From positions 56,662 to 120,661 of the forward strand of contig NZ_KB893750.1 of assembly GCF_000374165.1 (NCBI RefSeq): 64,000 bases of DNA, in the 5' to 3' direction. The translations under genes and the position numbers were made by a program. Source of the stretch: Parafrankia elaeagni (GTDB taxonomy: Bacteria; Actinomycetota; Actinomycetes; Frankiales; Frankiaceae). The notes below the pieces were generated by a model, which saw nothing but the letters and a program-made list of their open reading frames with translations, was not told where the DNA came from and searched no databases. This document shows, piece after piece, positions 1 through 64,000 of the stretch. Each line of letters opens with the position of its first letter. The first letter of the stretch is position 1.

Positions 1-124
1 CCCGCCGGCCCGTGTCGGGTGGCCGCGGGAGATCAGTTCCCGCCAAAAAGTGTAAGACTGTCCACGTAGAGCCATAAATGTCCCATTTCTGTCGAAACTA
101 TCCGTCGACAGAGGGAGACATGAG

Positions 125-835
125 ATGTGGCACGGCCCAGCGAAACTCAGGAACCGGATCGGCGGCTGGACCAGCCGGCATCCGCGGGTGAGCACCGGAG
201 CTGGTGGGATCTTCCTGCTGCTGCTCCTCGGTGTTGCCCTGCTGCCGGCTCCGCGGTCGGCCGCGGAGCGGAGCGGCTCCGCGGCCGAGTCCAGCGGCCA
301 TCCGGGTGGGGCGATCGCCGGTACCGCGGATCGGGCGCCGACACCCGTCCCGTTGCCGCCTGCCTCGGGCACGCGGACGGGTCTCTCGGCGTCGCTGGCA
401 CCCTCGGTGCCGCCCGTCCGCGCCGCGACAGGTCCAGCCACCCCGATCGTCGCCGCTGAGCCGGTCGCTCCGGGCGCCGGTGAGGCCGTGGCCGGACTGG
501 TGTCCACCGCCCCGCGTTCCACCGCCCCGCGCTCCGGTGCGCCCGGGGCGCCGTCCACGTCGCGTCAGCGGACGAAGCCGGGCTCGCCGACGCCCTCGGC
601 GGCCGCGGAGGGATCTGCGTCCGCCTACTACCGGTCGTGCGGTGAGGCTCGCGCGGCGGGCGCCGCCCCGCTGGCCGCCGGGCAGCCGGGCTACCGGGCC
701 GGCCTCGACCCGGACGGGGACGGGGTGGCCTGCGGGCGCGGCGGGCCGGCGGCGCGGTGCTCGACCGAGGGCTCGCGAGAGGTCCCCTTCTTGACCCGTT
801 TTGGTTGCTGGATCTCGGGGCTGGGATCGTCCTGA
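125..835 (+). CDS. Membrane-anchored Excalibur-domain protein
   Basis: A 236-residue protein with a short basic N-terminus, one hydrophobic segment (about residues 28-40), a long Ala/Pro/Ser/Thr-rich linker and a C-terminal Excalibur domain (about 166-204). The domain shows the expected spaced cysteines and the calcium-loop motif DPDGDGVAC at 195-203, with acidic residues D195, D197 and D199. Excalibur domains are small extracellular calcium-binding modules, often on actinobacterial surface proteins, so it probably sits outside the membrane on a flexible stalk. A GGGAGA-type ribosome site lies about 7 nt before the ATG. Roughly 30 residues follow the domain and carry two more cysteines. No partner gene is evident; its biological role is unknown. 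Confidence 0.8.
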   Translation: MWHGPAKLRNRIGGWTSRHPRVSTGAGGIFLLLLLGVALLPAPRSAAERSGSAAESSGHPGGAIAGTADRAPTPVPLPPASGTRTGLSASLAPSVPPVRAATGPATPIVAAEPVAPGAGEAVAGLVSTAPRSTAPRSGAPGAPSTSRQRTKPGSPTPSAAAEGSASAYYRSCGEARAAGAAPLAAGQPGYRAGLDPDGDGVACGRGGPAARCSTEGSREVPFLTRFGCWISGLGSS

Positions 836-1181
836 CGGGTAACTTTCCGTGTTTTGGCGGCTGCCGTTGAGTCACGAGTTAAGCGGAATGCATTCGTCCG
901 GTTTCCTCGGGTGGCGGTTCGGGCCCGCTGGGCCGGCCGAGGCGGGTCCGGGGGCATGCTCCCTGCGCCGCAGGGGGTGGCTACGCCGCGTACCGGCGCG
1001 GGGAGTTCCTTGCTCGTGGGGTGTGAAACACGTCAATCTGCTCGTAGGCGTTGACGATCCAAGTGGCGCCCGCCCGGCGCTGTGCACCTGCCCGGGGTGT
1101 GGGACGCGGCTGACGTCGCGGAGACGGACTGTCCGTGGTGCCGATCGGCGCGGGCAAATGGCATGGGAAAGGGCTCGAACT
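836..1181. other. Intergenic region upstream of the P450 gene
   Basis: The P450 reading frame is open back to 849, but the translation before 1182 is Arg/Gly/Cys-rich and has no P450 resemblance, so it is read as leader DNA. It presumably holds the P450 promoter; no convincing -35/-10 pair or operator was recognised. Confidence 0.4.
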
Positions 1182-2369
1182 GTGACGGACGACCTGTACT
1201 GGGACCCCTTCGACAAGATCGTCGATGTCAACCCGTACCCCGTGTGGCGCCGGATGCGGGACGAGATGCCGGTCTACCGGAACGACAAGCTCGACTTCTA
1301 CGCGCTCTCCCGGCACAAGGACGTCGACGACGCGCACATCGACCCGGCGACCTTCAGCTCCGCGCACGGCACGGTCCTGGAGCTCATGGGCCCGGAGCCG
1401 TTCGAAACCGGACAGATCATCTTCATGGACCCGCCGACGCACACCCTGCTGCGGGTTCTCGTCTCCCGGGCGTTCACCCCGCGCCGGGTCAGCGCGCTGG
1501 AGGGGCACATCCGGCAGATCTGCGCCGACCTGCTCGACCCGCAGATCGGCGCCGGCGGCTTCGACTTCGTCCAGGACTTCGCGGCCCAGCTGCCCTCGCT
1601 GGTGATCTCGCAGCTGATCGGGGTCAACCCGGAGGACCGTGAGGAGATCCGCCAGACGATCGACCAGACCTTCCACATCGAGGAAGGCAAGGGGATGATC
1701 AACGACGTCTCCTTCGCCGCCCAGATCAAGATGCACACCTACTTCTCCGAGCAGATCGACATCCGGCGCCGCGAACCGCGAGACGACATGATGACCGGCC
1801 TCGCCCAGGCCGAGATCACCACCGACGAGGGGCCGCGCAGCCTGACCACCTCCGAGGCGGCCGACTTCACCAACCTCCTCGTCGCCGCCGGGACGGAGAC
1901 CGTCGCCCGGCTGCTCGGCTGGGCCTGCGACCTGCTCGACTCGCACCCCGACCAGCGTGCCGACCTGGCCGCCGACTCGTCGCTGCTGCCGAACACCATC
2001 GAGGAGACGCTGCGCTACGAGGCGCCCTCACCGGTACAGGGCCGCACCACCACACGGGACGTCGAGCTGCACGGCACGACGATCCCGGCGGGATCGCGGG
2101 TGCTGCTGCTGACCGCCTCGGCCGGTCGCGACGAGCGGGCGTACCCCGACGCCGACACGTACGACATCAGGCGCAACTTCGACAGCCACGTCTCGTTCGG
2201 GCGCGGCCCGCACTTCTGCCTGGGCGCGGCGCTGGCCCGGATGGAGGGCCGCATCGCCCTGGAGGAGGCACTGCGCCGCTTCCCGAACTGGGAGGTCGAC
2301 CGGGACCGCGCCGTGCGCCTGCACACCAGCACCGTGCGCGGCTACGAGAAGCTGCCGGTCATCGTCTGA
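1182..2369 (+). CDS. Cytochrome P450
   Basis: A bacterial soluble-type cytochrome P450 (about 395 residues, the usual size), a haem-thiolate monooxygenase needing an external ferredoxin. The hallmarks are in order: I-helix AAGTET at 235-240 (T238 is the oxygen-activating Thr), the K-helix ExxR at E275-R278, and the haem loop FGRGPHFCLG with the axial Cys346. The GTG at 1182 is chosen because GAAAGGG lies 8-9 nt upstream and the family N-terminus begins there; an ATG at 1158 would add eight residues. No ferredoxin, reductase or biosynthetic gene is adjacent, so the substrate cannot be predicted. It appears to be transcribed alone. Confidence 0.93.
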   Translation: MTDDLYWDPFDKIVDVNPYPVWRRMRDEMPVYRNDKLDFYALSRHKDVDDAHIDPATFSSAHGTVLELMGPEPFETGQIIFMDPPTHTLLRVLVSRAFTPRRVSALEGHIRQICADLLDPQIGAGGFDFVQDFAAQLPSLVISQLIGVNPEDREEIRQTIDQTFHIEEGKGMINDVSFAAQIKMHTYFSEQIDIRRREPRDDMMTGLAQAEITTDEGPRSLTTSEAADFTNLLVAAGTETVARLLGWACDLLDSHPDQRADLAADSSLLPNTIEETLRYEAPSPVQGRTTTRDVELHGTTIPAGSRVLLLTASAGRDERAYPDADTYDIRRNFDSHVSFGRGPHFCLGAALARMEGRIALEEALRRFPNWEVDRDRAVRLHTSTVRGYEKLPVIV

Positions 2370-2837
2370 CCTCACCCTGCGGGCAGGTGCTCTGGCCTCG
2401 TGGCCGGTGGCTCGCGGTGGCACGGCTTCCGCCGCGAGCCCGGCCGCCCCTGGCCAGGGACCCCTGCCCGATCGGTACCAGTCCGGGCAGGACCAACCTG
2501 GGCAGGACCAGCGCGGGCACCCAGTGGGAAACGTGAATGCGCAGAAACCGGCAGCCTTCTTCCTGGCGGGGCCGCATGGTAATTCGGGCGTTCTGCGGAG
2601 TGCTGGTCGAGGTGTTCCCGGCTTCGGGTACGACTGTGAGGTGCCTGGATCGTCCGGGAAGAGTTCCCGTGGTGGTCCCGGCGCGCCGGGACCCAACAGA
2701 AATCCGCTCCCGGACAACGCTTCTTCACTTCCGCGCGGCAGGCCGATAGGGGCTTCCTCGGCCGGTATCATGTTTCCATGAACGTGGTGGTGGCCGGCGA
2801 GGTCGGTCACCACCAGTCCTCATCGTGGAGGTTTCGC
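2370..2837. other. Intergenic region with terminator and short repeats
   Basis: Between the P450 and the microprotein. It holds a hairpin at 2409-2440, followed by loose copies of a GGGCAGGACCA-type repeat near 2487-2515 in otherwise unremarkable GC-rich DNA. The end of the stretch is the leader of the small gene at 2838. Confidence 0.4.
2409..2440 (+). terminator. Probable terminator after the P450 gene
   Basis: A 9-bp perfect stem (GGCTCGCGG/CCGCGAGCC) with a 14-nt loop about 40 nt past the P450 stop. There is no T-run, which is common for actinobacterial terminators. Confidence 0.45.
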
Positions 2838-2918
2838 ATGAAGCGTGCCGGGCTTGTTGTCATGTTCTTCGCTCTCGTTGGCGGTGGTTTCCTCGTGCGG
2901 CGCCAGCGCGGCCAGTAG
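2838..2918 (+). CDS. 26-residue single-pass membrane microprotein
   Basis: A very short open frame with an excellent ribosome site: GGAGG at 2827-2831, six nt before the ATG. The peptide starts MKRAGLVVMFFALVGGGFLV and ends with a basic tail (RRQRGQ). Layout is two basic residues, about 17 hydrophobic residues with a GGG stretch, then a positively charged end, typical of bacterial membrane microproteins. An in-frame ATG at 2778 would give 46 residues, but it lacks a ribosome site and its extra sequence is hydrophilic. The gene ends 86 nt before the PLP decarboxylase and could share its transcript. I do not recognise a family; function unknown. Confidence 0.55.
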   Translation: MKRAGLVVMFFALVGGGFLVRRQRGQ

Positions 2919-3004
2919 AGACCTTGTGGGCGGTGGTCGCCGCCTGCGAAGGCACCCGTTGATCGCCTCGGCGGTGGGGCCGGGGTCGACCTAGACTTCG
3001 GCGG

Positions 3005-4444
3005 GTGCACCGACCCGACGCTGCGATCTTCGATGTACTCGGCCCCGGCCTTGAAGAGGCGGTTGTCGACTACGCACGGGCGAGGATGAATCTCGATCCC
3101 GCCCCGCTGGACGGAACGGCCGCACCGGCCGAACTCGCGCGACAGGCGGGGCGCACGATCACTCCGGAAGGCGTCGGTGGGCTCGCGGCCCTGCGCGTCT
3201 TCGACGAGGTCCTGTCCCGGGCGTGCATATCGGCCGATCACCCGCGCAATCTGGCCTTCATCCCGGCTGCGCCGACACGGGCGTCGATTCTGTTCGACCT
3301 CGTCGTCGGTGCCTCGTCGATCTACGGCGGGAGCTGGCTCGAGGGCAGCGGTGCCATCCACGCCGAGAACGAGGCGCTGCGCTGGCTGTCCGATCTGGTC
3401 GGCTTCCCGCCCAGCGCCGGTGGCGCGTTCGTGCAGGGCGGCACGGTCGGGAACCTCTCGGCGCTGGTCGCGGCGCGGCACGCGGCGCGTGCCCGCCGGG
3501 TGGCCCTTGGGCTGCCGCTGCCGGCCCGCTGGTGCTTCCTGTGTGGGGCCGAGGCCCACTCGTCGCTGCGGCAGGCCGCCGAGGTGATGGACGTCGATCT
3601 CGTCTTCGTCTCCGCCGACGGCAGCGGGCGGCTGACCGGGGCCGCTGTGGCCGCCGCGCTGGACGCCCACAGCCTGGACCCGGTCGAGCGCGGTGCCACC
3701 GGCCGGAACGCACCGGGTACCGGAGTGTTCGCGGTCGTCGCGACGGCGGGGAGCACCCAGTTCGGGATCGTCGATGACATCGGCGGGATCGTCGACGCCG
3801 CGCACGCCCGGGACATCTGGGTGCATGTCGACGGCGCCTACGGTCTTGCCGGTATCGCCGCGCCGTCCGTTCGTCACCTCTTCGCCGGGGTCGGTGCTGC
3901 CGACTCCTTCATCGTCGATCCCCACAAGTGGCTGTTCGCACCCTTCGACGCCTGCGCGCTGGTCTACCGCGATCCCGCGGCGGCCCGGCTGGCGCACGCC
4001 CAGCAGGCGGGCTACCTGGAAGTCCTCGATCGGGACAGCGCCTGGAACCCGTCCGACTACCAGATCGGGCTGTCCCGGCGGGTGCGCGGCCTGCCGTTCT
4101 GGTTCTCCCTCGCGACCTATGGGACGCAGGCCTACGGACGGGCGGTGGAGCGCTGCCTCGCGACCGCCCGCGCCGCGGCGGACCTCGTGCGGGAGCTGCC
4201 CTACGTGGAGCTGGTCCGCGAGCCGGAGCTGTCGATCGTCGTCCTGCGCCGGCTCGGGTGGTCGCCGCCGGACTACCACCGGTGGTCCGACTGCCTGCTG
4301 CGCGGCGGGCTGGCCTTCGTCACCCCGACCGTGCACAACGGCGAGACGGTGACCCGCTTCGCCATCGTGAACCCGCGGACGACCTCCGACGACGTCGGGC
4401 GCATCCTCGCCACCATGGCGGACGACGCCCTCCCCACCTGCTGA
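3005..4444 (+). CDS. Group II PLP-dependent amino acid decarboxylase family protein
   Basis: A 479-residue PLP enzyme of the group II decarboxylase family (aromatic-amino-acid, glutamate and related decarboxylases). The cofactor lysine is K308 in the motif DPHKWLF, and D276 in HVDGAYG is the residue expected to pair with the pyridine nitrogen. The glycine-rich GGTVGNLSAL segment around 145 matches the phosphate-binding region. The substrate cannot be assigned; the spacing resembles aromatic-L-amino-acid or tyrosine decarboxylases more than classical glutamate decarboxylases, which is a family-level guess. The start is a GTG; the upstream 80 nt carry the preceding microprotein. A hairpin terminator follows at 4522. 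Confidence 0.88.
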   Translation: MHRPDAAIFDVLGPGLEEAVVDYARARMNLDPAPLDGTAAPAELARQAGRTITPEGVGGLAALRVFDEVLSRACISADHPRNLAFIPAAPTRASILFDLVVGASSIYGGSWLEGSGAIHAENEALRWLSDLVGFPPSAGGAFVQGGTVGNLSALVAARHAARARRVALGLPLPARWCFLCGAEAHSSLRQAAEVMDVDLVFVSADGSGRLTGAAVAAALDAHSLDPVERGATGRNAPGTGVFAVVATAGSTQFGIVDDIGGIVDAAHARDIWVHVDGAYGLAGIAAPSVRHLFAGVGAADSFIVDPHKWLFAPFDACALVYRDPAAARLAHAQQAGYLEVLDRDSAWNPSDYQIGLSRRVRGLPFWFSLATYGTQAYGRAVERCLATARAAADLVRELPYVELVREPELSIVVLRRLGWSPPDYHRWSDCLLRGGLAFVTPTVHNGETVTRFAIVNPRTTSDDVGRILATMADDALPTC

Positions 4445-4521
4445 CGGCGCTGCCCCCACCCGCTGACGGCGCCGTCGGCGGACGTGCCGCGGGCCGGTCT
4501 CTCCGGGCCGGAAAGCCGGAT

Positions 4522-4556
4522 GGCCGGGCCCGGACTGCGTACGTCCGGGCCCGGCC
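4522..4556. terminator. Bidirectional terminator between convergent genes
   Basis: A 13-bp perfect stem (GGCCGGGCCCGGA and its complement) with a 9-nt loop, followed on the plus strand by TTTC. It lies between the plus-strand decarboxylase and the minus-strand gene ending at 4713. Confidence 0.7.
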
Positions 4557-4712
4557 TTTCCCTGCTTCTGAACACGATCGGGGCTGACCGGGATCAGACC
4601 GGTCACCTCACGGGATCAGCGAACAGTCGGACCGCAGGGAATCAGCAAACGACTGACAGGCGGCTGTGGCGGCTGTGGCCGCTGCTGGCCGCGTCGCGCC
4701 GAAGAACGGGGC

Positions 4713-5357
4713 TCAGTACCCCACCGTGTAGCGCTTGTTGCGGAACTTCGGCTTCTCCGCCTCGTCCAGGACGGCGATGGCGAAATCCTCGTGCGAGATT
4801 CCCATGTTTCCCTGGGAGTCCATCACCGGGCGGTCGCCGGCGGTGCGGTAGGCCTCCCGGCGGCGCCCCGGGCCGAAGTTGCGCGGCGGCGGGGTGATGT
4901 ACGACCACTTCACGCTGCCCTTGGCGGCGCGGAGCACATCAAGCGCGTCAGCCTGGTCCAGGGCCTCCTTGCGCTCGCCCGCGGGGAACTCCTGCGTGTC
5001 GACGATCCGCTCGCCGTCGGTGTTCTCCAGCAGCCCGCCGTTTCCGACGTGGATGACCGCGGGAGCCTTGTTCCCGAGCTTGCTCGCGACGTCGACCATC
5101 ACGCGGGCGACGTTCGCGTGCTCGGGGCGGGCGCACCCGGCCAGCGCGACCACGACCACGTCGGCGCCCTGCGCCTGCTGGGCGACGACGTCGCGGGACG
5201 TGACATCCCCGGTCATCGGGTTGGCCTGCCGGGGAAGCGACTTCATCTGGTTCTGGTCCTGGTCGACCGCCGTGACCTCGTGACCGCGCTTGACGGCCTC
5301 GGCGACGATGGACCGACCTACCTGACCACCGGCACCGAGAACAACGATCCTTGCCAT
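4713..5357 (-). CDS. NAD(P)-binding oxidoreductase of the atypical SDR / NmrA-like type
   Basis: A 214-residue protein with an N-terminal Rossmann fingerprint GAGGQVG at 8-14 after a hydrophobic first strand (IVVLG), typical of atypical short-chain dehydrogenases such as NAD(P)H-binding and NmrA-like proteins. The central HVGNGGLLEN segment and the later YITPPPRNFGPG segment occupy the substrate-facing half. Typical members are quinone or NADPH sensors, or isomerase-like enzymes; which applies here is unknown. It stands alone, convergent with the decarboxylase. The region upstream carries only a decayed AraC-type fragment, possibly the remains of a neighbouring regulator. Confidence 0.8.
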   Translation of the reverse strand: MARIVVLGAGGQVGRSIVAEAVKRGHEVTAVDQDQNQMKSLPRQANPMTGDVTSRDVVAQQAQGADVVVVALAGCARPEHANVARVMVDVASKLGNKAPAVIHVGNGGLLENTDGERIVDTQEFPAGERKEALDQADALDVLRAAKGSVKWSYITPPPRNFGPGRRREAYRTAGDRPVMDSQGNMGISHEDFAIAVLDEAEKPKFRNKRYTVGY

Positions 5358-5592
5358 TACTGACCTCCGGATTGCGTTGACTGAGCCACCATGGAAATCG
5401 ATCCGCTGGATCTGGCTTTGACCGCGGCATGGTCACGGTCTTTCACCTTGCGCATCGACTATGACACGCTCCGGAGTCGGCGCAACCTGAGTCCGTCTAC
5501 GATCGAAGCGGAGATCCGGAACAAAGATCGGTGCGCCGGCACCCGGGATCAGAATCAACCGGCGTTCCGCGCGCTGCCGGCGCCGCGGTGGC

Positions 5593-5814
5593 GTGAAAAT
5601 GGCGTGGGGTGGGGTGCATGGCGCCGAATTATTCCTTGCAGGTCGGTCGACCTTCGGCCAGGTCGCCCGGCACACGGGCTTCGCGACCGGGATCTCGCTG
5701 CGTCAGCGCTTCCGAGCCGCGACGGGTGTCTCACCAACCGCCTATCGGCAGACCTTCCGCGATTGCGGCGGTGCGACTCTCAACGGCCCAGCCCCGAAAA
5801 GCACGAAGCCCTGA
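5593..5814 (+). pseudogene. Remnant of an AraC/GlxA-family transcriptional regulator (C-terminal helix-turn-helix)
   Basis: Only the second helix-turn-helix of an AraC-type DNA-binding domain survives: from about 5647 the frame reads STFGQVARHTGF, then LRQRFRAATGVSPTAYRQTF, the classic end of GlxA-like regulators. The sensor domain and first HTH are missing, and the DNA before 5640 does not encode them in any frame. The open frame starts at a GTG without a convincing ribosome site. The fragment overlaps the tRNA terminator at its 3' end. I read it as a truncated relic, not a working gene. Confidence 0.65.
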
Positions 5815-5838
5815 ACCCGAGATCGTGGGTTCAGGGCT
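5807..5838 (-). terminator. Rho-independent terminator of the tRNA-Ser gene
   Basis: A 12-bp perfect stem (AGCCCTGAACCC/GGGTTCAGGGCT) with an 8-nt loop, 30 nt beyond the tRNA 3' end on the minus strand, followed by a moderately T-rich run (TTCGTGCTTTTC). Confidence 0.75.
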
Positions 5839-5867
5839 ATGCCGATGTCCCAAGACATCACACACGG

Positions 5868-5954
5868 CGGTGGAGGTGGGATTTGAACCCACGGAGGGGT
5901 TGCCCCCTCACACGCTTTCGAGGCGTGCGCCCTCGGCCACTAGGCGACTCCACC
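5868..5954 (-). tRNA. tRNA-Ser (anticodon CGA)
   Basis: On the minus strand the acceptor arms GGTGGAG and CTCCACC pair perfectly, with a G discriminator. The T-arm GGGTTCAAATCCC is intact, the anticodon loop is CTCGAAA (anticodon CGA, reading UCG), and there is a long variable arm typical of class II serine tRNAs. The CCA end is not encoded. It lies 85 nt downstream of tadA on the same strand and may be cotranscribed. Confidence 0.95.
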
Positions 5955-6039
5955 GCAGGCTAGCTTACGCGACGCCGTCCGGGTCCGGCCGACCGGGGGG
6001 TCGGTGTCCGTTTCGCGCCTGGCCGTTCGCGCCTGGCCG

Positions 6040-6546
6040 TCAGAGATCCGGGCCCGGTCCCGGGCTGTCGGATGTCCGCGCGGAGTGCGCGGAGCGCCGG
6101 GCGACGAAGAAGGCAGCCAGGTGCTCCGAGCACTCCTGTGCGCGAACGCCGGAGATCACCTCGGGACGGTGGTTCAGGCGCCGGTCGCGGACGACATCCC
6201 ACAGCGAGCCCACGGCGCCGGCCTTGTCGTCGACGGCGCCGTACACAAGCCGGCCGACACGGGCGAGTACCAACGCCCCCGCGCACATCGTGCACGGCTC
6301 CAAAGTGACCACCAGCGTCGTCCCGTCGAGCCGCCAGGCCCCCAGCTCGCGCGCCGCGGCCCGGAGCGCGACCACCTCCGCGTGGGCGGTCGGATCCCCG
6401 CCGGCCTCCCGGGCGTTGTGCCCGCGCCCCAGGACGCGGCCGTCGGGCGCCACGACGACCGCCCCCACCGGCACGTCACCGGCCGCCTCGGCCAGCGCGG
6501 CCTCGGCGAGGGCGAGGCCCATGGCGTCGTGGTACCGATCAGCCAC
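6040..6546 (-). CDS. tadA: tRNA-specific adenosine deaminase
   Basis: Converts adenosine 34 to inosine in tRNA-Arg(ACG), allowing one tRNA to read several CGN codons. The zinc-dependent deaminase signatures are complete: HAE at 55-57 (zinc ligand plus proton-shuttle Glu) and PCTMC at 84-88 with the two zinc cysteines. The N-terminal DVPVGAVVV and HNARE segments are those of TadA, and 168 residues is normal length. It overlaps the upstream gene by 8 nt, so the two are translationally coupled. A serine tRNA follows on the same strand. Confidence 0.95.
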   Translation of the reverse strand: MADRYHDAMGLALAEAALAEAAGDVPVGAVVVAPDGRVLGRGHNAREAGGDPTAHAEVVALRAAARELGAWRLDGTTLVVTLEPCTMCAGALVLARVGRLVYGAVDDKAGAVGSLWDVVRDRRLNHRPEVISGVRAQECSEHLAAFFVARRSAHSARTSDSPGPGPDL

Positions 6547-7024
6547 GGACGTCGTCGAAGATCTCCCCGGCGCCGGCCCGTTCGCTGACCGCGCTGATCA
6601 CGTCGGCGGGCAGCATGCCCTCCTCGGCGATCAGCTCGAGCAGCGCCTCCGTCGGCGTCCCCAGATCGGCGAGGAGGTCCAGGTCACCGACCGGTGAGGC
6701 CTGCCCGACCGGTGCGTCGTCGTCCGAGTCGTCGTCGAGCCCGGCCATCGACGGCAGGGCGTCGGCGAACAGCCGCTCGGCATGGTCGGAAGTGAGCAGC
6801 ACGCGCCGGTCCGAAAGGAAGACCTTCGGGTCGGGATCACGCGCCGTGATCCGCACGATGGCGAGATACTCGTCGTCCTCCTCGACGAACGCGATGACCG
6901 TCCCCGAGGAGAGGTCGTGCATCGCGTCGACGAGCGAGTCGAGATCCTCCATGTCGGCGATGTCGAGGTCGTGGGCCGTCCATCGCCCGGCGTTCTGGGC
7001 GATCGCTATCCCCTTGGTGCTCAC
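6539..7024 (-). CDS. tRNA adenosine deaminase-associated protein
   Basis: A 161-residue acidic protein matching the actinobacterial family named for its constant position next to tadA. It has an N-terminal domain (about 1-90), an acidic linker (DDDSDDDAP near 97-105) and a C-terminal helical segment ending GEIFDDVRG. No catalytic motif is visible; the biochemical role is unknown and the name rests on conserved gene order. The 8-nt overlap with tadA supports coordinated production. It is the first gene of this minus-strand operon, so the promoter should lie in the 7025-7469 region. Confidence 0.85.
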   Translation of the reverse strand: MSTKGIAIAQNAGRWTAHDLDIADMEDLDSLVDAMHDLSSGTVIAFVEEDDEYLAIVRITARDPDPKVFLSDRRVLLTSDHAERLFADALPSMAGLDDDSDDDAPVGQASPVGDLDLLADLGTPTEALLELIAEEGMLPADVISAVSERAGAGEIFDDVRG

Positions 7025-7469
7025 AGTTCGTCCTCACGTCCCTTCCCGCCGGGCCTGCGTCGGTCCTCAGGCGATCTGCGTTCCTGCCGACCCGGGGTGC
7101 TGCCGTGTCCCTTCTGTGATTCTCACCTTCGAGCGTCCTACTCATCCATCAGGGGCCGGGCATGCCTACTCGAGAGTGCTCCGCCCCACCGGCGGGCGCC
7201 CGGCGACCCAGCGCCCTTCGGCGCCGTCCCGCCTGTGGCGGCGTTCCCGTGCCGGCGCGGCCAGGACACCGTGGGGCAGGAGGCGACCCGGCGGAACACG
7301 AGAACGGCACAGCGGAGTACGAGAAGAACACGGTGAGGCACGAGAAGGGCGTCGCGGGGCGCGGTGGTGGGCTGCGGCGGGCGGCGGTGGCGGGAGCGAT
7401 CGGCGTGAACCGGCACACAGCGCGGGGCACGCATCACACCCGCGCGGGCTCATGGCACTCTGAGACGCG
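7025..7469. other. Divergent promoter region between the tadA and murT operons
   Basis: 445 nt separating the leftward tadA operon from rightward murT, so it must hold both promoters. Open frames here are compositional. No clear -35/-10 pair, inverted repeat or small gene was recognised. Confidence 0.4.
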
Positions 7470-8720
7470 ATGATGACACGCCTGCCACGCCGGATCTCCG
7501 CCCGCACGCGGTTCGCGCTCGCCGCCGAGCGGCTGGCCTCGGAGACATCCCGCCGCCTGGGCCGCGGCTCGGGTGAGATGATCGGCGGAAAGATCGCCCT
7601 GCGGATCTCTCCGGACGCACTGGCCGAGGTCGGTACGAACCGCCCCACCGCCTGCGTCTCGGCCACCAACGGCAAGACGACGACCACCCGGCTGCTGGCC
7701 CGCGCGCTCGGCACCCTCGGCCCGGTGAAGTCGAACAGCGGCGGCGCGAACATGGCGCCGGGCGTTCTGGCGGCCATGTCCAGGCCACCGTACGACAGCC
7801 CCGCGGCCCTGGAGGTCGACGAGATCTGGCTGCCCCGGGTGGCCAGGGCGATCGTGCCGCGGGTGGTGCTCCTGCTCAACATCTCGCGCGACCAGCTCGA
7901 CCGGTCGAACGAGACCCGCCGCATCGCCGCGCTGTGGCGGGAGCTGGGCGAGGACCTCCACGACACGGTCGTCGTGGCGAACGTCGACGATCCGCTTGTG
8001 GCCTGGGCGGCCATGACCTGGTCGCGCCAGGTCTGGGTCGCCGCCGGCCAGAACTGGACCGCCGACGCGATGGTCTGCCCGCAGTGCGCCCGGCTGCTGC
8101 ACCGCAACGCCTCCGGCTGGTGGTGCGAGTGCGGCCTGGCCCGGCCGGAGCCGATCGTCTCGGTGGCCGGGCTCGACGAACTGATGTGGTTCGGCCGCCG
8201 CATCCCGGCGCGCATCGACCTTCCCGGGCGGGTCAACCTCGCCAACGCGGCCATGGCCGCCGCGGCCGCCCGTGAGTTCGGGGTCGAGGTCGAGGACGCC
8301 CTCGCCGCCATGCGGGGCATCGGCGACGTCCAGGGGCGCTATCAGGAGGTGCCGCTCGGCCCGGACGGGAAGCGGGCCCGGCTGCTGCTGGCGAAGAACC
8401 CGGCCGGCTGGGTGGAGATGATGGAGCTGCTGAACTCCGGCCCCCCGCGACCGGTCGTGATCGATTTCAACTCGCAGACGGCGGACGGCCGTGACCCGTC
8501 CTGGATCTGGGACGTGCCCTTCGAGCGGCTCGCCGGCCGCCAGGTGCTGGTCACCGGGGGCCGCAAGGAGGACATGAGCGTGCGTCTGGCCTATGCCGAG
8601 GTACCCCACACCGTCCACGCCGACGCCGAGGCCGCCGCCGCGGCGGCGAACGACAAGGGCGTGGACGTCGTGGCGAACTACACCGCGTTCCGTGACCTGC
8701 TCGTCCGGACCACCCGGTGA
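7470..8720 (+). CDS. murT: Lipid II isoglutaminyl synthase, MurT subunit
   Basis: The Mur-ligase-like subunit of the MurT/GatD complex, which amidates the alpha-carboxyl of D-Glu in the lipid II stem peptide using glutamine-derived ammonia and ATP. The ATP-binding loop ATNGKTTTT is at 65-73. Four cysteines (C203, C206, C219, C221) form the zinc-ribbon insert characteristic of MurT. The C-terminal DUF1727-type domain follows from about 300. Length (416 residues) is normal. ATG codons at 7470 and 7473 are both possible starts. It overlaps gatD by 4 nt (GTGA), so the subunits are coupled. Confidence 0.95.
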   Translation: MMTRLPRRISARTRFALAAERLASETSRRLGRGSGEMIGGKIALRISPDALAEVGTNRPTACVSATNGKTTTTRLLARALGTLGPVKSNSGGANMAPGVLAAMSRPPYDSPAALEVDEIWLPRVARAIVPRVVLLLNISRDQLDRSNETRRIAALWRELGEDLHDTVVVANVDDPLVAWAAMTWSRQVWVAAGQNWTADAMVCPQCARLLHRNASGWWCECGLARPEPIVSVAGLDELMWFGRRIPARIDLPGRVNLANAAMAAAAAREFGVEVEDALAAMRGIGDVQGRYQEVPLGPDGKRARLLLAKNPAGWVEMMELLNSGPPRPVVIDFNSQTADGRDPSWIWDVPFERLAGRQVLVTGGRKEDMSVRLAYAEVPHTVHADAEAAAAAANDKGVDVVANYTAFRDLLVRTTR

Positions 8721-9469
8721 TCCGCCAGTCGGCGACCCGGATCGCCCTGATCTACCCGGAGCTGCTCGGCACCTACGGCGACGGCGGGAACGCGACCGTC
8801 CTGGCCCAGCGGCTGCGCTGGCGCGGCCTGCACGCCGAGATCGTCGAGGTGCCGGCCGGCGAGGTGGTGCCGGCCGAATGCGACATCTACCTGCTGGGCG
8901 GCGGTGAGGACGAGCCGCAGGTGCTCGCCGCGGACGGCATGCGCCGCAACCGGTCCCTGGCGCGGGCGGTCTCGGGCGGTGCGGCCGTGCTGGCGGTGTG
9001 CGCCGGGTACCAGGTGATCGGCGCCACGTTCCCGGCCGGTGACGGGCGGATCCACGAGGGTGTTCACCTCGTCGACGTGGAGACCCGCCGGTCCTTCGAC
9101 CCGCCGGACGCCCCGCTGCCGCCCCGGGCGGTCGGCGACATCGTGGTGGAGCCTGGTCCGGAGCTCGGGCTGCCGACGCTGTACGGGTACGAGAACCACG
9201 GCGGGCGGACCCGCCCGCTGCCCGGCTTCCGCGGGATCCCGCTCGGGACGGTGCGCCTCGGTGTCGGGGACGGCACTCCTGCCCGCACCGATGGTGTGGT
9301 CGACCGCAAGGTCATCGGCACCTACCTGCACGGGCCGGTGCTGGCCCAGAATCCGGCTCTGGCCGACCTGCTGCTGAGCTGGGTGCACGGCCCGCTGGCG
9401 CCGCTGGACGGCCCCCGTGAGGTCGGAGTTCTCCGGGCTGCCAGGGCCCGCGCGCTCGCGGCCACGTGA
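8717..9469 (+). CDS. gatD: Lipid II isoglutaminyl synthase, glutamine amidotransferase subunit GatD
   Basis: The class I (triad-type) glutaminase that supplies ammonia to MurT. The nucleophile is C95 in AVCAGYQ and the catalytic His is H205 in YLHGPVL, as expected for the GatD/CobB-CobQ-like family. The opening ALIYPELLGTYGDGGN is typical of GatD. The 250-residue length is complete. It starts with a GTG overlapping the murT stop. Three CACGTG palindromes spaced 12 bp start at its stop codon. Confidence 0.95.
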   Translation: MIRQSATRIALIYPELLGTYGDGGNATVLAQRLRWRGLHAEIVEVPAGEVVPAECDIYLLGGGEDEPQVLAADGMRRNRSLARAVSGGAAVLAVCAGYQVIGATFPAGDGRIHEGVHLVDVETRRSFDPPDAPLPPRAVGDIVVEPGPELGLPTLYGYENHGGRTRPLPGFRGIPLGTVRLGVGDGTPARTDGVVDRKVIGTYLHGPVLAQNPALADLLLSWVHGPLAPLDGPREVGVLRAARARALAAT

Positions 9470-9493
9470 CCGGCCACGTGACCGGCCACGTGA
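9461..9493. repeat. Three 12-bp phased CACGTG palindromes at the end of gatD
   Basis: CACGTG occurs at 9463, 9475 and 9487 in a tandem GGCCACGTGACC unit; the first copy overlaps the gatD stop. Short tandem duplication is the simple reading; a protein-binding array is possible but unsupported. Confidence 0.6.
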
Positions 9494-9575
9494 CCTGATG
9501 CCGCGCCGCTCGGCGTCGTCCTGACCGGGTCTGCCGGGACGCGCTGAGCGGAATCCGGCGATTTCCGGAGGCGCG

Positions 9576-10247
9576 GTGTGGTTCGGTTGGATCGTGGCGT
9601 CGAATCCCCTTGCCGGTTGGTGGGGCAAGAACAAGAAGAATGTGATCATTGTCGGAGTCGCGCTGGTTGCCGTGTGGTGGCTGGTGGCGGGCCGAGGTCG
9701 ACCCGAGGTCGAGCAGGTCGACATCCCGGACGACTATCCGTCGGCCGGGCGGGAACTACGCGTTCAGGCGCCGTCCGACCCCGATGAGCCGCTGCCCCTG
9801 GTCATCATCCTGCACGACGACAATGCGGATGCGCAGTCGCTGGAACGGGCGAGCGACGCGTCCTCGCTGGCCAATCGCCGGGATTTCGCGCTCGCCTTCC
9901 CGGAGGCGGTCGCGGGAACCTGGCGACTGGACGACCCGAATGGCCCGGATCTGCAGTATCTGCGCGACGTCGTACGTTTCATGGACGAGGAACGCACGGA
10001 TGTCGACCTGGACCGGGTGTACATCTGGGGCATCGGCGAGGGCGCCCGGCTCGCGTTGCTCGCTGCCTGCGGACCGGGCGATCCGGTGTACGCCGGGGTC
10101 GGGGTCGTTGGGCAGTTCGAGACGGAACCCGGTCCGACCTGTGATGCGGTTACCCCGCATGGCCGGGTCGCGGAGACCGCGTGGGACGATGACGTGACGG
10201 ACGCCCTCTGGGACTTCTCCCATGACAAGCGGCGGCGTTCGGCGTGA
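9576..10247 (+). CDS. Membrane-anchored LpqC/PHB-depolymerase-like protein lacking the nucleophile
   Basis: A 223-residue protein with one N-terminal membrane segment (about 22-38) and an outer domain resembling esterase-PHB/LpqC alpha/beta hydrolases: PLPLVIILHDDN (oxyanion region), FALAFPEA and DLDRVYIWGIGEGARLALLAAC. In active members the elbow is GxSxG; here it reads G152-I-G154-E-G156, so the serine is a glycine. The C-terminus is also short: the normal Asp/His region is largely missing and the chain ends WDFSHDKRRRSA. It is probably a non-catalytic binding or sensing protein. The GTG start has GGAG about 5 nt upstream. The conclusion about the elbow is by alignment from memory. Confidence 0.65.
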   Translation: MWFGWIVASNPLAGWWGKNKKNVIIVGVALVAVWWLVAGRGRPEVEQVDIPDDYPSAGRELRVQAPSDPDEPLPLVIILHDDNADAQSLERASDASSLANRRDFALAFPEAVAGTWRLDDPNGPDLQYLRDVVRFMDEERTDVDLDRVYIWGIGEGARLALLAACGPGDPVYAGVGVVGQFETEPGPTCDAVTPHGRVAETAWDDDVTDALWDFSHDKRRRSA

Positions 10248-10516
10248 CGCCCCGGGTGTGGCTGCGTGCGCGGCGCCGGCTTCCAGTGTCACCGGGCCCG
10301 GTGCCGCCCCTGGCGGGCGGAGCCGATGCGGTGGCAGGGGCTAGCTGATTTGTGTTAGTTGCAAAGAACTAGTCAACTTCGTCCTCGGACCGCCGAACGA
10401 CTGTCGGCGCGGGCCCCAGTAGTCAGTTCGGCTCTTGCGCCCGCTGCTGCGGGCGGATCCGCCCGCCCCGTTCGCGGGAGATCCGAGCTCCTGTCGGCAG
10501 GGCGGTGGGGTTCCGT

Positions 10517-10556
10517 GCCCCGGCCGCAGCCCCTTGCAAGGGGCTGCGGCCGGGGC
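10517..10556. terminator. 40-bp perfect palindrome, probable terminator
   Basis: Twenty-base arms (left arm GCCCCGGCCGCAGCCCCTTG) are exact reverse complements with no spacer. It lies beyond the 3' side of the putative minus-strand 6C RNA and 270 nt beyond the plus-strand hydrolase gene, so it could end transcripts from both directions. Confidence 0.55.
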
Positions 10557-10636
10557 CGGTGCGGTCTGTCGGCGTCGCCGGGAGGGGGTTAACGGCCCCG
10601 ACAGACCCAGAGGTGGCCGGATGGCTGGCCGGAGAG

Positions 10637-10755
10637 TCCGCTGGTCGCCCGGTCCGATGGGGGGGGGATCGGGACGAGCGACCAGCGGAGTCCGGGGCCT
10701 TCCGGCCGGACGGACGTCAGATGGGGGGGGATCTGACGTCCGTCCGGCCGGAAGG
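10637..10755 (-). ncRNA. Putative 6C small RNA
   Basis: On the minus strand two adjacent hairpins each present a cytosine-run loop. The first has 25-bp perfect arms (10731-10755 with 10698-10722) and a C8 loop (10723-10730). The second has 22-bp arms with three mismatches (10668-10689 with 10637-10658) and a C9 loop (10659-10667). Both loops are closed by GAT...ATC. Two stem-loops with six or more loop cytosines define the actinobacterial 6C RNA (B11 in Mycobacterium tuberculosis), which acts by pairing C-rich loops with G-rich ribosome sites. The arms are longer than I recall for the family. A third hairpin (10563-10607) may mark the 3' end. Confidence 0.75.
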
Positions 10756-11289
10756 ATCTCGGTGGTGCGCCGGTGTGGTTCAGGTGTTTCCGTCTTCGAT
10801 CTGTAGGGCGTTCGTTGATGCCCGATGGTCGCATTCTGGACGGTTTTCGCCCCATCTACACCGCTTATGCCGAAGTAGAATGATGTCGCAACGGCCTACC
10901 GGCCTTGGAGTCCGCAGCTCGCCTGAGGCGGGCGTTTCCCAAGGTCACAGACGTTGTGACGAGTTCAGGGCAAGGCGGAGCGATCACTGAGGGCTGCGCC
11001 GGTCCGGTGCAGGGGACCTGTCGACGGGGTCTGGTTGGTGCGCCGTCCAGTGGCGTGCGGTCTGGAACCGCGCGTGGTCTGGTGCCCGCCGGGTCGGAGT
11101 CGATCCCGACAACCCCGACCCGGCGGCGAAGCCGTGCGCGACCGGAGGGGGAGATCGCGCGGCGGCTCGTTCCGGGGACAGGGTTGCCAGCGCTGCTGGC
11201 CACCCCGTCAACGGTTCGTACGGGCTCTCAGAGGGGCAGAGAGCAACGGTTCCAGGGCTGTGCCCTGTGGACCGCGGCTCACGGCTGCG

Positions 11290-12399
11290 TCAGGGGATGC
11301 GACCGACCAGGTACGAGGTCGTGTAGATCGTCTGCAGCTTGACGACATCACCGCTGCGGGGCGCGACCCACATCTTGCCATCACCGGCGTAGATGCCGAC
11401 GTGGTAGATGTTGCCCGGGCTGCCGAAGAAGATCAGATCGCCGGGCGCCTTGTTGTACTGGGAGATGCGAGTGGTGGCCGCGTACTGCTGGTCTGTCGTG
11501 CGCGGCAGGTTCTTGCCGAGCTGCCGGTAGACGTACTGCACGAGCCCGGAGCAGTCGAAGGAGCTGGGGCCCTCGGCGCCGTAGACGTAGGGCTTGCCGG
11601 CATGCAGCGAGGCCAGGTAGACGGCCTTCTCACCGATCGAGCTGGCCGGCAGATTGACGTTGACCGCGGGGGTGTCCACGCTCACGGCCGGGCGGTCCGC
11701 ACGGCGGGAGGCCTGCGGCGGCGGCGGTGTCGGCCGGACGGTCAGCGTCGCGTCGTTCTCGGAGTGGGCGGACTGCAGAGCGTCCGACCCGTCGAAGATC
11801 GCGGTGACGTTCGTGGTGGTCAGCACCCGGGCGGTGTACGAGGCGAAGCCGCGGTCGTCCGTGGTCAGGTGCAGGAAGGTCGCCCACCCGGTGGGGAGCT
11901 TGACCTGAACCTTGATGAGCTGGTCGGCCAGCGGAGCGTCGTTCTGCTCGTTGTACAGCGAGAAACCGATGTTGACCGGCTCGTTCGCGTTGACCGTGAC
12001 CTCGGGGGTGGTCACCCGCAGGCCGACATCGATCTTCGAGGAGAGCGTCGGAGCGGAGATGTCGGTGGTCGCGTCGAGGACGGTACCCGTGCTGCCACCG
12101 GTCGTGGTCGCTGCCTGGATGGCCCCGTCGACTGCCAGCCGCGAGCCGATCTGGGTCGCGAGGGTCATCGGGGCGGTGTTCATGCCCTCGTCGAACGCGG
12201 CATCCGCGTTGATGTCGGTAGCGCAACCGGCGAGTGCTACGCCGGAGACCGCGACGGTTCCCGTGGTGACGGCTGCAACCGTTCGGGCTCTGGCCCTGGC
12301 TCGACTCGACGCCGAGGGAGCGGACGGCGCACGGTGGCGACCGCGGCCTTCCTGCTGCCGGCGTCTCTCGGTATCAAGCTGCACGCTTTGCGCAGACAA
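11290..12399 (-). CDS. NlpC/P60 peptidoglycan endopeptidase, predicted lipoprotein
   Basis: A 369-residue cell-wall hydrolase predicted to cut stem peptides. An Arg-rich N-terminus leads to a hydrophobic segment ending in the lipobox LAGC (C59). A middle beta-rich domain (about 100-220) resembles a bacterial Ig-like fold, followed by a Pro-rich linker and the C-terminal NlpC/P60 domain with C283 (DCSG) and H333 (YHVGIYAG). The third catalytic position, Glu in RipA as I recall and His in many relatives, reads valine (about V345 in KMWVAP). It begins with TTG, eight nt after GGAAGGA, and directly follows a c-di-AMP riboswitch, so expression should follow this second messenger. Confidence 0.88.
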   Translation of the reverse strand: MSAQSVQLDTERRRQQEGRGRHRAPSAPSASSRARARARTVAAVTTGTVAVSGVALAGCATDINADAAFDEGMNTAPMTLATQIGSRLAVDGAIQAATTTGGSTGTVLDATTDISAPTLSSKIDVGLRVTTPEVTVNANEPVNIGFSLYNEQNDAPLADQLIKVQVKLPTGWATFLHLTTDDRGFASYTARVLTTTNVTAIFDGSDALQSAHSENDATLTVRPTPPPPQASRRADRPAVSVDTPAVNVNLPASSIGEKAVYLASLHAGKPYVYGAEGPSSFDCSGLVQYVYRQLGKNLPRTTDQQYAATTRISQYNKAPGDLIFFGSPGNIYHVGIYAGDGKMWVAPRSGDVVKLQTIYTTSYLVGRIP

Positions 12400-12414
12400 C
12401 GTTGCGTTCCTTCC

Positions 12415-12590
12415 CGTACGCCTGCGAGGTGAGCTGTCGGGTTCGGGCTGGGCTGCCCGGTCCGTCGCGCGACCTTCACGCGATGGACTTCACCCCTAGA
12501 CCCGCACCACTTCTTGGTGCCGGTCGGTGGAGGTGGGTCCCCCGCTCCTGCCCGAGGTGACGACTCGGAGGGGACACCGGGGCCGCGGGC
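12415..12590 (-). promoter_or_regulatory. c-di-AMP riboswitch (ydaO-yuaA leader)
   Basis: The leader RNA of the NlpC/P60 gene carries the conserved blocks of this class: the 5' half with TCGGGCAGGAGCGGGGGACC, the GGGGTGAA segment, and the 3' half ACCCGACAGCTCACCTCGCAGG. In actinobacteria this riboswitch characteristically precedes rpfA and NlpC/P60 cell-wall hydrolase genes and turns them off when c-di-AMP is high. The end of the aptamer lies about 15 nt before the TTG start. Boundaries are approximate. Confidence 0.88.
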
Positions 12591-12633
12591 AGGATTCGGC
12601 GTTCGGCCCGGTGTTGTCGTGACGTCGCAAGCG

Positions 12634-12671
12634 AGACTAGTCCACACGGATGGTGTGGGTAAACACTAGTC
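12634..12671 (-). promoter_or_regulatory. Candidate riboswitch promoter inside a nested inverted repeat
   Basis: Minus strand TTTACC, 18 nt, TAGTCT could be a housekeeping-type promoter ending about 45 nt before the aptamer. It coincides with nested inverted repeats: GACTAGT (12635-12641) with ACTAGTC (12665-12671), enclosing CCACAC and GTGTGG around GGATG. The repeats may be an operator. Both readings are tentative. Confidence 0.35.
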
Positions 12672-13370
12672 CCCCCCAACTACGTCGAGTGTGCGAAGAA
12701 GGGCCCCTTGCGGAGTCGCATAAGCCCAGGTCAGAGGGGGTGCTGAGCTTCCCGTCACGTTTTCGGGCGGCCACACGAGGATCACGGACAAACACGTTAG
12801 GTGACGAGGTTTTCCCGGCTTGCGGGGCCGTGGCGAGGCGCTCGGCAAGCGTCCTTCAGGGCTGCGAGAGGGGATGGGGGAGGGGATGCGCGAGGCGGCT
12901 CCGGCTGGCGCGCCAGGCTGTCGGAGGTCATCGGGGGATCCGCCGGAGACACTGGTCCGTCCCGGCCGAATCGTGAATACGCGGCCCGCGCCGCCCGGCG
13001 CTCACCGGTGCGTCGGTGCGTCGGTGCCTGCGTCATGCCAGTTCCGCCTGATGCCGACTGGGCCTGGTCATCGGCCTGGCCGGAGCCCGGGACGCGGATG
13101 GCGCGGATGGCGCGGATGGTCGCCGCGCGCGTGGCGCTCGGAGGTCATGGACGGTCCGGCGGTCGCCGCACGCGAAGGGCTGGCGAATGTCATCTGCCAG
13201 AAGGCTGCGGAGCGTGACCCGGCTTCAGATCGGCTCCGGACGCCGACGCCGGACACCTCCGGTCGACGGCGTCGGTCAACACAGTCTCGTCAGCACAGTC
13301 CGGTCGGCACGGTGTTGCTGGCGCCACTGGTCGGCGCCACTGGTCGGCGCCGCCTGTCAGTACGGGCTGG
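12672..13370. other. Non-coding region, no recognised feature
   Basis: About 700 nt between the riboswitch promoter and the coiled-coil gene end. The open frames here are Arg/Gly-rich without family resemblance. Only short tandem repeats (ATGGCGCGG near 13098, GGCGCCACTGGTC near 13320) were noticed. Confidence 0.4.
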
Positions 13371-13763
13371 TCAGCGCGGCCGACTCTGGCGGCGGCTCAG
13401 GAAACCGGAGTTGTCGAGGACCTGTAGCTCGACCTCGAGCTGGCGCACCTCGGGCAGCAGCGTCCGATGGCTGCCGTGCAGGGCCTCGACGGCTGCCCGG
13501 GCATGTTCGGCCAGATCGTCCAACGCCTGCTGGCGCTGGCGCATGCGGGCGCGCTCCTCCTGCAGTGTCCGGACGGTGTCCTCCTGCCACTGCCGCGTGC
13601 GCAGGATGTGCTCTCCGGCGTCAGCGGCCTGGCGCTCGGCGTCCTCCAGGCGGTTCAGCAGCGCGTCCAACGCCTCCAGGCGACTGGCGAGCTCGGCCAT
13701 CAGGTCGCCGCGGCCGGGAAGGATGGAGATCTCGTGGTGCCTCGGGTACGGCTGCTGCGTCAT
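13371..13763 (-). CDS. Hypothetical coiled-coil protein
   Basis: A 130-residue protein with no signal or membrane segment. From about residue 18 to 115 it is almost continuously alpha-helical with heptad-like spacing of Leu, Ala and Met and many charged residues (for example LASRLEALDALLNRLEDAER), so it should form an extended coiled coil. The ATG at 13763 is chosen because GGAG lies 6 nt upstream and the upstream extension is low-complexity. No enzyme motif or family is recognised; a structural or scaffolding role is only a guess. It is isolated from other genes. Confidence 0.7.
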   Translation of the reverse strand: MTQQPYPRHHEISILPGRGDLMAELASRLEALDALLNRLEDAERQAADAGEHILRTRQWQEDTVRTLQEERARMRQRQQALDDLAEHARAAVEALHGSHRTLLPEVRQLEVELQVLDNSGFLSRRQSRPR

Positions 13764-14810
13764 GCTCGGCTCCGGATGCTGGTGACCGTGCCGGACCGGC
13801 CGGCAGGCGCCGCGCTGCCGGCGTAGGGGAGCTGGGAGGAGCACCACCGCGCCGCTCGCGACCGTCGCCGAAGTTCCGACACGGTTGGTTACGTTAGTCG
13901 ACGCACAGGCCTTTCGGCATGTTCTCGGCCGGATCCGGCCGACAGCCAACGGAAGGCGACCGGAACGGGTACCGCCTGGCGGGTGTCGACCAACGGATGC
14001 CCCCGTGCGAGTCCGATCGGCCCGGATCGGGGTGGGTACGGACGACTGTCGAACTCCCGTCCCACAACAGTCGATCCGGGGATCCCCCGCTGGCGGGTAC
14101 CGGGGTGGTGGCGGTCATCGTTGATGCGCACGGATTCACTTCGGCCCGATAACTACGTTGGGTGACGATCACTGATGGTCCGAATCTTGTCCCGGCCGGG
14201 CGCGGTGTCATGTTTTCCGCGAACTGCGGTGTGCTCGACCGGCCACCAACGGTGATGGCGCCGTGCCGGCCGGAGCGCGGATCGGGTGGGCCGGAGAAAA
14301 AGGGAGTGGGGTCGTGGAGATCGCGTGAATCCTATTCCGTAATTCGGTTCGAATGATCGCCGCAGAGCATCTGCCGGTATATCCGCAGTCGGGCCCCGGT
14401 CGGCTCCACCCGCGTGTATGGCGCGGATCGGGGGATCGTCAGGAGGAATCTCCGTGCTACGCCCGCTTCGTTTTCGAAGGACCGGCCGGGCCGGTCCGAC
14501 CGGCTGGCCACAATGGCCCGGCGGGCCCGCGCCGCCTTCGACCGCCCCCGCGGCGGCACCTGTCCGGCCGCACCTGTGCGGGGCAGCCGCGCCGGCATGG
14601 AAGAGTCCGGAGTAGGCGGTGCTCTCGCCCTGCCGGGCGGTCTGCGCCGAGCCCCCTGCCCAGAGCATCGGTCTCGTACGGTGACGAGAAGTGCTCCCTC
14701 GGTCCGTCCGGGTCGAGGGGTCGCCGGCGCCCGGCGGCTCGGAGCGGCCACGCGTCCCGCGGCTCGCGGGACGGGGGATCGTCGATCGTTCTGCGCCGTA
14801 TGGTGATCGC
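13764..14810. other. 1-kb non-coding region upstream of the MuiA-like gene
   Basis: Divergent between the coiled-coil gene and the MuiA-like gene, so it holds both promoters. Composition drops in GC near 14330-14390, a plausible promoter zone. No protein family, RNA motif or strong repeat was recognised. Confidence 0.4.
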
Positions 14811-16727
14811 ATGGTGGCCACCGCGGACGACGCGCCGGACGTCCCAGGCTCGACGGGCGCGGGTGCGCCGGATGGTGGCCGTACGGACGGCGGTCTGCCG
14901 GGATCCGGGTCCGGGTCCGGCGGCCGGGAGACCGCGGGCCCGCCGGCCGTGGTGGAGCTCGACGCGCCGATCACTGCCGTGGTCGTGTACCCCACCGCCG
15001 CTCGGGTGACGCGGCGCGGCCGGCTCGATGCCGCCGCGCACGCCGCGCACGCCGCGCGTCCGGCCACAGCCTCGGCAGCCGGCTCGCCGGACGCGGGCCC
15101 GGTGGTGGCTCGGGTGGAAGTGGCCGTCCACGGACTGCCGCTCGGTCTCGACGAGGACTCGGTGCGGGTGGGCGGTACGGGTCCGGCCCGGGTGCTGGGG
15201 GTCCGGGTGGTGTCGCAGGCGCGGGCGGTGCCTGATGCCGGCGCACTGGCTGATCTGCGGGCCCGACAGGACGAGCTGCGCGCTCTCCTGGCAGAGATCG
15301 CCGACGGCGACGAGACCGAGCGTGCCCGCCGTTCCTTTCTGGACGTGGCGGCGCGGGTGGGCGCCGGCGCACTCGCCCGCGGCTGGGCCGCCGGCAGCGC
15401 GGCGGCGGCCGGTGATGCCCGGGCTGGTGCCGGGGCGGGGGGCACCGATGCGGCGGCACAGCTCCTGCTGGTCGGCGATGCCCTCGCCGCGCAGATCGCC
15501 GCGGTGCACACGCGCCGCCGGGCTCTTTCCGAGCAGCGTGACCGCGCGGAGAAGGAGCTCTCGGCGATCGGCAGGATGATCGAGGCCCGCCGGGCGCAGC
15601 CGGCTCCCGACACCCGCACGATCGTCGTCGACCTGGAACTGCCCGCCGTCACGACAGCCCCGGGACAGGCGTGTCCGTCCTCCGGGGGGGAGCCCGCGGC
15701 CACGGCGGCGGAGGCGGGGGAGCTGGAGGTCTCCTACCTGGTCAGGTCAGCCTCCTGGACGTCGGGCTATGACGCCCGTCTGGAGGGCGAGCGGGTGACC
15801 CTCACCTGGTTCGCGATGATCAGTCAGCGGACGGGTGAGGACTGGCCGGCCGCCGACCTGCGGCTGTCCACCGCGCGCCCCGCCGGTGGGGCCGATCTGC
15901 CCGAGCTGGTCCCGCAGTTCGTCGATCTCCGCCGCCCGAAGCCGGAGCACTACCCGCGAGCGAGGGGCGCGGCGCCGGGCGGTGCGCCCGAGCCCGCCGG
16001 CTGGGATGCCGCCGAGGCGGCGGCGGGCATGCCCGCCGCACCGATGGCAGCCCGCCCGGTGGCGCTGGCCGAGCCCATCTCCGCAGTGCAGGCGACCCTG
16101 GAGTCCGCGGGGGCCGCGTCGACGTACCGCCCGCCCCGCCCGGTGGCGGTGCCCGCGGATGGCGACCCGCACCGCGCGACGGTCGCCGTGCTGGTGCTTG
16201 ACGCGGTGCTCGACCATGTCACCGCCCCGAAGCTCGCCGCCGAGGCGCATCTGCGGGCCGCGGTCGGAAACACGTCCCCACACACGCTGCCGGCGGGGAA
16301 GGTGTCGGTGTTCCACGGCCAGGAGTTCGTCGGCACCGCCCGGCTCGACCTCGTCCCGCCCGGCGGGGAGATGGAGCTGCGGCTCGGCGTCGACGACCGG
16401 GTCCAGGTCGAGCGAGAACTGGTCCGCCGCGTGACCGGCCGGCGGATGGTCGGCAACACCCGGCGGACGGATGTCAGCTACCGCATCGTGGTCACCAACC
16501 GGGCGCCGCTGCGGGCTCGGGTGACGGTGCGCGACCAGGTGCCGGTGTCCCGGCATGAGAGCGTCGCGGTCCGGGACGTGGTGGCCGAGCCGGCAGCGGA
16601 CGAGCACACCGACCTGGGGCTGCTGACCTGGCAGGTGGAGCTTGAACCGGGCGCCAGTCGTGAGATCGGGCTGTCCTACCGGCTTGAGCACCCGCGTGGC
16701 GCCGAACTCACCGGCTGGGGCGACTGA
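14811..16727 (+). CDS. Mucoidy-inhibitor MuiA-like protein (DUF4140/DUF4139)
   Basis: A 638-residue protein of the MuiA family. The N-terminal domain (about 35-140) begins ITAVVVYPTAARVTRRG, the usual DUF4140 opening. A helical region follows (about 140-260, with coiled-coil character), then the C-terminal DUF4139 domain that starts near ELEVSYLVRSASWTSGYDA and includes MISQRTGEDWPAADLRLSTA. The family is widespread, lacks a known enzymatic activity, and takes its name from an effect on mucoid colony form. No signal peptide is seen, so location is uncertain. The ATG at 14811 is preferred over an upstream GTG frame with Arg/Pro-rich sequence, but no strong ribosome site marks it. Confidence 0.85.
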   Translation: MVATADDAPDVPGSTGAGAPDGGRTDGGLPGSGSGSGGRETAGPPAVVELDAPITAVVVYPTAARVTRRGRLDAAAHAAHAARPATASAAGSPDAGPVVARVEVAVHGLPLGLDEDSVRVGGTGPARVLGVRVVSQARAVPDAGALADLRARQDELRALLAEIADGDETERARRSFLDVAARVGAGALARGWAAGSAAAAGDARAGAGAGGTDAAAQLLLVGDALAAQIAAVHTRRRALSEQRDRAEKELSAIGRMIEARRAQPAPDTRTIVVDLELPAVTTAPGQACPSSGGEPAATAAEAGELEVSYLVRSASWTSGYDARLEGERVTLTWFAMISQRTGEDWPAADLRLSTARPAGGADLPELVPQFVDLRRPKPEHYPRARGAAPGGAPEPAGWDAAEAAAGMPAAPMAARPVALAEPISAVQATLESAGAASTYRPPRPVAVPADGDPHRATVAVLVLDAVLDHVTAPKLAAEAHLRAAVGNTSPHTLPAGKVSVFHGQEFVGTARLDLVPPGGEMELRLGVDDRVQVERELVRRVTGRRMVGNTRRTDVSYRIVVTNRAPLRARVTVRDQVPVSRHESVAVRDVVAEPAADEHTDLGLLTWQVELEPGASREIGLSYRLEHPRGAELTGWGD

Positions 16728-16749
16728 TCCGCCCGTAGGGCGTGGTTCC

Positions 16750-16825
16750 GAGGTCTGCCCGGGTGTCCGAGGTCTGCCCGGGTGTGCGGGGTCTGCCCGG
16801 GTGTGCGGGGTCTGCCCGGGTGTGC
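16750..16825. repeat. Four tandem 19-bp repeats
   Basis: Units read GAGGTCTGCCCGGGTGTCC with minor changes at 16750, 16769, 16788 and 16807; the last two are identical and a partial fifth copy follows. They lie 68 nt before the hemerythrin-like gene, each with a CCCGGG core. Confidence 0.85.
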
Positions 16826-16892
16826 GGGGTGTCCGCACGGTGTGGATGCGGGCGGGTACGGGCCGGCGTAACTTGGGTTGCGGGAGGCGGTC

Positions 16893-17639
16893 ATGACCGG
16901 TGTGGAGACAACGACCAGCTCTTCTCTGGCCAGTCTGGTGCACGCCGCGCACCGCGACATCGGCGGTCTGTTCGATCTCGCCGGCGGTGACTTCGCCGGC
17001 ATCGCTGGCCTCGACGGCGTCGGTCGCCGAGGGGAGGCCCGGGCGGCGGACCCGCGGCTGACCCTGCACGCTAGTGACGCCGCGGTCGCCGCCTTCAGCG
17101 CGCACCTCAGCGTCATGGAGGACGTGGTCTATCCGGCCGCGGCCGTGGTCGTCCCGGACGGGCGCGCCCGCACCGCGGCACTGCGCGGCACGGCCCGCGA
17201 GGCGGCGGCGGTGATGCGCGGCCTCCAGCAGTACGTGCAGGGCGATCGGTACCACCCGCGGCGCGGCCCGTCCGGGCTGCGGGACGAGCTTGCCGAGCTG
17301 GCCCGGGCACACTCCCTGGTGGAGGATCGACTGCTGCGCGACCTGGAGGCACGGCTGGATGCGGCGCGGCTGCGCCGGCTCCGCGAGAACGTCGAGCGGG
17401 GGATGCGGCGGGCGCCGACCCGGCCGCACCCGCACCTCGGCCACGGCGCCAGCCGGCGTAGCCGGCTCGCCGCTCGGCTGGCCGGGCGATGGGACCATGT
17501 GCTGGACATCGTGGACGCCCGTGTGGTGGCGGGCCGCCCGGTCCGCGCGCCGGCACCGGCCGGTCTGTGGGGCTGGTACCTGCTGGGCCGGCCGACCAGC
17601 GACGAGATTGCGCCCGGTCAGGACCATCCGGTGGAGTGA
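16893..17639 (+). CDS. Hemerythrin-like (HHE) domain protein
   Basis: A 248-residue protein with the spaced His/Glu pattern of hemerythrin HHE domains, which bind a non-haem di-iron centre: H20 (HRDIGGLF), H71 with E76 (HLSVMED) and H140 with E144 (HSLVED), each on a predicted helix. Related actinobacterial proteins are linked to oxygen, nitric oxide or peroxide sensing, but the substrate here is unknown. Residues 160-248 form a basic extension rich in Arg/His/Pro. The ATG at 16893 has GGGAGG 5-6 nt upstream. Tandem 19-bp repeats precede it. Confidence 0.82.
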   Translation: MTGVETTTSSSLASLVHAAHRDIGGLFDLAGGDFAGIAGLDGVGRRGEARAADPRLTLHASDAAVAAFSAHLSVMEDVVYPAAAVVVPDGRARTAALRGTAREAAAVMRGLQQYVQGDRYHPRRGPSGLRDELAELARAHSLVEDRLLRDLEARLDAARLRRLRENVERGMRRAPTRPHPHLGHGASRRSRLAARLAGRWDHVLDIVDARVVAGRPVRAPAPAGLWGWYLLGRPTSDEIAPGQDHPVE

Positions 17640-17660
17640 TTACCATCATACTGTGACAAG

Positions 17661-17685
17661 GCGGACCTGAGATCCTGCGGTCCGC
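17661..17685 (+). terminator. Weak hairpin after the hemerythrin-like gene
   Basis: A 7-bp stem (GCGGACC/GGTCCGC) with an 11-nt loop, 21 nt past the stop. Short and without a T-run. Confidence 0.35.
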
Positions 17686-17870
17686 ATGGTCTCTGACGGG
17701 GCATTTCGATGCTCCGGCGCTCGCGGGCGGCCTCTTTCGTGCCATGCTGCGAAGTCTCTGGGCGGGCTGGCGCAGTCTGCCCGTGAGCAGCGGCGACGGC
17801 TCGCCTGTGACCCGTCGCCCTGTGCCCCGCCGCCCTGTGTCCCGTCGCTGTAACCCCCTGCCGAGGAGAT

Positions 17871-19106
17871 GTGACCGGAAGCGAGATTCCCGCCATGCGG
17901 CCGTCGATGGCCGCTACGGAAAGTGCGGGTGCGGTGGCAGGTGTGGATGGTGCGGAGGGTGTTCGGTGGCCCCTCCTGCTGGTCGAGGACGACGACGCCG
18001 ACGCCTATCTGGTGTCGGAGCTGCTCGACGAGGTGTCCGCCCCCGTTGATCTGACGCGCGTACGGACGGTCGCGGAGGCTGTTCTGCAGGCGCGGCACGC
18101 TACCTGCATCCTGCTGGACCTCGGCCTGCCCGACAGCGCGGGTCTGTCGGCGTTGCGCCGCCTGTTGTCCATCGACGGCGGCGCACCCGTCGTCGTCCTG
18201 ACCGGTCTGGTGGACGAGTACCGCGGCGCCGAAGCCGTCGCCGCCGGTGCCCAGGACTACCTGGTCAAAGGTCAGGTCGACGGTCGCGATCTGGTCCGTG
18301 CGGTGCGGTACGCGATCGAGCGCGAGCGGGCCGACACCGCGGCCCGGGCGCTGCGCGAGTCCGAGCTGCGGGCGGAGGAGAAGGCTCGGCTGGAGCGGGG
18401 CCTGCTTCCCCGCCCGCTGATGGACGACCCGACGATGGACCACCGGACCCGTTACCGGCCCGGGCACCGCCAGGCCCTGCTCGGCGGCGACTTCTACGAC
18501 ATGGTGTCCACCGCGGACGGGACGGTCCGCGTGCTCCTCGGTGACGTCTGCGGGCACGGGCCGGACGAGGCCGCGCTCGGGGTCAGTCTGCGCATCGCGT
18601 GGCGGACACTCGTCCTGGCCGGGGTGCCGGACCCCGCCCGGCTCGGCTTCCTGCAGCAGGTGCTGGTGAGCGAGCGGGAGCACGACGAGATCTTCGCCAC
18701 CGTCTGCGAGCTGGCGATCGCGCCGGATCGCCGTAGCCTGCGCATGGTTCTGGCCGGCCACCCGCCGCCCGCGCTGCTCTCGCCGAGCACCATGGCCCTG
18801 CGTGGTGATGTGGTCGGTCCCGCGCTGGGCATCCTCGACGATGTGGTGAGTGACGAGGTGACGGTGGAGCTCGGTGAGAACTGGGCCCTGCTGCTGGCGA
18901 CGGACGGCCTGCTCGAGGGTCGGGACGGTCCGGGCGGCGAGCCCCTGGGCTGGGAGGGGGTGCTGCCCGAGGTGGCTGATCTGTGGCCTGACTCCGGCCC
19001 GGACGGGCTTCTCGACGCGCTCATCGACCGGGTCGAGGAGCGCAACGGCGGCCCCCTCACCGACGACGTGGCCCTGCTGCTGGTGCTGCGCGGGCGGCAG
19101 AGGTGA
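17871..19106 (+). CDS. Response regulator fused to a PP2C-type (SpoIIE-like) phosphatase
   Basis: A 411-residue two-domain protein. The receiver (about 34-150) has the acidic pocket E39-D40-D41, phospho-acceptor D83 (LLDLGLP), T111 and K133. A helical linker leads to a PP2C/SpoIIE phosphatase (about 185-408) with metal-binding motifs GGDFYD (205-210) and GDVCGHG (D225). Such proteins, as in RsbU/RsbP-type partner switches, dephosphorylate an anti-sigma-factor antagonist when their input domain is activated; the target is not in this window. It overlaps the kinase gene by 4 nt, implying that kinase phosphorylates D83. The GTG start has GGAG unusually close (about 2 nt), so an ATG at 17895 is an alternative. 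Confidence 0.9.
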   Translation: MTGSEIPAMRPSMAATESAGAVAGVDGAEGVRWPLLLVEDDDADAYLVSELLDEVSAPVDLTRVRTVAEAVLQARHATCILLDLGLPDSAGLSALRRLLSIDGGAPVVVLTGLVDEYRGAEAVAAGAQDYLVKGQVDGRDLVRAVRYAIERERADTAARALRESELRAEEKARLERGLLPRPLMDDPTMDHRTRYRPGHRQALLGGDFYDMVSTADGTVRVLLGDVCGHGPDEAALGVSLRIAWRTLVLAGVPDPARLGFLQQVLVSEREHDEIFATVCELAIAPDRRSLRMVLAGHPPPALLSPSTMALRGDVVGPALGILDDVVSDEVTVELGENWALLLATDGLLEGRDGPGGEPLGWEGVLPEVADLWPDSGPDGLLDALIDRVEERNGGPLTDDVALLLVLRGRQR

Positions 19107-20779
19107 GCGACGCCGCCGAGCGCCGGGACGACCGCTCCGTGCTTGCGGTGATGCGCGGCTGGCGGCTGCGCCGGCGCCTCGCGGCGGTCTACTCCGTGCT
19201 GTCGGTGGTCCTGCTGCTGGCCTCGGGGGTGATCGCCTGGTCCATGGTGCGGCTGGACGACGCCATCCACACCCGCAGCGACGTTCTGGCGCCCATCCAG
19301 GTCAGCACGGTCCGGCTTGTCGCCAGCCTCGTCGACCAGGAGACGGGGATGCGCGGCTACCTCCTGCAGGGGGACGACTCGTTCCTCGAGCCGTACGAGG
19401 TGGGACGCACGTCGGAGACGGAGCTGCGTGCCAGCCTCGCCACCCGGGTCGCCGGGCGGCCGGACCTGCAGCGCCGGCTTGACGTCCTGCGGCAACGCAT
19501 CGACGAGTGGCACCGCGACTACGCCGACCCGGCCATCGCCGCGGTCCGTGCCGGCGGCACCGACGCGTCGACCCTGCGCGACCCCGCCCTGGGTAAGGAA
19601 CACTTCGACGCCGTGCGCCTCGCCGGCACCGACCTCGACGACGCCGTCCGTGCCGCCGCCCTGCGGGCCAGGGAGGACGTGACCGGCGCGGTGCGAACCC
19701 TGGTTGTCTCGCTCGTGGTGGCGGCGGTGGCGCTCATCGTGCTGCTGGTCCTGATCTTCCGGGCCCTGCGGGTGTGGGTGACCCGCCCGCTCGGCGCGGT
19801 CGGGAGCGACGTGCGCCGGGTGGCTGGCGGCGACCTGGAACACGTGATCGCCGCCACCGGACCGCCGGACATCGAGACACTGGTGTCGGACGTCGAGCTG
19901 ATGCGGCTGCAGCTGCTCGGTGAGCTCGGCGTGGCCCGCAGCGCGCGGGCGTCGATCGAGTCGCAGGCGGAGATCCTGCGCCGCTCCAACCGCGACCTGG
20001 AGCAGTTCGCCTACGTCGCGTCGCACGATCTGCAGGAACCGCTGCGCAAGGTCGCGAGCTTCTGCCAGCTGCTGGAGCGGCGCTACGGCGACAAGCTGGA
20101 CGAGCGCGGCAGCCAGTACATCCACTTCGCGGTCGACGGCGCGAAGCGCATGCAGAAGCTCATCAACGACCTGCTCGCGTTCTCCCGGGTCGGCCGCACC
20201 ACCGAGACGTTCGTGGACGTCGACCTCGCGGAGGTCGTCCAGCGGACCGAGACGACACTGTCGATCGTGCTGGAGACCACCGGTGGCGAGGTGGTCACCT
20301 CGGAGCTGCCGACCGTCCCCGGCGACCCGGTGCTGCTCACCCAGCTGTTCCAGAACCTGGTCGGGAACGCGGTGAAGTTCCACGGCGAGCAGCCTCCGCG
20401 GATCCGGATCGAGGCGGTGGAGCGCGACACCGAGTGGGAGCTGTCCTGTGCGGACAACGGCATCGGCATCGAGCCGGAGTACGCCGACAAGATCTTCGTC
20501 ATCTTCCAGCGCCTGCACGGTCGGGACGCCTACGAGGGAACCGGCATCGGCCTCGCACTGTGCCGCAAAATCGTCGAGTTCCACGGGGGCCGCATCTGGC
20601 TCGACGGTACGGTGAACTCCGGAACCACCTTCCGCTGGACGTTGCCCAAGCGGCGTGCCGTGGCACTGCCGTCCGACCTGGGCCTGCATCACGGCCCGCC
20701 GGCGATCCCGGCGCCGGCCCGGCCCGACGCGCGCAGCGGCTCGCCCACCGCACCGTCGAAATCAGGAGGTCCGACGTGA
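19103..20779 (+). CDS. CHASE3-type sensor histidine kinase
   Basis: A 558-residue membrane kinase. Two membrane segments (about 30-48 and 199-221) bracket an extracellular helical domain with the CHASE3 sequence [25 protein letters not shown] linker follows (222-275), then HisKA with H308 ([10 protein letters not shown]) and a HATPase domain with [18 protein letters not shown] and GTGIGLALC. The [10 protein letters not shown] box is the phytochrome-like kind typically paired with Rcp1-type regulators, exactly what follows. A Pro/Ala-rich tail ends the protein. It overlaps both neighbours by 4 nt, so the three genes are one operon. The CHASE3 ligand is unknown. Confidence 0.93.
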
Positions 20780-21216
20780 CCCACCCCGTAGTCCCGGTCG
20801 AGGTCCTGCTGGTCGAGGACGATCCCGGTGACGTCCTGATGACGCGTGAGGCGTTCGAGGACCACAAGCTCAAGAACAACCTGAACGTGGTCAGCGACGG
20901 CGTGGAGGCGCTCGCCTACCTGCGGGGGGAGGATCCCTACGTCGGCGCGGCCCGGCCCGATCTCATTCTGCTCGACCTCAACCTCCCGCGCCGTGACGGC
21001 CGGGAGGTGCTCGCGGAGGTCAAGGCGGACGAGCAGCTGCGGCGGATCCCGATCGTCGTCCTCACCACCTCCGAGGCGGAGGAGGACGTGCTGCGCAGCT
21101 ACGACCTGCACGCCAACGCCTACATCACCAAGCCTGTGGACTTCGAGCGGTTCGTGTCGGTCGTCCGCCAGATCGACGACTTCTTCATCACGGTCGCCCG
21201 GCTCCCCGCCCAGTAG
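20776..21216 (+). CDS. Rcp1-like single-domain response regulator
   Basis: A 146-residue receiver-only protein with E14-D15-D16, phospho-acceptor D67 ([11 protein letters not shown]), T97/T98 and K119. The LNLPRRDG and extended beta4-alpha4 regions mark the Rcp1 subgroup that partners SHDLQEPLR-type kinases. With no output domain it probably acts as a phosphate relay, sink or protein-binding switch. The GTG start has AGGAGGT 5 nt upstream, and it overlaps the kinase stop by 4 nt. The kinase therefore has two candidate receivers, this one and the receiver-phosphatase at the start of the operon. Confidence 0.92.
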
Positions 21217-21367
21217 CCCGCCGGCCGCCCACGCGGCCACGGGCCGGCTCCCCGCGTGCGGGCTGGGACGTCCCGTGGCAGGCCCGAAACGTTGCGGTGT
21301 CGGGGTGACCCGGTCAGGCGGCGCACCGCGCCCGGCGGAGATCCGAAAAGCCGCCACTCCCGGAGAC

Positions 21368-22045
21368 ATGGCCTACAGTCACTCCATGGCTGCTGGGCGC
21401 GCAAGGGTGAGGCGGGGGATACTCGCGGATCTTCTCCGCGAACTCGGGCCGGCGAGCCCCACCCTGTGCGCGGGGTGGACGGCGCACGACCTGGCTGCCC
21501 ACCTCGTCACCCGCGAGCGGGTGCCGTGGGCCGGGCCCGGTCTGGTCGTGGGGGCCCTGCACGGGATCACCGAACGCGCCGAACGTGCCACGATGCGCGC
21601 CCACACCTACCCCGAGCTGGTGGAGATGTTCCGGGCGGGGCCGCCGCGGTGGCATCCGACCCGGTTCGCCGCCGTCGACGACGCCGCCAACCTGATCGAG
21701 TTCTACGTCCACACCGAGGACCTGCGCAGAGCCATGCCCGGTCATGACGTAGCCGGCTGGAACGCGGCGGAGAGCGACGCCGCCCCCGACCGGAACGCCA
21801 TGTGGGCCTCGCTGCGCCTGATCGGTCTCGCGGGCTTCCGTCAGAGCACGATCGGGGTGGTCGCGGAGCGCACCGATGCCCCGGGCCGGCTCACTCTGCG
21901 TCGCCGTGAGCCGGTGGTGGAGATCGTGGGGCCGCCCGAGGAGCTCCTCCTCTATGCCTTCGGGCGGCGGGCCGCCGCCCGGGTCGAGCTACGCGGCGAT
22001 CCCGAGGCCGTCGAGAGGCTGGCCGGGGCTCCGTCCGGAGTGTGA
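21368..22045 (+). CDS. TIGR03085-type DinB/mycothiol maleylpyruvate isomerase-fold protein
   Basis: A 225-residue protein matching the actinobacterial TIGR03085 family: SPTLCAGWTAHDLAAHLVTR near 32-52 carries the N-terminal metal-site His typical of the DinB/MDMPI fold, and EFYVHTEDLRR near 119-129 provides further His/Glu. Family members are putative metal-dependent enzymes, possibly mycothiol-linked, without a defined reaction. ATG codons at 21368 and 21386 are both possible starts; the earlier has GGAG close upstream. It is separated by 150 nt from the signalling operon and ends at a strong bidirectional terminator. Confidence 0.82.
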   Translation: MAYSHSMAAGRARVRRGILADLLRELGPASPTLCAGWTAHDLAAHLVTRERVPWAGPGLVVGALHGITERAERATMRAHTYPELVEMFRAGPPRWHPTRFAAVDDAANLIEFYVHTEDLRRAMPGHDVAGWNAAESDAAPDRNAMWASLRLIGLAGFRQSTIGVVAERTDAPGRLTLRRREPVVEIVGPPEELLLYAFGRRAAARVELRGDPEAVERLAGAPSGV

Positions 22046-22130
22046 GCACGGGGATCCGGTCCCGAGGCCTGGGCACGGCCCCCGCGCCCGGGACGCCCGA
22101 CCGGCCCCACCGCCTGGAGCCCTGACACGG

Positions 22131-22173
22131 CGAACGGGCCCCGGCACCGTGTTCCGGTGCCGGGACCCGTTCG
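22131..22173. terminator. Strong bidirectional terminator
   Basis: Outer 8-bp stem (CGAACGGG/CCCGTTCG), one C/A mismatch, inner 9-bp stem (CCCGGCACC/GGTGCCGGG) and a 7-nt loop, placed between the convergent genes ending at 22045 and 22237. Confidence 0.8.
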
Positions 22174-22236
22174 ACTGCCTGACCTGCCGTGCTGCTCTGG
22201 ACCTGCCGTGCTGCTCTGGACCTGCCGTACTCCGTA

Positions 22237-23538
22237 CTACCAGAGGGAGGCGTAGACCCCCGCGGAGTTCGGGTTCTCGTTCGGGCTGACCAGGGACGAG
22301 TGGACGTTCCCGGCCCGGGAATCGTTGAAGTACGTCTCATAGGCCAGGACGTCGGCGTTCGCCCGGAGGGTCTCGTACATCTTCTGGATGTAGACCGGGT
22401 TGTCCCCGCCGGCCTGCCCGGCCCGGCCCGCCTCGGTGTCCGACCGCCCGACCAGACCCCACTCGGGCACGGAGAACTGCTTGCCGTGATCACGCGCGAA
22501 CCTGATCGCCGAGCACAGGCCGATCGGCTTGTTGCACTGCTTGTCGAACTCGGCCGGGCTGGTGCTGGCGGGCCACTGGTCATAGGTGTCGATGCCGATG
22601 ATGTCCACGTACTCGTCGCCCGGGTAGGCCTCCCACGGGCTGCTGCTGTGCGCGTTCATCGCCCAGTCGAACCGGGCCTGCGGGTCCGTGGACCGAACCG
22701 CGGACACCACCTGGCGGAAGCAGCTCGCGTACGCGCTGGGATTGCCGCGCACCGACCACTCGAACCAGTTCCCGTTGAACTCCCAGGCCAGACGGACGAT
22801 CGTCGCCGGTCGGCCCTTGCTGACCAGCCAGCGACCGAACTCGGCCCAGTGGCTGTTGTAGGCACCGGACGCGCACGCCGCCAGGCTTCCCTGGCCGGTC
22901 GGATAGAACGGCTGGGAGATGACCCAGGTGCCCGGGAAGGTGGAGAACTTCTCCGGGCTGCCGCCCACCCACGGGTGGGTGATGGTCTCCCAGCTGCCGC
23001 GGTCGGAGAAGGTCAGGACGACGTTCACCGGCGAGCCGCGCAGCGCTTCCCAGCTGCGCACCGTCGCCATCGAGTTCGCGTAGACGCCGCTCATGCCGCC
23101 CGGGACGCGCCCGCCGCCGCCGCCGGCGGGCCGGTCGCTGCCGGCCGCGCCGAGCGCCGTGCGCGGCGCGGGTGGTGGTGGTGGCGCGGCGGTGGCGGTT
23201 GGCGGCGGCGCCTGTGCCGTGGCCGTCGCCGGAACGGGGGAGGGGCTCAGGCTCACAACCGGTGAGGGCGATGCGTCCGGACCGCCGGTCGACGTGGTTC
23301 CCGGCGGGGTCCTGCGCAGGTCACTGGGATCGATGGCCGAGGCCTCGACCACGGCCGACGAGTCGCCGTCACTGCCTTCCGGCGCCAGCGTCCAACCGAC
23401 GGCGACTGCGACAAAAGCCATAACACTGAGTGACGCGATCCAGGCGGGGCTATGGGCGGAACGGCGCCGCCTGCGCGCGTCGTTGCGCGAATTCGGAGAG
23501 CTGGGCTGGCCCTCCGCACGATGTCTCACCGCGGACAT
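22237..23538 (-). CDS. Membrane-anchored GH26-like glycoside hydrolase (beta-mannanase-like)
   Basis: About 433 residues. An Arg-rich cytoplasmic N-terminus precedes one membrane segment (PAWIASLSVMAFVAVAVGW), a long Pro/Thr/Ala linker, then a catalytic domain with GH26-type landmarks: RLAWEFNGNWFEW, whose Glu sits where GH26 has its acid/base, and FSVPEWGL, whose Glu matches the nucleophile position. IIGIDTYDQWP lies between them as expected. GH26 enzymes cleave beta-mannans and related glycans, so it probably remodels an extracellular or wall polysaccharide. The start is uncertain: a GTG at 23529 has GGAGGG 9 nt upstream, while the ATG at 23538 is nearly adjacent to it. It appears monocistronic. 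Confidence 0.8.
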   Translation of the reverse strand: MSAVRHRAEGQPSSPNSRNDARRRRRSAHSPAWIASLSVMAFVAVAVGWTLAPEGSDGDSSAVVEASAIDPSDLRRTPPGTTSTGGPDASPSPVVSLSPSPVPATATAQAPPPTATAAPPPPPAPRTALGAAGSDRPAGGGGGRVPGGMSGVYANSMATVRSWEALRGSPVNVVLTFSDRGSWETITHPWVGGSPEKFSTFPGTWVISQPFYPTGQGSLAACASGAYNSHWAEFGRWLVSKGRPATIVRLAWEFNGNWFEWSVRGNPSAYASCFRQVVSAVRSTDPQARFDWAMNAHSSSPWEAYPGDEYVDIIGIDTYDQWPASTSPAEFDKQCNKPIGLCSAIRFARDHGKQFSVPEWGLVGRSDTEAGRAGQAGGDNPVYIQKMYETLRANADVLAYETYFNDSRAGNVHSSLVSPNENPNSAGVYASLW

Positions 23539-23772
23539 CCCTCCGTGCCCGGCATCTGACGTGCCGGACGGTGTCGTTGTGGACCCCCCGGTCCCACCCG
23601 CTGACTCCTGAGCGGACGACCCTCCACAGCCTTGGCTGGAGAAACTCGTTCTGGCCACCCTGACGTGACTAGACAGATGTGACGGGAGCCTACACGGAGG
23701 TGGATGGCCAGGTCGGTGGGGGGAGGGATCCCTTACGGACTGTGGTGCTGCGTGTCCGATGGTTGTTTCGGG

Positions 23773-23804
23773 CCGCACCTTGTCGTCTGGACGACAAGGT
23801 GCGG
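23773..23804. terminator. Perfect 14-bp hairpin, probable terminator
   Basis: CCGCACCTTGTCGT and its exact complement around a CTGG loop, 70 nt beyond the stop of the leftward cytochrome b gene. No T-run follows on either strand. It could alternatively be an operator for the GH26-like gene, which starts about 235 nt further left. Confidence 0.6.
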
Positions 23805-23874
23805 TGATATTCGCGTCATACCGCCCCTCTTGACGAGGAGCAGTCACCTGCCGTCACGCATTACGCGTGCATGG

Positions 23875-24618
23875 TTACTCGGAGTCATTCACTCTTCGGG
23901 GTCGTGCGCCCTCACCCGGGGTGTCCTGGTCACTCCCCGCGTAGGGGGTGGGCGGGGCGGCGGGCTGCGACTGGTCGGTGGAGTCCGGGCCCGGGTGCCA
24001 GGCGGGGTGTTCACGCCGGGCCCAGGGCAGCGGAACCAGGCCGGTGCGCATGCCAAGCCGGGCGACCGGGTCGCGTGAGGCCATCCACAGATGGCCGCAG
24101 ACTCCGAGGAACAGGCCAAGGGCCAGCAGGTCGTGGACGAACGTGGCGCCGGTGCGGTAGCTGACCGGAAACGGACCGCCGAACTCCATGAGTGCCCCGG
24201 TCCCGAGCATGACCAGGACGGAGCCCGCGACGAACGCCGCATACAGCTTCTGGCCGGCGTTGAACTTCCCGACCGCAGTGGTGTCCCGACGGCGCGGCCG
24301 GGTCCGCAGCCAGGCCCAGTCGGTGGTGGTGAACCGGTCGAGCTCGGCGAGGTCACGCCGGTAGGCCGCGGACACCGCCGCGGCCAGCATCGGAACCGGA
24401 AGGGCGAGCCCCGTGTACAGGTGCACCGTTGCCACCAGCGGCCGCCGGCCCACCAGGGTCGCCAGTGGTCCGAGGTAGAGCACGGCGGCCGTGGCCAGGC
24501 AGACGGCCGTCAACGCGGCCGTGCACCAGTGCGCCCACCGCGACGCCAGCCCGAACCGCTCGACGACCCGCGGCGCCGGCTGGAACGGGCCGGCGGCCGG
24601 AGGATCAGACAGGCTCAT
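23875..24618 (-). CDS. Membrane cytochrome b561-like subunit of a molybdopterin oxidoreductase
   Basis: A 247-residue multi-pass protein resembling the b-type cytochrome partners of sulfite-oxidase-family enzymes (formate dehydrogenase gamma/cytochrome b561 fold). Candidate haem histidines include H30 (SRWAHW) and H66 (TVHLYTG) in early helices, and histidines in FVHDLLALG and GVCGHLWMA later. It would pass electrons between the quinone pool and the upstream molybdenum subunit. The ATG at 24618 overlaps that gene's end by 14 nt, showing one operon. The C-terminal 45 residues are hydrophilic and Pro-rich. Confidence 0.82.
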   Translation of the reverse strand: MSLSDPPAAGPFQPAPRVVERFGLASRWAHWCTAALTAVCLATAAVLYLGPLATLVGRRPLVATVHLYTGLALPVPMLAAAVSAAYRRDLAELDRFTTTDWAWLRTRPRRRDTTAVGKFNAGQKLYAAFVAGSVLVMLGTGALMEFGGPFPVSYRTGATFVHDLLALGLFLGVCGHLWMASRDPVARLGMRTGLVPLPWARREHPAWHPGPDSTDQSQPAAPPTPYAGSDQDTPGEGARPRRVNDSE

Positions 24619-25342
24619 CGTCCCGGCCGTTCGACCGGCCGATCCAGCCGTCGACGTCGTAGCCCTCCCGCTCCCAGAAACCGGGGGCGACGGTGGCAAC
24701 CGCCTCGATCTCGGCGAGCCACTTGAGCGACTTGTAGCCGTACATCGGTGCCACGTAGAGCCGGACCGGCCCGCCGTGATCGTGGGTGATCGGGCCGTCG
24801 AGCATGGTGAGCGCGACGAGGACATCCGGCCGGCGGGCCTGCTCGATGGTCAGGCTCTCGTCGTAGACGCCGTCGAAGGAACGGAAGGTCAGCGCCGCCG
24901 CACCCGCGCGGAGGCCGGCCGCCTCCAGCACCGCCGCGAGGCGCACGCCCGTCCAGCGGACGTCGGCCACCCGCCACCCGGTCACGCACTGGAAGTCGCG
25001 GACGAGTTCGGTCTGCGGCATCCGGGCGAGATCGCCCATGGTCAGGTCGAGGGGGCGGTCGACCAGCCCGTGAACGCGGAGCACGTAGTCCGCGGGTGTC
25101 CGCGTCGGGACGTGGCCGACCACCGAGTAGTAGCGGAACCCGCCGGAGGGGAGCAGGCCGGTCAGCCCGGTCGGGTCGTTCTCCCGCAGCGGTGCGACGA
25201 ACCGTTCGGTGCTGCGCTGCAGGTCCGCACCGACGACGACGCCGAGTGCCCCGAGCCCGAGCATGGCAAAGACCACCCGTCGCCCCACCGGAGCCCCCTT
25301 GGTCACCGCCCCCACGGTAGACGTCGGAAACGGCGAAACCAT
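24605..25342 (-). CDS. MsrP/YedY-like molybdopterin-dependent oxidoreductase
   Basis: A 245-residue protein of the sulfite oxidase/YedY fold. C119 in DFQCVTGW is the molybdenum-ligating cysteine. An N-terminal segment with a twin arginine (GRRVVFAMLGLGALGVVVG, about 20-38) suggests Tat export or anchoring with folded cofactor. YedY/MsrP repairs oxidised methionines in envelope proteins; whether this homologue does so is uncertain. The paired cytochrome b makes a membrane complex likely. The first ATG may not be the true start; a GTG at residue 13 with a GGGGG stretch upstream is an alternative. Three 13-bp direct repeats lie 27 nt before the gene. Confidence 0.82.
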   Translation of the reverse strand: MVSPFPTSTVGAVTKGAPVGRRVVFAMLGLGALGVVVGADLQRSTERFVAPLRENDPTGLTGLLPSGGFRYYSVVGHVPTRTPADYVLRVHGLVDRPLDLTMGDLARMPQTELVRDFQCVTGWRVADVRWTGVRLAAVLEAAGLRAGAAALTFRSFDGVYDESLTIEQARRPDVLVALTMLDGPITHDHGGPVRLYVAPMYGYKSLKWLAEIEAVATVAPGFWEREGYDVDGWIGRSNGRDDEPV

Positions 25343-25368
25343 CCGTCGGGGCGCGTATCCGTTACTAC

Positions 25369-25407
25369 TCGCTCTGACGTGTCGCTCTGACGTATCGCTC
25401 TGACGTG
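25369..25407. promoter_or_regulatory. Three 13-bp tandem repeats upstream of the molybdopterin operon
   Basis: TCGCTCTGACGTG, TCGCTCTGACGTA and TCGCTCTGACGTG lie end to end 27-65 nt before the minus-strand start at 25342, in the position of a promoter or operator. A partial fourth copy follows. The repeats are visible; a regulatory role is inferred. Confidence 0.55.
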
Positions 25408-25453
25408 TCGCCCGGAGGTGGTCCCGTTGGTGTGCGGTCGGTGCGACGGGCGG

Positions 25454-26323
25454 CTAACGGCCTGCCGGGGCGCACCGTTCGAACCGCAGTCGCAGACCCT
25501 CGGGTGTCGCGACCGCGTCGGCGAGGCGGGTCCCGCGGGGGAAGGCCGGCAGGATGACCACCGGCTCGGCGAAGACCGCGGTGTCCGCAGGTGTCATCAG
25601 CTCCCCGGGCAGGCGCTGGTTCCCCAGGACGATCTCGTCGGGCAGCAGCGCGAGCCGGCCGTCCCGCACCAGGGGGATTCCGATGATCCGGATCGGCAAC
25701 GACCGGTTCCCGAGACCGATCTCGGTCCCGATGGACAGTCGGTCACCGCCGCCGTAGGTGATCTCCGTCCACCGGGCCCCGGGCGAGGGCGCTGTGTCCG
25801 AACCGGTCCCGAAGACCGGGCCGCAGGAGTCTCCGAACACTCCCGCATAGCCTCCGAACAGCGACATCAGCGCGTAGGCGGGGTCGTCCCAGGTGTTGCC
25901 CAGTGCGTCGCAGCCGCGCCGGAGCCGGCACAGCTCGCCGTAGGACGCGGTGGCGCTGACGTCCAGCGGCGCCTGCCGCCCGGTCGCCGCGTGCAGCAGC
26001 GAGGGGAAGCCCGGCGGACGGACCCGCAGGGTTGTGCGCAGCGTTCCGAGCGGTCCGCTCCCCGGGCGGCTTGTGCGGGTGGCGGTGCGGGTGGCGGCGA
26101 GGCTGGCGGCAAGCCGGTCCACCGCGGTGCCGGCGAGTGCGCCGCCGATCACGGCGAGCACCGCGGCCGGTGACCTGTGGGCAGCCGGCCGTTCCGCCGT
26201 CCACCGACGGGTGGCCGCCCTGAGCCGGCCGACCGGTCCGCGGGGGGTGCCCGGGTCACGGCCGACCTCCGGTGCGGGAAGGACAGCGGACGGGCGCGGT
26301 GGCCTGCTGGCTGGCGGCGGCAT
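25454..26323 (-). CDS. LmeA-like (DUF2993) lipid-binding protein
   Basis: A 289-residue protein with a basic/Pro-rich N-terminus, one hydrophobic segment (AAVLAVIGGALAGTAVDRLA) and a DUF2993-type outer domain: the FPSLLHAATGRQAPLDVSAT segment is the family's recurrent core. In mycobacteria the relative LmeA binds phospholipids and supports lipomannan elongation in the periplasm. Cysteines at CRLRRGC and in DSCGPVF are notable. The ATG at 26323 is chosen for GAGGAG 6 nt upstream; the open frame continues further back without homology. It is probably transcribed independently of the flanking minus-strand genes. Confidence 0.75.
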   Translation of the reverse strand: MPPPASRPPRPSAVLPAPEVGRDPGTPRGPVGRLRAATRRWTAERPAAHRSPAAVLAVIGGALAGTAVDRLAASLAATRTATRTSRPGSGPLGTLRTTLRVRPPGFPSLLHAATGRQAPLDVSATASYGELCRLRRGCDALGNTWDDPAYALMSLFGGYAGVFGDSCGPVFGTGSDTAPSPGARWTEITYGGGDRLSIGTEIGLGNRSLPIRIIGIPLVRDGRLALLPDEIVLGNQRLPGELMTPADTAVFAEPVVILPAFPRGTRLADAVATPEGLRLRFERCAPAGR

Positions 26324-26594
26324 GGCAGCTCCTCGAGGTTCCGTGGCGGCAGCCAGGCGCTCGCGTCCGTCTGATCGCGTCCACCCCGGCGGTACCGGCG
26401 GCGGCCACCACTGCTGACCGCATGCCATTCACCTGTGAGCTGGATGCGAGACGACGGTGAGCTACCTGTGCACCCCTGGTACGTCGCGGAACCGTGCGAA
26501 ACCTCACGCCGACAGGTGCTCCCCCGGGCATCCTCCGCCCGGCATCCCCCGAACGGGACACCGGCGGCGTGGTGGGCGCATCGGCGCCCGGAGG

Positions 26595-27089
26595 TCAGCG
26601 GCAGTCGACGATGCAGGTGGGCACCGGCACAGGCGGCAGCCTCAGGTCCAGAACGGGCTCCTGGCCGTCGCGCGGGCGGGTGGGCCGAGTCTGCGGGCGT
26701 GTCCCGCCCGGCCACCCGTCCCTCGATCCGGTCGTGCCGGGTCCGCTGCCACCCGAGCCGCCGCCGGCCGTCCCGGTGACGCCGAGGGCTGCGGTGCCGC
26801 TGGTCTCGGCGGCGGTGGACGGCCGCGGGGTGGTGCGCTTGCTGCCGGGCTCGGCGCTGGAGGTCGGGGTGACGCCCCCGCCGGCCGCCGGGGTGGACGG
26901 TGCGGCGGACGGGCGGCAGTCCGCCCCGGCTCCGCCGCCGCCGGGCCCGCAGACCTCGGCGACCGGCGATGCCCCGTCGGAGCCCTTCTGCCCGAGCAGA
27001 ACCGCTACCAGCAACGCGATCACGGCCAGAGCGCCGAGTGCGAGCTGAACTCTGGGGACTGGTCGCGCGGAGCCGCGATGTGTGCTCAA
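26595..27089 (-). CDS. Hypothetical single-pass membrane protein with low-complexity outer region
   Basis: 164 residues: a short basic N-terminus, one membrane helix (VQLALGALAVIALLVAVLLG, about 14-33), then a Gly/Pro/Ser/Thr-rich extracytoplasmic stretch with two cysteines near its start (VCGP, ADCR) and a C-terminal tail PVPVPTCIVDCR carrying two more. The cysteine pairs could form disulfides outside the cell. The start is TTG with GGAG about 5 nt upstream. No family or function recognised; the low-complexity body weakens the case for conservation. Confidence 0.6.
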   Translation of the reverse strand: MSTHRGSARPVPRVQLALGALAVIALLVAVLLGQKGSDGASPVAEVCGPGGGGAGADCRPSAAPSTPAAGGGVTPTSSAEPGSKRTTPRPSTAAETSGTAALGVTGTAGGGSGGSGPGTTGSRDGWPGGTRPQTRPTRPRDGQEPVLDLRLPPVPVPTCIVDCR

Positions 27090-27132
27090 TCCGCTCCGTC
27101 CGTTCCGTGCGTGGCGGGCCTGAGCGCCGGCT

Positions 27133-27156
27133 GTTCCCGGTTTTCACACCGGGAAC
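27133..27156. terminator. Hairpin between desaturase and membrane-protein genes
   Basis: A 9-bp perfect stem (GTTCCCGGT/ACCGGGAAC) with a TTTCAC loop, 155 nt beyond the leftward desaturase stop and 44 nt before the next gene's start. Confidence 0.5.
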
Positions 27157-27310
27157 CCGACCGACTTACCACGGACACTACGGACATCGGGCAACGGTTA
27201 CGACACCAGCCCCGGCGACCCTCGGTCTCCGTCGCGCCTGCCGCCGGGCCTCTCCGTGGAGGCGCCGGGCGGGGTGCGGGGATCGGGAGCGGTTCCAGCC
27301 CGGAGCGCGG

Positions 27311-28273
27311 TCAGCCGACGGGCACGGTGGCTGCCTGTTCCGGCCGGTTCGCCTCCCTGCGGGCCGCCCGGCGGGCCTCGGCAGCCTGCTGCTTCTCCTC
27401 CTGGCGGGTGGCGAGTGCGTCGAGCCCCGCCACGAACGAGATGATCTCCCCCTGGGCCCGGGCGGCCTCGTCGGCCAGCCCTTCCAGCTCGGCGATCTTC
27501 CAGTGCCGGAGGACGGGGGCGACGACGTCGTCATGGTGGGTGCGCAGGTTGTAGATGCCGGCCTGCGCGATGTAACGCGCCTTGCGGCCGAAGTCGCGGA
27601 TGCCGGTGCCGGGCATCTCGAACTTGACCAGCTCGTCCCGGATGACCGGGACCATCCGGTCCGGAGCCAGTTCCAGCGCCGCCGCGACCAGGTTCCGGTA
27701 GAAGATCATGTGCAGGTTCTCGTCGGCGGCCACCCGGGCGAGCAGCTTCTCGGCGAACGGCTCGCCGGTGAAGCGGCCGGTGTTGCGGTGGCTGATCCGG
27801 GTCGCCAGCTCCTGGAACGACACGTAGGCCATCGCCTCGAGCGGTGTCTTCGCCCCGGAGTCGTAGCCGCGCTGCATCTGGAGCATCCGGTCACGTTCGA
27901 GTGTCACCGGGTCGACCGAGCGGGTGACCAGTAGGTAGTCGCGCATCGCCATCGCGTGGCGGCCCTCCTCGGCGGTCCACCGGCCGACCCAGGTGCCCCA
28001 TGCGCCGTCGCGGCCGAAGGCGACGGCGATCTCACGGTGGTAGCTGGGCAGGTTGTCCTCGGTGAGCAGGTTGACCTCGAAGGCCATCTGGGCGACTTCG
28101 GACAGCGCGGACTGCTCCGGTTCCCAGGGCGTCGCGTCGAAGTCGCGCCCCTGGCTCCACGGGACGTACTCGTGCGGCATCCACTCCGCGGCAATGCTGA
28201 GGTGCCGGTTCACGTTCGCCTCGGCGACGGGTTCAAGCTCGCGCAACAGGTCGATGTCCGTAGGTGATCCCAT
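27311..28273 (-). CDS. Acyl-[acyl-carrier-protein] desaturase (DesA-type, soluble di-iron)
   Basis: A 320-residue soluble fatty acid desaturase of the ferritin-like di-iron family, introducing a double bond into ACP-bound acyl chains. The six iron ligands are recognisable: E72, E103 and H106 (EEGRH), E155, E185 and H188 (DENLH). WVGRWTAEEGRHAMAMRDYL is the family core. Related mycobacterial DesA proteins feed membrane lipid and mycolate synthesis. The C-terminal 35 residues are a charged helical extension. The ATG at 28273 is preferred; an upstream GTG (28294) adds seven residues. A palindromic element lies about 70 nt upstream. Confidence 0.9.
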   Translation of the reverse strand: MGSPTDIDLLRELEPVAEANVNRHLSIAAEWMPHEYVPWSQGRDFDATPWEPEQSALSEVAQMAFEVNLLTEDNLPSYHREIAVAFGRDGAWGTWVGRWTAEEGRHAMAMRDYLLVTRSVDPVTLERDRMLQMQRGYDSGAKTPLEAMAYVSFQELATRISHRNTGRFTGEPFAEKLLARVAADENLHMIFYRNLVAAALELAPDRMVPVIRDELVKFEMPGTGIRDFGRKARYIAQAGIYNLRTHHDDVVAPVLRHWKIAELEGLADEAARAQGEIISFVAGLDALATRQEEKQQAAEARRAARREANRPEQAATVPVG

Positions 28274-28339
28274 GGGTGAACTCTTGCATCGCACCCTGAT
28301 CGGTGGCCATGGCCGTGCGGTGTGGAATCCGAAGACAAG

Positions 28340-28358
28340 ACTGTTCCGAGAGAACAGT
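28340..28358. promoter_or_regulatory. Inverted repeat upstream of the desaturase gene
   Basis: ACTGTTC-CGAGA-GAACAGT is a 7-bp perfect inverted repeat centred about 76 nt before the desaturase start, and its right half overlaps AGAAC-A-GTTCT, another palindrome. The form suits a dimeric repressor; the regulator is unknown. Confidence 0.4.
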
Positions 28359-28431
28359 TCTGCTCCAGATCGTCCGCTCGGTCAGGGAACATCCCAGCGC
28401 TCCGGGACAACTCCCGCGGCCGGGGTGCGCT

Positions 28432-29205
28432 TCAGCCGGCCACCGCGGGCCAGGCGGCGACGCGAGGGGCGCACAGCCCCCGCGGCGCCTCCGGCGGGCC
28501 GGGCGCCTCCGGCGGGAGCCCGGCGCGCAGGTCACGCAGCGCTCCCAGGACCGCCGCCGGGCCGGCGGCGCGGTCGACGACCAGCCACGGGGCCACCCAG
28601 CCGGACCGCGCGAGCGTCCGGTACACCTCGGCACAGCGCTCCTGCAGGCCATCGTCGCTTTCGAAGGTGTCCAGCGCGCGGGACGTGTCGGCCGCGGCCC
28701 GGGTACGCGCGCCGGCCCGCGCCGTCTCCACCGGGACGTCCAGGAGAACCTGCAGGTCCGGCCGGGGCAGCCGCAGGTCGGCGAGCTCCAGCTCGGCGAT
28801 CCAGGACAGGAACCCGGCCCGCTCGTCGGGGGGGAGCCTGGCCGCTCCGTACGCGGCGTTCGAGGCCAGGTACCGGTCGACGATGAGGATGTCGTGCCCG
28901 GCGGCGTGCGCGGCCAGCTCGGGCAGCGCGTTCGTCCGGTCGAGTGCGAACAGCAGCGCGGTGGCGCGGGCCGAGCCGGCCAGCCCGGCGAGCCGCTCGT
29001 CTCCGTCGAGCATCGCGCGGACGGCGGTACCCAGTGGCCCGGACGCATAGCGGGGGAACGAGAACGTGCCCACCGATCGGCCCTGGGCGGTGAGCTCCTG
29101 GACGAGGCGCGACGTCAGGGTGTGCTTTCCGGCGCCGTCGACGCCTTCGATGGCCACGAGCGTCGCGCTGTGCTGCTGTCGGTTGTTTCTGGCGGCGGCT
29201 GACAC
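28432..29205 (-). CDS. tmk: Thymidylate kinase
   Basis: Phosphorylates dTMP to dTDP for DNA synthesis. The P-loop is GVDGAGKHT at 21-29, where mycobacterial Tmk has GVDGAGKRT, and the DRYLASNAAYGAAR segment is the dTMP-binding DRx motif. FSFPRYASGPLG and PRPDLQVLLDVPVE are further Tmk hallmarks. At 257 residues it is longer than usual (about 215) because of a Pro/Ala-rich C-terminal tail. The P-loop and lid most resemble the mycobacterial subclass. It stands 10 nt downstream of the amidohydrolase gene and may be cotranscribed with it. Confidence 0.92.
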   Translation of the reverse strand: MSAAARNNRQQHSATLVAIEGVDGAGKHTLTSRLVQELTAQGRSVGTFSFPRYASGPLGTAVRAMLDGDERLAGLAGSARATALLFALDRTNALPELAAHAAGHDILIVDRYLASNAAYGAARLPPDERAGFLSWIAELELADLRLPRPDLQVLLDVPVETARAGARTRAAADTSRALDTFESDDGLQERCAEVYRTLARSGWVAPWLVVDRAAGPAAVLGALRDLRAGLPPEAPGPPEAPRGLCAPRVAAWPAVAG

Positions 29206-29214
29206 GGCAGCAGC

Positions 29215-30465
29215 CTAGTGCCGGGCACCGCGCTCAGTGGAGGGGAGGGAATCCCGGGCACGCGAGGTGGTGACGGCTGTCGTCTCGCGGCCCGGCTCGC
29301 CAAGGCGGTAGATCCGCCGGGCGTTGCCGGCGCCGATGAGGTCGGCGACCCGGGCGGCGTCGGTCTCCGTCCAGTCGCCTTCCGCGATGCCCTCGCTGAG
29401 CACGGCGGACAGAGCGCGCCGGAACAGCAGCGCGCCGAGCAGGTACAGCTCGCCGAGCCCGAACGCGTCGGACGAGAAGAGGAACCTGCTGAACGGGACC
29501 AGTTCCAGCGCCTCGCCGAGTACCGCCGTGGCCCGGCGGCCGACGTTCTGCACCGCCAGCCCGACATCCATGTGCACGGTGGGAAGGAGCTGCGCGAGGT
29601 AACCGGCCTCGCGGTGGTAGGGGTAGCAGTGCAGGAGCAGGATGGGCACGCCGGTCGGCGCCAGGGTGCGCAGCAGGCCGGTGAGCAGCAGCGGATTGCA
29701 CCGCTGGAGGTCGAGGTCCGCGTCGCCGTAGCCGACGTGGATCTGGATGGGCAGGCCGGCGTCCGCGCCGGTCCAGATGAGAAAGGCGTGCAGCAGTGGG
29801 CTGGCCAGCCGGATGGGTGCGCCGCGGCGGATCATGGCGAGCCATTCGCGGGCCGCGGCGGTGACCTCGCGGTCGGTCGGCCGGGTGGCGGGCAGCGCGA
29901 GGCCGACGCGATAGGCGGCGACGGACTTGAGGCCCACGGTCGTCGGGCCCGCCCCGGCCAGCCGCTCGCGGACGGTGTCCGCGAAGTGGGTGACCCCGAG
30001 CTGGCCGGTCACGATGTCGACGGCGAGGGACTCGGCGAGCCGTTCGAGGCGCAGGATGTCGTGGCCCGTCCCGCCGCAGGTGGTGCCGAGTTCGCTCGCG
30101 GACATGAGCGGTTCGGGCAGATAGCCGGCGTCGACGCAGAACGCGCTGATGCCGGCCGCGCTCAGGAACCGTCGGTTGGCCTCGTCGACGCCGAGCTCCC
30201 GGCGACGGGCCAGGTACTCCTCGGGTCCGCTCAGCGGTGGCAGGTCGAGGACGGGAGCGCACCAGCGCCGCACCGCGAACCCGATGTTGCTGTCGAACAG
30301 GGTCGTCCCCGCAGGTGTCGGTGCGTCGGACTCGGTGAGCATCCGCTCGAAGCCCGCCCGGTCGAGGTCGCGGGTGAGCAGCCCGTGGCAGTGATGGTCC
30401 ACGAGGCGGAGGCTCTCCACACAGGGCAGCACCACATGATCGTGCCCGCTCCACGGCGTCGGCAT
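29215..30465 (-). CDS. Amidohydrolase-family protein (FluG N-terminal-like)
   Basis: About 416 residues of the metal-dependent amidohydrolase superfamily. VDHHCHG near the N-terminus is the metal-binding HxH motif. IQIHVGYGDADLDL, PILLLHCYPYHREAGYLA and FLFSSDAFGLGELY provide the later His and the final Asp. Its divergent neighbour is a glutamine-synthetase-like enzyme; in fungal FluG these two domains are fused in one chain, so a shared pathway (gamma-glutamyl amide formation and hydrolysis) is a reasonable inference. The substrate is unknown. The start is uncertain: 30465 gives a family-like N-terminus, with an open frame to 30630. Confidence 0.75.
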   Translation of the reverse strand: MPTPWSGHDHVVLPCVESLRLVDHHCHGLLTRDLDRAGFERMLTESDAPTPAGTTLFDSNIGFAVRRWCAPVLDLPPLSGPEEYLARRRELGVDEANRRFLSAAGISAFCVDAGYLPEPLMSASELGTTCGGTGHDILRLERLAESLAVDIVTGQLGVTHFADTVRERLAGAGPTTVGLKSVAAYRVGLALPATRPTDREVTAAAREWLAMIRRGAPIRLASPLLHAFLIWTGADAGLPIQIHVGYGDADLDLQRCNPLLLTGLLRTLAPTGVPILLLHCYPYHREAGYLAQLLPTVHMDVGLAVQNVGRRATAVLGEALELVPFSRFLFSSDAFGLGELYLLGALLFRRALSAVLSEGIAEGDWTETDAARVADLIGAGNARRIYRLGEPGRETTAVTTSRARDSLPSTERGARH

Positions 30466-30540
30466 GCCTGCCGTCGCACCACCATCACTTTCTGCGACTG
30501 GAGTTGGGCGTCTGCCGTGCGCCGTGCCACGCATCCGGTC

Positions 30541-30646
30541 TGTGGATAACTTGTGGATGGTGGGGGAATTCCTGGGGACAACGGTCGCCAGGGTCCCGGT
30601 ATGACCCTGCTGACAGCGGCTTTGTGGCACATCCCCCTGTGGACGA
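30541..30646. promoter_or_regulatory. Cluster of DnaA-box-like sites between divergent genes
   Basis: TGTGGATAA (30541-30549, a perfect classical DnaA box on the minus strand), TGTGGATGG (30552-30560) and TGTGGACGA (30638-30646, one mismatch from the actinobacterial box) lie in the divergent promoter region. No replication gene is near, so this could be a DnaA-responsive promoter or titration site, or chance. Confidence 0.4.
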
Positions 30647-30764
30647 ACATGCCGTGCTCCTGGGCGGGGCGCGCGGAAGGGCGGTGTTCCGAGTTCCGGC
30701 GCCGGCAGCGGGGAATCCCGCCGGCCCGGCTTTCTGTGACAGGCAGGTGACGGAAGGTGCTGCC

Positions 30765-32225
30765 ATGATCGAAGGCATGCTGACCGAGGACGCCGGGACG
30801 GAAGGGGTGGTCGAGGCGGTCGGGGCGGTCGGCGCCGTGGCCGGACTGGCGGCGCGCGGCGTCGTCGCGGTCGCCCTCACCTGGGTCGACAACGCCGGGC
30901 TGACCCGGGTGAAAGGCGTGCCACTGGGACGTCTGTCCCGCGCGGTGACCCACGGGGTCGGCGCCTCGCCCTCGTTCGACACGTTCCTGGTCGACGACAG
31001 CTCGATCGTCGCCCGGTACGCGGGCGGGCCCGTCGGGGACCTGCGCCTGCGGCCCGACCTGAGCCGCCTCACCCAACTGCGCGCCCAGCCGGGCTGGGCG
31101 TGGGCCCCGGCCGACCGCTACGCGCTCACCGGTCACCCGCATCCCCAGGACGCCCGTGCCTTCGCCCGTGCCCAGGCCGAGGGGCTGAGGCGCCGCGGCC
31201 TGCACGCCCTCGCCGGGTTCGAGATCGAGTGGATGGTGTCGCCGGCCGGGAGCGACGACTTCACCGCGGCCTGCTCCGGTCCCGCGTACGGGATGGTCAG
31301 GGTCGTCGAGCTGTCCGACTACCTGCGTGACCTGGTGGAGGCGCTGACGGCACAGGGAATCGAGCTGCTGCAGATCCATCCCGAGTACGCGGCCGGGCAG
31401 TTCGAGGTGTCGGTCGCGCCGGAGGACCCGGTCGCCGCGGCGGACACGTCCGTCCTGGTCCGGCAGACGGTGCGCGGTGTCGCGGCGCGGCACGGGCTGC
31501 GGGTCTCGTTCGCGCCCCAGGCCCTCGCCGGCAGCGTGGGCAACGGCGGCCACCTGCACCTCAGCCTGCACGGCGGCGTGAGCCTGCCCAACGGCGTGCC
31601 CAACGGCGTGCCCAACGGCGGGCCCGGCGGCGGGCCCGGCGGCGGGCCGCTGATGGCGGGCGGGTCGGGGCTGTTCGGCCTGACGGCCGCTGGAGAGGCC
31701 TTCGTCGCCGGTGTGCTGCGGCATCTCCCGGCGCTGATGGCGCTCGGCGCGCCGAGCGTCACCTCCTACCTGCGGCTCGTGCCCTCGAACTGGGCGGGGG
31801 CCTACGCCTGCTGGGGGCTCGAGAACCGGGAGGCGGCGATCCGGATGATCACAGGGGCGGCGGGCGAGCCGGGTGGGGCGAACATCGAGGTGAAGTGCTT
31901 CGATCTCGCCGCCAATCCGTACCTGCTGATCGGCGGGGTGCTCGCCGCCGGTATCGACGGCCTCGCCGCGGCGGCGACGCTGCCGGAGCCGTTCGACGGT
32001 GATCCGGCCTCCTGCGCCGGTGTGGAGCTGGCCCGCCTGGGCGTCCGCCGTCTTCCGACCGACCTCGGGGAGGCCGTGGCCGCCTTCGGGGCCGACGAGG
32101 TACTGCGCACCGCCCTCGGCGTCGAACTGCACGACACGATCGGCGCGGTACGCCGGGGCGAGATCGAGCTGTTCGCCGGACTGGACCCGAGCGCGGTCGT
32201 CGACCGGGTCCGGTGGCGTTACTGA
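30765..32225 (+). CDS. Glutamine synthetase family protein (GlnA-like / gamma-glutamylamide synthetase)
   Basis: A 486-residue member of the type I glutamine synthetase superfamily, but not housekeeping GlnA: LAGFEIEWMV carries the first metal-site Glu, QIHPEYAAGQFEVSVAP is the usual 'E-x-G-Q-x-E'-like block with Gly replaced in part, and GNGGHLHLSLH, LRLVPSNWAGAYACWGLENREAAIR and ANIEVKCFDLAANPYL complete the fold. Homologues ligate glutamate to amines (polyamines, ethanolamine). A low-complexity insert (PNGV and PGGG repeats) interrupts the region after GNGGHLHLSLH. The ATG at 30765 has GGAAGG 6-7 nt upstream. It is divergent from a FluG-like amidohydrolase. Confidence 0.85.
   Translation: MIEGMLTEDAGTEGVVEAVGAVGAVAGLAARGVVAVALTWVDNAGLTRVKGVPLGRLSRAVTHGVGASPSFDTFLVDDSSIVARYAGGPVGDLRLRPDLSRLTQLRAQPGWAWAPADRYALTGHPHPQDARAFARAQAEGLRRRGLHALAGFEIEWMVSPAGSDDFTAACSGPAYGMVRVVELSDYLRDLVEALTAQGIELLQIHPEYAAGQFEVSVAPEDPVAAADTSVLVRQTVRGVAARHGLRVSFAPQALAGSVGNGGHLHLSLHGGVSLPNGVPNGVPNGGPGGGPGGGPLMAGGSGLFGLTAAGEAFVAGVLRHLPALMALGAPSVTSYLRLVPSNWAGAYACWGLENREAAIRMITGAAGEPGGANIEVKCFDLAANPYLLIGGVLAAGIDGLAAAATLPEPFDGDPASCAGVELARLGVRRLPTDLGEAVAAFGADEVLRTALGVELHDTIGAVRRGEIELFAGLDPSAVVDRVRWRY
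31588..31650 (+). repeat. 12-bp tandem repeat inside the glutamine-synthetase-like gene
   Basis: CCCAACGGCGTG is repeated and grades into CCCGGCGGCGGG copies, encoding PNGVPNGVPNGG then PGGGPGGG. Length is a multiple of three, so the frame is kept. It inserts a flexible loop just after the GNGGHLHLSLH segment. Confidence 0.8.
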
Positions 32226-32480
32226 CCGAGGCGTTACTGGCCGGAGTGCTAACGGCCGGGTACGGAGCGCCGTGCGGACGCGGCACCGTCGTTGTTGTTG
32301 GGTTGTGGCGTCTTCGTGCTTGCGCGGGGTAACACACCGGGACCGGGGGTGGCGGCATCCCGGGCACTGCAACGCAATATGTGTCACCAATCTTGGCGCA
32401 CGGCGACGAAACCGTCGAAACTTGGCGGACTCCCTGGTCCGTGCGGGACGTTCCGGGGCCACTGGTGTGAGGAGCTGCGC

Positions 32481-35400
32481 GTGCGCAAGGTGCTTGTGGC
32501 AAACCGCAGTGAGATCGCGGTCCGGGTTTTCCGGGCCGCGCAGGAGCTGGGGCTGCGCACGGTCGCGGTCTACACCCCCGAGGACGTGTCCGCGCTGCAC
32601 CGGACGAAGGCGTCCGAGGCCTACGAACTGTGCGAGCCGGGGCATCCGGTGCGCGGCTATCTCGACATCGAGGCGCTGCTGCGGGTCGCGAAGATCGCGG
32701 ATGCGGACACACTGCATCCGGGGTACGGCTTCCTGTCGGAGTCGGCGGTGCTGGCGGAGGCATGCGCGGCGGCTGGCGTGACGTTCGTCGGCCCACCGCC
32801 TGCTGTTCTCCGGCTCACCGGGGACAAGGTCGCGGCGCGTAACGCGGCGATCGCGGCGGGGTTGCCGGTGCTGCGGGCGTCCGACCCGCTGCCGGACGGC
32901 GAGGGGTTCGTCGAGGCGGCCGCGGAGGTCGGGTTCCCCCTGTTCGTCAAGGCGTCCGGCGGCGGCGGCGGGCGCGGGCTGCGTCGGGTGCTGCGCCCGG
33001 AGGACCTGGCGGACGCCGTCGCGAGCGCGTCGCGCGAGGCGGCGGCGGCGTTCGGCGACGGCACGGTGTTCCTGGAGCAGGCGGTGGACCGGCCGCGGCA
33101 CGTCGAGGTGCAGGTCCTGGCCGATTCCTACGGCAACGTGATCCACCTGTTCGAGCGGGACTGCTCGGTGCAGCGCCGCCACCAGAAGGTCGTCGAGATC
33201 GCACCCGCCCCCGCCCTGGAGGAGAGCGTCCGCGACGCGCTGTGTGACGCGGCGGTGCGGTTCGCCCGCCATGTCGGGTATGTCAACGCCGGCACCGTCG
33301 AGTTCCTCGTCGGCCCGGACGGGGCGTTCACCTTCATGGAGATGAACCCGCGTATCCAGGTGGAGCACACGGTGACCGAGGAGGTCACCGGCGTCGACAT
33401 CGTCGGCGCGCAGTTGCGGATCGCCGCCGGCGAGAGCCTTGACGACCTGAACCTCACCCAGGACGCAGTCTCCCTGCGGGGCACCGCGATCCAGTGCCGG
33501 GTGACAACCGAGGACCCGTCGGACGGCTTCCGCCCAGACACCGGGACGATCACCTTCTACCAGTCGCCCGGCGGGCCGGGCGTGCGGCTGGACGGCGCGA
33601 CGTACCCCGGCGCGGAGGTCAGCCCCTACTTCGACTCGCTGCTGGTCAAGCTGACCGCGCGCGGCGCCACCCTGGAGAAGGCGTCGCGGCGGGCCCGCCG
33701 CGCGCTCAAGGAGTTCCGGGTGCGCGGGGTGCGCACCAACATCGAGTTCCTGACGAAGCTGCTGGCCGACCCGGCCTTCCTCGCCGGCGGGGTGACGACC
33801 TCCTTCATCGACGAGCGCCCCGGCCTGCTGAGCGCCGTCGACGACGGGGATCCGACCAGCCGCATGCTGGCCCGCCTCGCCGAGAGCACCGTCAACGGGC
33901 ACACCCGCCCCACCGGGGTCGCCCTGACCGAGCCGCGCACCATGCTCCCGCCGCTGAACCTGGCCGGCACCGCACCGGCCGCCGGCTCGCGCCAGCTGCT
34001 CACCGAGCTCGGCCCGGCGGGCTGGGCCGCCGACCTGCGGGGGCGTACCGCCCTGGCGGTCACCGACACCACCCTGCGTGACGCCCACCAGTCGCTGCTG
34101 GCGACCCGGCTGCGCAGCTTCGACATCCTCGCCGCGGCGCCGGCGTTCGCCGCGCTCACCCCGAACCTGCTCAGCCTCGAGTGCTGGGGCGGCGCGACCT
34201 ACGACGTGGCGCTGCGGTTCCTCGCCGAGGACCCGTGGGAGCGCCTCGCCGCGATCCGCGCGGCCGTGCCGAACATCTGCCTGCAGATGCTGCTGCGCGG
34301 CCGCAACGCCGTCGGCTACACCCCCTACCCGGACGACGTCGTGCGCGCGTTCGTCGCCGAGGCGGCGGCGAACGGCCTGGACATCTTCCGGATCTTCGAC
34401 GCGCTCAACGACATGGAGCAGATGCGCCCCGCGATCCAGGCGGTCCTGGAGACCGGGACGGCGATCGCCGAGGGCACCCTGTGCTACACCGGCGACCTCA
34501 CCGACCCCGGCGAGCAGATCTACACCCTCGACTACTACCTGCGCCTCGCGGACCAGCTCGTCGACGCCGGCGTCCACGTGCTGGCCATCAAGGACATGGC
34601 CGGCCTGCTGCGCCCGGCCGCCGCGAGCCGGCTGGTCACCGCGCTGCGGGAGCGCTTCGACCTGCCTGTCCACCTGCACACCCACGACACCGCCGGGGGC
34701 CAGCTCGCCACCCTCATCGCCGCGAACGCCGCCGGGGTCGACGCCGTCGACGCCGCCGCCGCGCCGATGTCGGGGGGGACCAGCCAGCCGAACCTGTCCG
34801 CCCTCGTCGCCGCCACCGACCACACCGAGCGCGCCACCGGCATCGGACTGGCAGCCCTGTCGTCGATGGAGGCGTACTGGGAGGCGGTCCGCGACCTCTA
34901 CTCGCCGTTCGAGGCCGGGCTGCGCGCCCCCACCGGGGCCGTCTACCGGCACGAGATCCCCGGCGGTCAGCTCACCAACCTGCGCCAGCAGGCCATCTCC
35001 CTCGGCCTCGGCGACCGCTGGACCCAGGTCACCGAGTGCTACGCGGTCGCCAACGACCTGCTCGGCAAGCCGATCAAGGTCACGCCCACCAGCAAGGTCG
35101 TCGGCGACCTCGCGCTGTTCATCGCCGGCGGTTCGGTGGACGTCGACCGGCTGCGCGACCATCCCGAGGAGTACGACCTGCCCGCCAGCGTGCTGGGCTA
35201 CCTCGCGGGGGAACTGGGCACACCGCCCGCCGGCTTCGCCGAGCCGTTCCGGGAGCGGGCGCTGGCCGGGCGCCGCCCCGAGCCCCCGGCGGCCACCCTC
35301 GCCCCCGACGACGCCGCCGCCCTCGCCGCACCGGGCGCCGACCGCCGCGCGGCCCTGTCCCGGCTGCTGTTCCCCGGCCCCTGGAAGGACTACCAGCAGG

Positions 35401-35870
35401 CGGTCGCCACCTACGGCAACTCGTCGGTGATCCCCACCGAGGCGTTCCTGTTCGGCCTGCAGCCCGGACGTCCCGTCAGCGTCTTCCTCGAACCGGGCGT
35501 CGAGATCATCGTCACCCTGGAGACCATCGGCGAGGCCGACGACGCCGGCATGCGCACCCTCTACCTGCGCGTCAACGGCCAGCCGCGGCCGGTGCGGGTC
35601 CGCGACACCTCCATCAGGGCGACGACCACCGCCGCCCGCCGGGCCGACCCCACCGACCCGGCGCAGGTCGGCGCCGGCCTGCCCGGCATCGTCACCCTCG
35701 CGGTCGCCGTCGGCGACACCATCGAGAAGGGCCAGAAGCTGGCCGTGATCGAGGCGATGAAGATGGAGGCGGCGGTCACCAGCCCCGCCGCCGGGACGGT
35801 CGCCGAGATCGTGCGCGCGAACGGCGAGTCGGTGGAGGTCGGCGACCTGCTCCTCATCCTGCGCCCCTGA
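32481..35870 (+). CDS. pyc: Pyruvate carboxylase
   Basis: A full-length (about 1,129 residues) biotin enzyme making oxaloacetate from pyruvate, bicarbonate and ATP to replenish the TCA cycle. In order: biotin carboxylase/ATP-grasp domain (about 1-450; KASGGGGGRGLR, ERDCSVQRRHQK, FMEMNPRIQVEHTVTEEVTG), carboxyltransferase domain (from about 510; TDTTLRDAHQSLLATRLR, HLHTHDTAGG) and C-terminal biotinyl domain with the biotinylated K1094 in EAMKMEAAV. The GTG start has AGGAG 6 nt upstream; the open frame extends further back without homology. It is monocistronic and ends at a strong hairpin. All key residues appear intact. Confidence 0.97.
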   Translation: MRKVLVANRSEIAVRVFRAAQELGLRTVAVYTPEDVSALHRTKASEAYELCEPGHPVRGYLDIEALLRVAKIADADTLHPGYGFLSESAVLAEACAAAGVTFVGPPPAVLRLTGDKVAARNAAIAAGLPVLRASDPLPDGEGFVEAAAEVGFPLFVKASGGGGGRGLRRVLRPEDLADAVASASREAAAAFGDGTVFLEQAVDRPRHVEVQVLADSYGNVIHLFERDCSVQRRHQKVVEIAPAPALEESVRDALCDAAVRFARHVGYVNAGTVEFLVGPDGAFTFMEMNPRIQVEHTVTEEVTGVDIVGAQLRIAAGESLDDLNLTQDAVSLRGTAIQCRVTTEDPSDGFRPDTGTITFYQSPGGPGVRLDGATYPGAEVSPYFDSLLVKLTARGATLEKASRRARRALKEFRVRGVRTNIEFLTKLLADPAFLAGGVTTSFIDERPGLLSAVDDGDPTSRMLARLAESTVNGHTRPTGVALTEPRTMLPPLNLAGTAPAAGSRQLLTELGPAGWAADLRGRTALAVTDTTLRDAHQSLLATRLRSFDILAAAPAFAALTPNLLSLECWGGATYDVALRFLAEDPWERLAAIRAAVPNICLQMLLRGRNAVGYTPYPDDVVRAFVAEAAANGLDIFRIFDALNDMEQMRPAIQAVLETGTAIAEGTLCYTGDLTDPGEQIYTLDYYLRLADQLVDAGVHVLAIKDMAGLLRPAAASRLVTALRERFDLPVHLHTHDTAGGQLATLIAANAAGVDAVDAAAAPMSGGTSQPNLSALVAATDHTERATGIGLAALSSMEAYWEAVRDLYSPFEAGLRAPTGAVYRHEIPGGQLTNLRQQAISLGLGDRWTQVTECYAVANDLLGKPIKVTPTSKVVGDLALFIAGGSVDVDRLRDHPEEYDLPASVLGYLAGELGTPPAGFAEPFRERALAGRRPEPPAATLAPDDAAALAAPGADRRAALSRLLFPGPWKDYQQAVATYGNSSVIPTEAFLFGLQPGRPVSVFLEPGVEIIVTLETIGEADDAGMRTLYLRVNGQPRPVRVRDTSIRATTTAARRADPTDPAQVGAGLPGIVTLAVAVGDTIEKGQKLAVIEAMKMEAAVTSPAAGTVAEIVRANGESVEVGDLLLILRP

Positions 35871-35895
35871 CCGTGGAGCGCCCCTGACCGTGGAC

Positions 35896-35944
35896 GGCGG
35901 CTGCCGGCCAGGCTGACAGCTGGTCAGCCTGGCCGGCAGCCGCC
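35896..35944. terminator. 22-bp perfect-stem bidirectional terminator
   Basis: Arms 35896-35917 and 35923-35944 are exact complements around an AGCTG loop, between the ends of pyc (plus) and the GT2-GtrA gene (minus). Confidence 0.85.
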
Positions 35945-35951
35945 CCCGGGC

Positions 35952-37325
35952 TCAGCGGCCGGCAGTGTGCCTGACACCGGTCTCCCGGCCGTACCGGCCC
36001 AGCCGGGACGGGTGGAACACCCAGGCGCGCAGCAGCAGGAAGCGGACGACGGTCGAGGCGAGGTTCGCCAGGACGAGAACGCTGACCTCCAGCAGGCGAC
36101 CTGGCTCATCGCTCGCCGCGTGCAGGGCGGCCAGCGAGCCGCTGGTCAGCGCCAGGCCGATCGCGAAGACGAGCAGACCCTGCAGGTGGTGTCGGCCGGC
36201 GTCGTCGCGGCCGCTGACCCCGAACGTGAGCCGCCGGTTCGCGGCGGTGTTCGCCACCGCGGTCACCAGCAGTGCGATGAGGTTCGCCGCCTGCGCACCG
36301 GCCACCCCGCGGAGCAGGACGAACAGCACCAGGTAGGCCAGCGTGCTGGCGACGCCCACCCCGGCGAAGCGCAGCAGCTGCCCGGTCAGCCCCGCGGGCA
36401 CTCCGGGAACCGCGGGCGCGGGCGCCGCCGCCCCGTTGCCGTTCGCGTTCCCGTTCCCGTTCACAGCCCTGTCCCCACTGCCCATCCCCTCGTTCAGGCT
36501 GGTGCCGGGCAGGGGGGCACGGCCGAACTCGCGGCGCAGCTGGGTGAGGGGCAGCGCGCCCGTGCCGAGCGCGCGGGCGAGGCGCGCGACGCCCCTGAGA
36601 TCGGCCATCGCGGTCGCGAGAACGTCGACCCTGCTGTCGGGGTCGTCGATCCAGTCCACCGGCACCTCGTGGATGCGCAGGCCGCTGCGCTGGGCGATGA
36701 CCAGCATCTCGGTGTCGAAGAACCATTCGCCGTCCTGCACGAGTGGCAGCAGGCTGGCGGCGACATCCGCCCGGATGGCCTTGAAACCGCACTGCGCGTC
36801 GGTGAACCGGACGGCCAGCGTGCCGCGCAGCAGCAGGTTGTAACAGCGGGAGATCACCTCGCGTCGGGGGCCCCGCACGACCCGGGAGGAGCGGGACAGC
36901 CGGGTCCCGATGGCCAGATCCGAATGCCCGGAGATCAGCGGCGCGACCAGGGGAAGCAACGCGGCCAGGTCGGTCGAGAGATCGACGTCCATATAGGCCA
37001 GGACGGGTGCGGTCGAGACGCCCCAGGCCGCGCGCAGCGCCCGGCCGCGGCCTTTGGCGTCGAGGTGGATGACGGAGACCTCGGGGATCTCCCGCGCCAG
37101 CTCCTGGGCGATCGCCAGCGTCGTGTCGGTGCTGGCATTGTCGGCGACGGTGATCTGGAAAGGGTAGGGAAAGGTGGTCCGCAGATGGGCGTGCAGTCTG
37201 CGGATACACGGTGCCAGGTCTTTTTCCTCGTTGTACACCGGAATGACGACATCGAGCACCGGGTCATCCATGAAGGTCTGTTCGTTCCGGGGCCTGGACA
37301 GCAGGTCGGTGGTGGTCGTCGACAC
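35952..37325 (-). CDS. GT2 lipid-linked sugar synthase fused to a GtrA-like membrane domain
   Basis: About 457 residues. The N-terminal GT2 domain (about 20-260) resembles dolichol/polyprenyl-phosphate sugar synthases: VVIPVYNEEKDL, the ADNASTDTT segment, YMDVDLSTDL (metal-binding DxD) and CGFKAIRADVA. A low-complexity linker (NGNGNANGNG) joins a four-helix GtrA domain. Such proteins charge an undecaprenyl-phosphate sugar and help flip or stabilise it, for use by a GT39-type transferase, which is the upstream gene. The GTG at 37325 has GGAG 4-5 nt upstream. The pair resembles Bacillus YkcC/YkcB. Confidence 0.88.
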   Translation of the reverse strand: MSTTTTDLLSRPRNEQTFMDDPVLDVVIPVYNEEKDLAPCIRRLHAHLRTTFPYPFQITVADNASTDTTLAIAQELAREIPEVSVIHLDAKGRGRALRAAWGVSTAPVLAYMDVDLSTDLAALLPLVAPLISGHSDLAIGTRLSRSSRVVRGPRREVISRCYNLLLRGTLAVRFTDAQCGFKAIRADVAASLLPLVQDGEWFFDTEMLVIAQRSGLRIHEVPVDWIDDPDSRVDVLATAMADLRGVARLARALGTGALPLTQLRREFGRAPLPGTSLNEGMGSGDRAVNGNGNANGNGAAAPAPAVPGVPAGLTGQLLRFAGVGVASTLAYLVLFVLLRGVAGAQAANLIALLVTAVANTAANRRLTFGVSGRDDAGRHHLQGLLVFAIGLALTSGSLAALHAASDEPGRLLEVSVLVLANLASTVVRFLLLRAWVFHPSRLGRYGRETGVRHTAGR

Positions 37326-37526
37326 GATGCTCCTCACCGGGTGCGTGGTGCGTGGTGCGTACGGGAGTCTGGCCGTTCCCGCCGGTCGTCCCGGGTTTTC
37401 GCGCAACCCGGTTCCGGCTTCGCCGGCCGGTTCCGGACAGTCGGGTGGGAATGCGTGGCCGTGGTGGCCGGGCTGCCCCTGTGGACCGCCCGGCCGCCGC
37501 CGGGACCGTGTGCGGAGCGCGTCGAC

Positions 37527-39938
37527 TCAGGTGTTCGAGGCGCCCGACGACGTTTCTGTCGAGGCCGTGGACGTCGATGCGGTCAGGTCGTACAGGGTGA
37601 CGTTGTCGACAGTGATCGCGGTGAAGTTCTCCTGGACCCAGGCGGCGATTTCTCCGGACGCGGAGCTTCCGCCGTTCTGCCCGCCGAAACCGCCGCCACC
37701 GATGAAGTAGTGGATGCGTCCGTCCGTCACGTACTGCTGGAACTGTTCCAAAGTCGGGGACGGGTCGCTGCCGTTGAAGCCGCCGATCGCCATCACCGGA
37801 TCGCCGGTGGCGAGCTGGTAGCCGGCCGCGTTGTTCGACCCGACGGAGGCCGCCACCCAGGTGTATGACGAGGCGTTCTCCTCGAGCGTCGCGACGATCT
37901 CGTCGCCGGGGTCGCCGGCCCCGAGCAGGCCGCCCATGCCGCCGCCACCGCCCATGCCGCCGCCACCCGGCCCGGTGCGACCCGGCGCCGCCATGCCACC
38001 CGGCGCCGCCATGCCACCTGGCGCCGTCATGCCACCCGCCTGGCCCGGAACCTGCTGGCCACCTGCACCTGCACCGGCCCCGCCGCCCTGACCAGCGCCG
38101 CCGGGGGCGGTGGTGCCGCCTGGGCCGCCGAAGAGCATCGGCCGGCCGCCTCCGCCGCCCGGCCCACCGAAACCGCTACCGCCCGGACCGGCCGACGGGA
38201 TGGAACCGGTGTGCGGGACAGCCGCCGTCGCCACCGAGTACCCCAGCGGCCCGAGCAGGGCCGCGACCAGCGCCGCGGTCGTCACCACCAGCCGTGCCGG
38301 CCGGGGGAGCCAGGCTAGGACGATGAACAGCAGAGCCGCCGCGAAGCCGGCGATCAGCACCGTCCACCTGATCCAGGGGTGCCAGTCGGACGTCCGGTTC
38401 AGCAGGATGAAGGACCAGATCGTGGTCAGGAGCACGGCTCCGGCCAGGGTGGCCGTGGCGGCGGGGTGTGCCCGTCGACGCCACAGCGCCGCGCTGCCCA
38501 TGCCGACGAGCGCGCCGATCGCCGGCGCGAGAGCCACCGTGTAGTAGGGGTGGAAGATCCCCTTCATCTGGCTGAACACGATGCCGGTGACCAGCAGCCA
38601 GCCGCCCCAGAGCGCGAACGCGGCCCGGCCCGCATCGGTACGCGGCGCCCGCCGGGTCACCCACAGGCCGGCGACGAGCAGCACCAGGGCGGTCGGGATC
38701 AGCCAGGAGACCTGTGTGCCCACCTCGGACCCGAACATCCGGCCCCAGCCGGTGGAGCCCCACATGCCGCCACCGCCACCGGGGCCGCCACCGCCACCGG
38801 GGCCACCGCCGGCACCTCCGCCGCCGACGCTCCCGGTCTCGTTGCCGGTCAGCCGCCCGAGCCCGTTGTAGCCCAGCGTGAGCTCGAGGAGGCTGTTGTT
38901 CTGCGACCCGCCGATGTACGGGCGGGACGACTCCGGGACGAGCTCGACGACCGCGATGAAGAGCCCGGCCGGGACGACCAGGCCGAGCGTGGCGGCGCCG
39001 ACCTGCCACAGCCGCCGGGTGAACCGGGTGGGCGCGACGGCCAGGTAGACCAGCGCCAGCACCGGAACGATCAGCAGAGCCTGCAGCATCTTGGTCAGGA
39101 ACCCGAAGCTGATGAACACCCCGGCCCACACCAGCCAGCGGGTGCTCGCCGTCTCGACGGCCCGCAACGTCGCGTAGGCGGCGGAGACCATCAGCAGGAC
39201 GAGCAGGGCATCCGGATTGTTGAACCGGAACATCAGGGTGGCGACCGGGGTCAGGGCGAGGACCGCGCCGGCGAGCAGCGCCGCGCCCGCGGGGAACACC
39301 CGGCGCACGGTCAGGTAGAGCATCCCGACGGAGGCGACGCCCATCAGCGCCTCCGGGACGAGGATGCTCCAGGAGCTCACCCCGAAGATGCGCGCCGACA
39401 GCGCCATCACCCACATCGCCGCCGGGGGCTTGTCGACGGTGATGGAGTTCCCCGCGTCCGACGACGCGTAGAACAACGCCTTCCAGCTCACCGAGCCGGC
39501 CTGCGCCGATGCCGAGTAGAAGGCGTTCGCCCAGCCCGAGGCACCCAGATCCCACAGGTAGAGCACGGCCGTCGCCACGAGCAGGCCGAACAGCGCCGGC
39601 CGTACCCAGCGGGGGTCCTCCGGCCGCCCGCGGACCAGCCTGGCCAGCCGCCCCCCGTGCCCGGCCAGCCGATCACCGCGCGGGCGTGCACCCGCCGCAC
39701 CATGCCGCCGCCCCGGCACCGGGCCGTCGAGCTCCCCGGCAGCGGTGGGACTCCGCCGGTCGGGCTGACGGACATCCGGCATGGTGGCCTGGCTGGCCCA
39801 CAGGTGGGTGGGCTGCTCCGGCCCGGTGTACCGGTCCCCGGCAGGGGCGGGAACGGCGGCGGGCCGGGGCCCGGGCCCCGTCGCGCCCGGGGGACCGGGG
39901 TGGCCGGTCGGAGGCGGCTGCGTCGGTGAGGTCGGCAT
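37527..39938 (-). CDS. GT39 / ArnT-like membrane glycosyltransferase (YkcB-like)
   Basis: An 803-residue polytopic transferase. An N-terminal hydrophilic Pro-rich stretch (about 1-110) precedes many membrane helices. The early periplasmic loop has SDAGNSITVDKPPAAMW with the conserved acidic residue and KPP of the ArnT/YkcB branch. Two glycine-rich insertions (near 385-405 and 590-680) are typical of actinobacterial members. The C-terminal soluble domain includes VMAIGGFNGSDPSPTLEQF and IHYFIGGGGFGG. It should transfer sugar from the lipid donor made by the downstream GT2 enzyme onto an envelope polymer or protein. It lies 52 nt downstream of the kinase gene. Confidence 0.85.
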   Translation of the reverse strand: MPTSPTQPPPTGHPGPPGATGPGPRPAAVPAPAGDRYTGPEQPTHLWASQATMPDVRQPDRRSPTAAGELDGPVPGRRHGAAGARPRGDRLAGHGGRLARLVRGRPEDPRWVRPALFGLLVATAVLYLWDLGASGWANAFYSASAQAGSVSWKALFYASSDAGNSITVDKPPAAMWVMALSARIFGVSSWSILVPEALMGVASVGMLYLTVRRVFPAGAALLAGAVLALTPVATLMFRFNNPDALLVLLMVSAAYATLRAVETASTRWLVWAGVFISFGFLTKMLQALLIVPVLALVYLAVAPTRFTRRLWQVGAATLGLVVPAGLFIAVVELVPESSRPYIGGSQNNSLLELTLGYNGLGRLTGNETGSVGGGGAGGGPGGGGGPGGGGGMWGSTGWGRMFGSEVGTQVSWLIPTALVLLVAGLWVTRRAPRTDAGRAAFALWGGWLLVTGIVFSQMKGIFHPYYTVALAPAIGALVGMGSAALWRRRAHPAATATLAGAVLLTTIWSFILLNRTSDWHPWIRWTVLIAGFAAALLFIVLAWLPRPARLVVTTAALVAALLGPLGYSVATAAVPHTGSIPSAGPGGSGFGGPGGGGGRPMLFGGPGGTTAPGGAGQGGGAGAGAGGQQVPGQAGGMTAPGGMAAPGGMAAPGRTGPGGGGMGGGGGMGGLLGAGDPGDEIVATLEENASSYTWVAASVGSNNAAGYQLATGDPVMAIGGFNGSDPSPTLEQFQQYVTDGRIHYFIGGGGFGGQNGGSSASGEIAAWVQENFTAITVDNVTLYDLTASTSTASTETSSGASNT

Positions 39939-39990
39939 ACGGATCAGAGTCGGATCCGGAGCTGTCCCGGTCGTGTGCCCGGCCTGTGCC

Positions 39991-41742
39991 TCAGCTGTGA
40001 GAGTGCGGGCCCCGGTGCGGAACGGGGGCGTCGCCGGCGGCGATCGCCGGCTCTGGTTCCGCCCGGTGGCGCGGGCCGTCCGCCGCGGCCATCGGGAGGA
40101 TCACCGTGAACACCGTCTGACCGGGCCTGCTGGCGACGTCCACCCGACCGCCGTGCGCCTCCACCACCGCGGCCACGATGGACAGGCCCAGGCCGGTGCT
40201 GCCGGCGGCCCGGGAGCGGGAGCGCTCGCCCCGGGCGAAGCGTTCGAAGACCCGGGGGAGCAGGTCGGGCGGGATGCCGGGGCCGTCGTCGATCACCTGC
40301 AGCACGGCGCGGGCGCCGAGCGGGGCGGGCATGCCCGGGGAGCCGGCGGTACCCGGTGCGGCCGGGACCACCTGGGTCGTCAGCCGGGCGGTGACCGCGC
40401 TCCCCGACGGGGTGTGGGCGCGGGCGTTGGCCAGCAGGTTCGTGAGCACCTGGTGCAGGCGTGCCGGGTCCCCGACAGCCGTCACCGGCTCGTCGGGCAG
40501 GTCGAGCTGGAAGCGGTGGGTGGGCGCGGCGACATGGGCGTCGCTGACGGCGTCCACCACGAGCCGTGACAGGTCGACGGCCTCGCGGTCCAGCGGCCGG
40601 CCGGAGTCCAGGCGGGCGAGCAGCAGCAGGTCGGAGACGAGTGCCGTCATCCGCGCGCTCTCGGACTCGACGCGTGCCATGGCGTACACGACGTCGGGCG
40701 GGACGGTGTCGCGGGTGCGGCGGGTGAGCTGCGCGTACCCGCTGATCGCGGCGAGCGGTGTCCGCAGCTCGTGGCTGGCGTCCGCGAGGAACTGGCGCAT
40801 CCGGGTCTCGGTGGCGTGCCGCGCGGCGAAGGCAGCTCCGATGTGGCCGAGCATCTGGTCGAGGGCCGCGCCGACCTGCCCGACCTCGGTGCGCGGATCG
40901 GTGTCGACGTTCGGTTCGAGTGCGGGGAGGTCGACAGCCCCACGGTGGAGCGGCAGCTTCGCCACCTGCGCCGCGGCGGCCGCCACCCGGCGCAGGGGGC
41001 GCAGCGTCACCCGGATGATCGCAGCGCCCGCCACTGCCGCGGCGAGCACACCCAGCGCCGCGACGCCGGCGCCGATCCCGGCCGTCCTGGTCAGGGTGGA
41101 GCCGAGCTCGTCCATCGGCAGGCCGGTGACGAGGATGGCCCGCCCGTCCGGCTCGGGCCGGGCGATCAGGCGGTAGTCGCCGTGACCGTCGATCGCGTAG
41201 GTGTGCGGCTGACCGTCGAGCGGGACCCGCGCCACCGTGGCGAGAACCTCGCCGGAGAGCGTGGTCAGCGACGATCCGTCACCGATGATCGCGGCGGTCA
41301 CCCCGCTGATCAGGACGGCGACGTCCTGATCGACGGCGGCGGGTGGGGCCTCGGGCCCGGCGGCCGGCACGGGTATGGGATGCCGCAGCTCCAGGATGGC
41401 GCCGAGGGTCCCGGGCGACTGGCCGCGGCCGAGGGCCAGGTCGAGGCGCTGGGTCGCCGTCAGCGTGGACGGATCGAGTTCCGGCCTGAGCACGTCGGCG
41501 CTGCTCCCGGGAGCAGCGCCGACGTAGCCGGGCCGCATTCCCGCCGGGGGCAGCAGCACCCCGACCTGGCGCCCGCTCGCGCCCCTCAACCGGTCGTCGA
41601 GCTGCTCGACGAGCACACCGCGCAGCGCGACCACCGTCACGAGAACGATCACCGCGGACACGACGGCGAGCAGCGCGAGGAGCAGCGCGAGGAGCCTGGT
41701 CCGTAGCGACCACCCGGCCGGGCCGCGCCACCGCTCCGCCAT
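39991..41742 (-). CDS. Sensor histidine kinase (TrcS/TcrY-like) of the glycosylation locus
   Basis: 583 residues: membrane segment near 16-41, an extracytoplasmic sensor region (about 45-215), a second membrane segment near 220-245, HAMP, then HisKA with H324 (SHELRTPLAAIS) and HATPase with LLANARAHTPSG, DDGPGIPPDL and STGLGLSIVAAVVEAHGG. All boxes are intact, so it should autophosphorylate and activate the regulator encoded 11 nt upstream. The sensor has no recognised ligand fold. Gene order (regulator, kinase, GT39, GT2) points to regulated envelope glycosylation. Confidence 0.93.
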   Translation of the reverse strand: MAERWRGPAGWSLRTRLLALLLALLAVVSAVIVLVTVVALRGVLVEQLDDRLRGASGRQVGVLLPPAGMRPGYVGAAPGSSADVLRPELDPSTLTATQRLDLALGRGQSPGTLGAILELRHPIPVPAAGPEAPPAAVDQDVAVLISGVTAAIIGDGSSLTTLSGEVLATVARVPLDGQPHTYAIDGHGDYRLIARPEPDGRAILVTGLPMDELGSTLTRTAGIGAGVAALGVLAAAVAGAAIIRVTLRPLRRVAAAAAQVAKLPLHRGAVDLPALEPNVDTDPRTEVGQVGAALDQMLGHIGAAFAARHATETRMRQFLADASHELRTPLAAISGYAQLTRRTRDTVPPDVVYAMARVESESARMTALVSDLLLLARLDSGRPLDREAVDLSRLVVDAVSDAHVAAPTHRFQLDLPDEPVTAVGDPARLHQVLTNLLANARAHTPSGSAVTARLTTQVVPAAPGTAGSPGMPAPLGARAVLQVIDDGPGIPPDLLPRVFERFARGERSRSRAAGSTGLGLSIVAAVVEAHGGRVDVASRPGQTVFTVILPMAAADGPRHRAEPEPAIAAGDAPVPHRGPHSHS

Positions 41743-41753
41743 CGCGGGGCGGC

Positions 41754-42449
41754 TCAGGCCGCCGGGCGCAGCACGTAGCCGGCCCCGCGCATGGTGTGGA
41801 TCATGGGAGGGTGACCGGCGTCGATCTTCCGGCGCAGGTAGGAGACGTACAGCTCGACGACGTTCACCTGGCCGCCGAAGTCGTAGTTCCAGACGCGGTC
41901 GAGGATCTGCGCCTTGCTCAGTACTCGCCGCGGGTTGCGCATGAAGAAGCGCAGCAGCTCGAACTCGGTCGCGGTCAGCCGCACCTCGTGCCCGCCCCGG
42001 GTGACCTCCCGGCTGTCCTCGTTCATGACGAGGTCGCCGACGACGAGGACCGCCTCGTCCGGCGCCGTGGCGCGGTGCAGCCTGCGGAGGAGGCCACGCA
42101 GCCGGGCGACCAGCTCCTCCAGGCTGAACGGCTTGGTGACGTAGTCGTCGCCGCCGGCGGTCAGGCCGGCCACCCTGTCCTCGACGGCGTCACGGGCGGT
42201 GAGGAACAGCACCGGGACATCGGGGCGCTCCGCGCGCAGCCTGCGCAGGACGTCCAGGCCGTCCATGTCCGGCAGCATCATGTCGAGGACGACCGCGTCC
42301 GGGCGGAACCCGCGGGCGACCTGCAGCGCTTCGCGCCCGTCCGGTGCGGTGCGGACCTCCCAGCCCTCGTAGCGCAGGGCCATCGACAGCAGCTCCGACA
42401 GCGTGCTCTCGTCATCGACGACAAGGATGCGGGGGCTCGGCGGCTGCAT
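41754..42449 (-). CDS. OmpR-family response regulator
   Basis: 231 residues. Receiver: D12-D13, phospho-acceptor D56 (VVLDMMLPDMDG), T84 and K106. C-terminal winged helix: VRLTATEFELLRFFMRNPRRVLSKAQILDRVW and a DNA-contacting wing near LRRKIDAGHPPMIHTMRGAGYVL. The ATG at 42449 is chosen by the conserved N-terminus ILVVDDE; no strong ribosome site. It starts the regulator-kinase-GT39-GT2 operon, and its likely binding repeats begin 23 nt upstream, which suggests autoregulation. Confidence 0.93.
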   Translation of the reverse strand: MQPPSPRILVVDDESTLSELLSMALRYEGWEVRTAPDGREALQVARGFRPDAVVLDMMLPDMDGLDVLRRLRAERPDVPVLFLTARDAVEDRVAGLTAGGDDYVTKPFSLEELVARLRGLLRRLHRATAPDEAVLVVGDLVMNEDSREVTRGGHEVRLTATEFELLRFFMRNPRRVLSKAQILDRVWNYDFGGQVNVVELYVSYLRRKIDAGHPPMIHTMRGAGYVLRPAA

Positions 42450-42471
42450 GGAGTCAGGATGAGAGCGTTTC

Positions 42472-42515
42472 CTGTGGGTTCTCTGAAGATCTTCTGTGGA
42501 TCCCCTGTGTTCTCG
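42472..42515. promoter_or_regulatory. Four 11-bp phased direct repeats, candidate OmpR-type operator
   Basis: CTGTGGGTTCT, CTGAAGATCTT, CTGTGGATCCC and CTGTGTTCTCG begin at 42472, 42483, 42494 and 42505, exactly one helical turn apart, in the 215-nt divergent region between the regulator and the gene at 42665. OmpR/PhoB-type regulators bind such head-to-tail repeats. Confidence 0.6.
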
Positions 42516-42664
42516 GTCGCTCTGCCCGGTGCGCTGGCCGCCCGGTGCGCCGGCTGTGATCACACATCCGGTGCCCAGCGTCATCACAGGTTGCCCACAG
42601 CTTCGTGGTGAACCGTCCTCCCCGACGGCGCGGTGACCGACCGGCCGGGACGAGGAGAACGGAC

Positions 42665-43642
42665 ATGATTCATGTCGGGCCCACCGACCCGCCCACGTCC
42701 CCGCCGATGCCGCCGGCCGGGCCGGCACCCGCGACTGGTCCGGCATCGCCGCCGATCCCTCCGGCGGCTGCGCAGGGGTCCGCCCGGGAGGCCGTCGGCG
42801 GGCCGCGGCACTGGGGCCTGGGCCGCACGGCCGTGGTGGGTGCCGCCGCGCTCGCCCTCGCCGTCGGCGCGGCGGCCGCTGTCAACGCGAGCAGCCTCGG
42901 CGACGGGCAGGGGAGCGGCGGGCCCGGCGGCCTGCGGATGGGGGGACCGCTCCAGGCCGGTGCTCCCACCGGCACCGGGAGCAGTCTGGGTGCCGGTGTC
43001 ACCGCCTCCCTGCACGGGGAGTTCGTCACCGCTGACGGCTCCGGCGGCTACCAGACCGTCCGGACACAGTCCGGCGAGGTCTCCGCGGTGGACACCGCCT
43101 CCGTGACGGTCCGCAGCCCCGACGACTTCACCGCCACCTACACCGTCACCGGGGACACGGCCGTCGGCACCGGCACCGGCACCGGCGGGCGGATCGACGA
43201 CATCGAGGTCGGTGACTCCGTCCGCGTGACCGCGACCGTGGCGGACGGGGCCGCCGCCGGCACCGCCGCGACCGCCACCGCGATCACCGAGGGTGCCGCG
43301 GACGGGCAGACCGCACCGGGCGGCGGCTTCCCGGGGCAGGGCCAGGGCGCGGGCGGCGCCGGCGTCCCGGGTCAACTGCCGGGCGGCGCCACCGGCCAGG
43401 GCTTCGGCGGCGGTGGCGGTGGCGGTGGGTCGGACCAGACTGACTCCGTCCAGGCTGACTCCGTCCAGGCTGATTCGGTTCAGGCCGGCCCGGTGTCGCC
43501 CGGCGGAACCCCGCCGCTGCCGCCGCCTCCGCCGGTCCTGGCGGGTCCGCTCGCGCGCCAGGTCGCGTTGGTGGCACCGACCGCGGTCCCGGACCGCGGG
43601 CGGGGCGGTACCGAGACCGGCACCGCGGCGGCGTCCGCCTGA
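42665..43642 (+). CDS. Membrane-anchored DUF5666-like protein divergent from the two-component operon
   Basis: A 325-residue protein with a Pro-rich cytoplasmic start (about 1-60), one membrane segment (AVVGAAALALAVGAAAAV) and an outer domain with TVRTQSGEVSAVDTASVTVR and IDDIEVGDSVRVTATV, the beta-rich pattern of DUF5666-type domains. The C-terminus is Gly-rich, has three DSVQA repeats (15-bp units near 43440) and a Pro-rich end. The ATG has GAGGAG about 8 nt upstream. It shares the phased-repeat region with the OmpR-type regulator, so it is a plausible regulon member; its biochemical role is unknown. Confidence 0.72.
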   Translation: MIHVGPTDPPTSPPMPPAGPAPATGPASPPIPPAAAQGSAREAVGGPRHWGLGRTAVVGAAALALAVGAAAAVNASSLGDGQGSGGPGGLRMGGPLQAGAPTGTGSSLGAGVTASLHGEFVTADGSGGYQTVRTQSGEVSAVDTASVTVRSPDDFTATYTVTGDTAVGTGTGTGGRIDDIEVGDSVRVTATVADGAAAGTAATATAITEGAADGQTAPGGGFPGQGQGAGGAGVPGQLPGGATGQGFGGGGGGGGSDQTDSVQADSVQADSVQAGPVSPGGTPPLPPPPPVLAGPLARQVALVAPTAVPDRGRGGTETGTAAASA

Positions 43643-43713
43643 GGTCCTGATCCGGACATCGGACGGCTTCGTCGCGCCGGTTGGGCGCGTTGATCCAGGC
43701 CTAGAGTGGACGG

Positions 43714-44421
43714 ATGGCCGTTCGTGTCGTCCTTGCTGAGGACAATGCACTGCTCCGGCATGGTCTTGCGACGCTCATCGAGCGGGCGGACGGGCTCGAC
43801 CTGGTCGGCACCGCCACCGACCGGCCGTCGCTGGAACAGGCCGTCCGCGATCACGATCCGGATGTCGTGGTCACCGACATCCGGATGCCGCCGTCCCGTT
43901 CCGATGAGGGCATCAAGGTCGCCGGGTGGCTGCGCCGCGAGCGGCCGCGGGTCGGAGTGGTCGTGCTGAGCCAGCACGCCGAGGCGACCTACGCGCTGGC
44001 GCTGCTAGAAGGCGGCTCGTCGGGCCGTGCCTACCTGCTCAAGGAGCGGGTGGCGGGTGTGGACGATCTGCTCCGTGCGATCCGCGCCGTCGCGGCCGGG
44101 GAGTCGGTGATCGACCCGGCCGTGGTGGAGGGCCTCGTCGCCGCGAACGCCCGCCGGCAGCACAGCGAGCTGGAAAGGCTGACCCCGCGGGAGCTGGAGG
44201 TGCTGAGCCACATGGCCCAGGGCTGGAGCAACGCGGCGATCGCCGCGGCGCTCGTCCTGTCCGAACGGGCGGTGGAGAAGCACTCCAACTCGATCTTCGC
44301 GAAGCTCGGCCTCACCGACGAGCCGGACCTGAACCGGCGGGTGAAGGCCGTCCTGCTGTATCTGCACTCCGGGCATCGCCCGGCCAGCGGGCCGACGGGG
44401 AAGGTAGCCACACCGGGCTGA
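43714..44421 (+). CDS. NarL/LuxR-family response regulator
   Basis: 235 residues. Receiver with E9-D10, phospho-acceptor D55 (VVVTDIRMPP) and the conserved Lys in YLLKERV; C-terminal LuxR-type helix-turn-helix (LTPRELEVLSHMAQGWSNAAIAAAL, split at about 153-177). Only one acidic pair residue plus N11 is present, as in many NarL proteins. It should bind DNA when phosphorylated, most likely by the HisKA_3 kinase encoded at 47561-49249, which belongs to the NarX/DesK class that partners NarL regulators. It precedes a lone receiver gene by 51 nt. Confidence 0.93.
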   Translation: MAVRVVLAEDNALLRHGLATLIERADGLDLVGTATDRPSLEQAVRDHDPDVVVTDIRMPPSRSDEGIKVAGWLRRERPRVGVVVLSQHAEATYALALLEGGSSGRAYLLKERVAGVDDLLRAIRAVAAGESVIDPAVVEGLVAANARRQHSELERLTPRELEVLSHMAQGWSNAAIAAALVLSERAVEKHSNSIFAKLGLTDEPDLNRRVKAVLLYLHSGHRPASGPTGKVATPG

Positions 44422-44472
44422 TGACATGGCTACACCCTTGGGCGCCGGGCCGGGTCCGGCCAGACTGATGTC

Positions 44473-44889
44473 ATGAGCTCCCCCCCGGCGGTCTCCGTGC
44501 TGGTCGTCGATGACCAGCGCCCCTTCCGGCTCGCGGTGCGGGCCGTGCTGCGCCGCGCCGCCGGCTTCGTTCTCGCCGGTGAGGCCGAGACGGGCGAGGC
44601 CGCCCTGACCGCCGCCGCCGAACTGCGCCCTGACCTGGTGCTGATGGATGTGAACCTGCCGGGTATCAACGGGGTCGTCGCCGGATCCCGGATCCGCCAC
44701 GACGCCCCGGGCACGGTCGTCGTCCTCTGCTCCACCTACGGCCGGACGGATCTTCCGGCCGCCGTCGCCGACAGCGGGCTGGACTATCTGTGCAAGGAGG
44801 ACCTGGCCCCGAACGTGCTGCGCGACATCTGGCACCGGCACGCCCCGCCTCCCAGCGCCCCGCCTTCCAGCCCCGCGCAGGATCTGTAG
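44473..44889 (+). CDS. Single-domain response regulator (NarL-type receiver)
   Basis: 138 residues: a receiver with D13-D14, phospho-acceptor D59 (LVLMDVNLPGING) and K in LCKEDL, then a short Pro/Ser-rich tail and no output domain. The receiver resembles NarL-type ones, so it looks like a regulator that lost its helix-turn-helix or was always a stand-alone phospho-acceptor. It may compete with the preceding NarL-type regulator for phosphate from the local kinase. It ends at a palindromic terminator facing the ABC operon. Confidence 0.88.
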   Translation: MSSPPAVSVLVVDDQRPFRLAVRAVLRRAAGFVLAGEAETGEAALTAAAELRPDLVLMDVNLPGINGVVAGSRIRHDAPGTVVVLCSTYGRTDLPAAVADSGLDYLCKEDLAPNVLRDIWHRHAPPPSAPPSSPAQDL

Positions 44890-44912
44890 ACGGCCCCGCC
44901 GGCGGGGCCGTC
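44889..44912. terminator. Palindromic terminator between convergent genes
   Basis: GACGGCCCCGCC and its exact complement abut without spacer, starting at the last base of the receiver-gene stop and ending 13 nt before the permease stop. Confidence 0.75.
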
Positions 44913-44924
44913 CGACGAAGCGGG

Positions 44925-47564
44925 CTATTCGCCCCGCAGGACAGCGCCGGGCAGCAGCCGCCCCGCCCGCGCGGCCGGCAGGGCGGCGATGACCAGGGCG
45001 GTCAGCATCGCGGCCGGGGGCAGGGCGACCAGCAGGCCGACCGGCACCGCCAGGTCGGTGGACACACCGGTGGCCATGGCGATCTCCCACCAGGCCAGCC
45101 GGCCGATCAGCAGCCCGAGCGGAATCCCGACGCCGACTGCCAGCGCGGCGGTCACACAGGACGTCACCAGCGGGATCCGCGCGGTCTGCCCGGGCGTGAA
45201 CCCGAGGGTGCGCAGGATGGCGAGCTCGCCCTGCGAGGAACGCCAGGTGGTTCCGACGGCGTGGCCGGCGGCGGCGATGGCGAGGGCCGCCAGAACGGTC
45301 TGCAGCATCGTCGGCAGCCGCCCCATGCCGCCGAGGTTCGCCACCTCGGTCGGTACGAACCCGGTGTCGATCTCGTACTCGGTGCCGAGGGCGGCGGCGA
45401 GGTTGACCGGGTCGACCTGCGGGATGGCCCGCACGAGGCCGCTGCGCAGCGGCTGGGTGCGCTGGACGCGGGTGAGCATGTCGGGCTCCACCAGCATGCT
45501 CTCGCCGAGACGCTCGCCGCTGAGGACGGGGCCGATCCCGATGCCGGTGACCCGCAGCTGGGCGTGGCCGCCGTTGTTCGTGGCGACGCTGAGGTGGTCG
45601 CCGACGTCCAGGTCGAGCTGGCGGGCGGTCCGCGGGCCGATCGCCACCTCGTTCGTGCGCCGCGGTGCCAGCCCTTCGAAGAGGGTCCAGCCGATGTCGG
45701 GCCCGGCCGCCCCCGGTTTGGGGGAGAGCGCGTAGACGGTGACGTCAACCCCGGGGTCGACGTCACCGCGGCCGATCGCGCCCGGCCCGGCGTCACCGGG
45801 CCCGATGCCCACCAGCGTGTCCGGAGCGGGCAGCGCGTGCCCGTCCTCGTCGATCTCGACGGTCGCGGTCGAGGCGTCGAGCATGCTGACCGCGGCGACC
45901 CGCGGGTCCGCCGCCAGCCGGTTGACGATGTCCGGGCGAGCGTCGGTGATCTCCAGATCGGCGTTCCAGCCGTACCGGTGCGGATCGTCGGCGAGCCGGC
46001 TCATCCCGCCCGCGATCGTCGCGGCGGCGATGAGCCCGGTCACCCCGATGGCCGTCCCGGTGATGGCGGGCCGGCGGGCCGCCGTCACCCGGTCCCGCCC
46101 GCGGTCGAGCGCGAACGAGGCGCCGATCCACAGCCAGACGGGGCCCCGTCTGGCCACCGCGTTACCGGGACTGCCGGCCCGGCGGGACACCGGTGCCCCA
46201 CCTGGCAGGGACCCGCGCGGCGGGCGGGGCTGACCGGGCGCCGCGGGCCATCCTGACGTCGCGGGCCATCCTGACGTCGCGGGCCATCCTGACGTCGCGG
46301 ACCATCCGGGCGCCGCCACGCCGGGCCGCCCGGTGAACACCCGGCCGAGTTCGCCCGGGCGCTGGCCCGCCCGGATGGCGGTGATGGCCGCGATCAGGGC
46401 TGTCGCCAGCAGGCCGGCCCCGGCGGCGATGCAGGTCAGAGCGGTGTTCCCGGCGTAGCCGGGGTGCGGCTCCATCCCGGCGAGCGGCCCGAGCGGTTCG
46501 AAGCGGCCCGCGAGCAGGGGACCGGCCGCGGCGACAGCGGCGGCGACCGCGGCGGCCGGTGCGGCGGCGAGCACCCGGGCACCTGCCCGCCCCAGCGCGG
46601 GCAGGCCGAGCACCGCCTCGATCTGCTGGGTACGCGCGCCGGCGGCGTGATGGCGGAAGAAGGCCTGGCTCGCCGCGGCCATCCCCGCCACCCCGACCAC
46701 GGCGGCAAAGACGATCAGTCCCGTGACCAGGACCCGCTGCGTCGCGGCGATGCGGGCGTCGCCGTCGGTGGCCGGCCGAGACACCTGCAGCGCGGGGAAC
46801 TCGCTGGCGAGCGGGTCGGTGCGCAGACCCAGCCCGATGCGCCGCAGCGCCGAGGATGCTGTCGCCATGGCCTCCGGGCCCGGCTTCAGCCGCAGCATGA
46901 CCAGGGTCGTCACGGCGTCGAGCCGCGCGGCGAGCGCCGGGGAGACCATGAGGGGCATCTGGCGGACGTTCTCGCCCGCCATCCGGGTCAGGCCGGTCAC
47001 CACCAGCTTCAGGACCGGCCCGCCCGGCGTCCCGAAACCGGTGTCGAAGTTCAGGAAGTCAGAGGTCGTGAGCAGGCGCAGCGTGATGGTGTCGCCGACG
47101 TCGAACCCCCACCAGTCCGCCGCCCGCTCGTCCAGCAGCACCTCGTCGGGCGAGCGCGGGTCGTAGCCGTGGCCCTTGACAACCACGGGCGCGTACAGGC
47201 CACGTGGGCCGCTGGTGTCCCCGCCGCCGGTGTCCCCGAGGATGCCGATGTAGGAGACGGACGCTCTGTCCTCGATCCGCCCGACCGCGCCGACTGCCGT
47301 CCTGGAGCCGACGACGCCCGGCACCGCGGCTATCTGGCGGGCCACCTCCGGATCCCGGCCGAGGTAGTTGACCTGCAGGTCGGGCACGGCGGAGGCGCGT
47401 TCGAGACGGTCGTGGGCGGTGGCGGTGCGCCGGATCAGCGCCGCCGTCCCGGCGACGACCCCGACGACCACGCCGATCAGGACGCCGAGCGCGGTGAGGG
47501 CCACCCAGCGGCGCCGCAGCTCGGCCCGCGCGATCATGCCGACCGCGCCCAGGGCGCCTCTCAT
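44925..47564 (-). CDS. FtsX-like ABC transporter permease
   Basis: An 879-residue permease with the duplicated FtsX/MacB layout: first membrane helix (about 20-45), a large extracytoplasmic domain (about 50-260), three helices, a Pro/Gly-rich linker, then a second half with another outer domain and three C-terminal helices ending LPAARAGRLLPGAVLRGE. Family members couple ATP hydrolysis to lipoprotein or peptide handling at the outer face rather than classic transport. The linker holds 18-bp tandem repeats (46243-46314) encoding GWPATS units. It overlaps the kinase gene by 4 nt; its ATPase is the gene beyond the kinase. Confidence 0.9.
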   Translation of the reverse strand: MRGALGAVGMIARAELRRRWVALTALGVLIGVVVGVVAGTAALIRRTATAHDRLERASAVPDLQVNYLGRDPEVARQIAAVPGVVGSRTAVGAVGRIEDRASVSYIGILGDTGGGDTSGPRGLYAPVVVKGHGYDPRSPDEVLLDERAADWWGFDVGDTITLRLLTTSDFLNFDTGFGTPGGPVLKLVVTGLTRMAGENVRQMPLMVSPALAARLDAVTTLVMLRLKPGPEAMATASSALRRIGLGLRTDPLASEFPALQVSRPATDGDARIAATQRVLVTGLIVFAAVVGVAGMAAASQAFFRHHAAGARTQQIEAVLGLPALGRAGARVLAAAPAAAVAAAVAAAGPLLAGRFEPLGPLAGMEPHPGYAGNTALTCIAAGAGLLATALIAAITAIRAGQRPGELGRVFTGRPGVAAPGWSATSGWPATSGWPATSGWPAAPGQPRPPRGSLPGGAPVSRRAGSPGNAVARRGPVWLWIGASFALDRGRDRVTAARRPAITGTAIGVTGLIAAATIAGGMSRLADDPHRYGWNADLEITDARPDIVNRLAADPRVAAVSMLDASTATVEIDEDGHALPAPDTLVGIGPGDAGPGAIGRGDVDPGVDVTVYALSPKPGAAGPDIGWTLFEGLAPRRTNEVAIGPRTARQLDLDVGDHLSVATNNGGHAQLRVTGIGIGPVLSGERLGESMLVEPDMLTRVQRTQPLRSGLVRAIPQVDPVNLAAALGTEYEIDTGFVPTEVANLGGMGRLPTMLQTVLAALAIAAAGHAVGTTWRSSQGELAILRTLGFTPGQTARIPLVTSCVTAALAVGVGIPLGLLIGRLAWWEIAMATGVSTDLAVPVGLLVALPPAAMLTALVIAALPAARAGRLLPGAVLRGE
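46243..46314 (-). repeat. 18-bp tandem repeats within the FtsX-like permease
   Basis: Three exact copies of GCGGGCCATCCTGACGTC (plus strand) and a degenerate fourth, encoding SGWPAT-type repeats in the cytoplasmic linker between permease halves; frame-preserving. Confidence 0.85.
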
Positions 47565-49249
47565 CGTGCCGCCGGGACGATCCCGAGCACCCGCGTCCCC
47601 GTTCCCACCGCGGACTCCCAGCGCAACGTTCCGCCGATGGCGCCGATCCGGTCCGCCATGTTGGTCATGCCATGGCCGCGTTCGGATCGCTGCGGGTCGA
47701 AGCCGGGGCCGTTGTCACGAACGGTGAACGTGAGTGCGCTTTCCTCCTCGACGAGAAGGATGTCCACGGAGCAGCCGGCCGCATGCTTCGCCGCGTTCTG
47801 GAGGGCCTCCAGGCAGCAGAAGTAGACGGCGGCCTCGATGTCGGGCGGGTAGCGGCCGATCCCGTCGGCACCGACCGTGACGCCGAGCGCCGACCGCTGT
47901 CCCGCGGCGCGAAGCGCCTCGGCCAGGCCGGAGGAGCGCAGCAGCGGCGGGTAGATGCCGTGGGCGAGGTTGCGGACCTCGGCGATCGTCTCGGTCACCT
48001 GCTCGGCCATGGCGGTGAGCAGCTCGTCGGCGGCCGCGGCGTCCTCGTTCCGAGCGGCGACGGCGTCCTCGTTCCTAGCAGCGGCGGTCTCCTCGCCCAT
48101 GCTGTCCGCGACGAGGTCACGGACCAGCCGCAGCCCGACGGCGAGCGAGACGAGCTGCTGCTGGGCCCCGTCGTGCAGGTCCCGTTCGATCCGTCGCCGC
48201 TCGGCGTCGGCCGTGGCCACCAGACGCGCCCGGGAGACCCGCAGCTCGTCGTTGGCGTGACGCAGGTCGGCGAGGGCGTCCCGCAGGTTGGCGTCCAGCT
48301 GACGGTTGTGCAGGACGGTGCCGAGTCGGGTCCCGAGCTCGGCCAGCATGCGGTCCTCCTGCTCGGAGAAGCGCGGCGCCTCCGGCGGGCGGCTCACCAC
48401 GAGCATGCCGAGCAGCGCGCCGCCGGCGCGGGCGGGGATCACCCGGACCTGCAGGTCACCGTGCCTGCGGGCGAGGCTCGGCACCCACAGGGCGAGCCAG
48501 CCGGGTCCCGCCACCCGGGTCCGGGCGAGCGCGACCAGATCGGCCACGGTGAGGTTCATCGCCGACCCCACCTGCGCTCCACCGCCCGTGGCGTCGCCTT
48601 CGCCGTCGGCATCGCTGCTGCTGTCGCTGATGGCGACACCGGCGCCCGCGGGTGGGGTGCCCTCGATGTCGGGAAGGACGACGGCGGCGGTCAGGCGGCC
48701 GGCGGCTCCGGTCCAGATCTCCACCCGCTGCAGCGTCAGGCCGCGCCGCAGCGCCTCGCCGAGCCCGCGGAGGGTCTCGTTCAGGCCGACGCCACGGCTG
48801 GCGTCCTCGCCGAACGTCCGCAGGACGTCGTCCGGCGCGTACCGGGCACCTCGTACCACGCCGAGGACCACATTCAGCGTGCGGGCGCGGGCGCCCGCCG
48901 CCGTGGCCGCGGCGAGTGCGGTGGCGACCAGTACCGGTCCGGTGAAGTCCTCACCGCCGTCGAGCGGACGGTGCCCCAGCACGGCCAGCGCGGCCGCCAG
49001 GCCCAGCGCGGCGACCCCGGCCAGGCAGGCCAGGTCCGCCGCGATCATCAGGGCTCGCTCGGACCGCAGCCGTGCCCAGGGAACCCAGCCGGCCCCCACC
49101 CCGACCACGAGCAGCACGACGTCCACTGCCAGCGGGACCGACCAGCCGGGGCTGTGCCCGCCGAGCAGTCGGGGGGCCGCGCACATCGCGGTCACCGCCA
49201 CGGCGGTCAGCAGCGCGGCCGCCGCCAGCTGGCGGCGCGGATGCGTCAT
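47561..49249 (-). CDS. NarX/DesK-class histidine kinase inside an ABC operon
   Basis: 562 residues. About four N-terminal membrane helices, a GAF-like sensor region (roughly 150-320), then HisKA_3 with H359 (ERRRIERDLHDGAQQQL) and HATPase with EALQNAAKHA and DNGPGFDP. The repeat AARNEDAVAARNEDAAAA sits in a surface loop of the dimerisation region. This class partners NarL-type regulators, and the only ones nearby are at 43714 and 44473. The gene overlaps the ATPase gene upstream and the permease downstream by 4 nt each, so the kinase and transporter are made together; that suggests transport-coupled sensing. Confidence 0.92.
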   Translation of the reverse strand: MTHPRRQLAAAALLTAVAVTAMCAAPRLLGGHSPGWSVPLAVDVVLLVVGVGAGWVPWARLRSERALMIAADLACLAGVAALGLAAALAVLGHRPLDGGEDFTGPVLVATALAAATAAGARARTLNVVLGVVRGARYAPDDVLRTFGEDASRGVGLNETLRGLGEALRRGLTLQRVEIWTGAAGRLTAAVVLPDIEGTPPAGAGVAISDSSSDADGEGDATGGGAQVGSAMNLTVADLVALARTRVAGPGWLALWVPSLARRHGDLQVRVIPARAGGALLGMLVVSRPPEAPRFSEQEDRMLAELGTRLGTVLHNRQLDANLRDALADLRHANDELRVSRARLVATADAERRRIERDLHDGAQQQLVSLAVGLRLVRDLVADSMGEETAAARNEDAVAARNEDAAAADELLTAMAEQVTETIAEVRNLAHGIYPPLLRSSGLAEALRAAGQRSALGVTVGADGIGRYPPDIEAAVYFCCLEALQNAAKHAAGCSVDILLVEEESALTFTVRDNGPGFDPQRSERGHGMTNMADRIGAIGGTLRWESAVGTGTRVLGIVPAAR

Positions 49250-50004
49250 GCCACCACCTCGGACGCCCCGGCCACCTCGGACGCCTGGGCCCGGTCGGGT
49301 GACGCCGACGCCTCGGGCGGGGCTGAGACCCGACCGTCGCGCATGGTCACGATCCGCTCGGCGCCGGCGGCGACCTGGCGGTCGTGGGTGACCATGAGAA
49401 TGGTCTGGCCGCGGCGGTGCAGCCGGGTGAACAGGTCGAGGACCTCGGCGGCCCCGGCGGAGTCCAGCGCACCGGTCGGTTCGTCCGCCAGCAGGACCGT
49501 CGGCTCGTTGGCCAGCGCCCGCGCGATGGCCAGCCGCTGGCGCTGCCCGCCGGAGAGCGTGCCGGGCAGCGCGTCGGCCCGCTCCAACAGACCGAGCAGG
49601 TCCAGCAGGTCGTGCCCGCGCCGGACGGCGGCCCGTCGGCCGGCCCCGGACAGCCGCGCCGCCAGGACCACGTTGTCCGCGACCGTCATCGTCTCCAGCA
49701 GGTGGAAGAACTGGAACACCATGCCGACGTGGCGGCGGCGCATCCGCGCCAGGTCGGCCTCCGAGCGGGCGACCAGGGACATGCCGGCGACCGTCACGGC
49801 CCCCTCGTCAACCCGCTCCAGGCCGGCGACGACGTTCAGCAGGGTCGACTTCCCGCTCCCGGACGGCCCCATCACCGCCACGAACTCGCCGCGCGCGACC
49901 GTCAGCCCCGCGCCGCGCAGCGCGTGCACCGGCGCGGTGTCGGCGGCGAACGTCCGGTAGACCGAGCGCAGCACGACCACCGGGTTCTCCACATCCCCTG
50001 ACAC
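49246..50004 (-). CDS. ABC transporter ATP-binding protein (MacB/LolD type)
   Basis: 252 residues with Walker A GPSGSGKST (46-54), Q-loop FQFFHLLETMTVADNV, signature LSGGQRQRLAIARAL, Walker B VLLADEPTGALDS and H-loop VTHD. The Q-loop/TGALD style is that of the MacB/LolD family, which works with FtsX-like permeases such as the one encoded downstream of the intervening kinase. The C-terminal 25 residues are Ala/Ser-rich. First gene of the operon; the promoter should lie in 50005-50354. Confidence 0.94.
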   Translation of the reverse strand: MSGDVENPVVVLRSVYRTFAADTAPVHALRGAGLTVARGEFVAVMGPSGSGKSTLLNVVAGLERVDEGAVTVAGMSLVARSEADLARMRRRHVGMVFQFFHLLETMTVADNVVLAARLSGAGRRAAVRRGHDLLDLLGLLERADALPGTLSGGQRQRLAIARALANEPTVLLADEPTGALDSAGAAEVLDLFTRLHRRGQTILMVTHDRQVAAGAERIVTMRDGRVSAPPEASASPDRAQASEVAGASEVVA

Positions 50005-50354
50005 TGCGTCCGCCCCCCACGTCCGCGCCCGGGCGCGGCCTGTCCCCGTCTGTCCGTCGGCCCGTCTGTCTGACGGCCCTCCACCGGCCTGTTCTCCGGC
50101 GGCCCGTCCGCCGGTCGGATCGGACTGCTCATTTCACCCGATCGCGGCCTGTCGGGGAACATCCCCGGCGCGACGGGCGTCCGAGCCGGGTCCGGACGCG
50201 GGCCGGAATCTGGCCCCCTGTGGCTTCTGGGTGGGCCAGGAGTCGTTGCGCCTCAATGGATATGGTTCGTGTGCTGTGGGTCGGATGTGGTCTGTCGCCA
50301 GCCTGACCGCGAAACTCGCTCGATTTGGGGGGTTCACCTGCGCAGACTGGGTAG
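50005..50354. other. Divergent promoter region
   Basis: 350 nt between the ABC operon (leftward) and the secreted protein gene (rightward). GC content falls near 50225-50335, where promoters probably lie. Repeats of GTCTGTC and CGGCCCGTC near 50040-50110 were noticed; no clear promoter boxes or RNA motif. Confidence 0.4.
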
Positions 50355-50909
50355 GTGCAGCCAATGGCCCGTCACCGCCGTCCCGTCTCGCCCAGCCGGA
50401 CCTCACGCCCGGGCAGCCGCAGCCGCGTTCGCGTCGCGCGTCCCGCGGTCGCCGCGGCGGCCAGTGTCGTGGCGGCCGGCGCGGTCACCGCCGGCACGGC
50501 CTTCGCCGTGTCCACGGGTCCGGCGCCCGCGAGCCAGATTCCCGTGCCGAGGGCTGACGTCGTGACCGCCTCGATCGACCGCCCCGGCGCCGTGCCGCCC
50601 TCGCCGAGCGAGTCCGCGGTGATCGCGGAGGCGGTGCGGAGCAGCTCGCTCACCTCCGCCGTGCCGGCGCGCAGCTACCAGGTGACGGGAACGGTGCTGG
50701 CCGCCTCCGACCAGACCTGGGCCTGGGTCGAGCTCCTGCCCGTGGCCGACGACGTCGACCGCGCCGAGGCCGTGCTGCACCGCGGCGCGGGAGGCTGGGA
50801 GCTGGTGCAGCTCGGCAGCTACGAGGTCGGCTGCGGCCTCGTGCCCGACAGCGTCGCCGCGGACCTCGACCTGGAGTGCCCGGACGACGCGCCCCGGTAC
50901 GACGCCTGA
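50355..50909 (+). CDS. Predicted secreted protein of unknown function
   Basis: 184 residues: an Arg-rich start with paired arginines, a signal-like segment (AVAAAASVVAAGAVTAGTAFAV) and an outer domain of about 100 residues with SYQVTGTVLAASDQTWAWVELLP, then VLHRGAGGWELVQLGSYEVGCGLV and a closing cysteine (LECPDD). The two cysteines probably pair. The pattern is that of small exported actinobacterial proteins, but I do not recognise the family. The ATG at 50355 or 50364 is possible; neither has a strong ribosome site. Confidence 0.7.
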   Translation: MQPMARHRRPVSPSRTSRPGSRSRVRVARPAVAAAASVVAAGAVTAGTAFAVSTGPAPASQIPVPRADVVTASIDRPGAVPPSPSESAVIAEAVRSSSLTSAVPARSYQVTGTVLAASDQTWAWVELLPVADDVDRAEAVLHRGAGGWELVQLGSYEVGCGLVPDSVAADLDLECPDDAPRYDA

Positions 50910-50940
50910 CGGGAGCTACCGGGTCGGCGTAGGGCCGGCC

Positions 50941-50972
50941 CGGTGCTCCGGTGCTCCGGTGCTCCGGTGCTC
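50941..50972. repeat. 8-bp tandem repeat
   Basis: Four exact CGGTGCTC copies, with two degenerate copies about 20 nt later, in the 271-nt gap before the DUF3237-like gene. Nothing else is evident in that gap. Confidence 0.8.
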
Positions 50973-51180
50973 TGTGTCTCGCCGTGCTCCGGTGCTCCGC
51001 CGGCAGTCCAGGCCCCGCCGGCCGGAGCCGGACCACGGCCGCGAGGACCAGCGCTAACTGGGTGGGTTCGAGCCGTAGGCGGGGGTCGCCGCCACCTGGG
51101 CCGGGTCCTCGGACGCCGGCAGCCTGGTCGACAGGCACGGCGGCCGCCACGGAGGGCGGTCGGGCCACGAGGAGGACCTG

Positions 51181-51663
51181 ATGGATGCGAAGCTGTTCTA
51201 CCGGATGGACGGCACCTTCGACCGGATCGAGATGATCGGCGCGGTGCCGGGCGGGGTGCGGATGAACGGCTACTTCGGCGGACGGCTGTCGGGCGGGCCG
51301 CTGGACGGAGCCACGATGACCGGCGTGGACCACTTCCGGGTGCGTCCCGACGGCGTGGGCGTGGTCGACGGCCACGAGCTGGTGCGGCTCGGCACCGCCC
51401 AGGTCGCCGTGCGGATCACCGGCTACGCTCTCCCGCCGGAGGGGATGGCGGTCCCGCCCGCGGAGGTGCTCACAGCGGACGGGTTCACCTGGCCGGACGT
51501 GCCGTTCGCGCTCGAGGTCTTCGCGACGTTCGAGACGGGCGTCCCGGCGTTGGCCGACCTGAACCGGGTTGCGGTCGCCCACACCGGATTCGTCAACATG
51601 GGCACCGGTGAGCTGGTCGTGCGGGCCCACCGCCTCGGCCGGGTCGCCGTTCCGGCACGCTAG
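51181..51663 (+). CDS. DUF3237-like protein
   Basis: 160 residues, beta-rich, with LFYRMDGTFDRIEMIGAVPGG at the start, GVDHFRVRPDG mid-way and LADLNRVAVAHTGFVNMGTGEL at the end, resembling DUF3237-type barrels of unknown enzymology. GAGGAGG lies 5 nt before the ATG. Its stop overlaps, on the other strand, the stop of the large LuxR-type regulator by 4 nt, so the two genes are immediately convergent with no terminator space. Function unknown. Confidence 0.75.
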   Translation: MDAKLFYRMDGTFDRIEMIGAVPGGVRMNGYFGGRLSGGPLDGATMTGVDHFRVRPDGVGVVDGHELVRLGTAQVAVRITGYALPPEGMAVPPAEVLTADGFTWPDVPFALEVFATFETGVPALADLNRVAVAHTGFVNMGTGELVVRAHRLGRVAVPAR

Positions 51664-54575
51664 GGCCCGATGCCCCGGCCGCCCGGGTACCGGGCGCGCA
51701 GCCCTGCGCGGTTGGGCTCGCCGGTCTTGGCCAGCAGGCTCGCTACGTGCTTCTCGACCGTCTTGGCGGACACGACGAGGCGCTCGGCGATCTGCCGGTT
51801 GGTCAGGCCGGAGGCGAGCAGGCGCAGAACGTCGACCTCGCGGCTGGTGACGCCGAGCGCGCGTAGGGAGTCCGGCACCGGGGACACGCCCCGTCCGCTG
51901 CGGGGGACCACGGCGCCGGACTCCCGCAGCAGACGCCGAGCCGACGTGGCGAGCGGCTCGTGCCCGTGGTCGGCGAACCAGCGGACGGCGGCCTGCAGCC
52001 AGCCGACCGGGTCACCCCAGCCGTCCGCGGCCGCGGACGGCGCCAGCAGCCATCCGAAGAGATGGACGAACCACTGCGCGCCCTGGTAGCCGCGGACATC
52101 GGTCACGGCGGCGTCCCGGTGTGCCGCCGCGGCCGCCGCGTCGCCGGCCCGGCCGGCGACGACCGCCTCGGCGGCCCGTAGCGCCGCGCGGTTGAACCGG
52201 GTGTCCGAGCCAGCCGCGGCGGCCGCCGCGGCGCGCTCGTCCGCGCCGCGGTCCGCGCCGCCGCGCTCGCCGTCGTGGCCGTCCTCGCCGAGGGTGCACA
52301 GCAGCGCCCACAGGCCGCGGTGCGGGTCGTGCTCACCGGGGCAGGCGCGCAGCAGTACCGCCGAGCGGTCGAGGGCGGCGCGCGCGCCGGCGGCGTCCGC
52401 GCTGTGCAGGGCGAGCATCGCGTACACGTGGCTGTGCACCGCCGCCTCGACCGCCGGATCGTCGGGAGCGGCCTCGGTGATGCGGGCGACGACGGCCGCG
52501 ACCTGGGCCTGGTCGCGTTCGTGCGCGTAGGAGCGGGCCAGGATGGTGAGCGCCGGCGGTAGCACGGCCAGGCGCAGGCGGCTGGCGAGATCCACCGCAC
52601 GCAGGGCCGCGGCGCGGCCGTCCGCGAGGTTGTTGCGCGCGATCAGCGCCGAGGCGAGGTGGAAGTCGGCGACCGCGGCCAGCGCCGGGGAACCGGCCTC
52701 GATCGCCGCGCGCCGGGCGGTGGCCAGCCGGTCGGTCGACATCCGGTCGAGCAGGTCGATGGTGCCGAGTTCGTGCAGGGCCCGGGCGCGCCACAGACTG
52801 AGCTGGTGGCGCTCGGCCACGTCCAGCGCGGAGGTGAACAGCTTCTCCGCGGCGGTGACGTCGTGGATCCGCCGGGCGCGGCCGAGAACCTCCAGCGCCT
52901 CGCACCGCACCTCCGGAACGTCGTCGCCGATCAGGTCGAGCACCTCGCCGGCGAGTCGCTCGGCGTCCGCGACCGATCCCCGGCTCACCGCGATCTGCGC
53001 GGCGAGTACCACCGCCCGCGCCCGCCGGACGGTGTCGGCCGCGGAGCCCGCCGCCGACGCCGCGGCCTCCGCGTGCCGCTCGGCACGCGGGTAGGCGCCG
53101 GCGGTCAGCGCGGCCCTGCCCAGCAGAAGCTCCAGGTCGGCGAGACGACGGGGGCTGTCGCCGCGGGCGCGGCGGGTGGCGAGCGCGGGTTCGGCCAGGG
53201 CGGTCGCCGCCTCGACGTCGCCGGCCAGGGCGTGCACCTCGGCGAGCCGTTCGGCGACCTCCACAGCCGCGTCCGGCCCGGCCAGTCGCGCCGCGTGCTC
53301 CAGTCGCGCGGCGGCGGTGGCCAGGGCCCCGTGGTCGCGGGCCCTGGCCGCGGCGGCCAGCAGACTGTCCGTCGCCCGGGCGGTGTCCCCTGCCATGAGC
53401 GCGAGCTCGGCGGCCCGGTCGGGGTCGGAGGTCACCGCGGCGGCGAGGGCTCGCCCGGCGAGGGCCGCCCGTTCCGGCGGCAGCATCTGGTCCAGGATGT
53501 ACTGGCGGGTCAGCGCGTGCCGGAACCGCAGCGTGCCGCCGTCGCCGGTGAGCAGCTGCGCGGCGGTCGCGGCCCGCAGTGCGTCGAGGACCTGCTCGGG
53601 CGGTGTGCCGCTGACCCGCGTCAGTGCGTCCCAGTCGATGTCGCGGCCGAGCAGGGCCGTGGCGCGCAGCACCCGGCTCTGCTCGTCGGACAGCTCGGCC
53701 ATCCGGCCGGCGATGGACGCGGCGAAGCTCGTCGGGAGCACGACCGGCAGCGGCCCATGAGACCGATGAGGCCCCTGCGGGGTCCGGTCGCCTGCCCGCG
53801 GATCGAGCAGATCGGCGCCGGCGAGCCCGGCGAGGAGTTCCTCCACGAGGAACGGGACGCCGTCGGCATGCTCGTGGACGAACGCCAGCAGCTCGCCGGG
53901 GACGGCGTCGCGGTCCAGGTACGCCAGCGTCAGGCGTTCGACGTCGGCGGGTGGGAGCGGGCCGACCGGCAGGAGTTCGATGGCTCGCCGGTCGGCGAGC
54001 CGTCGCACCGCCCGCGCGGCCCCGGGCGGCCCCGGGCGCACCGTGAACACGCAGGCCGCCTGGTGGGTGCCGGTGTTGTCCGCGAGGTACTCCAGCACCT
54101 CCAGCGTGTCGCGATCGGCCCAGTGCAGGTCCTCGACGACGAGGAGCGTGCCGCGCCCGCGACCGGCGATCTGCATGAGCCGCAGCAGCGCCTCGGCGAT
54201 CGCGAGTGTCGAGGTGTGCGGAGCGAGCCGGGTCGACCAGTGCGGCACGAGGTGCGCCAGCGTCGGCAGCAGCGCGGTGACCGCCGGCTCCGAGGGGGGT
54301 GGCTGGCCGCGGAAGCCTCCGTGCAACGCCTCGGACAGGGGACGGAACGGCGCCGTGGACGTGCCGCCGGCAGCGCGCCCGCACAGCACGAGCAGGCCGC
54401 GGTCACGGGCGCGGTCCACGGCATGGCCGGCCAGCCGGGACTTGCCGATGCCGGCCTCCCCGACCAGCGCCAGCGCGCCGCCGCGGCCCTGCCCGGCCTC
54501 GTCGACGGCGCGGTCGAGCCGCGCGACCTCCGCGACCCGGCCCACCAGCCGCGGGCCTGGGCGCTGCGTGCTCAT
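51660..54575 (-). CDS. LAL-type (LuxR family) ATP-binding transcriptional regulator
   Basis: A 971-residue regulator. N-terminal AAA/STAND ATPase: Walker A GEAGIGKS (39-46), LLVVEDLHWADRDTLEVLEYL (Walker B) and the sensor region to about 400. A long helical, TPR-like middle (about 400-890) is rich in Ala/Leu repeats. C-terminal LuxR helix-turn-helix: TSREVDVLRLLASGLTNRQI then SAKTVEKHVASLLAKTGEPNRAGL (about 905-965). LAL regulators are signal-responsive activators, often of secondary metabolism or uptake genes. Nearby candidates for control are the divergent mycothiol isomerase-like gene and those after it; this is inference. Confidence 0.92.
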   Translation of the reverse strand: MSTQRPGPRLVGRVAEVARLDRAVDEAGQGRGGALALVGEAGIGKSRLAGHAVDRARDRGLLVLCGRAAGGTSTAPFRPLSEALHGGFRGQPPPSEPAVTALLPTLAHLVPHWSTRLAPHTSTLAIAEALLRLMQIAGRGRGTLLVVEDLHWADRDTLEVLEYLADNTGTHQAACVFTVRPGPPGAARAVRRLADRRAIELLPVGPLPPADVERLTLAYLDRDAVPGELLAFVHEHADGVPFLVEELLAGLAGADLLDPRAGDRTPQGPHRSHGPLPVVLPTSFAASIAGRMAELSDEQSRVLRATALLGRDIDWDALTRVSGTPPEQVLDALRAATAAQLLTGDGGTLRFRHALTRQYILDQMLPPERAALAGRALAAAVTSDPDRAAELALMAGDTARATDSLLAAAARARDHGALATAAARLEHAARLAGPDAAVEVAERLAEVHALAGDVEAATALAEPALATRRARGDSPRRLADLELLLGRAALTAGAYPRAERHAEAAASAAGSAADTVRRARAVVLAAQIAVSRGSVADAERLAGEVLDLIGDDVPEVRCEALEVLGRARRIHDVTAAEKLFTSALDVAERHQLSLWRARALHELGTIDLLDRMSTDRLATARRAAIEAGSPALAAVADFHLASALIARNNLADGRAAALRAVDLASRLRLAVLPPALTILARSYAHERDQAQVAAVVARITEAAPDDPAVEAAVHSHVYAMLALHSADAAGARAALDRSAVLLRACPGEHDPHRGLWALLCTLGEDGHDGERGGADRGADERAAAAAAAGSDTRFNRAALRAAEAVVAGRAGDAAAAAAHRDAAVTDVRGYQGAQWFVHLFGWLLAPSAAADGWGDPVGWLQAAVRWFADHGHEPLATSARRLLRESGAVVPRSGRGVSPVPDSLRALGVTSREVDVLRLLASGLTNRQIAERLVVSAKTVEKHVASLLAKTGEPNRAGLRARYPGGRGIGP

Positions 54576-54674
54576 GGATCAAGCCTGCCACGACGCGGCA
54601 CCGGGATGTCGCCGGTGACAGAGGATTGATGCTGTCCGACGATGCAGGCGATGCGGCTGGGGGAGGCGGGTCGG

Positions 54675-55430
54675 GTGACGGCGCTGCGGGTAGAGGAGAT
54701 CCCACCGATCACGGCGTACGAGGCCGGAGTCCTCGCCGCCGCCGAGTACGACCGGTTCGCCCGGCTGCTGCGGGACCTTCAGGACGTCGACTGGTCCCGG
54801 CCCACCGACTGCCAGGGCTGGGACGTACGCCGGTTGGCGGCCCACGTCCTCGGCGCCACCGAGGCCAACGCCCACCCGGTGGAGATGGCGCGCCAGCTTC
54901 GCCGCGGCCGGGCGGGGCTCGCGTTCGCCGTCGATCCGGTGTCGGCCTATCAGGTCTCGTGCCGTGAGGGGCTCGACCCGACGGAACTGATCGCCCGGTT
55001 CGAGGCGGCGGCCGGCCTCGCCGTGCGCTGGCGCGGGCGGATGGCCACCTGGGCCCGGATGATCCCGGTGCGGATCGGTGAGCCCGTGTACGAGACCTGG
55101 CGGCTGGGCTTCCTCGCCGGCACGATCTACACCCGCGACACGTGGATGCACCGGATCGACATCTGCCGCGCCACCGGTCGTTCCCCGCTGCTCACCGCGG
55201 CGCATGACGGTCGGATCGTCGCCGACATCGTCGCCGAGTGGGTGCGCCGGCACCGCCGGCCCGTCCGGCTGAGTCTCACCGGGCCGGCCGGAGGCGAGTT
55301 CGAGCACCGCCGCGAAGAGGAGCGCGAGGGCGAGGGCGGGCGCGAGTCCCTCACCGCCGACGCGGTCGAGTTCTGCCGGGCGGTGTCCGGCCGCGGCGAG
55401 CCCCCGCTGGCCACGCCCGTCCCGTTCTGA
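54675..55430 (+). CDS. Mycothiol-dependent maleylpyruvate isomerase-family protein
   Basis: About 251 residues of the MDMPI/DinB fold: LLRDLQDVDWSRPTDCQGWDVRRLAAHVLGA has the conserved metal-site His after the DCQGWDVR core, and FLAGTIYTRDTWMHRIDICRATG gives the remaining His/Asp ligands. Family members use mycothiol or bind metal for isomerase and detoxification reactions. The GTG at 54675 is preferred because GGAGG lies about 8 nt upstream; an ATG at 54642 would extend it by 11 residues. It is divergent from the LAL regulator, 99 nt away. Confidence 0.85.
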   Translation: MTALRVEEIPPITAYEAGVLAAAEYDRFARLLRDLQDVDWSRPTDCQGWDVRRLAAHVLGATEANAHPVEMARQLRRGRAGLAFAVDPVSAYQVSCREGLDPTELIARFEAAAGLAVRWRGRMATWARMIPVRIGEPVYETWRLGFLAGTIYTRDTWMHRIDICRATGRSPLLTAAHDGRIVADIVAEWVRRHRRPVRLSLTGPAGGEFEHRREEEREGEGGRESLTADAVEFCRAVSGRGEPPLATPVPF

Positions 55431-55568
55431 CGGCGGGTGTTCCGACGGCGGGCCCGGGAGCTAGCTGGGTGACCGTGGGCGTTGACCGGGGGTCCGTTCC
55501 CCACCCCTGCCCGTCCCGCGCGCTGACAGGATCGACCACACCGGACACCGACTGTGAGGAGAGATCCC

Positions 55569-56390
55569 GTGGAACCCATGGTGCTGGAGCCGTTCGCCGC
55601 GACGCGCGACGTCCACGTCATCCCGACCCTGTTCCCCGTGCCGAACGTGGGTGTCATCCCGATGAACGCCTTCGTCCTGCGCGCCGCCGAACCCGTCCTC
55701 GTCGACACCGGGGCGGGGGTGCTCAGTGAGCAGTTCCTCGACGCGCTGTCCTCGATCATGCGGATCGAGGACCTGGCCTGGATCTGGCTGACCCACGAGG
55801 ACGCCGACCACACCGGCAGCCTGGAGCGTCTGCTGGAGCTGGCGCCGCGCGCCCGGGTCGCGACCGACTTCTTCGCCGTCGGGCGCATGCTCCCCGCGCG
55901 CCCGTTCCCGCTGGACCGGCTGCGCCTGGTCACCCCCGGCGAGCGTCTGCCGGCCGGCGACCGTGAGCTGGTGGCGCTGCGCCCGCCGCTGTTCGACAGC
56001 CCCGCCACGCTGGGCCTGCTCGACGACAGCAGCGGCGTGCTGTTCAGCTCGGACGCCTTCGGCGCGCCGCTGCCCACCGCCCAGGAGGCTGCGGCCACCT
56101 CGATCGCCGATCTCGACCCGGGTGTCGTCGCCGCCGCGCAGGCCGCGTGGGCGAACGTGGACAGCCCCTGGGTCGGCAGTGTCGACCCGGCGGTCTTCGC
56201 CCGGTCCCTCGACGCGGTCCGCCGGCTCGAACCGACCGCGATCCTCAGCTCCCACCTGCCGCCGGCGCACGGGCAGACCGAGACGATGCTCGCCAACCTG
56301 GCCGCGGCGGTGACGACGACCCCACCGCCCGCGACCACGCAGGCCCAGCTCGACGTCCTGCTGGCCGGCATGGCGCCGGCCGCCGTCTGA
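55569..56390 (+). CDS. Metallo-beta-lactamase-fold protein
   Basis: 273 residues with the MBL fold: VLVDTGAG, then the metal motif T-H76-E-D78-A-D80-H81, AILSSHLPPAHG and SSDAFGAPL. Ordinary MBL hydrolases read HxHxDH; here the second His is an aspartate (HxDxDH), reminiscent of the carboxylate at this site in flavodiiron proteins (HxExDH), so a di-iron site is conceivable. No flavodoxin domain is attached. The GTG start has GAGGAGA 6 nt upstream. It precedes a small YdhR-like gene by 46 nt, forming a likely two-gene operon with a redox role. Confidence 0.85.
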   Translation: MEPMVLEPFAATRDVHVIPTLFPVPNVGVIPMNAFVLRAAEPVLVDTGAGVLSEQFLDALSSIMRIEDLAWIWLTHEDADHTGSLERLLELAPRARVATDFFAVGRMLPARPFPLDRLRLVTPGERLPAGDRELVALRPPLFDSPATLGLLDDSSGVLFSSDAFGAPLPTAQEAAATSIADLDPGVVAAAQAAWANVDSPWVGSVDPAVFARSLDAVRRLEPTAILSSHLPPAHGQTETMLANLAAAVTTTPPPATTQAQLDVLLAGMAPAAV

Positions 56391-56436
56391 GGCGTCCCCG
56401 AACATGCAGGCCCCGAATACACAGGAGGAACAGACC

Positions 56437-56739
56437 GTGCACGTTCAGATCGTCACTTTTCATCTTGACGGCCTCGACGAGGCCTCCTACCGCAACCACG
56501 TCGACACGATCGCGCCCACCTTCGCCGGGCTGCGCGGGCTGCGGTCGAAGGTCTGGCTCGGCGACACCGGCACGAACACCTACGGTGGCGTCTATCTCTG
56601 GGACGACGAGGCGTCGATGCGCGCGTACCAGAACGGAGAGATCTTCGCCGGGTTGCGGGCCAACCCCGCGATGGCGGACGTCGTCTCCCGCGACTTCGCC
56701 GTCCTGCGCGCACCGACGGAGATCACCCGCGGTTGCTGA
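56437..56739 (+). CDS. YdhR-like small monooxygenase-fold protein
   Basis: 100 residues of the dimeric ferredoxin-like (ABM/YdhR) fold: HVQIVTFHLDGLDEASYRNHV, then LRSKVWLGDTGTNTYGGVYLWDDEASMRAYQNGEIF, split here as two segments, with YGGVYLWDD the typical central strand. YdhR relatives are putative monooxygenases or quinone/aromatic-handling proteins without a confirmed cofactor. The GTG at 56437 is chosen for AGGAGGA about 7 nt upstream. It probably shares a transcript with the MBL-fold gene. Confidence 0.82.
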   Translation: MHVQIVTFHLDGLDEASYRNHVDTIAPTFAGLRGLRSKVWLGDTGTNTYGGVYLWDDEASMRAYQNGEIFAGLRANPAMADVVSRDFAVLRAPTEITRGC

Positions 56740-56753
56740 CCCGGCCAGGGTGA

Positions 56754-56775
56754 GCCGTCGCGGACGTCCGACGGC
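56754..56775. terminator. Hairpin between convergent genes
   Basis: A 7-bp stem (GCCGTCG/CGACGGC) with an 8-nt loop, in the 47-nt gap between the YdhR-like gene and mscL. Confidence 0.5.
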
Positions 56776-56786
56776 GAGGCGGCGGC

Positions 56787-57281
56787 TCAGCGCTGCTGCG
56801 GCGGGACCGTCCCGGTGGGCCGGCCGGTGGCGAGCAGGTCCCGGATCTCGATGAGCAGCCGGGCCTCGTCACTGATCACCGGCTCCTCCTCGACCGGCTG
56901 CGGCTCGCCGCGCCGCCGCAGCTCGTTCGCCTTCGCGATCGGGAGGACGACCAGGAAGTAGATCGTGGCGGCGACGATCAGGAAGGCGAGCACGTCGTTG
57001 ATGAAGGTGCCGTAGCGGAAAACGCTGCCGTTGATCGTGAACGTCAGGCCGTCGAAGTCCGGCTCCCCGCCGATGGCGGCGATCAACGGGGTGAACAGAT
57101 TCTTCACCAGGGACGTCACAACGGCGGTGAACGCGGTGCCGATGACCACCGCGATGGCCAGGTCGACGATGTTGCCCCGCATCAGGAACTGCTTGAAGCC
57201 CCGCAGCCCCGGCCCGATCAGGCGGGTGGGTGTCTCGACGACCCCGCGCCCCCTGCCTGCGGCCCTCTCCCATCCGGACAT
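56787..57281 (-). CDS. mscL: Large-conductance mechanosensitive channel
   Basis: 164 residues. The conserved opening GFKQFLMRGNIVDLAIAVVIG leads into the first pore helix with the tight Gly/Ala packing of MscL, and FINDVLAFLIVAATIYFLVVLP is the second membrane helix; between them lies the periplasmic loop. A charged C-terminal helix follows (EEEPVISDEARLLIEIRDLLA). MscL opens under high membrane tension to release solutes on hypo-osmotic shock. About 25 extra N-terminal residues precede the usual start, so an internal start is possible. Confidence 0.93.
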   Translation of the reverse strand: MSGWERAAGRGRGVVETPTRLIGPGLRGFKQFLMRGNIVDLAIAVVIGTAFTAVVTSLVKNLFTPLIAAIGGEPDFDGLTFTINGSVFRYGTFINDVLAFLIVAATIYFLVVLPIAKANELRRRGEPQPVEEEPVISDEARLLIEIRDLLATGRPTGTVPPQQR

Positions 57282-57350
57282 GCCCGCACCTCCGCACTCT
57301 CCCCCGTATGTCTGCCGTTGGCAGGGTAATGGGGGGTTGCTCGGGGGTGG

Positions 57351-59705
57351 TCAGCGGATGGTGCTGTCGGGGACGTAGGTGATGTCCCAGAGACGGGCGG
57401 TCATGTCGGTGCTCGTCGTCGCGAGCAGCAGGCCGTAGGGGGCGAACGCGCACGCCATCACCGTGCTGGTGTGGCCGGTCAGCGTCGCCACCGCGGTGCC
57501 CGTGGCGACATCCCACAGCCGGGCGGTGTCGTCGGTGCTCGCGGTCGCCAGCACCAGCCCGTCGGGGGAGAACGCGCAGCTCTGCGCGGAGCCCGGCAGG
57601 GTCAGCGTCGCCGTCCCGGTCGGAACGTCGGTCAGCCGGGTGCCGTCGTTGCTGGTCGTGGCCAGCAACAGGCCGTCGGGCGAGAACGAGCAGCCGTTCG
57701 CGAAGTTGGTGTGGCCGTCGAGGTCACGGATCTTCTCGCCGCGTGCCGCGTCCCACAGCAGGGTCTGGTCGGCGCCGGCGGTGACAAGCAGGTGGCCGTC
57801 GGGGGAGAACGCGCAGCCGTAGACAGCGCCGCGGTGGCCGGCGAGTGTCGCGAGGCAGGAACCGGTCGACACCCCCCACAACCGGACGGTGCGATCGGTG
57901 CTGACGGTGGCCAGCATGGTCCCGTCGGGGGAGAACGCGCAGCCGTAGACGGGGCCCTTGTGGCCGGTGAGGTTCAGCACCGCCCGTTCGGTCGCGATCT
58001 CCCAGACCCGTGCGGTCTTGTCGGCGCCGGTCGTGGCGAGCAGCCGCCCGTCGGGGGAGAACGCGCAGCCGTGCAGGCCGGCGATCCGCCGCCCGGCCAA
58101 CCGGCCGGCGGCGCGGCCGGTGGCGACGTCCCACAGCCGGGCCCCGTCCCGGCTGGTGGTGGCCAGCAGGGTGCCGTCGGGGGAGAAGGCCGCGCAGGTG
58201 ACGTCCCGCTCGTGGCCGCTCAGCGTGCTCCGCGCCGTCACCTCGACGTTGCGGGACGGGCGGCTGGTGCGCTCGAAGCCGCGCAGGTCGGCCGGCAGGG
58301 CGGTGCCGCCGGCCGGGGCCGGGCCGGAGGGCAGCGTGGTGGCCAGCCAGTCGACGTCCCGCACGGGCGCGCCCGGCTCGGCATGGGTCTCGACGAGGCT
58401 GCCGGGGGCCTCCGCGGCCAGGTCGAACAGGGCGCCGTCGCGGAGCCGGACCCGGGCGAGCACCGACCCGGCGTCGAAACGCGCGCCGGGCTCGACGAGC
58501 CAGCGCACCATGGTCGCCCGCCCACCCGGAATGTCCCAGCGGGCTGGCTGCACCACCGGATTGGGCCGGGCGGCGACGATCCGCCGCGTCGACACCGTCG
58601 CCGCCCAGGAGGCCGCGCCGAGTACGACGGCCTGGTCCGGATCGGGCAGGGCGAACACGTGCTGCGCAGGCCAGTCGGTGCCCACCCCCAGCCGCCCGGC
58701 GAGAATCTCGGTGACGACCGGCATCCGGGACGCGCCGCCGACGGGCAGCGCCCCGGCGAGCTGCTCCGGCGTGATCCCGGTGGTCTCCAGCAGGTGCTGG
58801 CAGCAGGCCATCGTCCGGGCCAGGGTGGGCGAGGCCAGTTTGGTGAACCGGTCCCGGTCCAGGCTGACGAGCAGCCCGGCGGGGCTGAACACGTCCTCGA
58901 CGAAAGCGACGTCGGTGAGCTGGTGTTTCACCGCGCGGGCGAAGTCGAGCAGCTCGTGGCGGGTGCGGCTGGCGGCGGTCTGGAACACCTCTCCGACACC
59001 GGACGGGTTGAGCAGCGGCTCCAGCCCGGGACCGTAGTGGCCGAGGATCTCGTCGTAGAGGAGCTGGTCGAAATCCCGCCCGCCGCAGTCGTGCAGCGCG
59101 CTGTGACCGAGCAGCTCGTGCCGCCCGCCCTCCCCGAACATGACCAGGGACGCCTCGAAGGTGCCGCCGCCGAGGTCGTAGACCAGCACGAGATCACCCG
59201 GCCGGGGGCTGGCGGGTCCGGGCGGCGCCCAGGCGGCCGCGACCGGCTCGGCGAGCAGATCGACGTCGACGAACCCGGCCTCCTCGGCGGCGTTGATCAT
59301 CGTGTGGCGCAGGGGCCCGGCCGGGTCATAGCTCGCCGGGACGGTGACCACGGCCCGGCGCAGCGCCACCCCGTCCAACTGGGCCTCGGCCTCGGTGCGC
59401 AGCGCCGTGAGGACCGCGGTCACCAGCCCGGCAGGGGGGTGGCTGCGGCCGTCCAGCACGATGCCGGTGCTGCGGGTCAGCGCCCGCTTCACCCCGCCGT
59501 GGTAGGCAGCCGGCCAGATGCGTTTGCGGCGCTCGGCGAGGGTGCCGACGAGCAGCTGGTCACCGTCCGCGAGAACCGAGGAGGGCCAGGCCACGGCACC
59601 GCTCGCCGGCTCCCGGACCAGCGCGACCTGACCGTCGACGACCAGTGCCGCGGATGCCTGGTAGGTGCCGTAGTCGATCGCGAGGATCGGCTCCCCCACC
59701 GGCAC
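57351..59705 (-). CDS. Hsp70-type ATPase fused to a hammerhead-like domain and a seven-repeat WD40 propeller
   Basis: 784 residues. N-terminal actin-like Hsp70 ATPase (about 1-380): DYGTYQASAAL (phosphate 1, canonical DLGTT altered to DYGTY), VVTVPASYDPAGP, LAEPVAAAW, VYDLGGGTFEASLV (phosphate 2) and PVGGASRMPVV (adenosine). Next (about 387-455) MVRWLVEPGARFDAGSVL...VETHAEPGAPV resembles a biotinyl/lipoyl hammerhead without the modifiable lysine. Then seven WD40 repeats (about 494-784) with recurrent CAFSPDGLLLATTS and ARLWDVATG. The normal Hsp70 peptide-binding domain is absent; the propeller likely replaces it as the partner-binding part. It is downstream of tandem 16-bp repeats and 69 nt upstream of mscL. 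Confidence 0.88.
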   Translation of the reverse strand: MPVGEPILAIDYGTYQASAALVVDGQVALVREPASGAVAWPSSVLADGDQLLVGTLAERRKRIWPAAYHGGVKRALTRSTGIVLDGRSHPPAGLVTAVLTALRTEAEAQLDGVALRRAVVTVPASYDPAGPLRHTMINAAEEAGFVDVDLLAEPVAAAWAPPGPASPRPGDLVLVYDLGGGTFEASLVMFGEGGRHELLGHSALHDCGGRDFDQLLYDEILGHYGPGLEPLLNPSGVGEVFQTAASRTRHELLDFARAVKHQLTDVAFVEDVFSPAGLLVSLDRDRFTKLASPTLARTMACCQHLLETTGITPEQLAGALPVGGASRMPVVTEILAGRLGVGTDWPAQHVFALPDPDQAVVLGAASWAATVSTRRIVAARPNPVVQPARWDIPGGRATMVRWLVEPGARFDAGSVLARVRLRDGALFDLAAEAPGSLVETHAEPGAPVRDVDWLATTLPSGPAPAGGTALPADLRGFERTSRPSRNVEVTARSTLSGHERDVTCAAFSPDGTLLATTSRDGARLWDVATGRAAGRLAGRRIAGLHGCAFSPDGRLLATTGADKTARVWEIATERAVLNLTGHKGPVYGCAFSPDGTMLATVSTDRTVRLWGVSTGSCLATLAGHRGAVYGCAFSPDGHLLVTAGADQTLLWDAARGEKIRDLDGHTNFANGCSFSPDGLLLATTSNDGTRLTDVPTGTATLTLPGSAQSCAFSPDGLVLATASTDDTARLWDVATGTAVATLTGHTSTVMACAFAPYGLLLATTSTDMTARLWDITYVPDSTIR

Positions 59706-59747
59706 CCCTCCGTTGACCGTCGCGGCCTGGGCCCTTCGGCCGGTGGT

Positions 59748-59795
59748 GACGTCCCACCGTCTGGACGTCCCACCGTCTGGACGTCCCGCCGCCTG
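59748..59795. repeat. Three tandem 16-bp repeats upstream of the Hsp70-WD40 gene
   Basis: GACGTCCCACCGTCTG at 59748 and 59764 and a variant at 59780, 43-90 nt before the minus-strand start at 59705. The surrounding 59706-60044 gap also has GTTGTCCGG twice near 59831-59860 and must contain the divergent promoters. No CIRCE or HAIR heat-shock operator was seen. Confidence 0.75.
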
Positions 59796-60044
59796 GACCT
59801 CGGCCGGACGTTCGACCGCAGGTCACGGCGTTGTCCGGAGATGGCCGACGTTGTCCGGGCATCGTAGCGGCGGCCCACGCACCGTGGTTCGGCGGGCCGG
59901 GTGTGCGACGGGGTGGGAGGGGTAGGCGACCAGGAGAGATCACCCGGCGCGGGCCGCGCGGTCACCCGCGGCGGGGTGAGCAACACCGCTCGGGCCTGGC
60001 CCGAGCGGGCCCCTGCGACCGGCTCACAGCTGGAGGTTCCGGTT

Positions 60045-60350
60045 ATGCGCATCGCCATCCCGCGACGAGCGGATCCGCAGCACGCCGTCACGCCTCCGGG
60101 CCCCGGGCCAGACCCCGTCCCGCCGGGTCCAGGGCCGGATCCGGTGCCTCCGGGCCCTGGTCCGGACCCGGTGCCGCCGGGTCCAGGGCCGGATCCGGTG
60201 CCTCCGGGCCCTGGTCCGGACCCGATACCCCCGAGTCCGCTGCCGGACCCGGTTCCCCCGCCGCCCGGCCCCGATCTGCTTCCCGGCGTCGCCGGCGCGG
60301 CGCCCGCGGCGGTTCCGGGTAGTCGGGTTACGGGTAGCTGTCTGACATGA
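60045..60350 (+). CDS. Proline-rich repeat protein (PPGPGPDPV repeats)
   Basis: 101 residues: a short basic start (MRIAIPRRADPQHAV), then five near-exact copies of the nonapeptide PPGPGPDPV and two degenerate ones (PPSPLPDPV, PPPPGPDLL), then a hydrophobic end. The DNA alternates two 27-bp codings, giving a 54-bp higher-order repeat. Such Pro/Gly/Asp repeats adopt extended, polyproline-like structure. GGAGG lies 8 nt before the ATG. It overlaps the DUF6158-like gene by 4 nt (ATGA), so both are translated together. No signal peptide; function unknown. Expansion makes repeat number likely to vary between strains. Confidence 0.6.
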   Translation: MRIAIPRRADPQHAVTPPGPGPDPVPPGPGPDPVPPGPGPDPVPPGPGPDPVPPGPGPDPIPPSPLPDPVPPPPGPDLLPGVAGAAPAAVPGSRVTGSCLT

Positions 60351-60598
60351 GCCATCGCCCCGAGGGAATCCCCGCCCCTGAACTGTCCGATGCCGACCTT
60401 GTGCGGGAGGTACGCCATCTGCACCTGACCAGGCATGACACCTTCCTCACCGGGAGCGAGGACGCATTCGAGACGCACACCCAGCGCATGCTCGAACTCG
60501 AGCGCGAGTACCTGCGCCGCTTCCCGGACTCGGCCAGCCCCGACCCGCGCCGGACCAGGGCCGGCCGCCGCCGCGCGGCCGGCGTTCTGCCCGGCTGA
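60347..60598 (+). CDS. DUF6158-like small protein
   Basis: 83 residues, charged and helical: GIPAPELSDADLVREVRHLH, then LTRHDTFLTGSEDAFETHTQRMLELEREYLRRFP (two adjacent segments), matching small actinobacterial proteins grouped as DUF6158. The many His and Glu residues could bind metal, but no motif is established. The start overlaps the previous stop by 4 nt. It ends before a strong terminator. Function unknown. Confidence 0.75.
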   Translation: MSHRPEGIPAPELSDADLVREVRHLHLTRHDTFLTGSEDAFETHTQRMLELEREYLRRFPDSASPDPRRTRAGRRRAAGVLPG

Positions 60599-60705
60599 GG
60601 CCGGTGGGGCGGGACCGCCGCCCCACTGACATCGCCGATCAGGTCCGGACCGCCGGCGCTGGCCGACCGGGCTCTGTCGGGCCGGTTCGGGTCGGAAAAC
60701 GACAG

Positions 60706-60750
60706 CGGCCGCCACCTCCTGACCGCCGGGCGGTCAGGAGGTGGCGGCCG
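60706..60750. terminator. 20-bp perfect-stem bidirectional terminator
   Basis: Arms 60706-60725 and 60731-60750 (left arm CGGCCGCCACCTCCTGACCG) are exact complements around a CCGGG loop, between the ends of the DUF6158-like and DoxX genes. Confidence 0.85.
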
Positions 60751-60835
60751 GCCTGGGCGAGGCGCCGGGCGATCACGGGCGATCACGAGATCGCCGCGGG
60801 CCCGAGGCGCCCGGCAAGCAGGTGGCGCCCGACAG

Positions 60836-61348
60836 TCAGGTGGTGGGCGCCGGCTTCTCCGGCCGCCAGGCGCCGCCGAGCAGGGCGGCCGAGCCGACGA
60901 CTCCCAGCCCGACGGCGATGAGGCCGCCGGCCCACCCGTCGAGGTCGATTCCGATCGCGTGGTCCAGGGACGCCCTGCCCGGCCCGAGGATCGCGATGCC
61001 GGCCGCGACAACCGCGATCATGAGCACGTACTCGTACCCCTGGCCCGGCTTGAAGATGAAGAAGCCGTTCTTGCGGTGGGCGGTGATCCCTGCCACCACC
61101 ATGGTCCCGATGATCGCGCCCGCGCTGAACGGGGTCAGGAACCCGAAAGCGAGCCCGAAACCGGCCGCGAGTTCCGTCAGGCCGGACATCCAGGCATGCA
61201 CGATGCCGGGCCGCAGGCCCATGCTCGAGAACCAGCCCGCGGTGCCCTGCACACCGCCGGGCCCGAAAATGTGGTTGTAGCCGTGGGCGACGATGGTCAG
61301 GCCCACGACGATTCTGAGCACGAGCGCCGCGGTGTCGGGCGAGGTCAC
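60836..61348 (-). CDS. DoxX family membrane protein
   Basis: About 170 residues with four membrane helices in the DoxX pattern: ALVLRIVVGLTIVAHGYNHIFG, MSGLTELAAGFGLAFGFLTP, GAIIGTMVVAGITAHRKNG and VLMIAVVAAGIAILGPG, split at the gaps. DoxX proteins are associated with quinone or thiol redox reactions at the membrane (in mycobacteria, an oxidoreductase complex with SodA and SseA); no such partner is adjacent. The GTG at 61348 is chosen since GGAGG lies 8 nt upstream, inside the longer TTG-started frame. Confidence 0.88.
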   Translation of the reverse strand: MTSPDTAALVLRIVVGLTIVAHGYNHIFGPGGVQGTAGWFSSMGLRPGIVHAWMSGLTELAAGFGLAFGFLTPFSAGAIIGTMVVAGITAHRKNGFFIFKPGQGYEYVLMIAVVAAGIAILGPGRASLDHAIGIDLDGWAGGLIAVGLGVVGSAALLGGAWRPEKPAPTT

Positions 61349-61523
61349 GGGTACTGCCTCCAAGGGAGGGGACCGGCCAGTACGGACGGTTGGGATCCAT
61401 GGGTAACGAGTGGCGCGAGGTTGTTCACCGGGTCAGAGAGGTCTGCTGCACCGCAGACGCTAGCGGTACTTCGGCGCAGATTCGACAGCTTGCGCGCTGA
61501 AGGCCGGCCCGGTGGCTTTCAGC

Positions 61524-63029
61524 TCAGCCGGTGGTCCCGTTCGTGGTCCCGTTCGTGGTCCCGTCCCCAGGGGGCACAGCCGACGCCGGGCCGGTGTCGA
61601 AGTGGCGGGGCGCGCGGTCGGGGCGGGTTCCGTCCACAGGCCCGAGCCCGGTCACGGCGGCGACTGTTCGCAGCCAGGAGGCGGTCAGCTCCGACCGGAC
61701 GCCGAGGGCGGTGCCCGGATCGTCGAGGGCGTCGGCAACGGGAAGAACGGCACCGTCATCCCTGGTCCAGGTGGGGCTGTAGGTGAGGCCGGCGATCATC
61801 CAGCCAAGCCCGGTGTTGCGTACCAGCACATGCAGCAGCAGGCCGTCCCGACTCCGGGCGCTGTCGGGCGTATTCCCCGGGGTGCTGCCACGGGTACCCG
61901 CGGCGGAGGCCGTGGCGGCGCTCATGCCGTAGGCGACGTACTTTCCGTTGACTGCCTCGAACGGCTGCACCGCGCCGCTGCCCGAACCCACCACCAGGTC
62001 GATCAACGGCGAGCCCAGCAGCTCGCGGGCGGTGAGACGCTGCCGTTCGGTCGGTGGGGTCGATGCGGCCGGTTCGGTCGGCGGGGGGCCACCCCAGTCC
62101 AGTGAAGCGATGACCAGGTCGGCTCCGGCGTCCCGGGCGCGGGCCGCGTCCTGCAGGATCCGCGCGGGGTCGAGGCGGTCGACTCCTCCGTCGGTGTCAC
62201 CGCCCGTCGCCCCCCGGGCGGTCGCGGACTGGCCCGCGTCGGTGGCCGAAAGCAGCGCGATCTGGGCACCGTGGACCGGCAGCATGGTGAGTGCTCCGGC
62301 CTCGGCGCGGTCGCGCGCCGCTCCGCTGTGGGTGATCGAGGCGCCGTCGAGCGCGTCCAGCAGGCTGCTTCTGTCCGCGTCCCCCAGCTGGGCGGTGTGG
62401 CCGGTCGCGGTGGCACAGGCGTCGAAACCGGCCCGGCGCAGTGCCTCGGCGGCTGGCTCGGGCGCTCCGGTGAGGATGACGGGGCCCTGACAGACCGCGA
62501 GATCGGCGGAGGAGAGCAGACTGCCGAGCGGCGCCAGTGTCGCACCGGCCGCGGCAGCGGTCAGGAGAAGCCCGCCGCTGAAGATCAGCGTCAGTTCCGT
62601 GGCCTCCCGGTCCGGGGCGCGGCCGCCTGACGGACCTCCCGTCGACGGTGGCCAGGCCGACCGGGCGGTGGCGTCCGGATGGGTGGTGGCGTCCGGATGG
62701 GTGGCGCGGATGCCACCGGGATCACTGCCGACAGTCAGCAGATGCCGGCTCAGGATGTCTGGATACAGCCCGAAACCCACGGCCGCGACCGCCAGGACGA
62801 GAGCTCCCGCGATCAGGAGCCGGCCGGACGGAGGGTCTGGCCGACCGTCCGTCGGCACTGCAGGGCGCGGACTGTTCACTTCGGGCGGGTGCGACGAAGC
62901 CGGGCGATGCGCGGAACGTGGGCGATGTACGGAAAGCGGTCGGTGCCACGAGCGCCGGCGGTGCCACGAGCGCCGGCGATGCCAGGGGCGCAGCTGGTGC
63001 CGGAAGCGTCTGCGCGGCATCGTCCCCAT
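61524..63029 (-). CDS. CapA/PgsA-like protein with degenerate active-site motifs
   Basis: 501 residues: an Arg/His-rich cytoplasmic start with RRSWH repeats, one membrane segment (LLIAGALVLAVAAVGFGLYP, about 70-89), a second hydrophobic stretch (LTLIFSGGLLLTAAAAG), then a domain matching the bacterial capsule synthesis (PGA_cap) fold: GFDACATATGHTAQLGD, ALTMLPVHGAQIALLSAT, GADLVIASLDWGGPP and LIDLVVGSGSGAVQPFEAVNGKYVAYGM. The usual metal/phosphoesterase motifs (GD, NLE, NNHxxD) are changed to SGG, VCQ and TGHTAQLGD, so catalytic activity is doubtful. N-terminal codon repeats suggest the true start could be internal. Confidence 0.68.
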   Translation of the reverse strand: MGTMPRRRFRHQLRPWHRRRSWHRRRSWHRPLSVHRPRSAHRPASSHPPEVNSPRPAVPTDGRPDPPSGRLLIAGALVLAVAAVGFGLYPDILSRHLLTVGSDPGGIRATHPDATTHPDATARSAWPPSTGGPSGGRAPDREATELTLIFSGGLLLTAAAAGATLAPLGSLLSSADLAVCQGPVILTGAPEPAAEALRRAGFDACATATGHTAQLGDADRSSLLDALDGASITHSGAARDRAEAGALTMLPVHGAQIALLSATDAGQSATARGATGGDTDGGVDRLDPARILQDAARARDAGADLVIASLDWGGPPPTEPAASTPPTERQRLTARELLGSPLIDLVVGSGSGAVQPFEAVNGKYVAYGMSAATASAAGTRGSTPGNTPDSARSRDGLLLHVLVRNTGLGWMIAGLTYSPTWTRDDGAVLPVADALDDPGTALGVRSELTASWLRTVAAVTGLGPVDGTRPDRAPRHFDTGPASAVPPGDGTTNGTTNGTTG

Positions 63030-63148
63030 CGCTCGGGCTGGTCGGACGGGTGGACCCCTCCAACCTAGGCGACGGGTGTCGGCCCCACTACTCTTGGTAG
63101 TTCGATCTTTCTGAGATCTGAGATCTGAGAGGTGAGGCCGATCCCGCG

Positions 63149-63823
63149 TCAGACCGCGGCGGTCCCTTCCGCCGCTGAGATCGCCGGCACGGACTCGATG
63201 ATCCGCGTCAGCATGGAGCGCAGCGCTGTGCGCTCGTCGGTGGACAGGGGGGAGAGCAGCAGGTCGTTCATGCGTTCCACCCGGCTCGCGACATGGCTGT
63301 GGGTCGCCTCGCCGCGCTGCGTCAGCCGCAGGACGTTGCGGCGGCCGTCGCGAGGATCGCGGACACGGCGGATCAGGCCGCGCTGCACGAGGCGGGCCAC
63401 GACGTCGGCGACGGTGGAGCGGTCGAGCGACGCCCGTTCACCCAGCGTGCGCTGGTCGATGTCGGGGTCGGCGAGCAGGCTGTTGAGAACGACGAACTGC
63501 GGCGGAGTCGTCTCGGTGGAGACGACTGCCGTCCAGAGTTGATATGTGACCTGCTGCAGACGGCGGGCGAGCTGTCCGGGGTGTGTCGACAGGTCTGCGA
63601 CGGGCCGCGCACGGCCGGGGTCGGTCTCCTCGGCCGGCCGTCTCGGTCCCGGGTATCGCTGGTTCACGGCGTCCTCACGGGTCTGGATGGTCACATGCTC
63701 GGATCGTGTGAGCGGGGTCAGGGCTTCGTTCCATTCCGGGCTGTAGGGCGGGGACGTTCGTGCGCCCGACGGCAGGGCTTCGTGTTGGTCATCATCTCGC
63801 ATCTGTACGCCCGTTGCCGGCAA
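63149..63823 (-). CDS. MarR-family transcriptional regulator
   Basis: A winged-helix protein of up to 224 residues; the MarR domain spans about 80-215 with LWTAVVSTETTPPQFVVLNSL, TLGERASLDRSTVADVVARL (recognition helix) and the wing GLIRRVRDPRDGRRNVLRLT, then dimer helices. MarR proteins are usually repressors released by phenolic or oxidative ligands. The first 75 residues look non-conserved, so an internal GTG near 63694 may be the start. It is 120 nt upstream of the CapA-like gene on the same strand and may control it; TGAGATC direct repeats lie between them (about 63111-63131). Confidence 0.82.
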   Translation of the reverse strand: MPATGVQMRDDDQHEALPSGARTSPPYSPEWNEALTPLTRSEHVTIQTREDAVNQRYPGPRRPAEETDPGRARPVADLSTHPGQLARRLQQVTYQLWTAVVSTETTPPQFVVLNSLLADPDIDQRTLGERASLDRSTVADVVARLVQRGLIRRVRDPRDGRRNVLRLTQRGEATHSHVASRVERMNDLLLSPLSTDERTALRSMLTRIIESVPAISAAEGTAAV

Positions 63824-64000
63824 GCCGGAGGAATCGAACGAGGGCGACCCCCCGGAACGGGTAACTCATCCGGCATGTTCCAAAAACATCACCGGTTACC
63901 GAAAGATATGGATCGCGCGGTGCCGGACCTCCGCCGCCGATCTCCGATGATGGTCATCGTGCTCAGTGAGTGTGCCTGACATGGCGCCGTCCGGGGGCAG

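Follow-up and report, generated by a model that had tools for sequence, protein, structure and literature searches.

What does an Hsp70-type protein do once its substrate-binding half has been exchanged for other domains? This question is raised by a gene of Parafrankia elaeagni (host genome 7.6 Mb) that lies in the stretch of 64,000 nucleotides analysed here, which we call the window and whose positions we use throughout. Hsp70 allostery is usually studied in a nucleotide-binding domain (NBD) and a substrate-binding domain together; the natural protein described here keeps the NBD alone of that pair, and an unmodifiable lipoyl-like domain stands in place of the Hsp70 linker and substrate domain. 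If the NBD still signals its nucleotide state, the protein would reveal what portions of the Hsp70 switch are transferable to a different domain. The gene is carried by all genomes sampled from three genera.

Gene and domain order

The gene is one unbroken, GTG-started frame on the minus strand, with its stop codon at 57351-57353 and 784 codons counted from the first GTG. The second GTG, at 59699 and six bases in, is the likelier start (782 amino acids), because it is present in 27/27 copies, the first GTG is missing in one Parafrankia copy (L024), and a GGAGG is better spaced for the second. Here and below, the 27 copies are the window's own gene and 26 orthologs; the copy of genome G034 is left out. 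The features are as follows.

57351-59705, minus strand: whole gene (Hsp70 NBD, lipoyl-like domain, WD40), 784 aa from the first GTG or 782 aa from the GTG at 59699
58584-59699, minus strand: Hsp70-type NBD, residues 3-374; PF00012, with DnaK NBDs nearest among solved structures
58323-58574, minus strand: lysine-less biotinyl/lipoyl-like (barrel-sandwich) domain, residues 378-461; hairpin Arg-Asp-Gly-Ala at the lipoyl lysine site
58236-58322, minus strand: variable-length linker, residues 462-490, with indels between orthologs
57375-58235, minus strand: seven-bladed WD40 propeller, residues 491-777
60347-60598, plus strand: DUF6158 gene, 83 aa, a divergent neighbour (PF19655, E=2.5e-28 in the window copy)

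The earlier note on this DNA had allowed for the frame being split into two genes. This is not so: all 27 copies are single frames read through to the C-terminal stop, and in the two flagged copies that were checked by position, L026 and L027, the "stop inside" proved to be the terminal stop. For G034, the source of the 28th copy, the match came in two pieces; in L095, which seems to be from the same genome, the copy is a single frame of 801 residues. L095 was left out of A2 and of the neighbourhood comparison, and L088 out of A3 (pattern mismatch). An antisense ORF of 798 aa was taken as a high-GC shadow because the minus-strand frame has a GC3 of 0.94 and a dN/dS of 0.06-0.40 over its three domains in seven ortholog pairs. 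In the window copy hydropathy over 19 residues peaks at 1.37, and there is no membrane segment.

A lipoyl-like domain without its lysine

The region that follows the NBD, about 84 residues (378-461), has the biotinyl/lipoyl, or barrel-sandwich hybrid, fold: a profile search, a profile-profile comparison, an AlphaFold model and a fold search agree. Direct sequence scores are low. PF00364 gives 14.5 bits, below its cut-off of 22.1 (E=0.03-0.07), the own-genome Pfam search with the lipoyl profile gives E=0.5, and matches to PDB sequences are weak (E=0.06-1) and mixed with unrelated chains. A reverse profile search of 198 genomes returned 24 non-self rows, and seven of the eight best were scanned with Pfam, the fourth (a 27-residue match) being left out. 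Five of these seven are PF00364 domains, four of them in E2 acyltransferases; a sugar transporter and an Ig-like protein make up the rest. By eye, another five rows did not look lipoyl-like, and 12 of the 24 were left aside. After this search, hhalign against 10 of the 11 own-genome lipoyl domains over the cut-off and the fold search agreed on a lipoyl-like identity, and a chance resemblance to lipoyl domains was set aside. The BLASTP partner, L144, was chosen by eye as the most similar.

At the position of the hairpin lysine, all 27 copies, the window's included, have Asp-Gly; in three of them the domain does contain a lysine, at another site. The proposal that a lysine-less, biotinyl/lipoyl-resembling hammerhead replaces the substrate-binding half of Hsp70 therefore holds. 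An ordinary Hsp70 substrate-binding domain, the alternative for residues ~380-460, is ruled out by the end of the Pfam match, by the lipoyl-like fold of the region and by the missing linker.

The sequence of this domain is nonetheless the most constrained part of a gene that is under purifying selection. Its dN/dS (0.06-0.15) is the lowest of the three domains in 7/7 ortholog pairs, which share sequences and are not independent; in the same pairs, the NBD ranges over 0.14-0.38 and the WD40 region over 0.17-0.40. The linker at residues 462-490, which carries indels between orthologs, has the highest value of the four segments in three of the seven pairs. Since the lysine is lost in 27/27 copies and yet dN/dS is lowest in 7/7 pairs, the lipoyl-like domain appears to be needed, though not as a carrier.

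A closed and conserved propeller

Pfam finds seven WD40 stretches, and the full-length AlphaFold model, which is confident only for the propeller and was used for no other part, closes them into seven blades, as the earlier note had counted. The blades are individually conserved across genera rather than variable, and this fits with a fixed partner.

What the nucleotide-binding domain keeps and what it has lost

The Hsp70 nucleotide-binding half recognised earlier is clearly present, and it places the protein in the Hsp70 superfamily: PF00012 matches the NBD with 114.6 bits (E=5e-33) against a curated cut-off of 20.6. This match ends at profile position 374 of 599; the Pfam HSP70 match, residues 86-372, corresponds to profile positions 105-376 of 599 and likewise covers the NBD only. 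The best solved relatives of a profile of 14 copies (residues 3-479) are DnaK NBDs (E=4e-39), and the alignment gives 28% identity between the NBD and one DnaK of the same genome. In 20 aligned copies the following do not vary: the D, G and T residues of DxGT in the first phosphate loop, the glutamate of LLAEP (found in 27/27 copies), DxGGGT of the second phosphate loop, GGR and VGG.

Other features of DnaK are gone. The first phosphate loop is DYGTY in the window copy instead of DLGTT, as had been pointed out, and DxGT[C/F/Y/S] in 27/27 copies; the residue after DxGT is C in 12, F in 8, Y in 5 and S in 2, and is never the Thr of DnaK, which 18 of 30 other NBDs in the same alignment have. At the position of the J-domain-contacting arginine, which we take to be R167 of DnaK, all 27 copies have Asp and both own-genome DnaKs have Arg. 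A VLLLD-like hydrophobic interdomain linker follows the NBD in 0/27 copies; it is present in three of the four DnaK-type proteins tried, including both own-genome DnaKs. In DnaK, the P-loop threonine, the J-domain arginine and the linker all matter for coupling.

None of these losses is diagnostic alone, because Asp at the arginine position also occurs in the Hsp70-like proteins L014, L017 and L118 of the same alignment (in L014 and L017, PF00012 matches again further on, with its C-terminal half), because the threonine is found in just 18/30 NBDs, and because the DnaK-like L101 is without the linker pattern. The same caution applies to the lysine of DnaK that we presume to be catalytic, a position at which copies of the gene have A, G, T, V or P. 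Its loss was considered as proof of a dead ATPase and rejected: L101, a DnaK-like protein from another genome, has Thr there, so the substitution by itself is no sign of inactivity. In the full-length AlphaFold model the NBD is poor, mostly below 50, and active-site geometry and domain arrangement are not readable from it.

In a tree of NBDs, built without L012 and L115, the gene groups with NBD-only proteins of genomes G011 and G018 (support, 0.94), a grouping on which we do not rely because of the long branches. These partners, L112 and L117, are Hsp70-NBD-only proteins of 374 and 358 aa.

Distribution and neighbourhood

The domain-architecture search across actinobacteria proposed earlier was run on a sample of the class, and the architecture was found in three genera of one family. 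Full-length matches occur in 28 of 394 sampled genomes (in one, G034, in two pieces), namely in 7/7, 13/13 and 8/8 sampled genomes of three genera. These genera, named here alphabetically, are Frankia, Parafrankia and Pseudofrankia, and they are known for nitrogen-fixing plant symbionts. There were no carriers among the eight sampled genomes of the family's four other genera (one of these genomes is only 63% complete) or among the 358 remaining genomes of the class sample. Two class scans, one scoring at most 4 and the other at most 13 of the top first-look candidates in each genome, agreed on these 28; another 16 weak rows, which are not orthologs, came out of the class search. Among the carriers is G014, a one-contig genome of 5.4 Mb. 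In a scan of named genomes, 20/20 matches were to Frankia, Parafrankia or Pseudofrankia, a scan that reaches close relatives only because its query was two short peptide patterns. The closest named ortholog is that of Parafrankia colletiae (96-97% identical).

A DUF6158-like ORF lies upstream, in divergent orientation and 0.8 to 5.6 kb off, in 15/20 loci, a nearness kept across the three genera; the other five loci hold merely 641-2340 bases upstream, too little to tell. Being transcribed the other way, DUF6158 shares no operon with the gene. It is the sole neighbour that we saw conserved, an operon common to the three genera was not seen, and our literature search found no paper under the name DUF6158. 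Downstream of the gene in the window is MscL. The window also encodes, at 51660-54575 on the minus strand, a 971-aa regulator with AAA_16 and LuxR (GerE) domains.

Proposed function and alternatives

Given an Hsp70 ATP-binding half joined to a lysine-less lipoyl-like domain and a seven-bladed propeller, the gene product is probably a nucleotide-controlled docking platform rather than a folding chaperone. The reading that we favour, with a probability of about 0.5, is that of a soluble cytoplasmic regulator derived from Hsp70, not a folding chaperone, whose nucleotide state gates the binding of a partner. We infer its steps from the domains. The actin-like NBD would bind ATP or ADP; the lysine-less lipoyl-like domain, at the site of the Hsp70 linker and beta-sandwich, could serve as a rigid relay or for docking; and the WD40 propeller would hold one or more specific protein partners. 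The nucleotide state, or a slow hydrolysis independent of J-proteins, might then rearrange NBD, relay and propeller and thereby gate partner binding. Against this reading weigh the lack of an operon partner among the neighbours seen, the divergent orientation of DUF6158, and the occurrence of some of the same losses in other Hsp70-like proteins. A sharper version is more tentative: Frankia and its relatives would have made an Hsp70 into a non-chaperone nucleotide sensor by exchanging its peptide-binding half, so that the dead lipoyl domain became the allosteric relay and the fixed propeller signals to one dedicated partner, which would make the protein a new class of Hsp70-derived signalling proteins.

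Among the alternatives, the one that survives best, unlikely though we hold it to be, is a constitutive scaffold, in which the NBD would be a pseudo-ATPase deaf to nucleotide and partners would be held by the propeller and the lipoyl-like domain. The absence of the second P-loop threonine from 27/27 copies, the missing J-domain arginine and linker, and the A/G/T/V/P at the presumed catalytic lysine are what such a protein could look like. However, the phosphate-2 loop and VGG are invariant in the 20 aligned copies, the Glu of LLAEP is kept in all 27, and the NBD evolves at a dN/dS of 0.14-0.38; the Thr of L101 takes weight from the lysine argument.

The earlier note had proposed an ATP-driven switch. 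As an unorthodox chaperone, the protein would bind unfolded or specific clients with its propeller and release them through hydrolysis by the NBD. The NBD is homologous to that of Hsp70, WD40 propellers often bind peptides, and the J-domain arginine is also missing from some Hsp70-like proteins in which a C-terminal half is present. Such a switch is possible but less likely, because features that couple the ATP cycle of DnaK are missing: linker, J-domain arginine and second P-loop threonine are absent from all 27 copies. The neighbouring ORFs of the window that were scanned, a subset of the ORFs, include no gene for DnaJ or GrpE either. We regard a chaperone as improbable and an ATP-driven switch with propeller-bound clients as less certain than had been proposed, and would favour a nucleotide-sensing scaffold.

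A part in a multi-gene biological-conflict (immunity-like) system, for example a GTPase-centric one with HSP70-only proteins, seems very improbable. Kaur et al. 2020 (PMC7159879) report that some GAP1-N2 neighbourhoods include a second gene whose product is an HSP70 domain alone, lacking the peptide-binding domain, but the same subset of neighbouring window ORFs holds no GTPase, tubulin, vWA or MoxR gene, the gene is in 28/28 sampled genomes of the three genera, and its blades are not variable.

Comparison with known systems

The combination of an NBD, a dead lipoyl domain and a WD40 propeller was not met elsewhere in the genomes, plasmids and literature searched. The literature search for this architecture found no recognisable description. 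Thirteen genomes were searched with PF00012, and of 28 Hsp70-type frames read from 10 of them, a part of the frames listed, none matched the blade profile of the gene, a profile that finds the gene in 3/3 copies and WD40 frames in 2/2 other loci. No plasmid record covers 80% of the query made of the NBD and the lipoyl-like domain; of the 100 matching plasmid records three were examined, two with a gene annotated as Hsp70 family under a name without WD40 and one without an annotated gene under the match. Among the 15 plasmid rows listed of these 100, the lowest E-value (4e-32) belongs to L162, on plasmid pANA01 of Anabaena sp. 90, where the gene for a 409-aa protein annotated as Hsp70 family lies in a row that also includes one for a CHAT-domain protein.

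DnaK and other members of the Hsp70 family (PF00012) share with the gene the NBD and its phosphate-2 and adenosine motifs. In contrast to them, it has no substrate-binding domain, no VLLLD linker and no second P-loop threonine, and has Asp at the J-domain arginine; with PF00012 stopping at 374-376 of 599 and the two other domains following, the architecture is indeed unlike DnaK, as had been suggested. The biotinyl/lipoyl domains (PF00364) of E2 enzymes and biotin carriers have the hairpin lysine that is missing here, where the Pfam score is below the cut-off. The propeller compares with that of Thermomonospora PkwA (5yzv) and with the repetitive propeller 2ymu; here, however, it is joined to an Hsp70 NBD and a lipoyl-like domain, whereas PkwA is a kinase fusion.

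Other Hsp70-NBD fusions of actinobacteria follow the same plan, an NBD and then another module. In the host genome and its relatives, Hsp70 NBDs are followed by periplasmic-binding-protein-like domains, by Vgb/YNCE or PQQ propellers, or by nothing. The partner is PBP_like_2 in L009, L012 and L105 and a beta-propeller in two cases, Vgb/YNCE in L069 and PQQ in L108. Unlike the gene studied here, four of these five are predicted to cross the membrane ahead of the C-terminal module; for L108 the same scan predicts no such segment. None of the five matched the blade profile of the gene, and a lipoyl-like match at E up to 0.01 was found in their genomes only for the gene's orthologs.

Several of these loci deserve a record of their own. 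In the genome of the window, L009 (178-2859, minus strand) encodes an Hsp70 NBD, a predicted membrane segment and PBP_like_2, and so does L012 (1396-3939, minus strand; G000:C81), about 67 kb past the right edge of the window; with L105, from another genome, they may be receptors in the membrane whose Hsp70 NBD lies in the cytosol. L108 (513-3026, minus strand; genome G011) joins the NBD to a PQQ-type propeller. L069 (1934-4393, minus strand), from G042 of another family, has an NBD and a Vgb/YNCE propeller and adjoins an ORF that looks by eye like a dynamin-type GTPase. In another actinobacterial family, L068 holds two adjacent Hsp70-NBD proteins (2531-4840 and 4438-6414, minus strand), in which visual inspection suggests a linker rich in proline and a segment resembling a membrane span. 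The theme of an Hsp70 NBD with another module, sometimes a propeller, is already seen in the host and its relatives.
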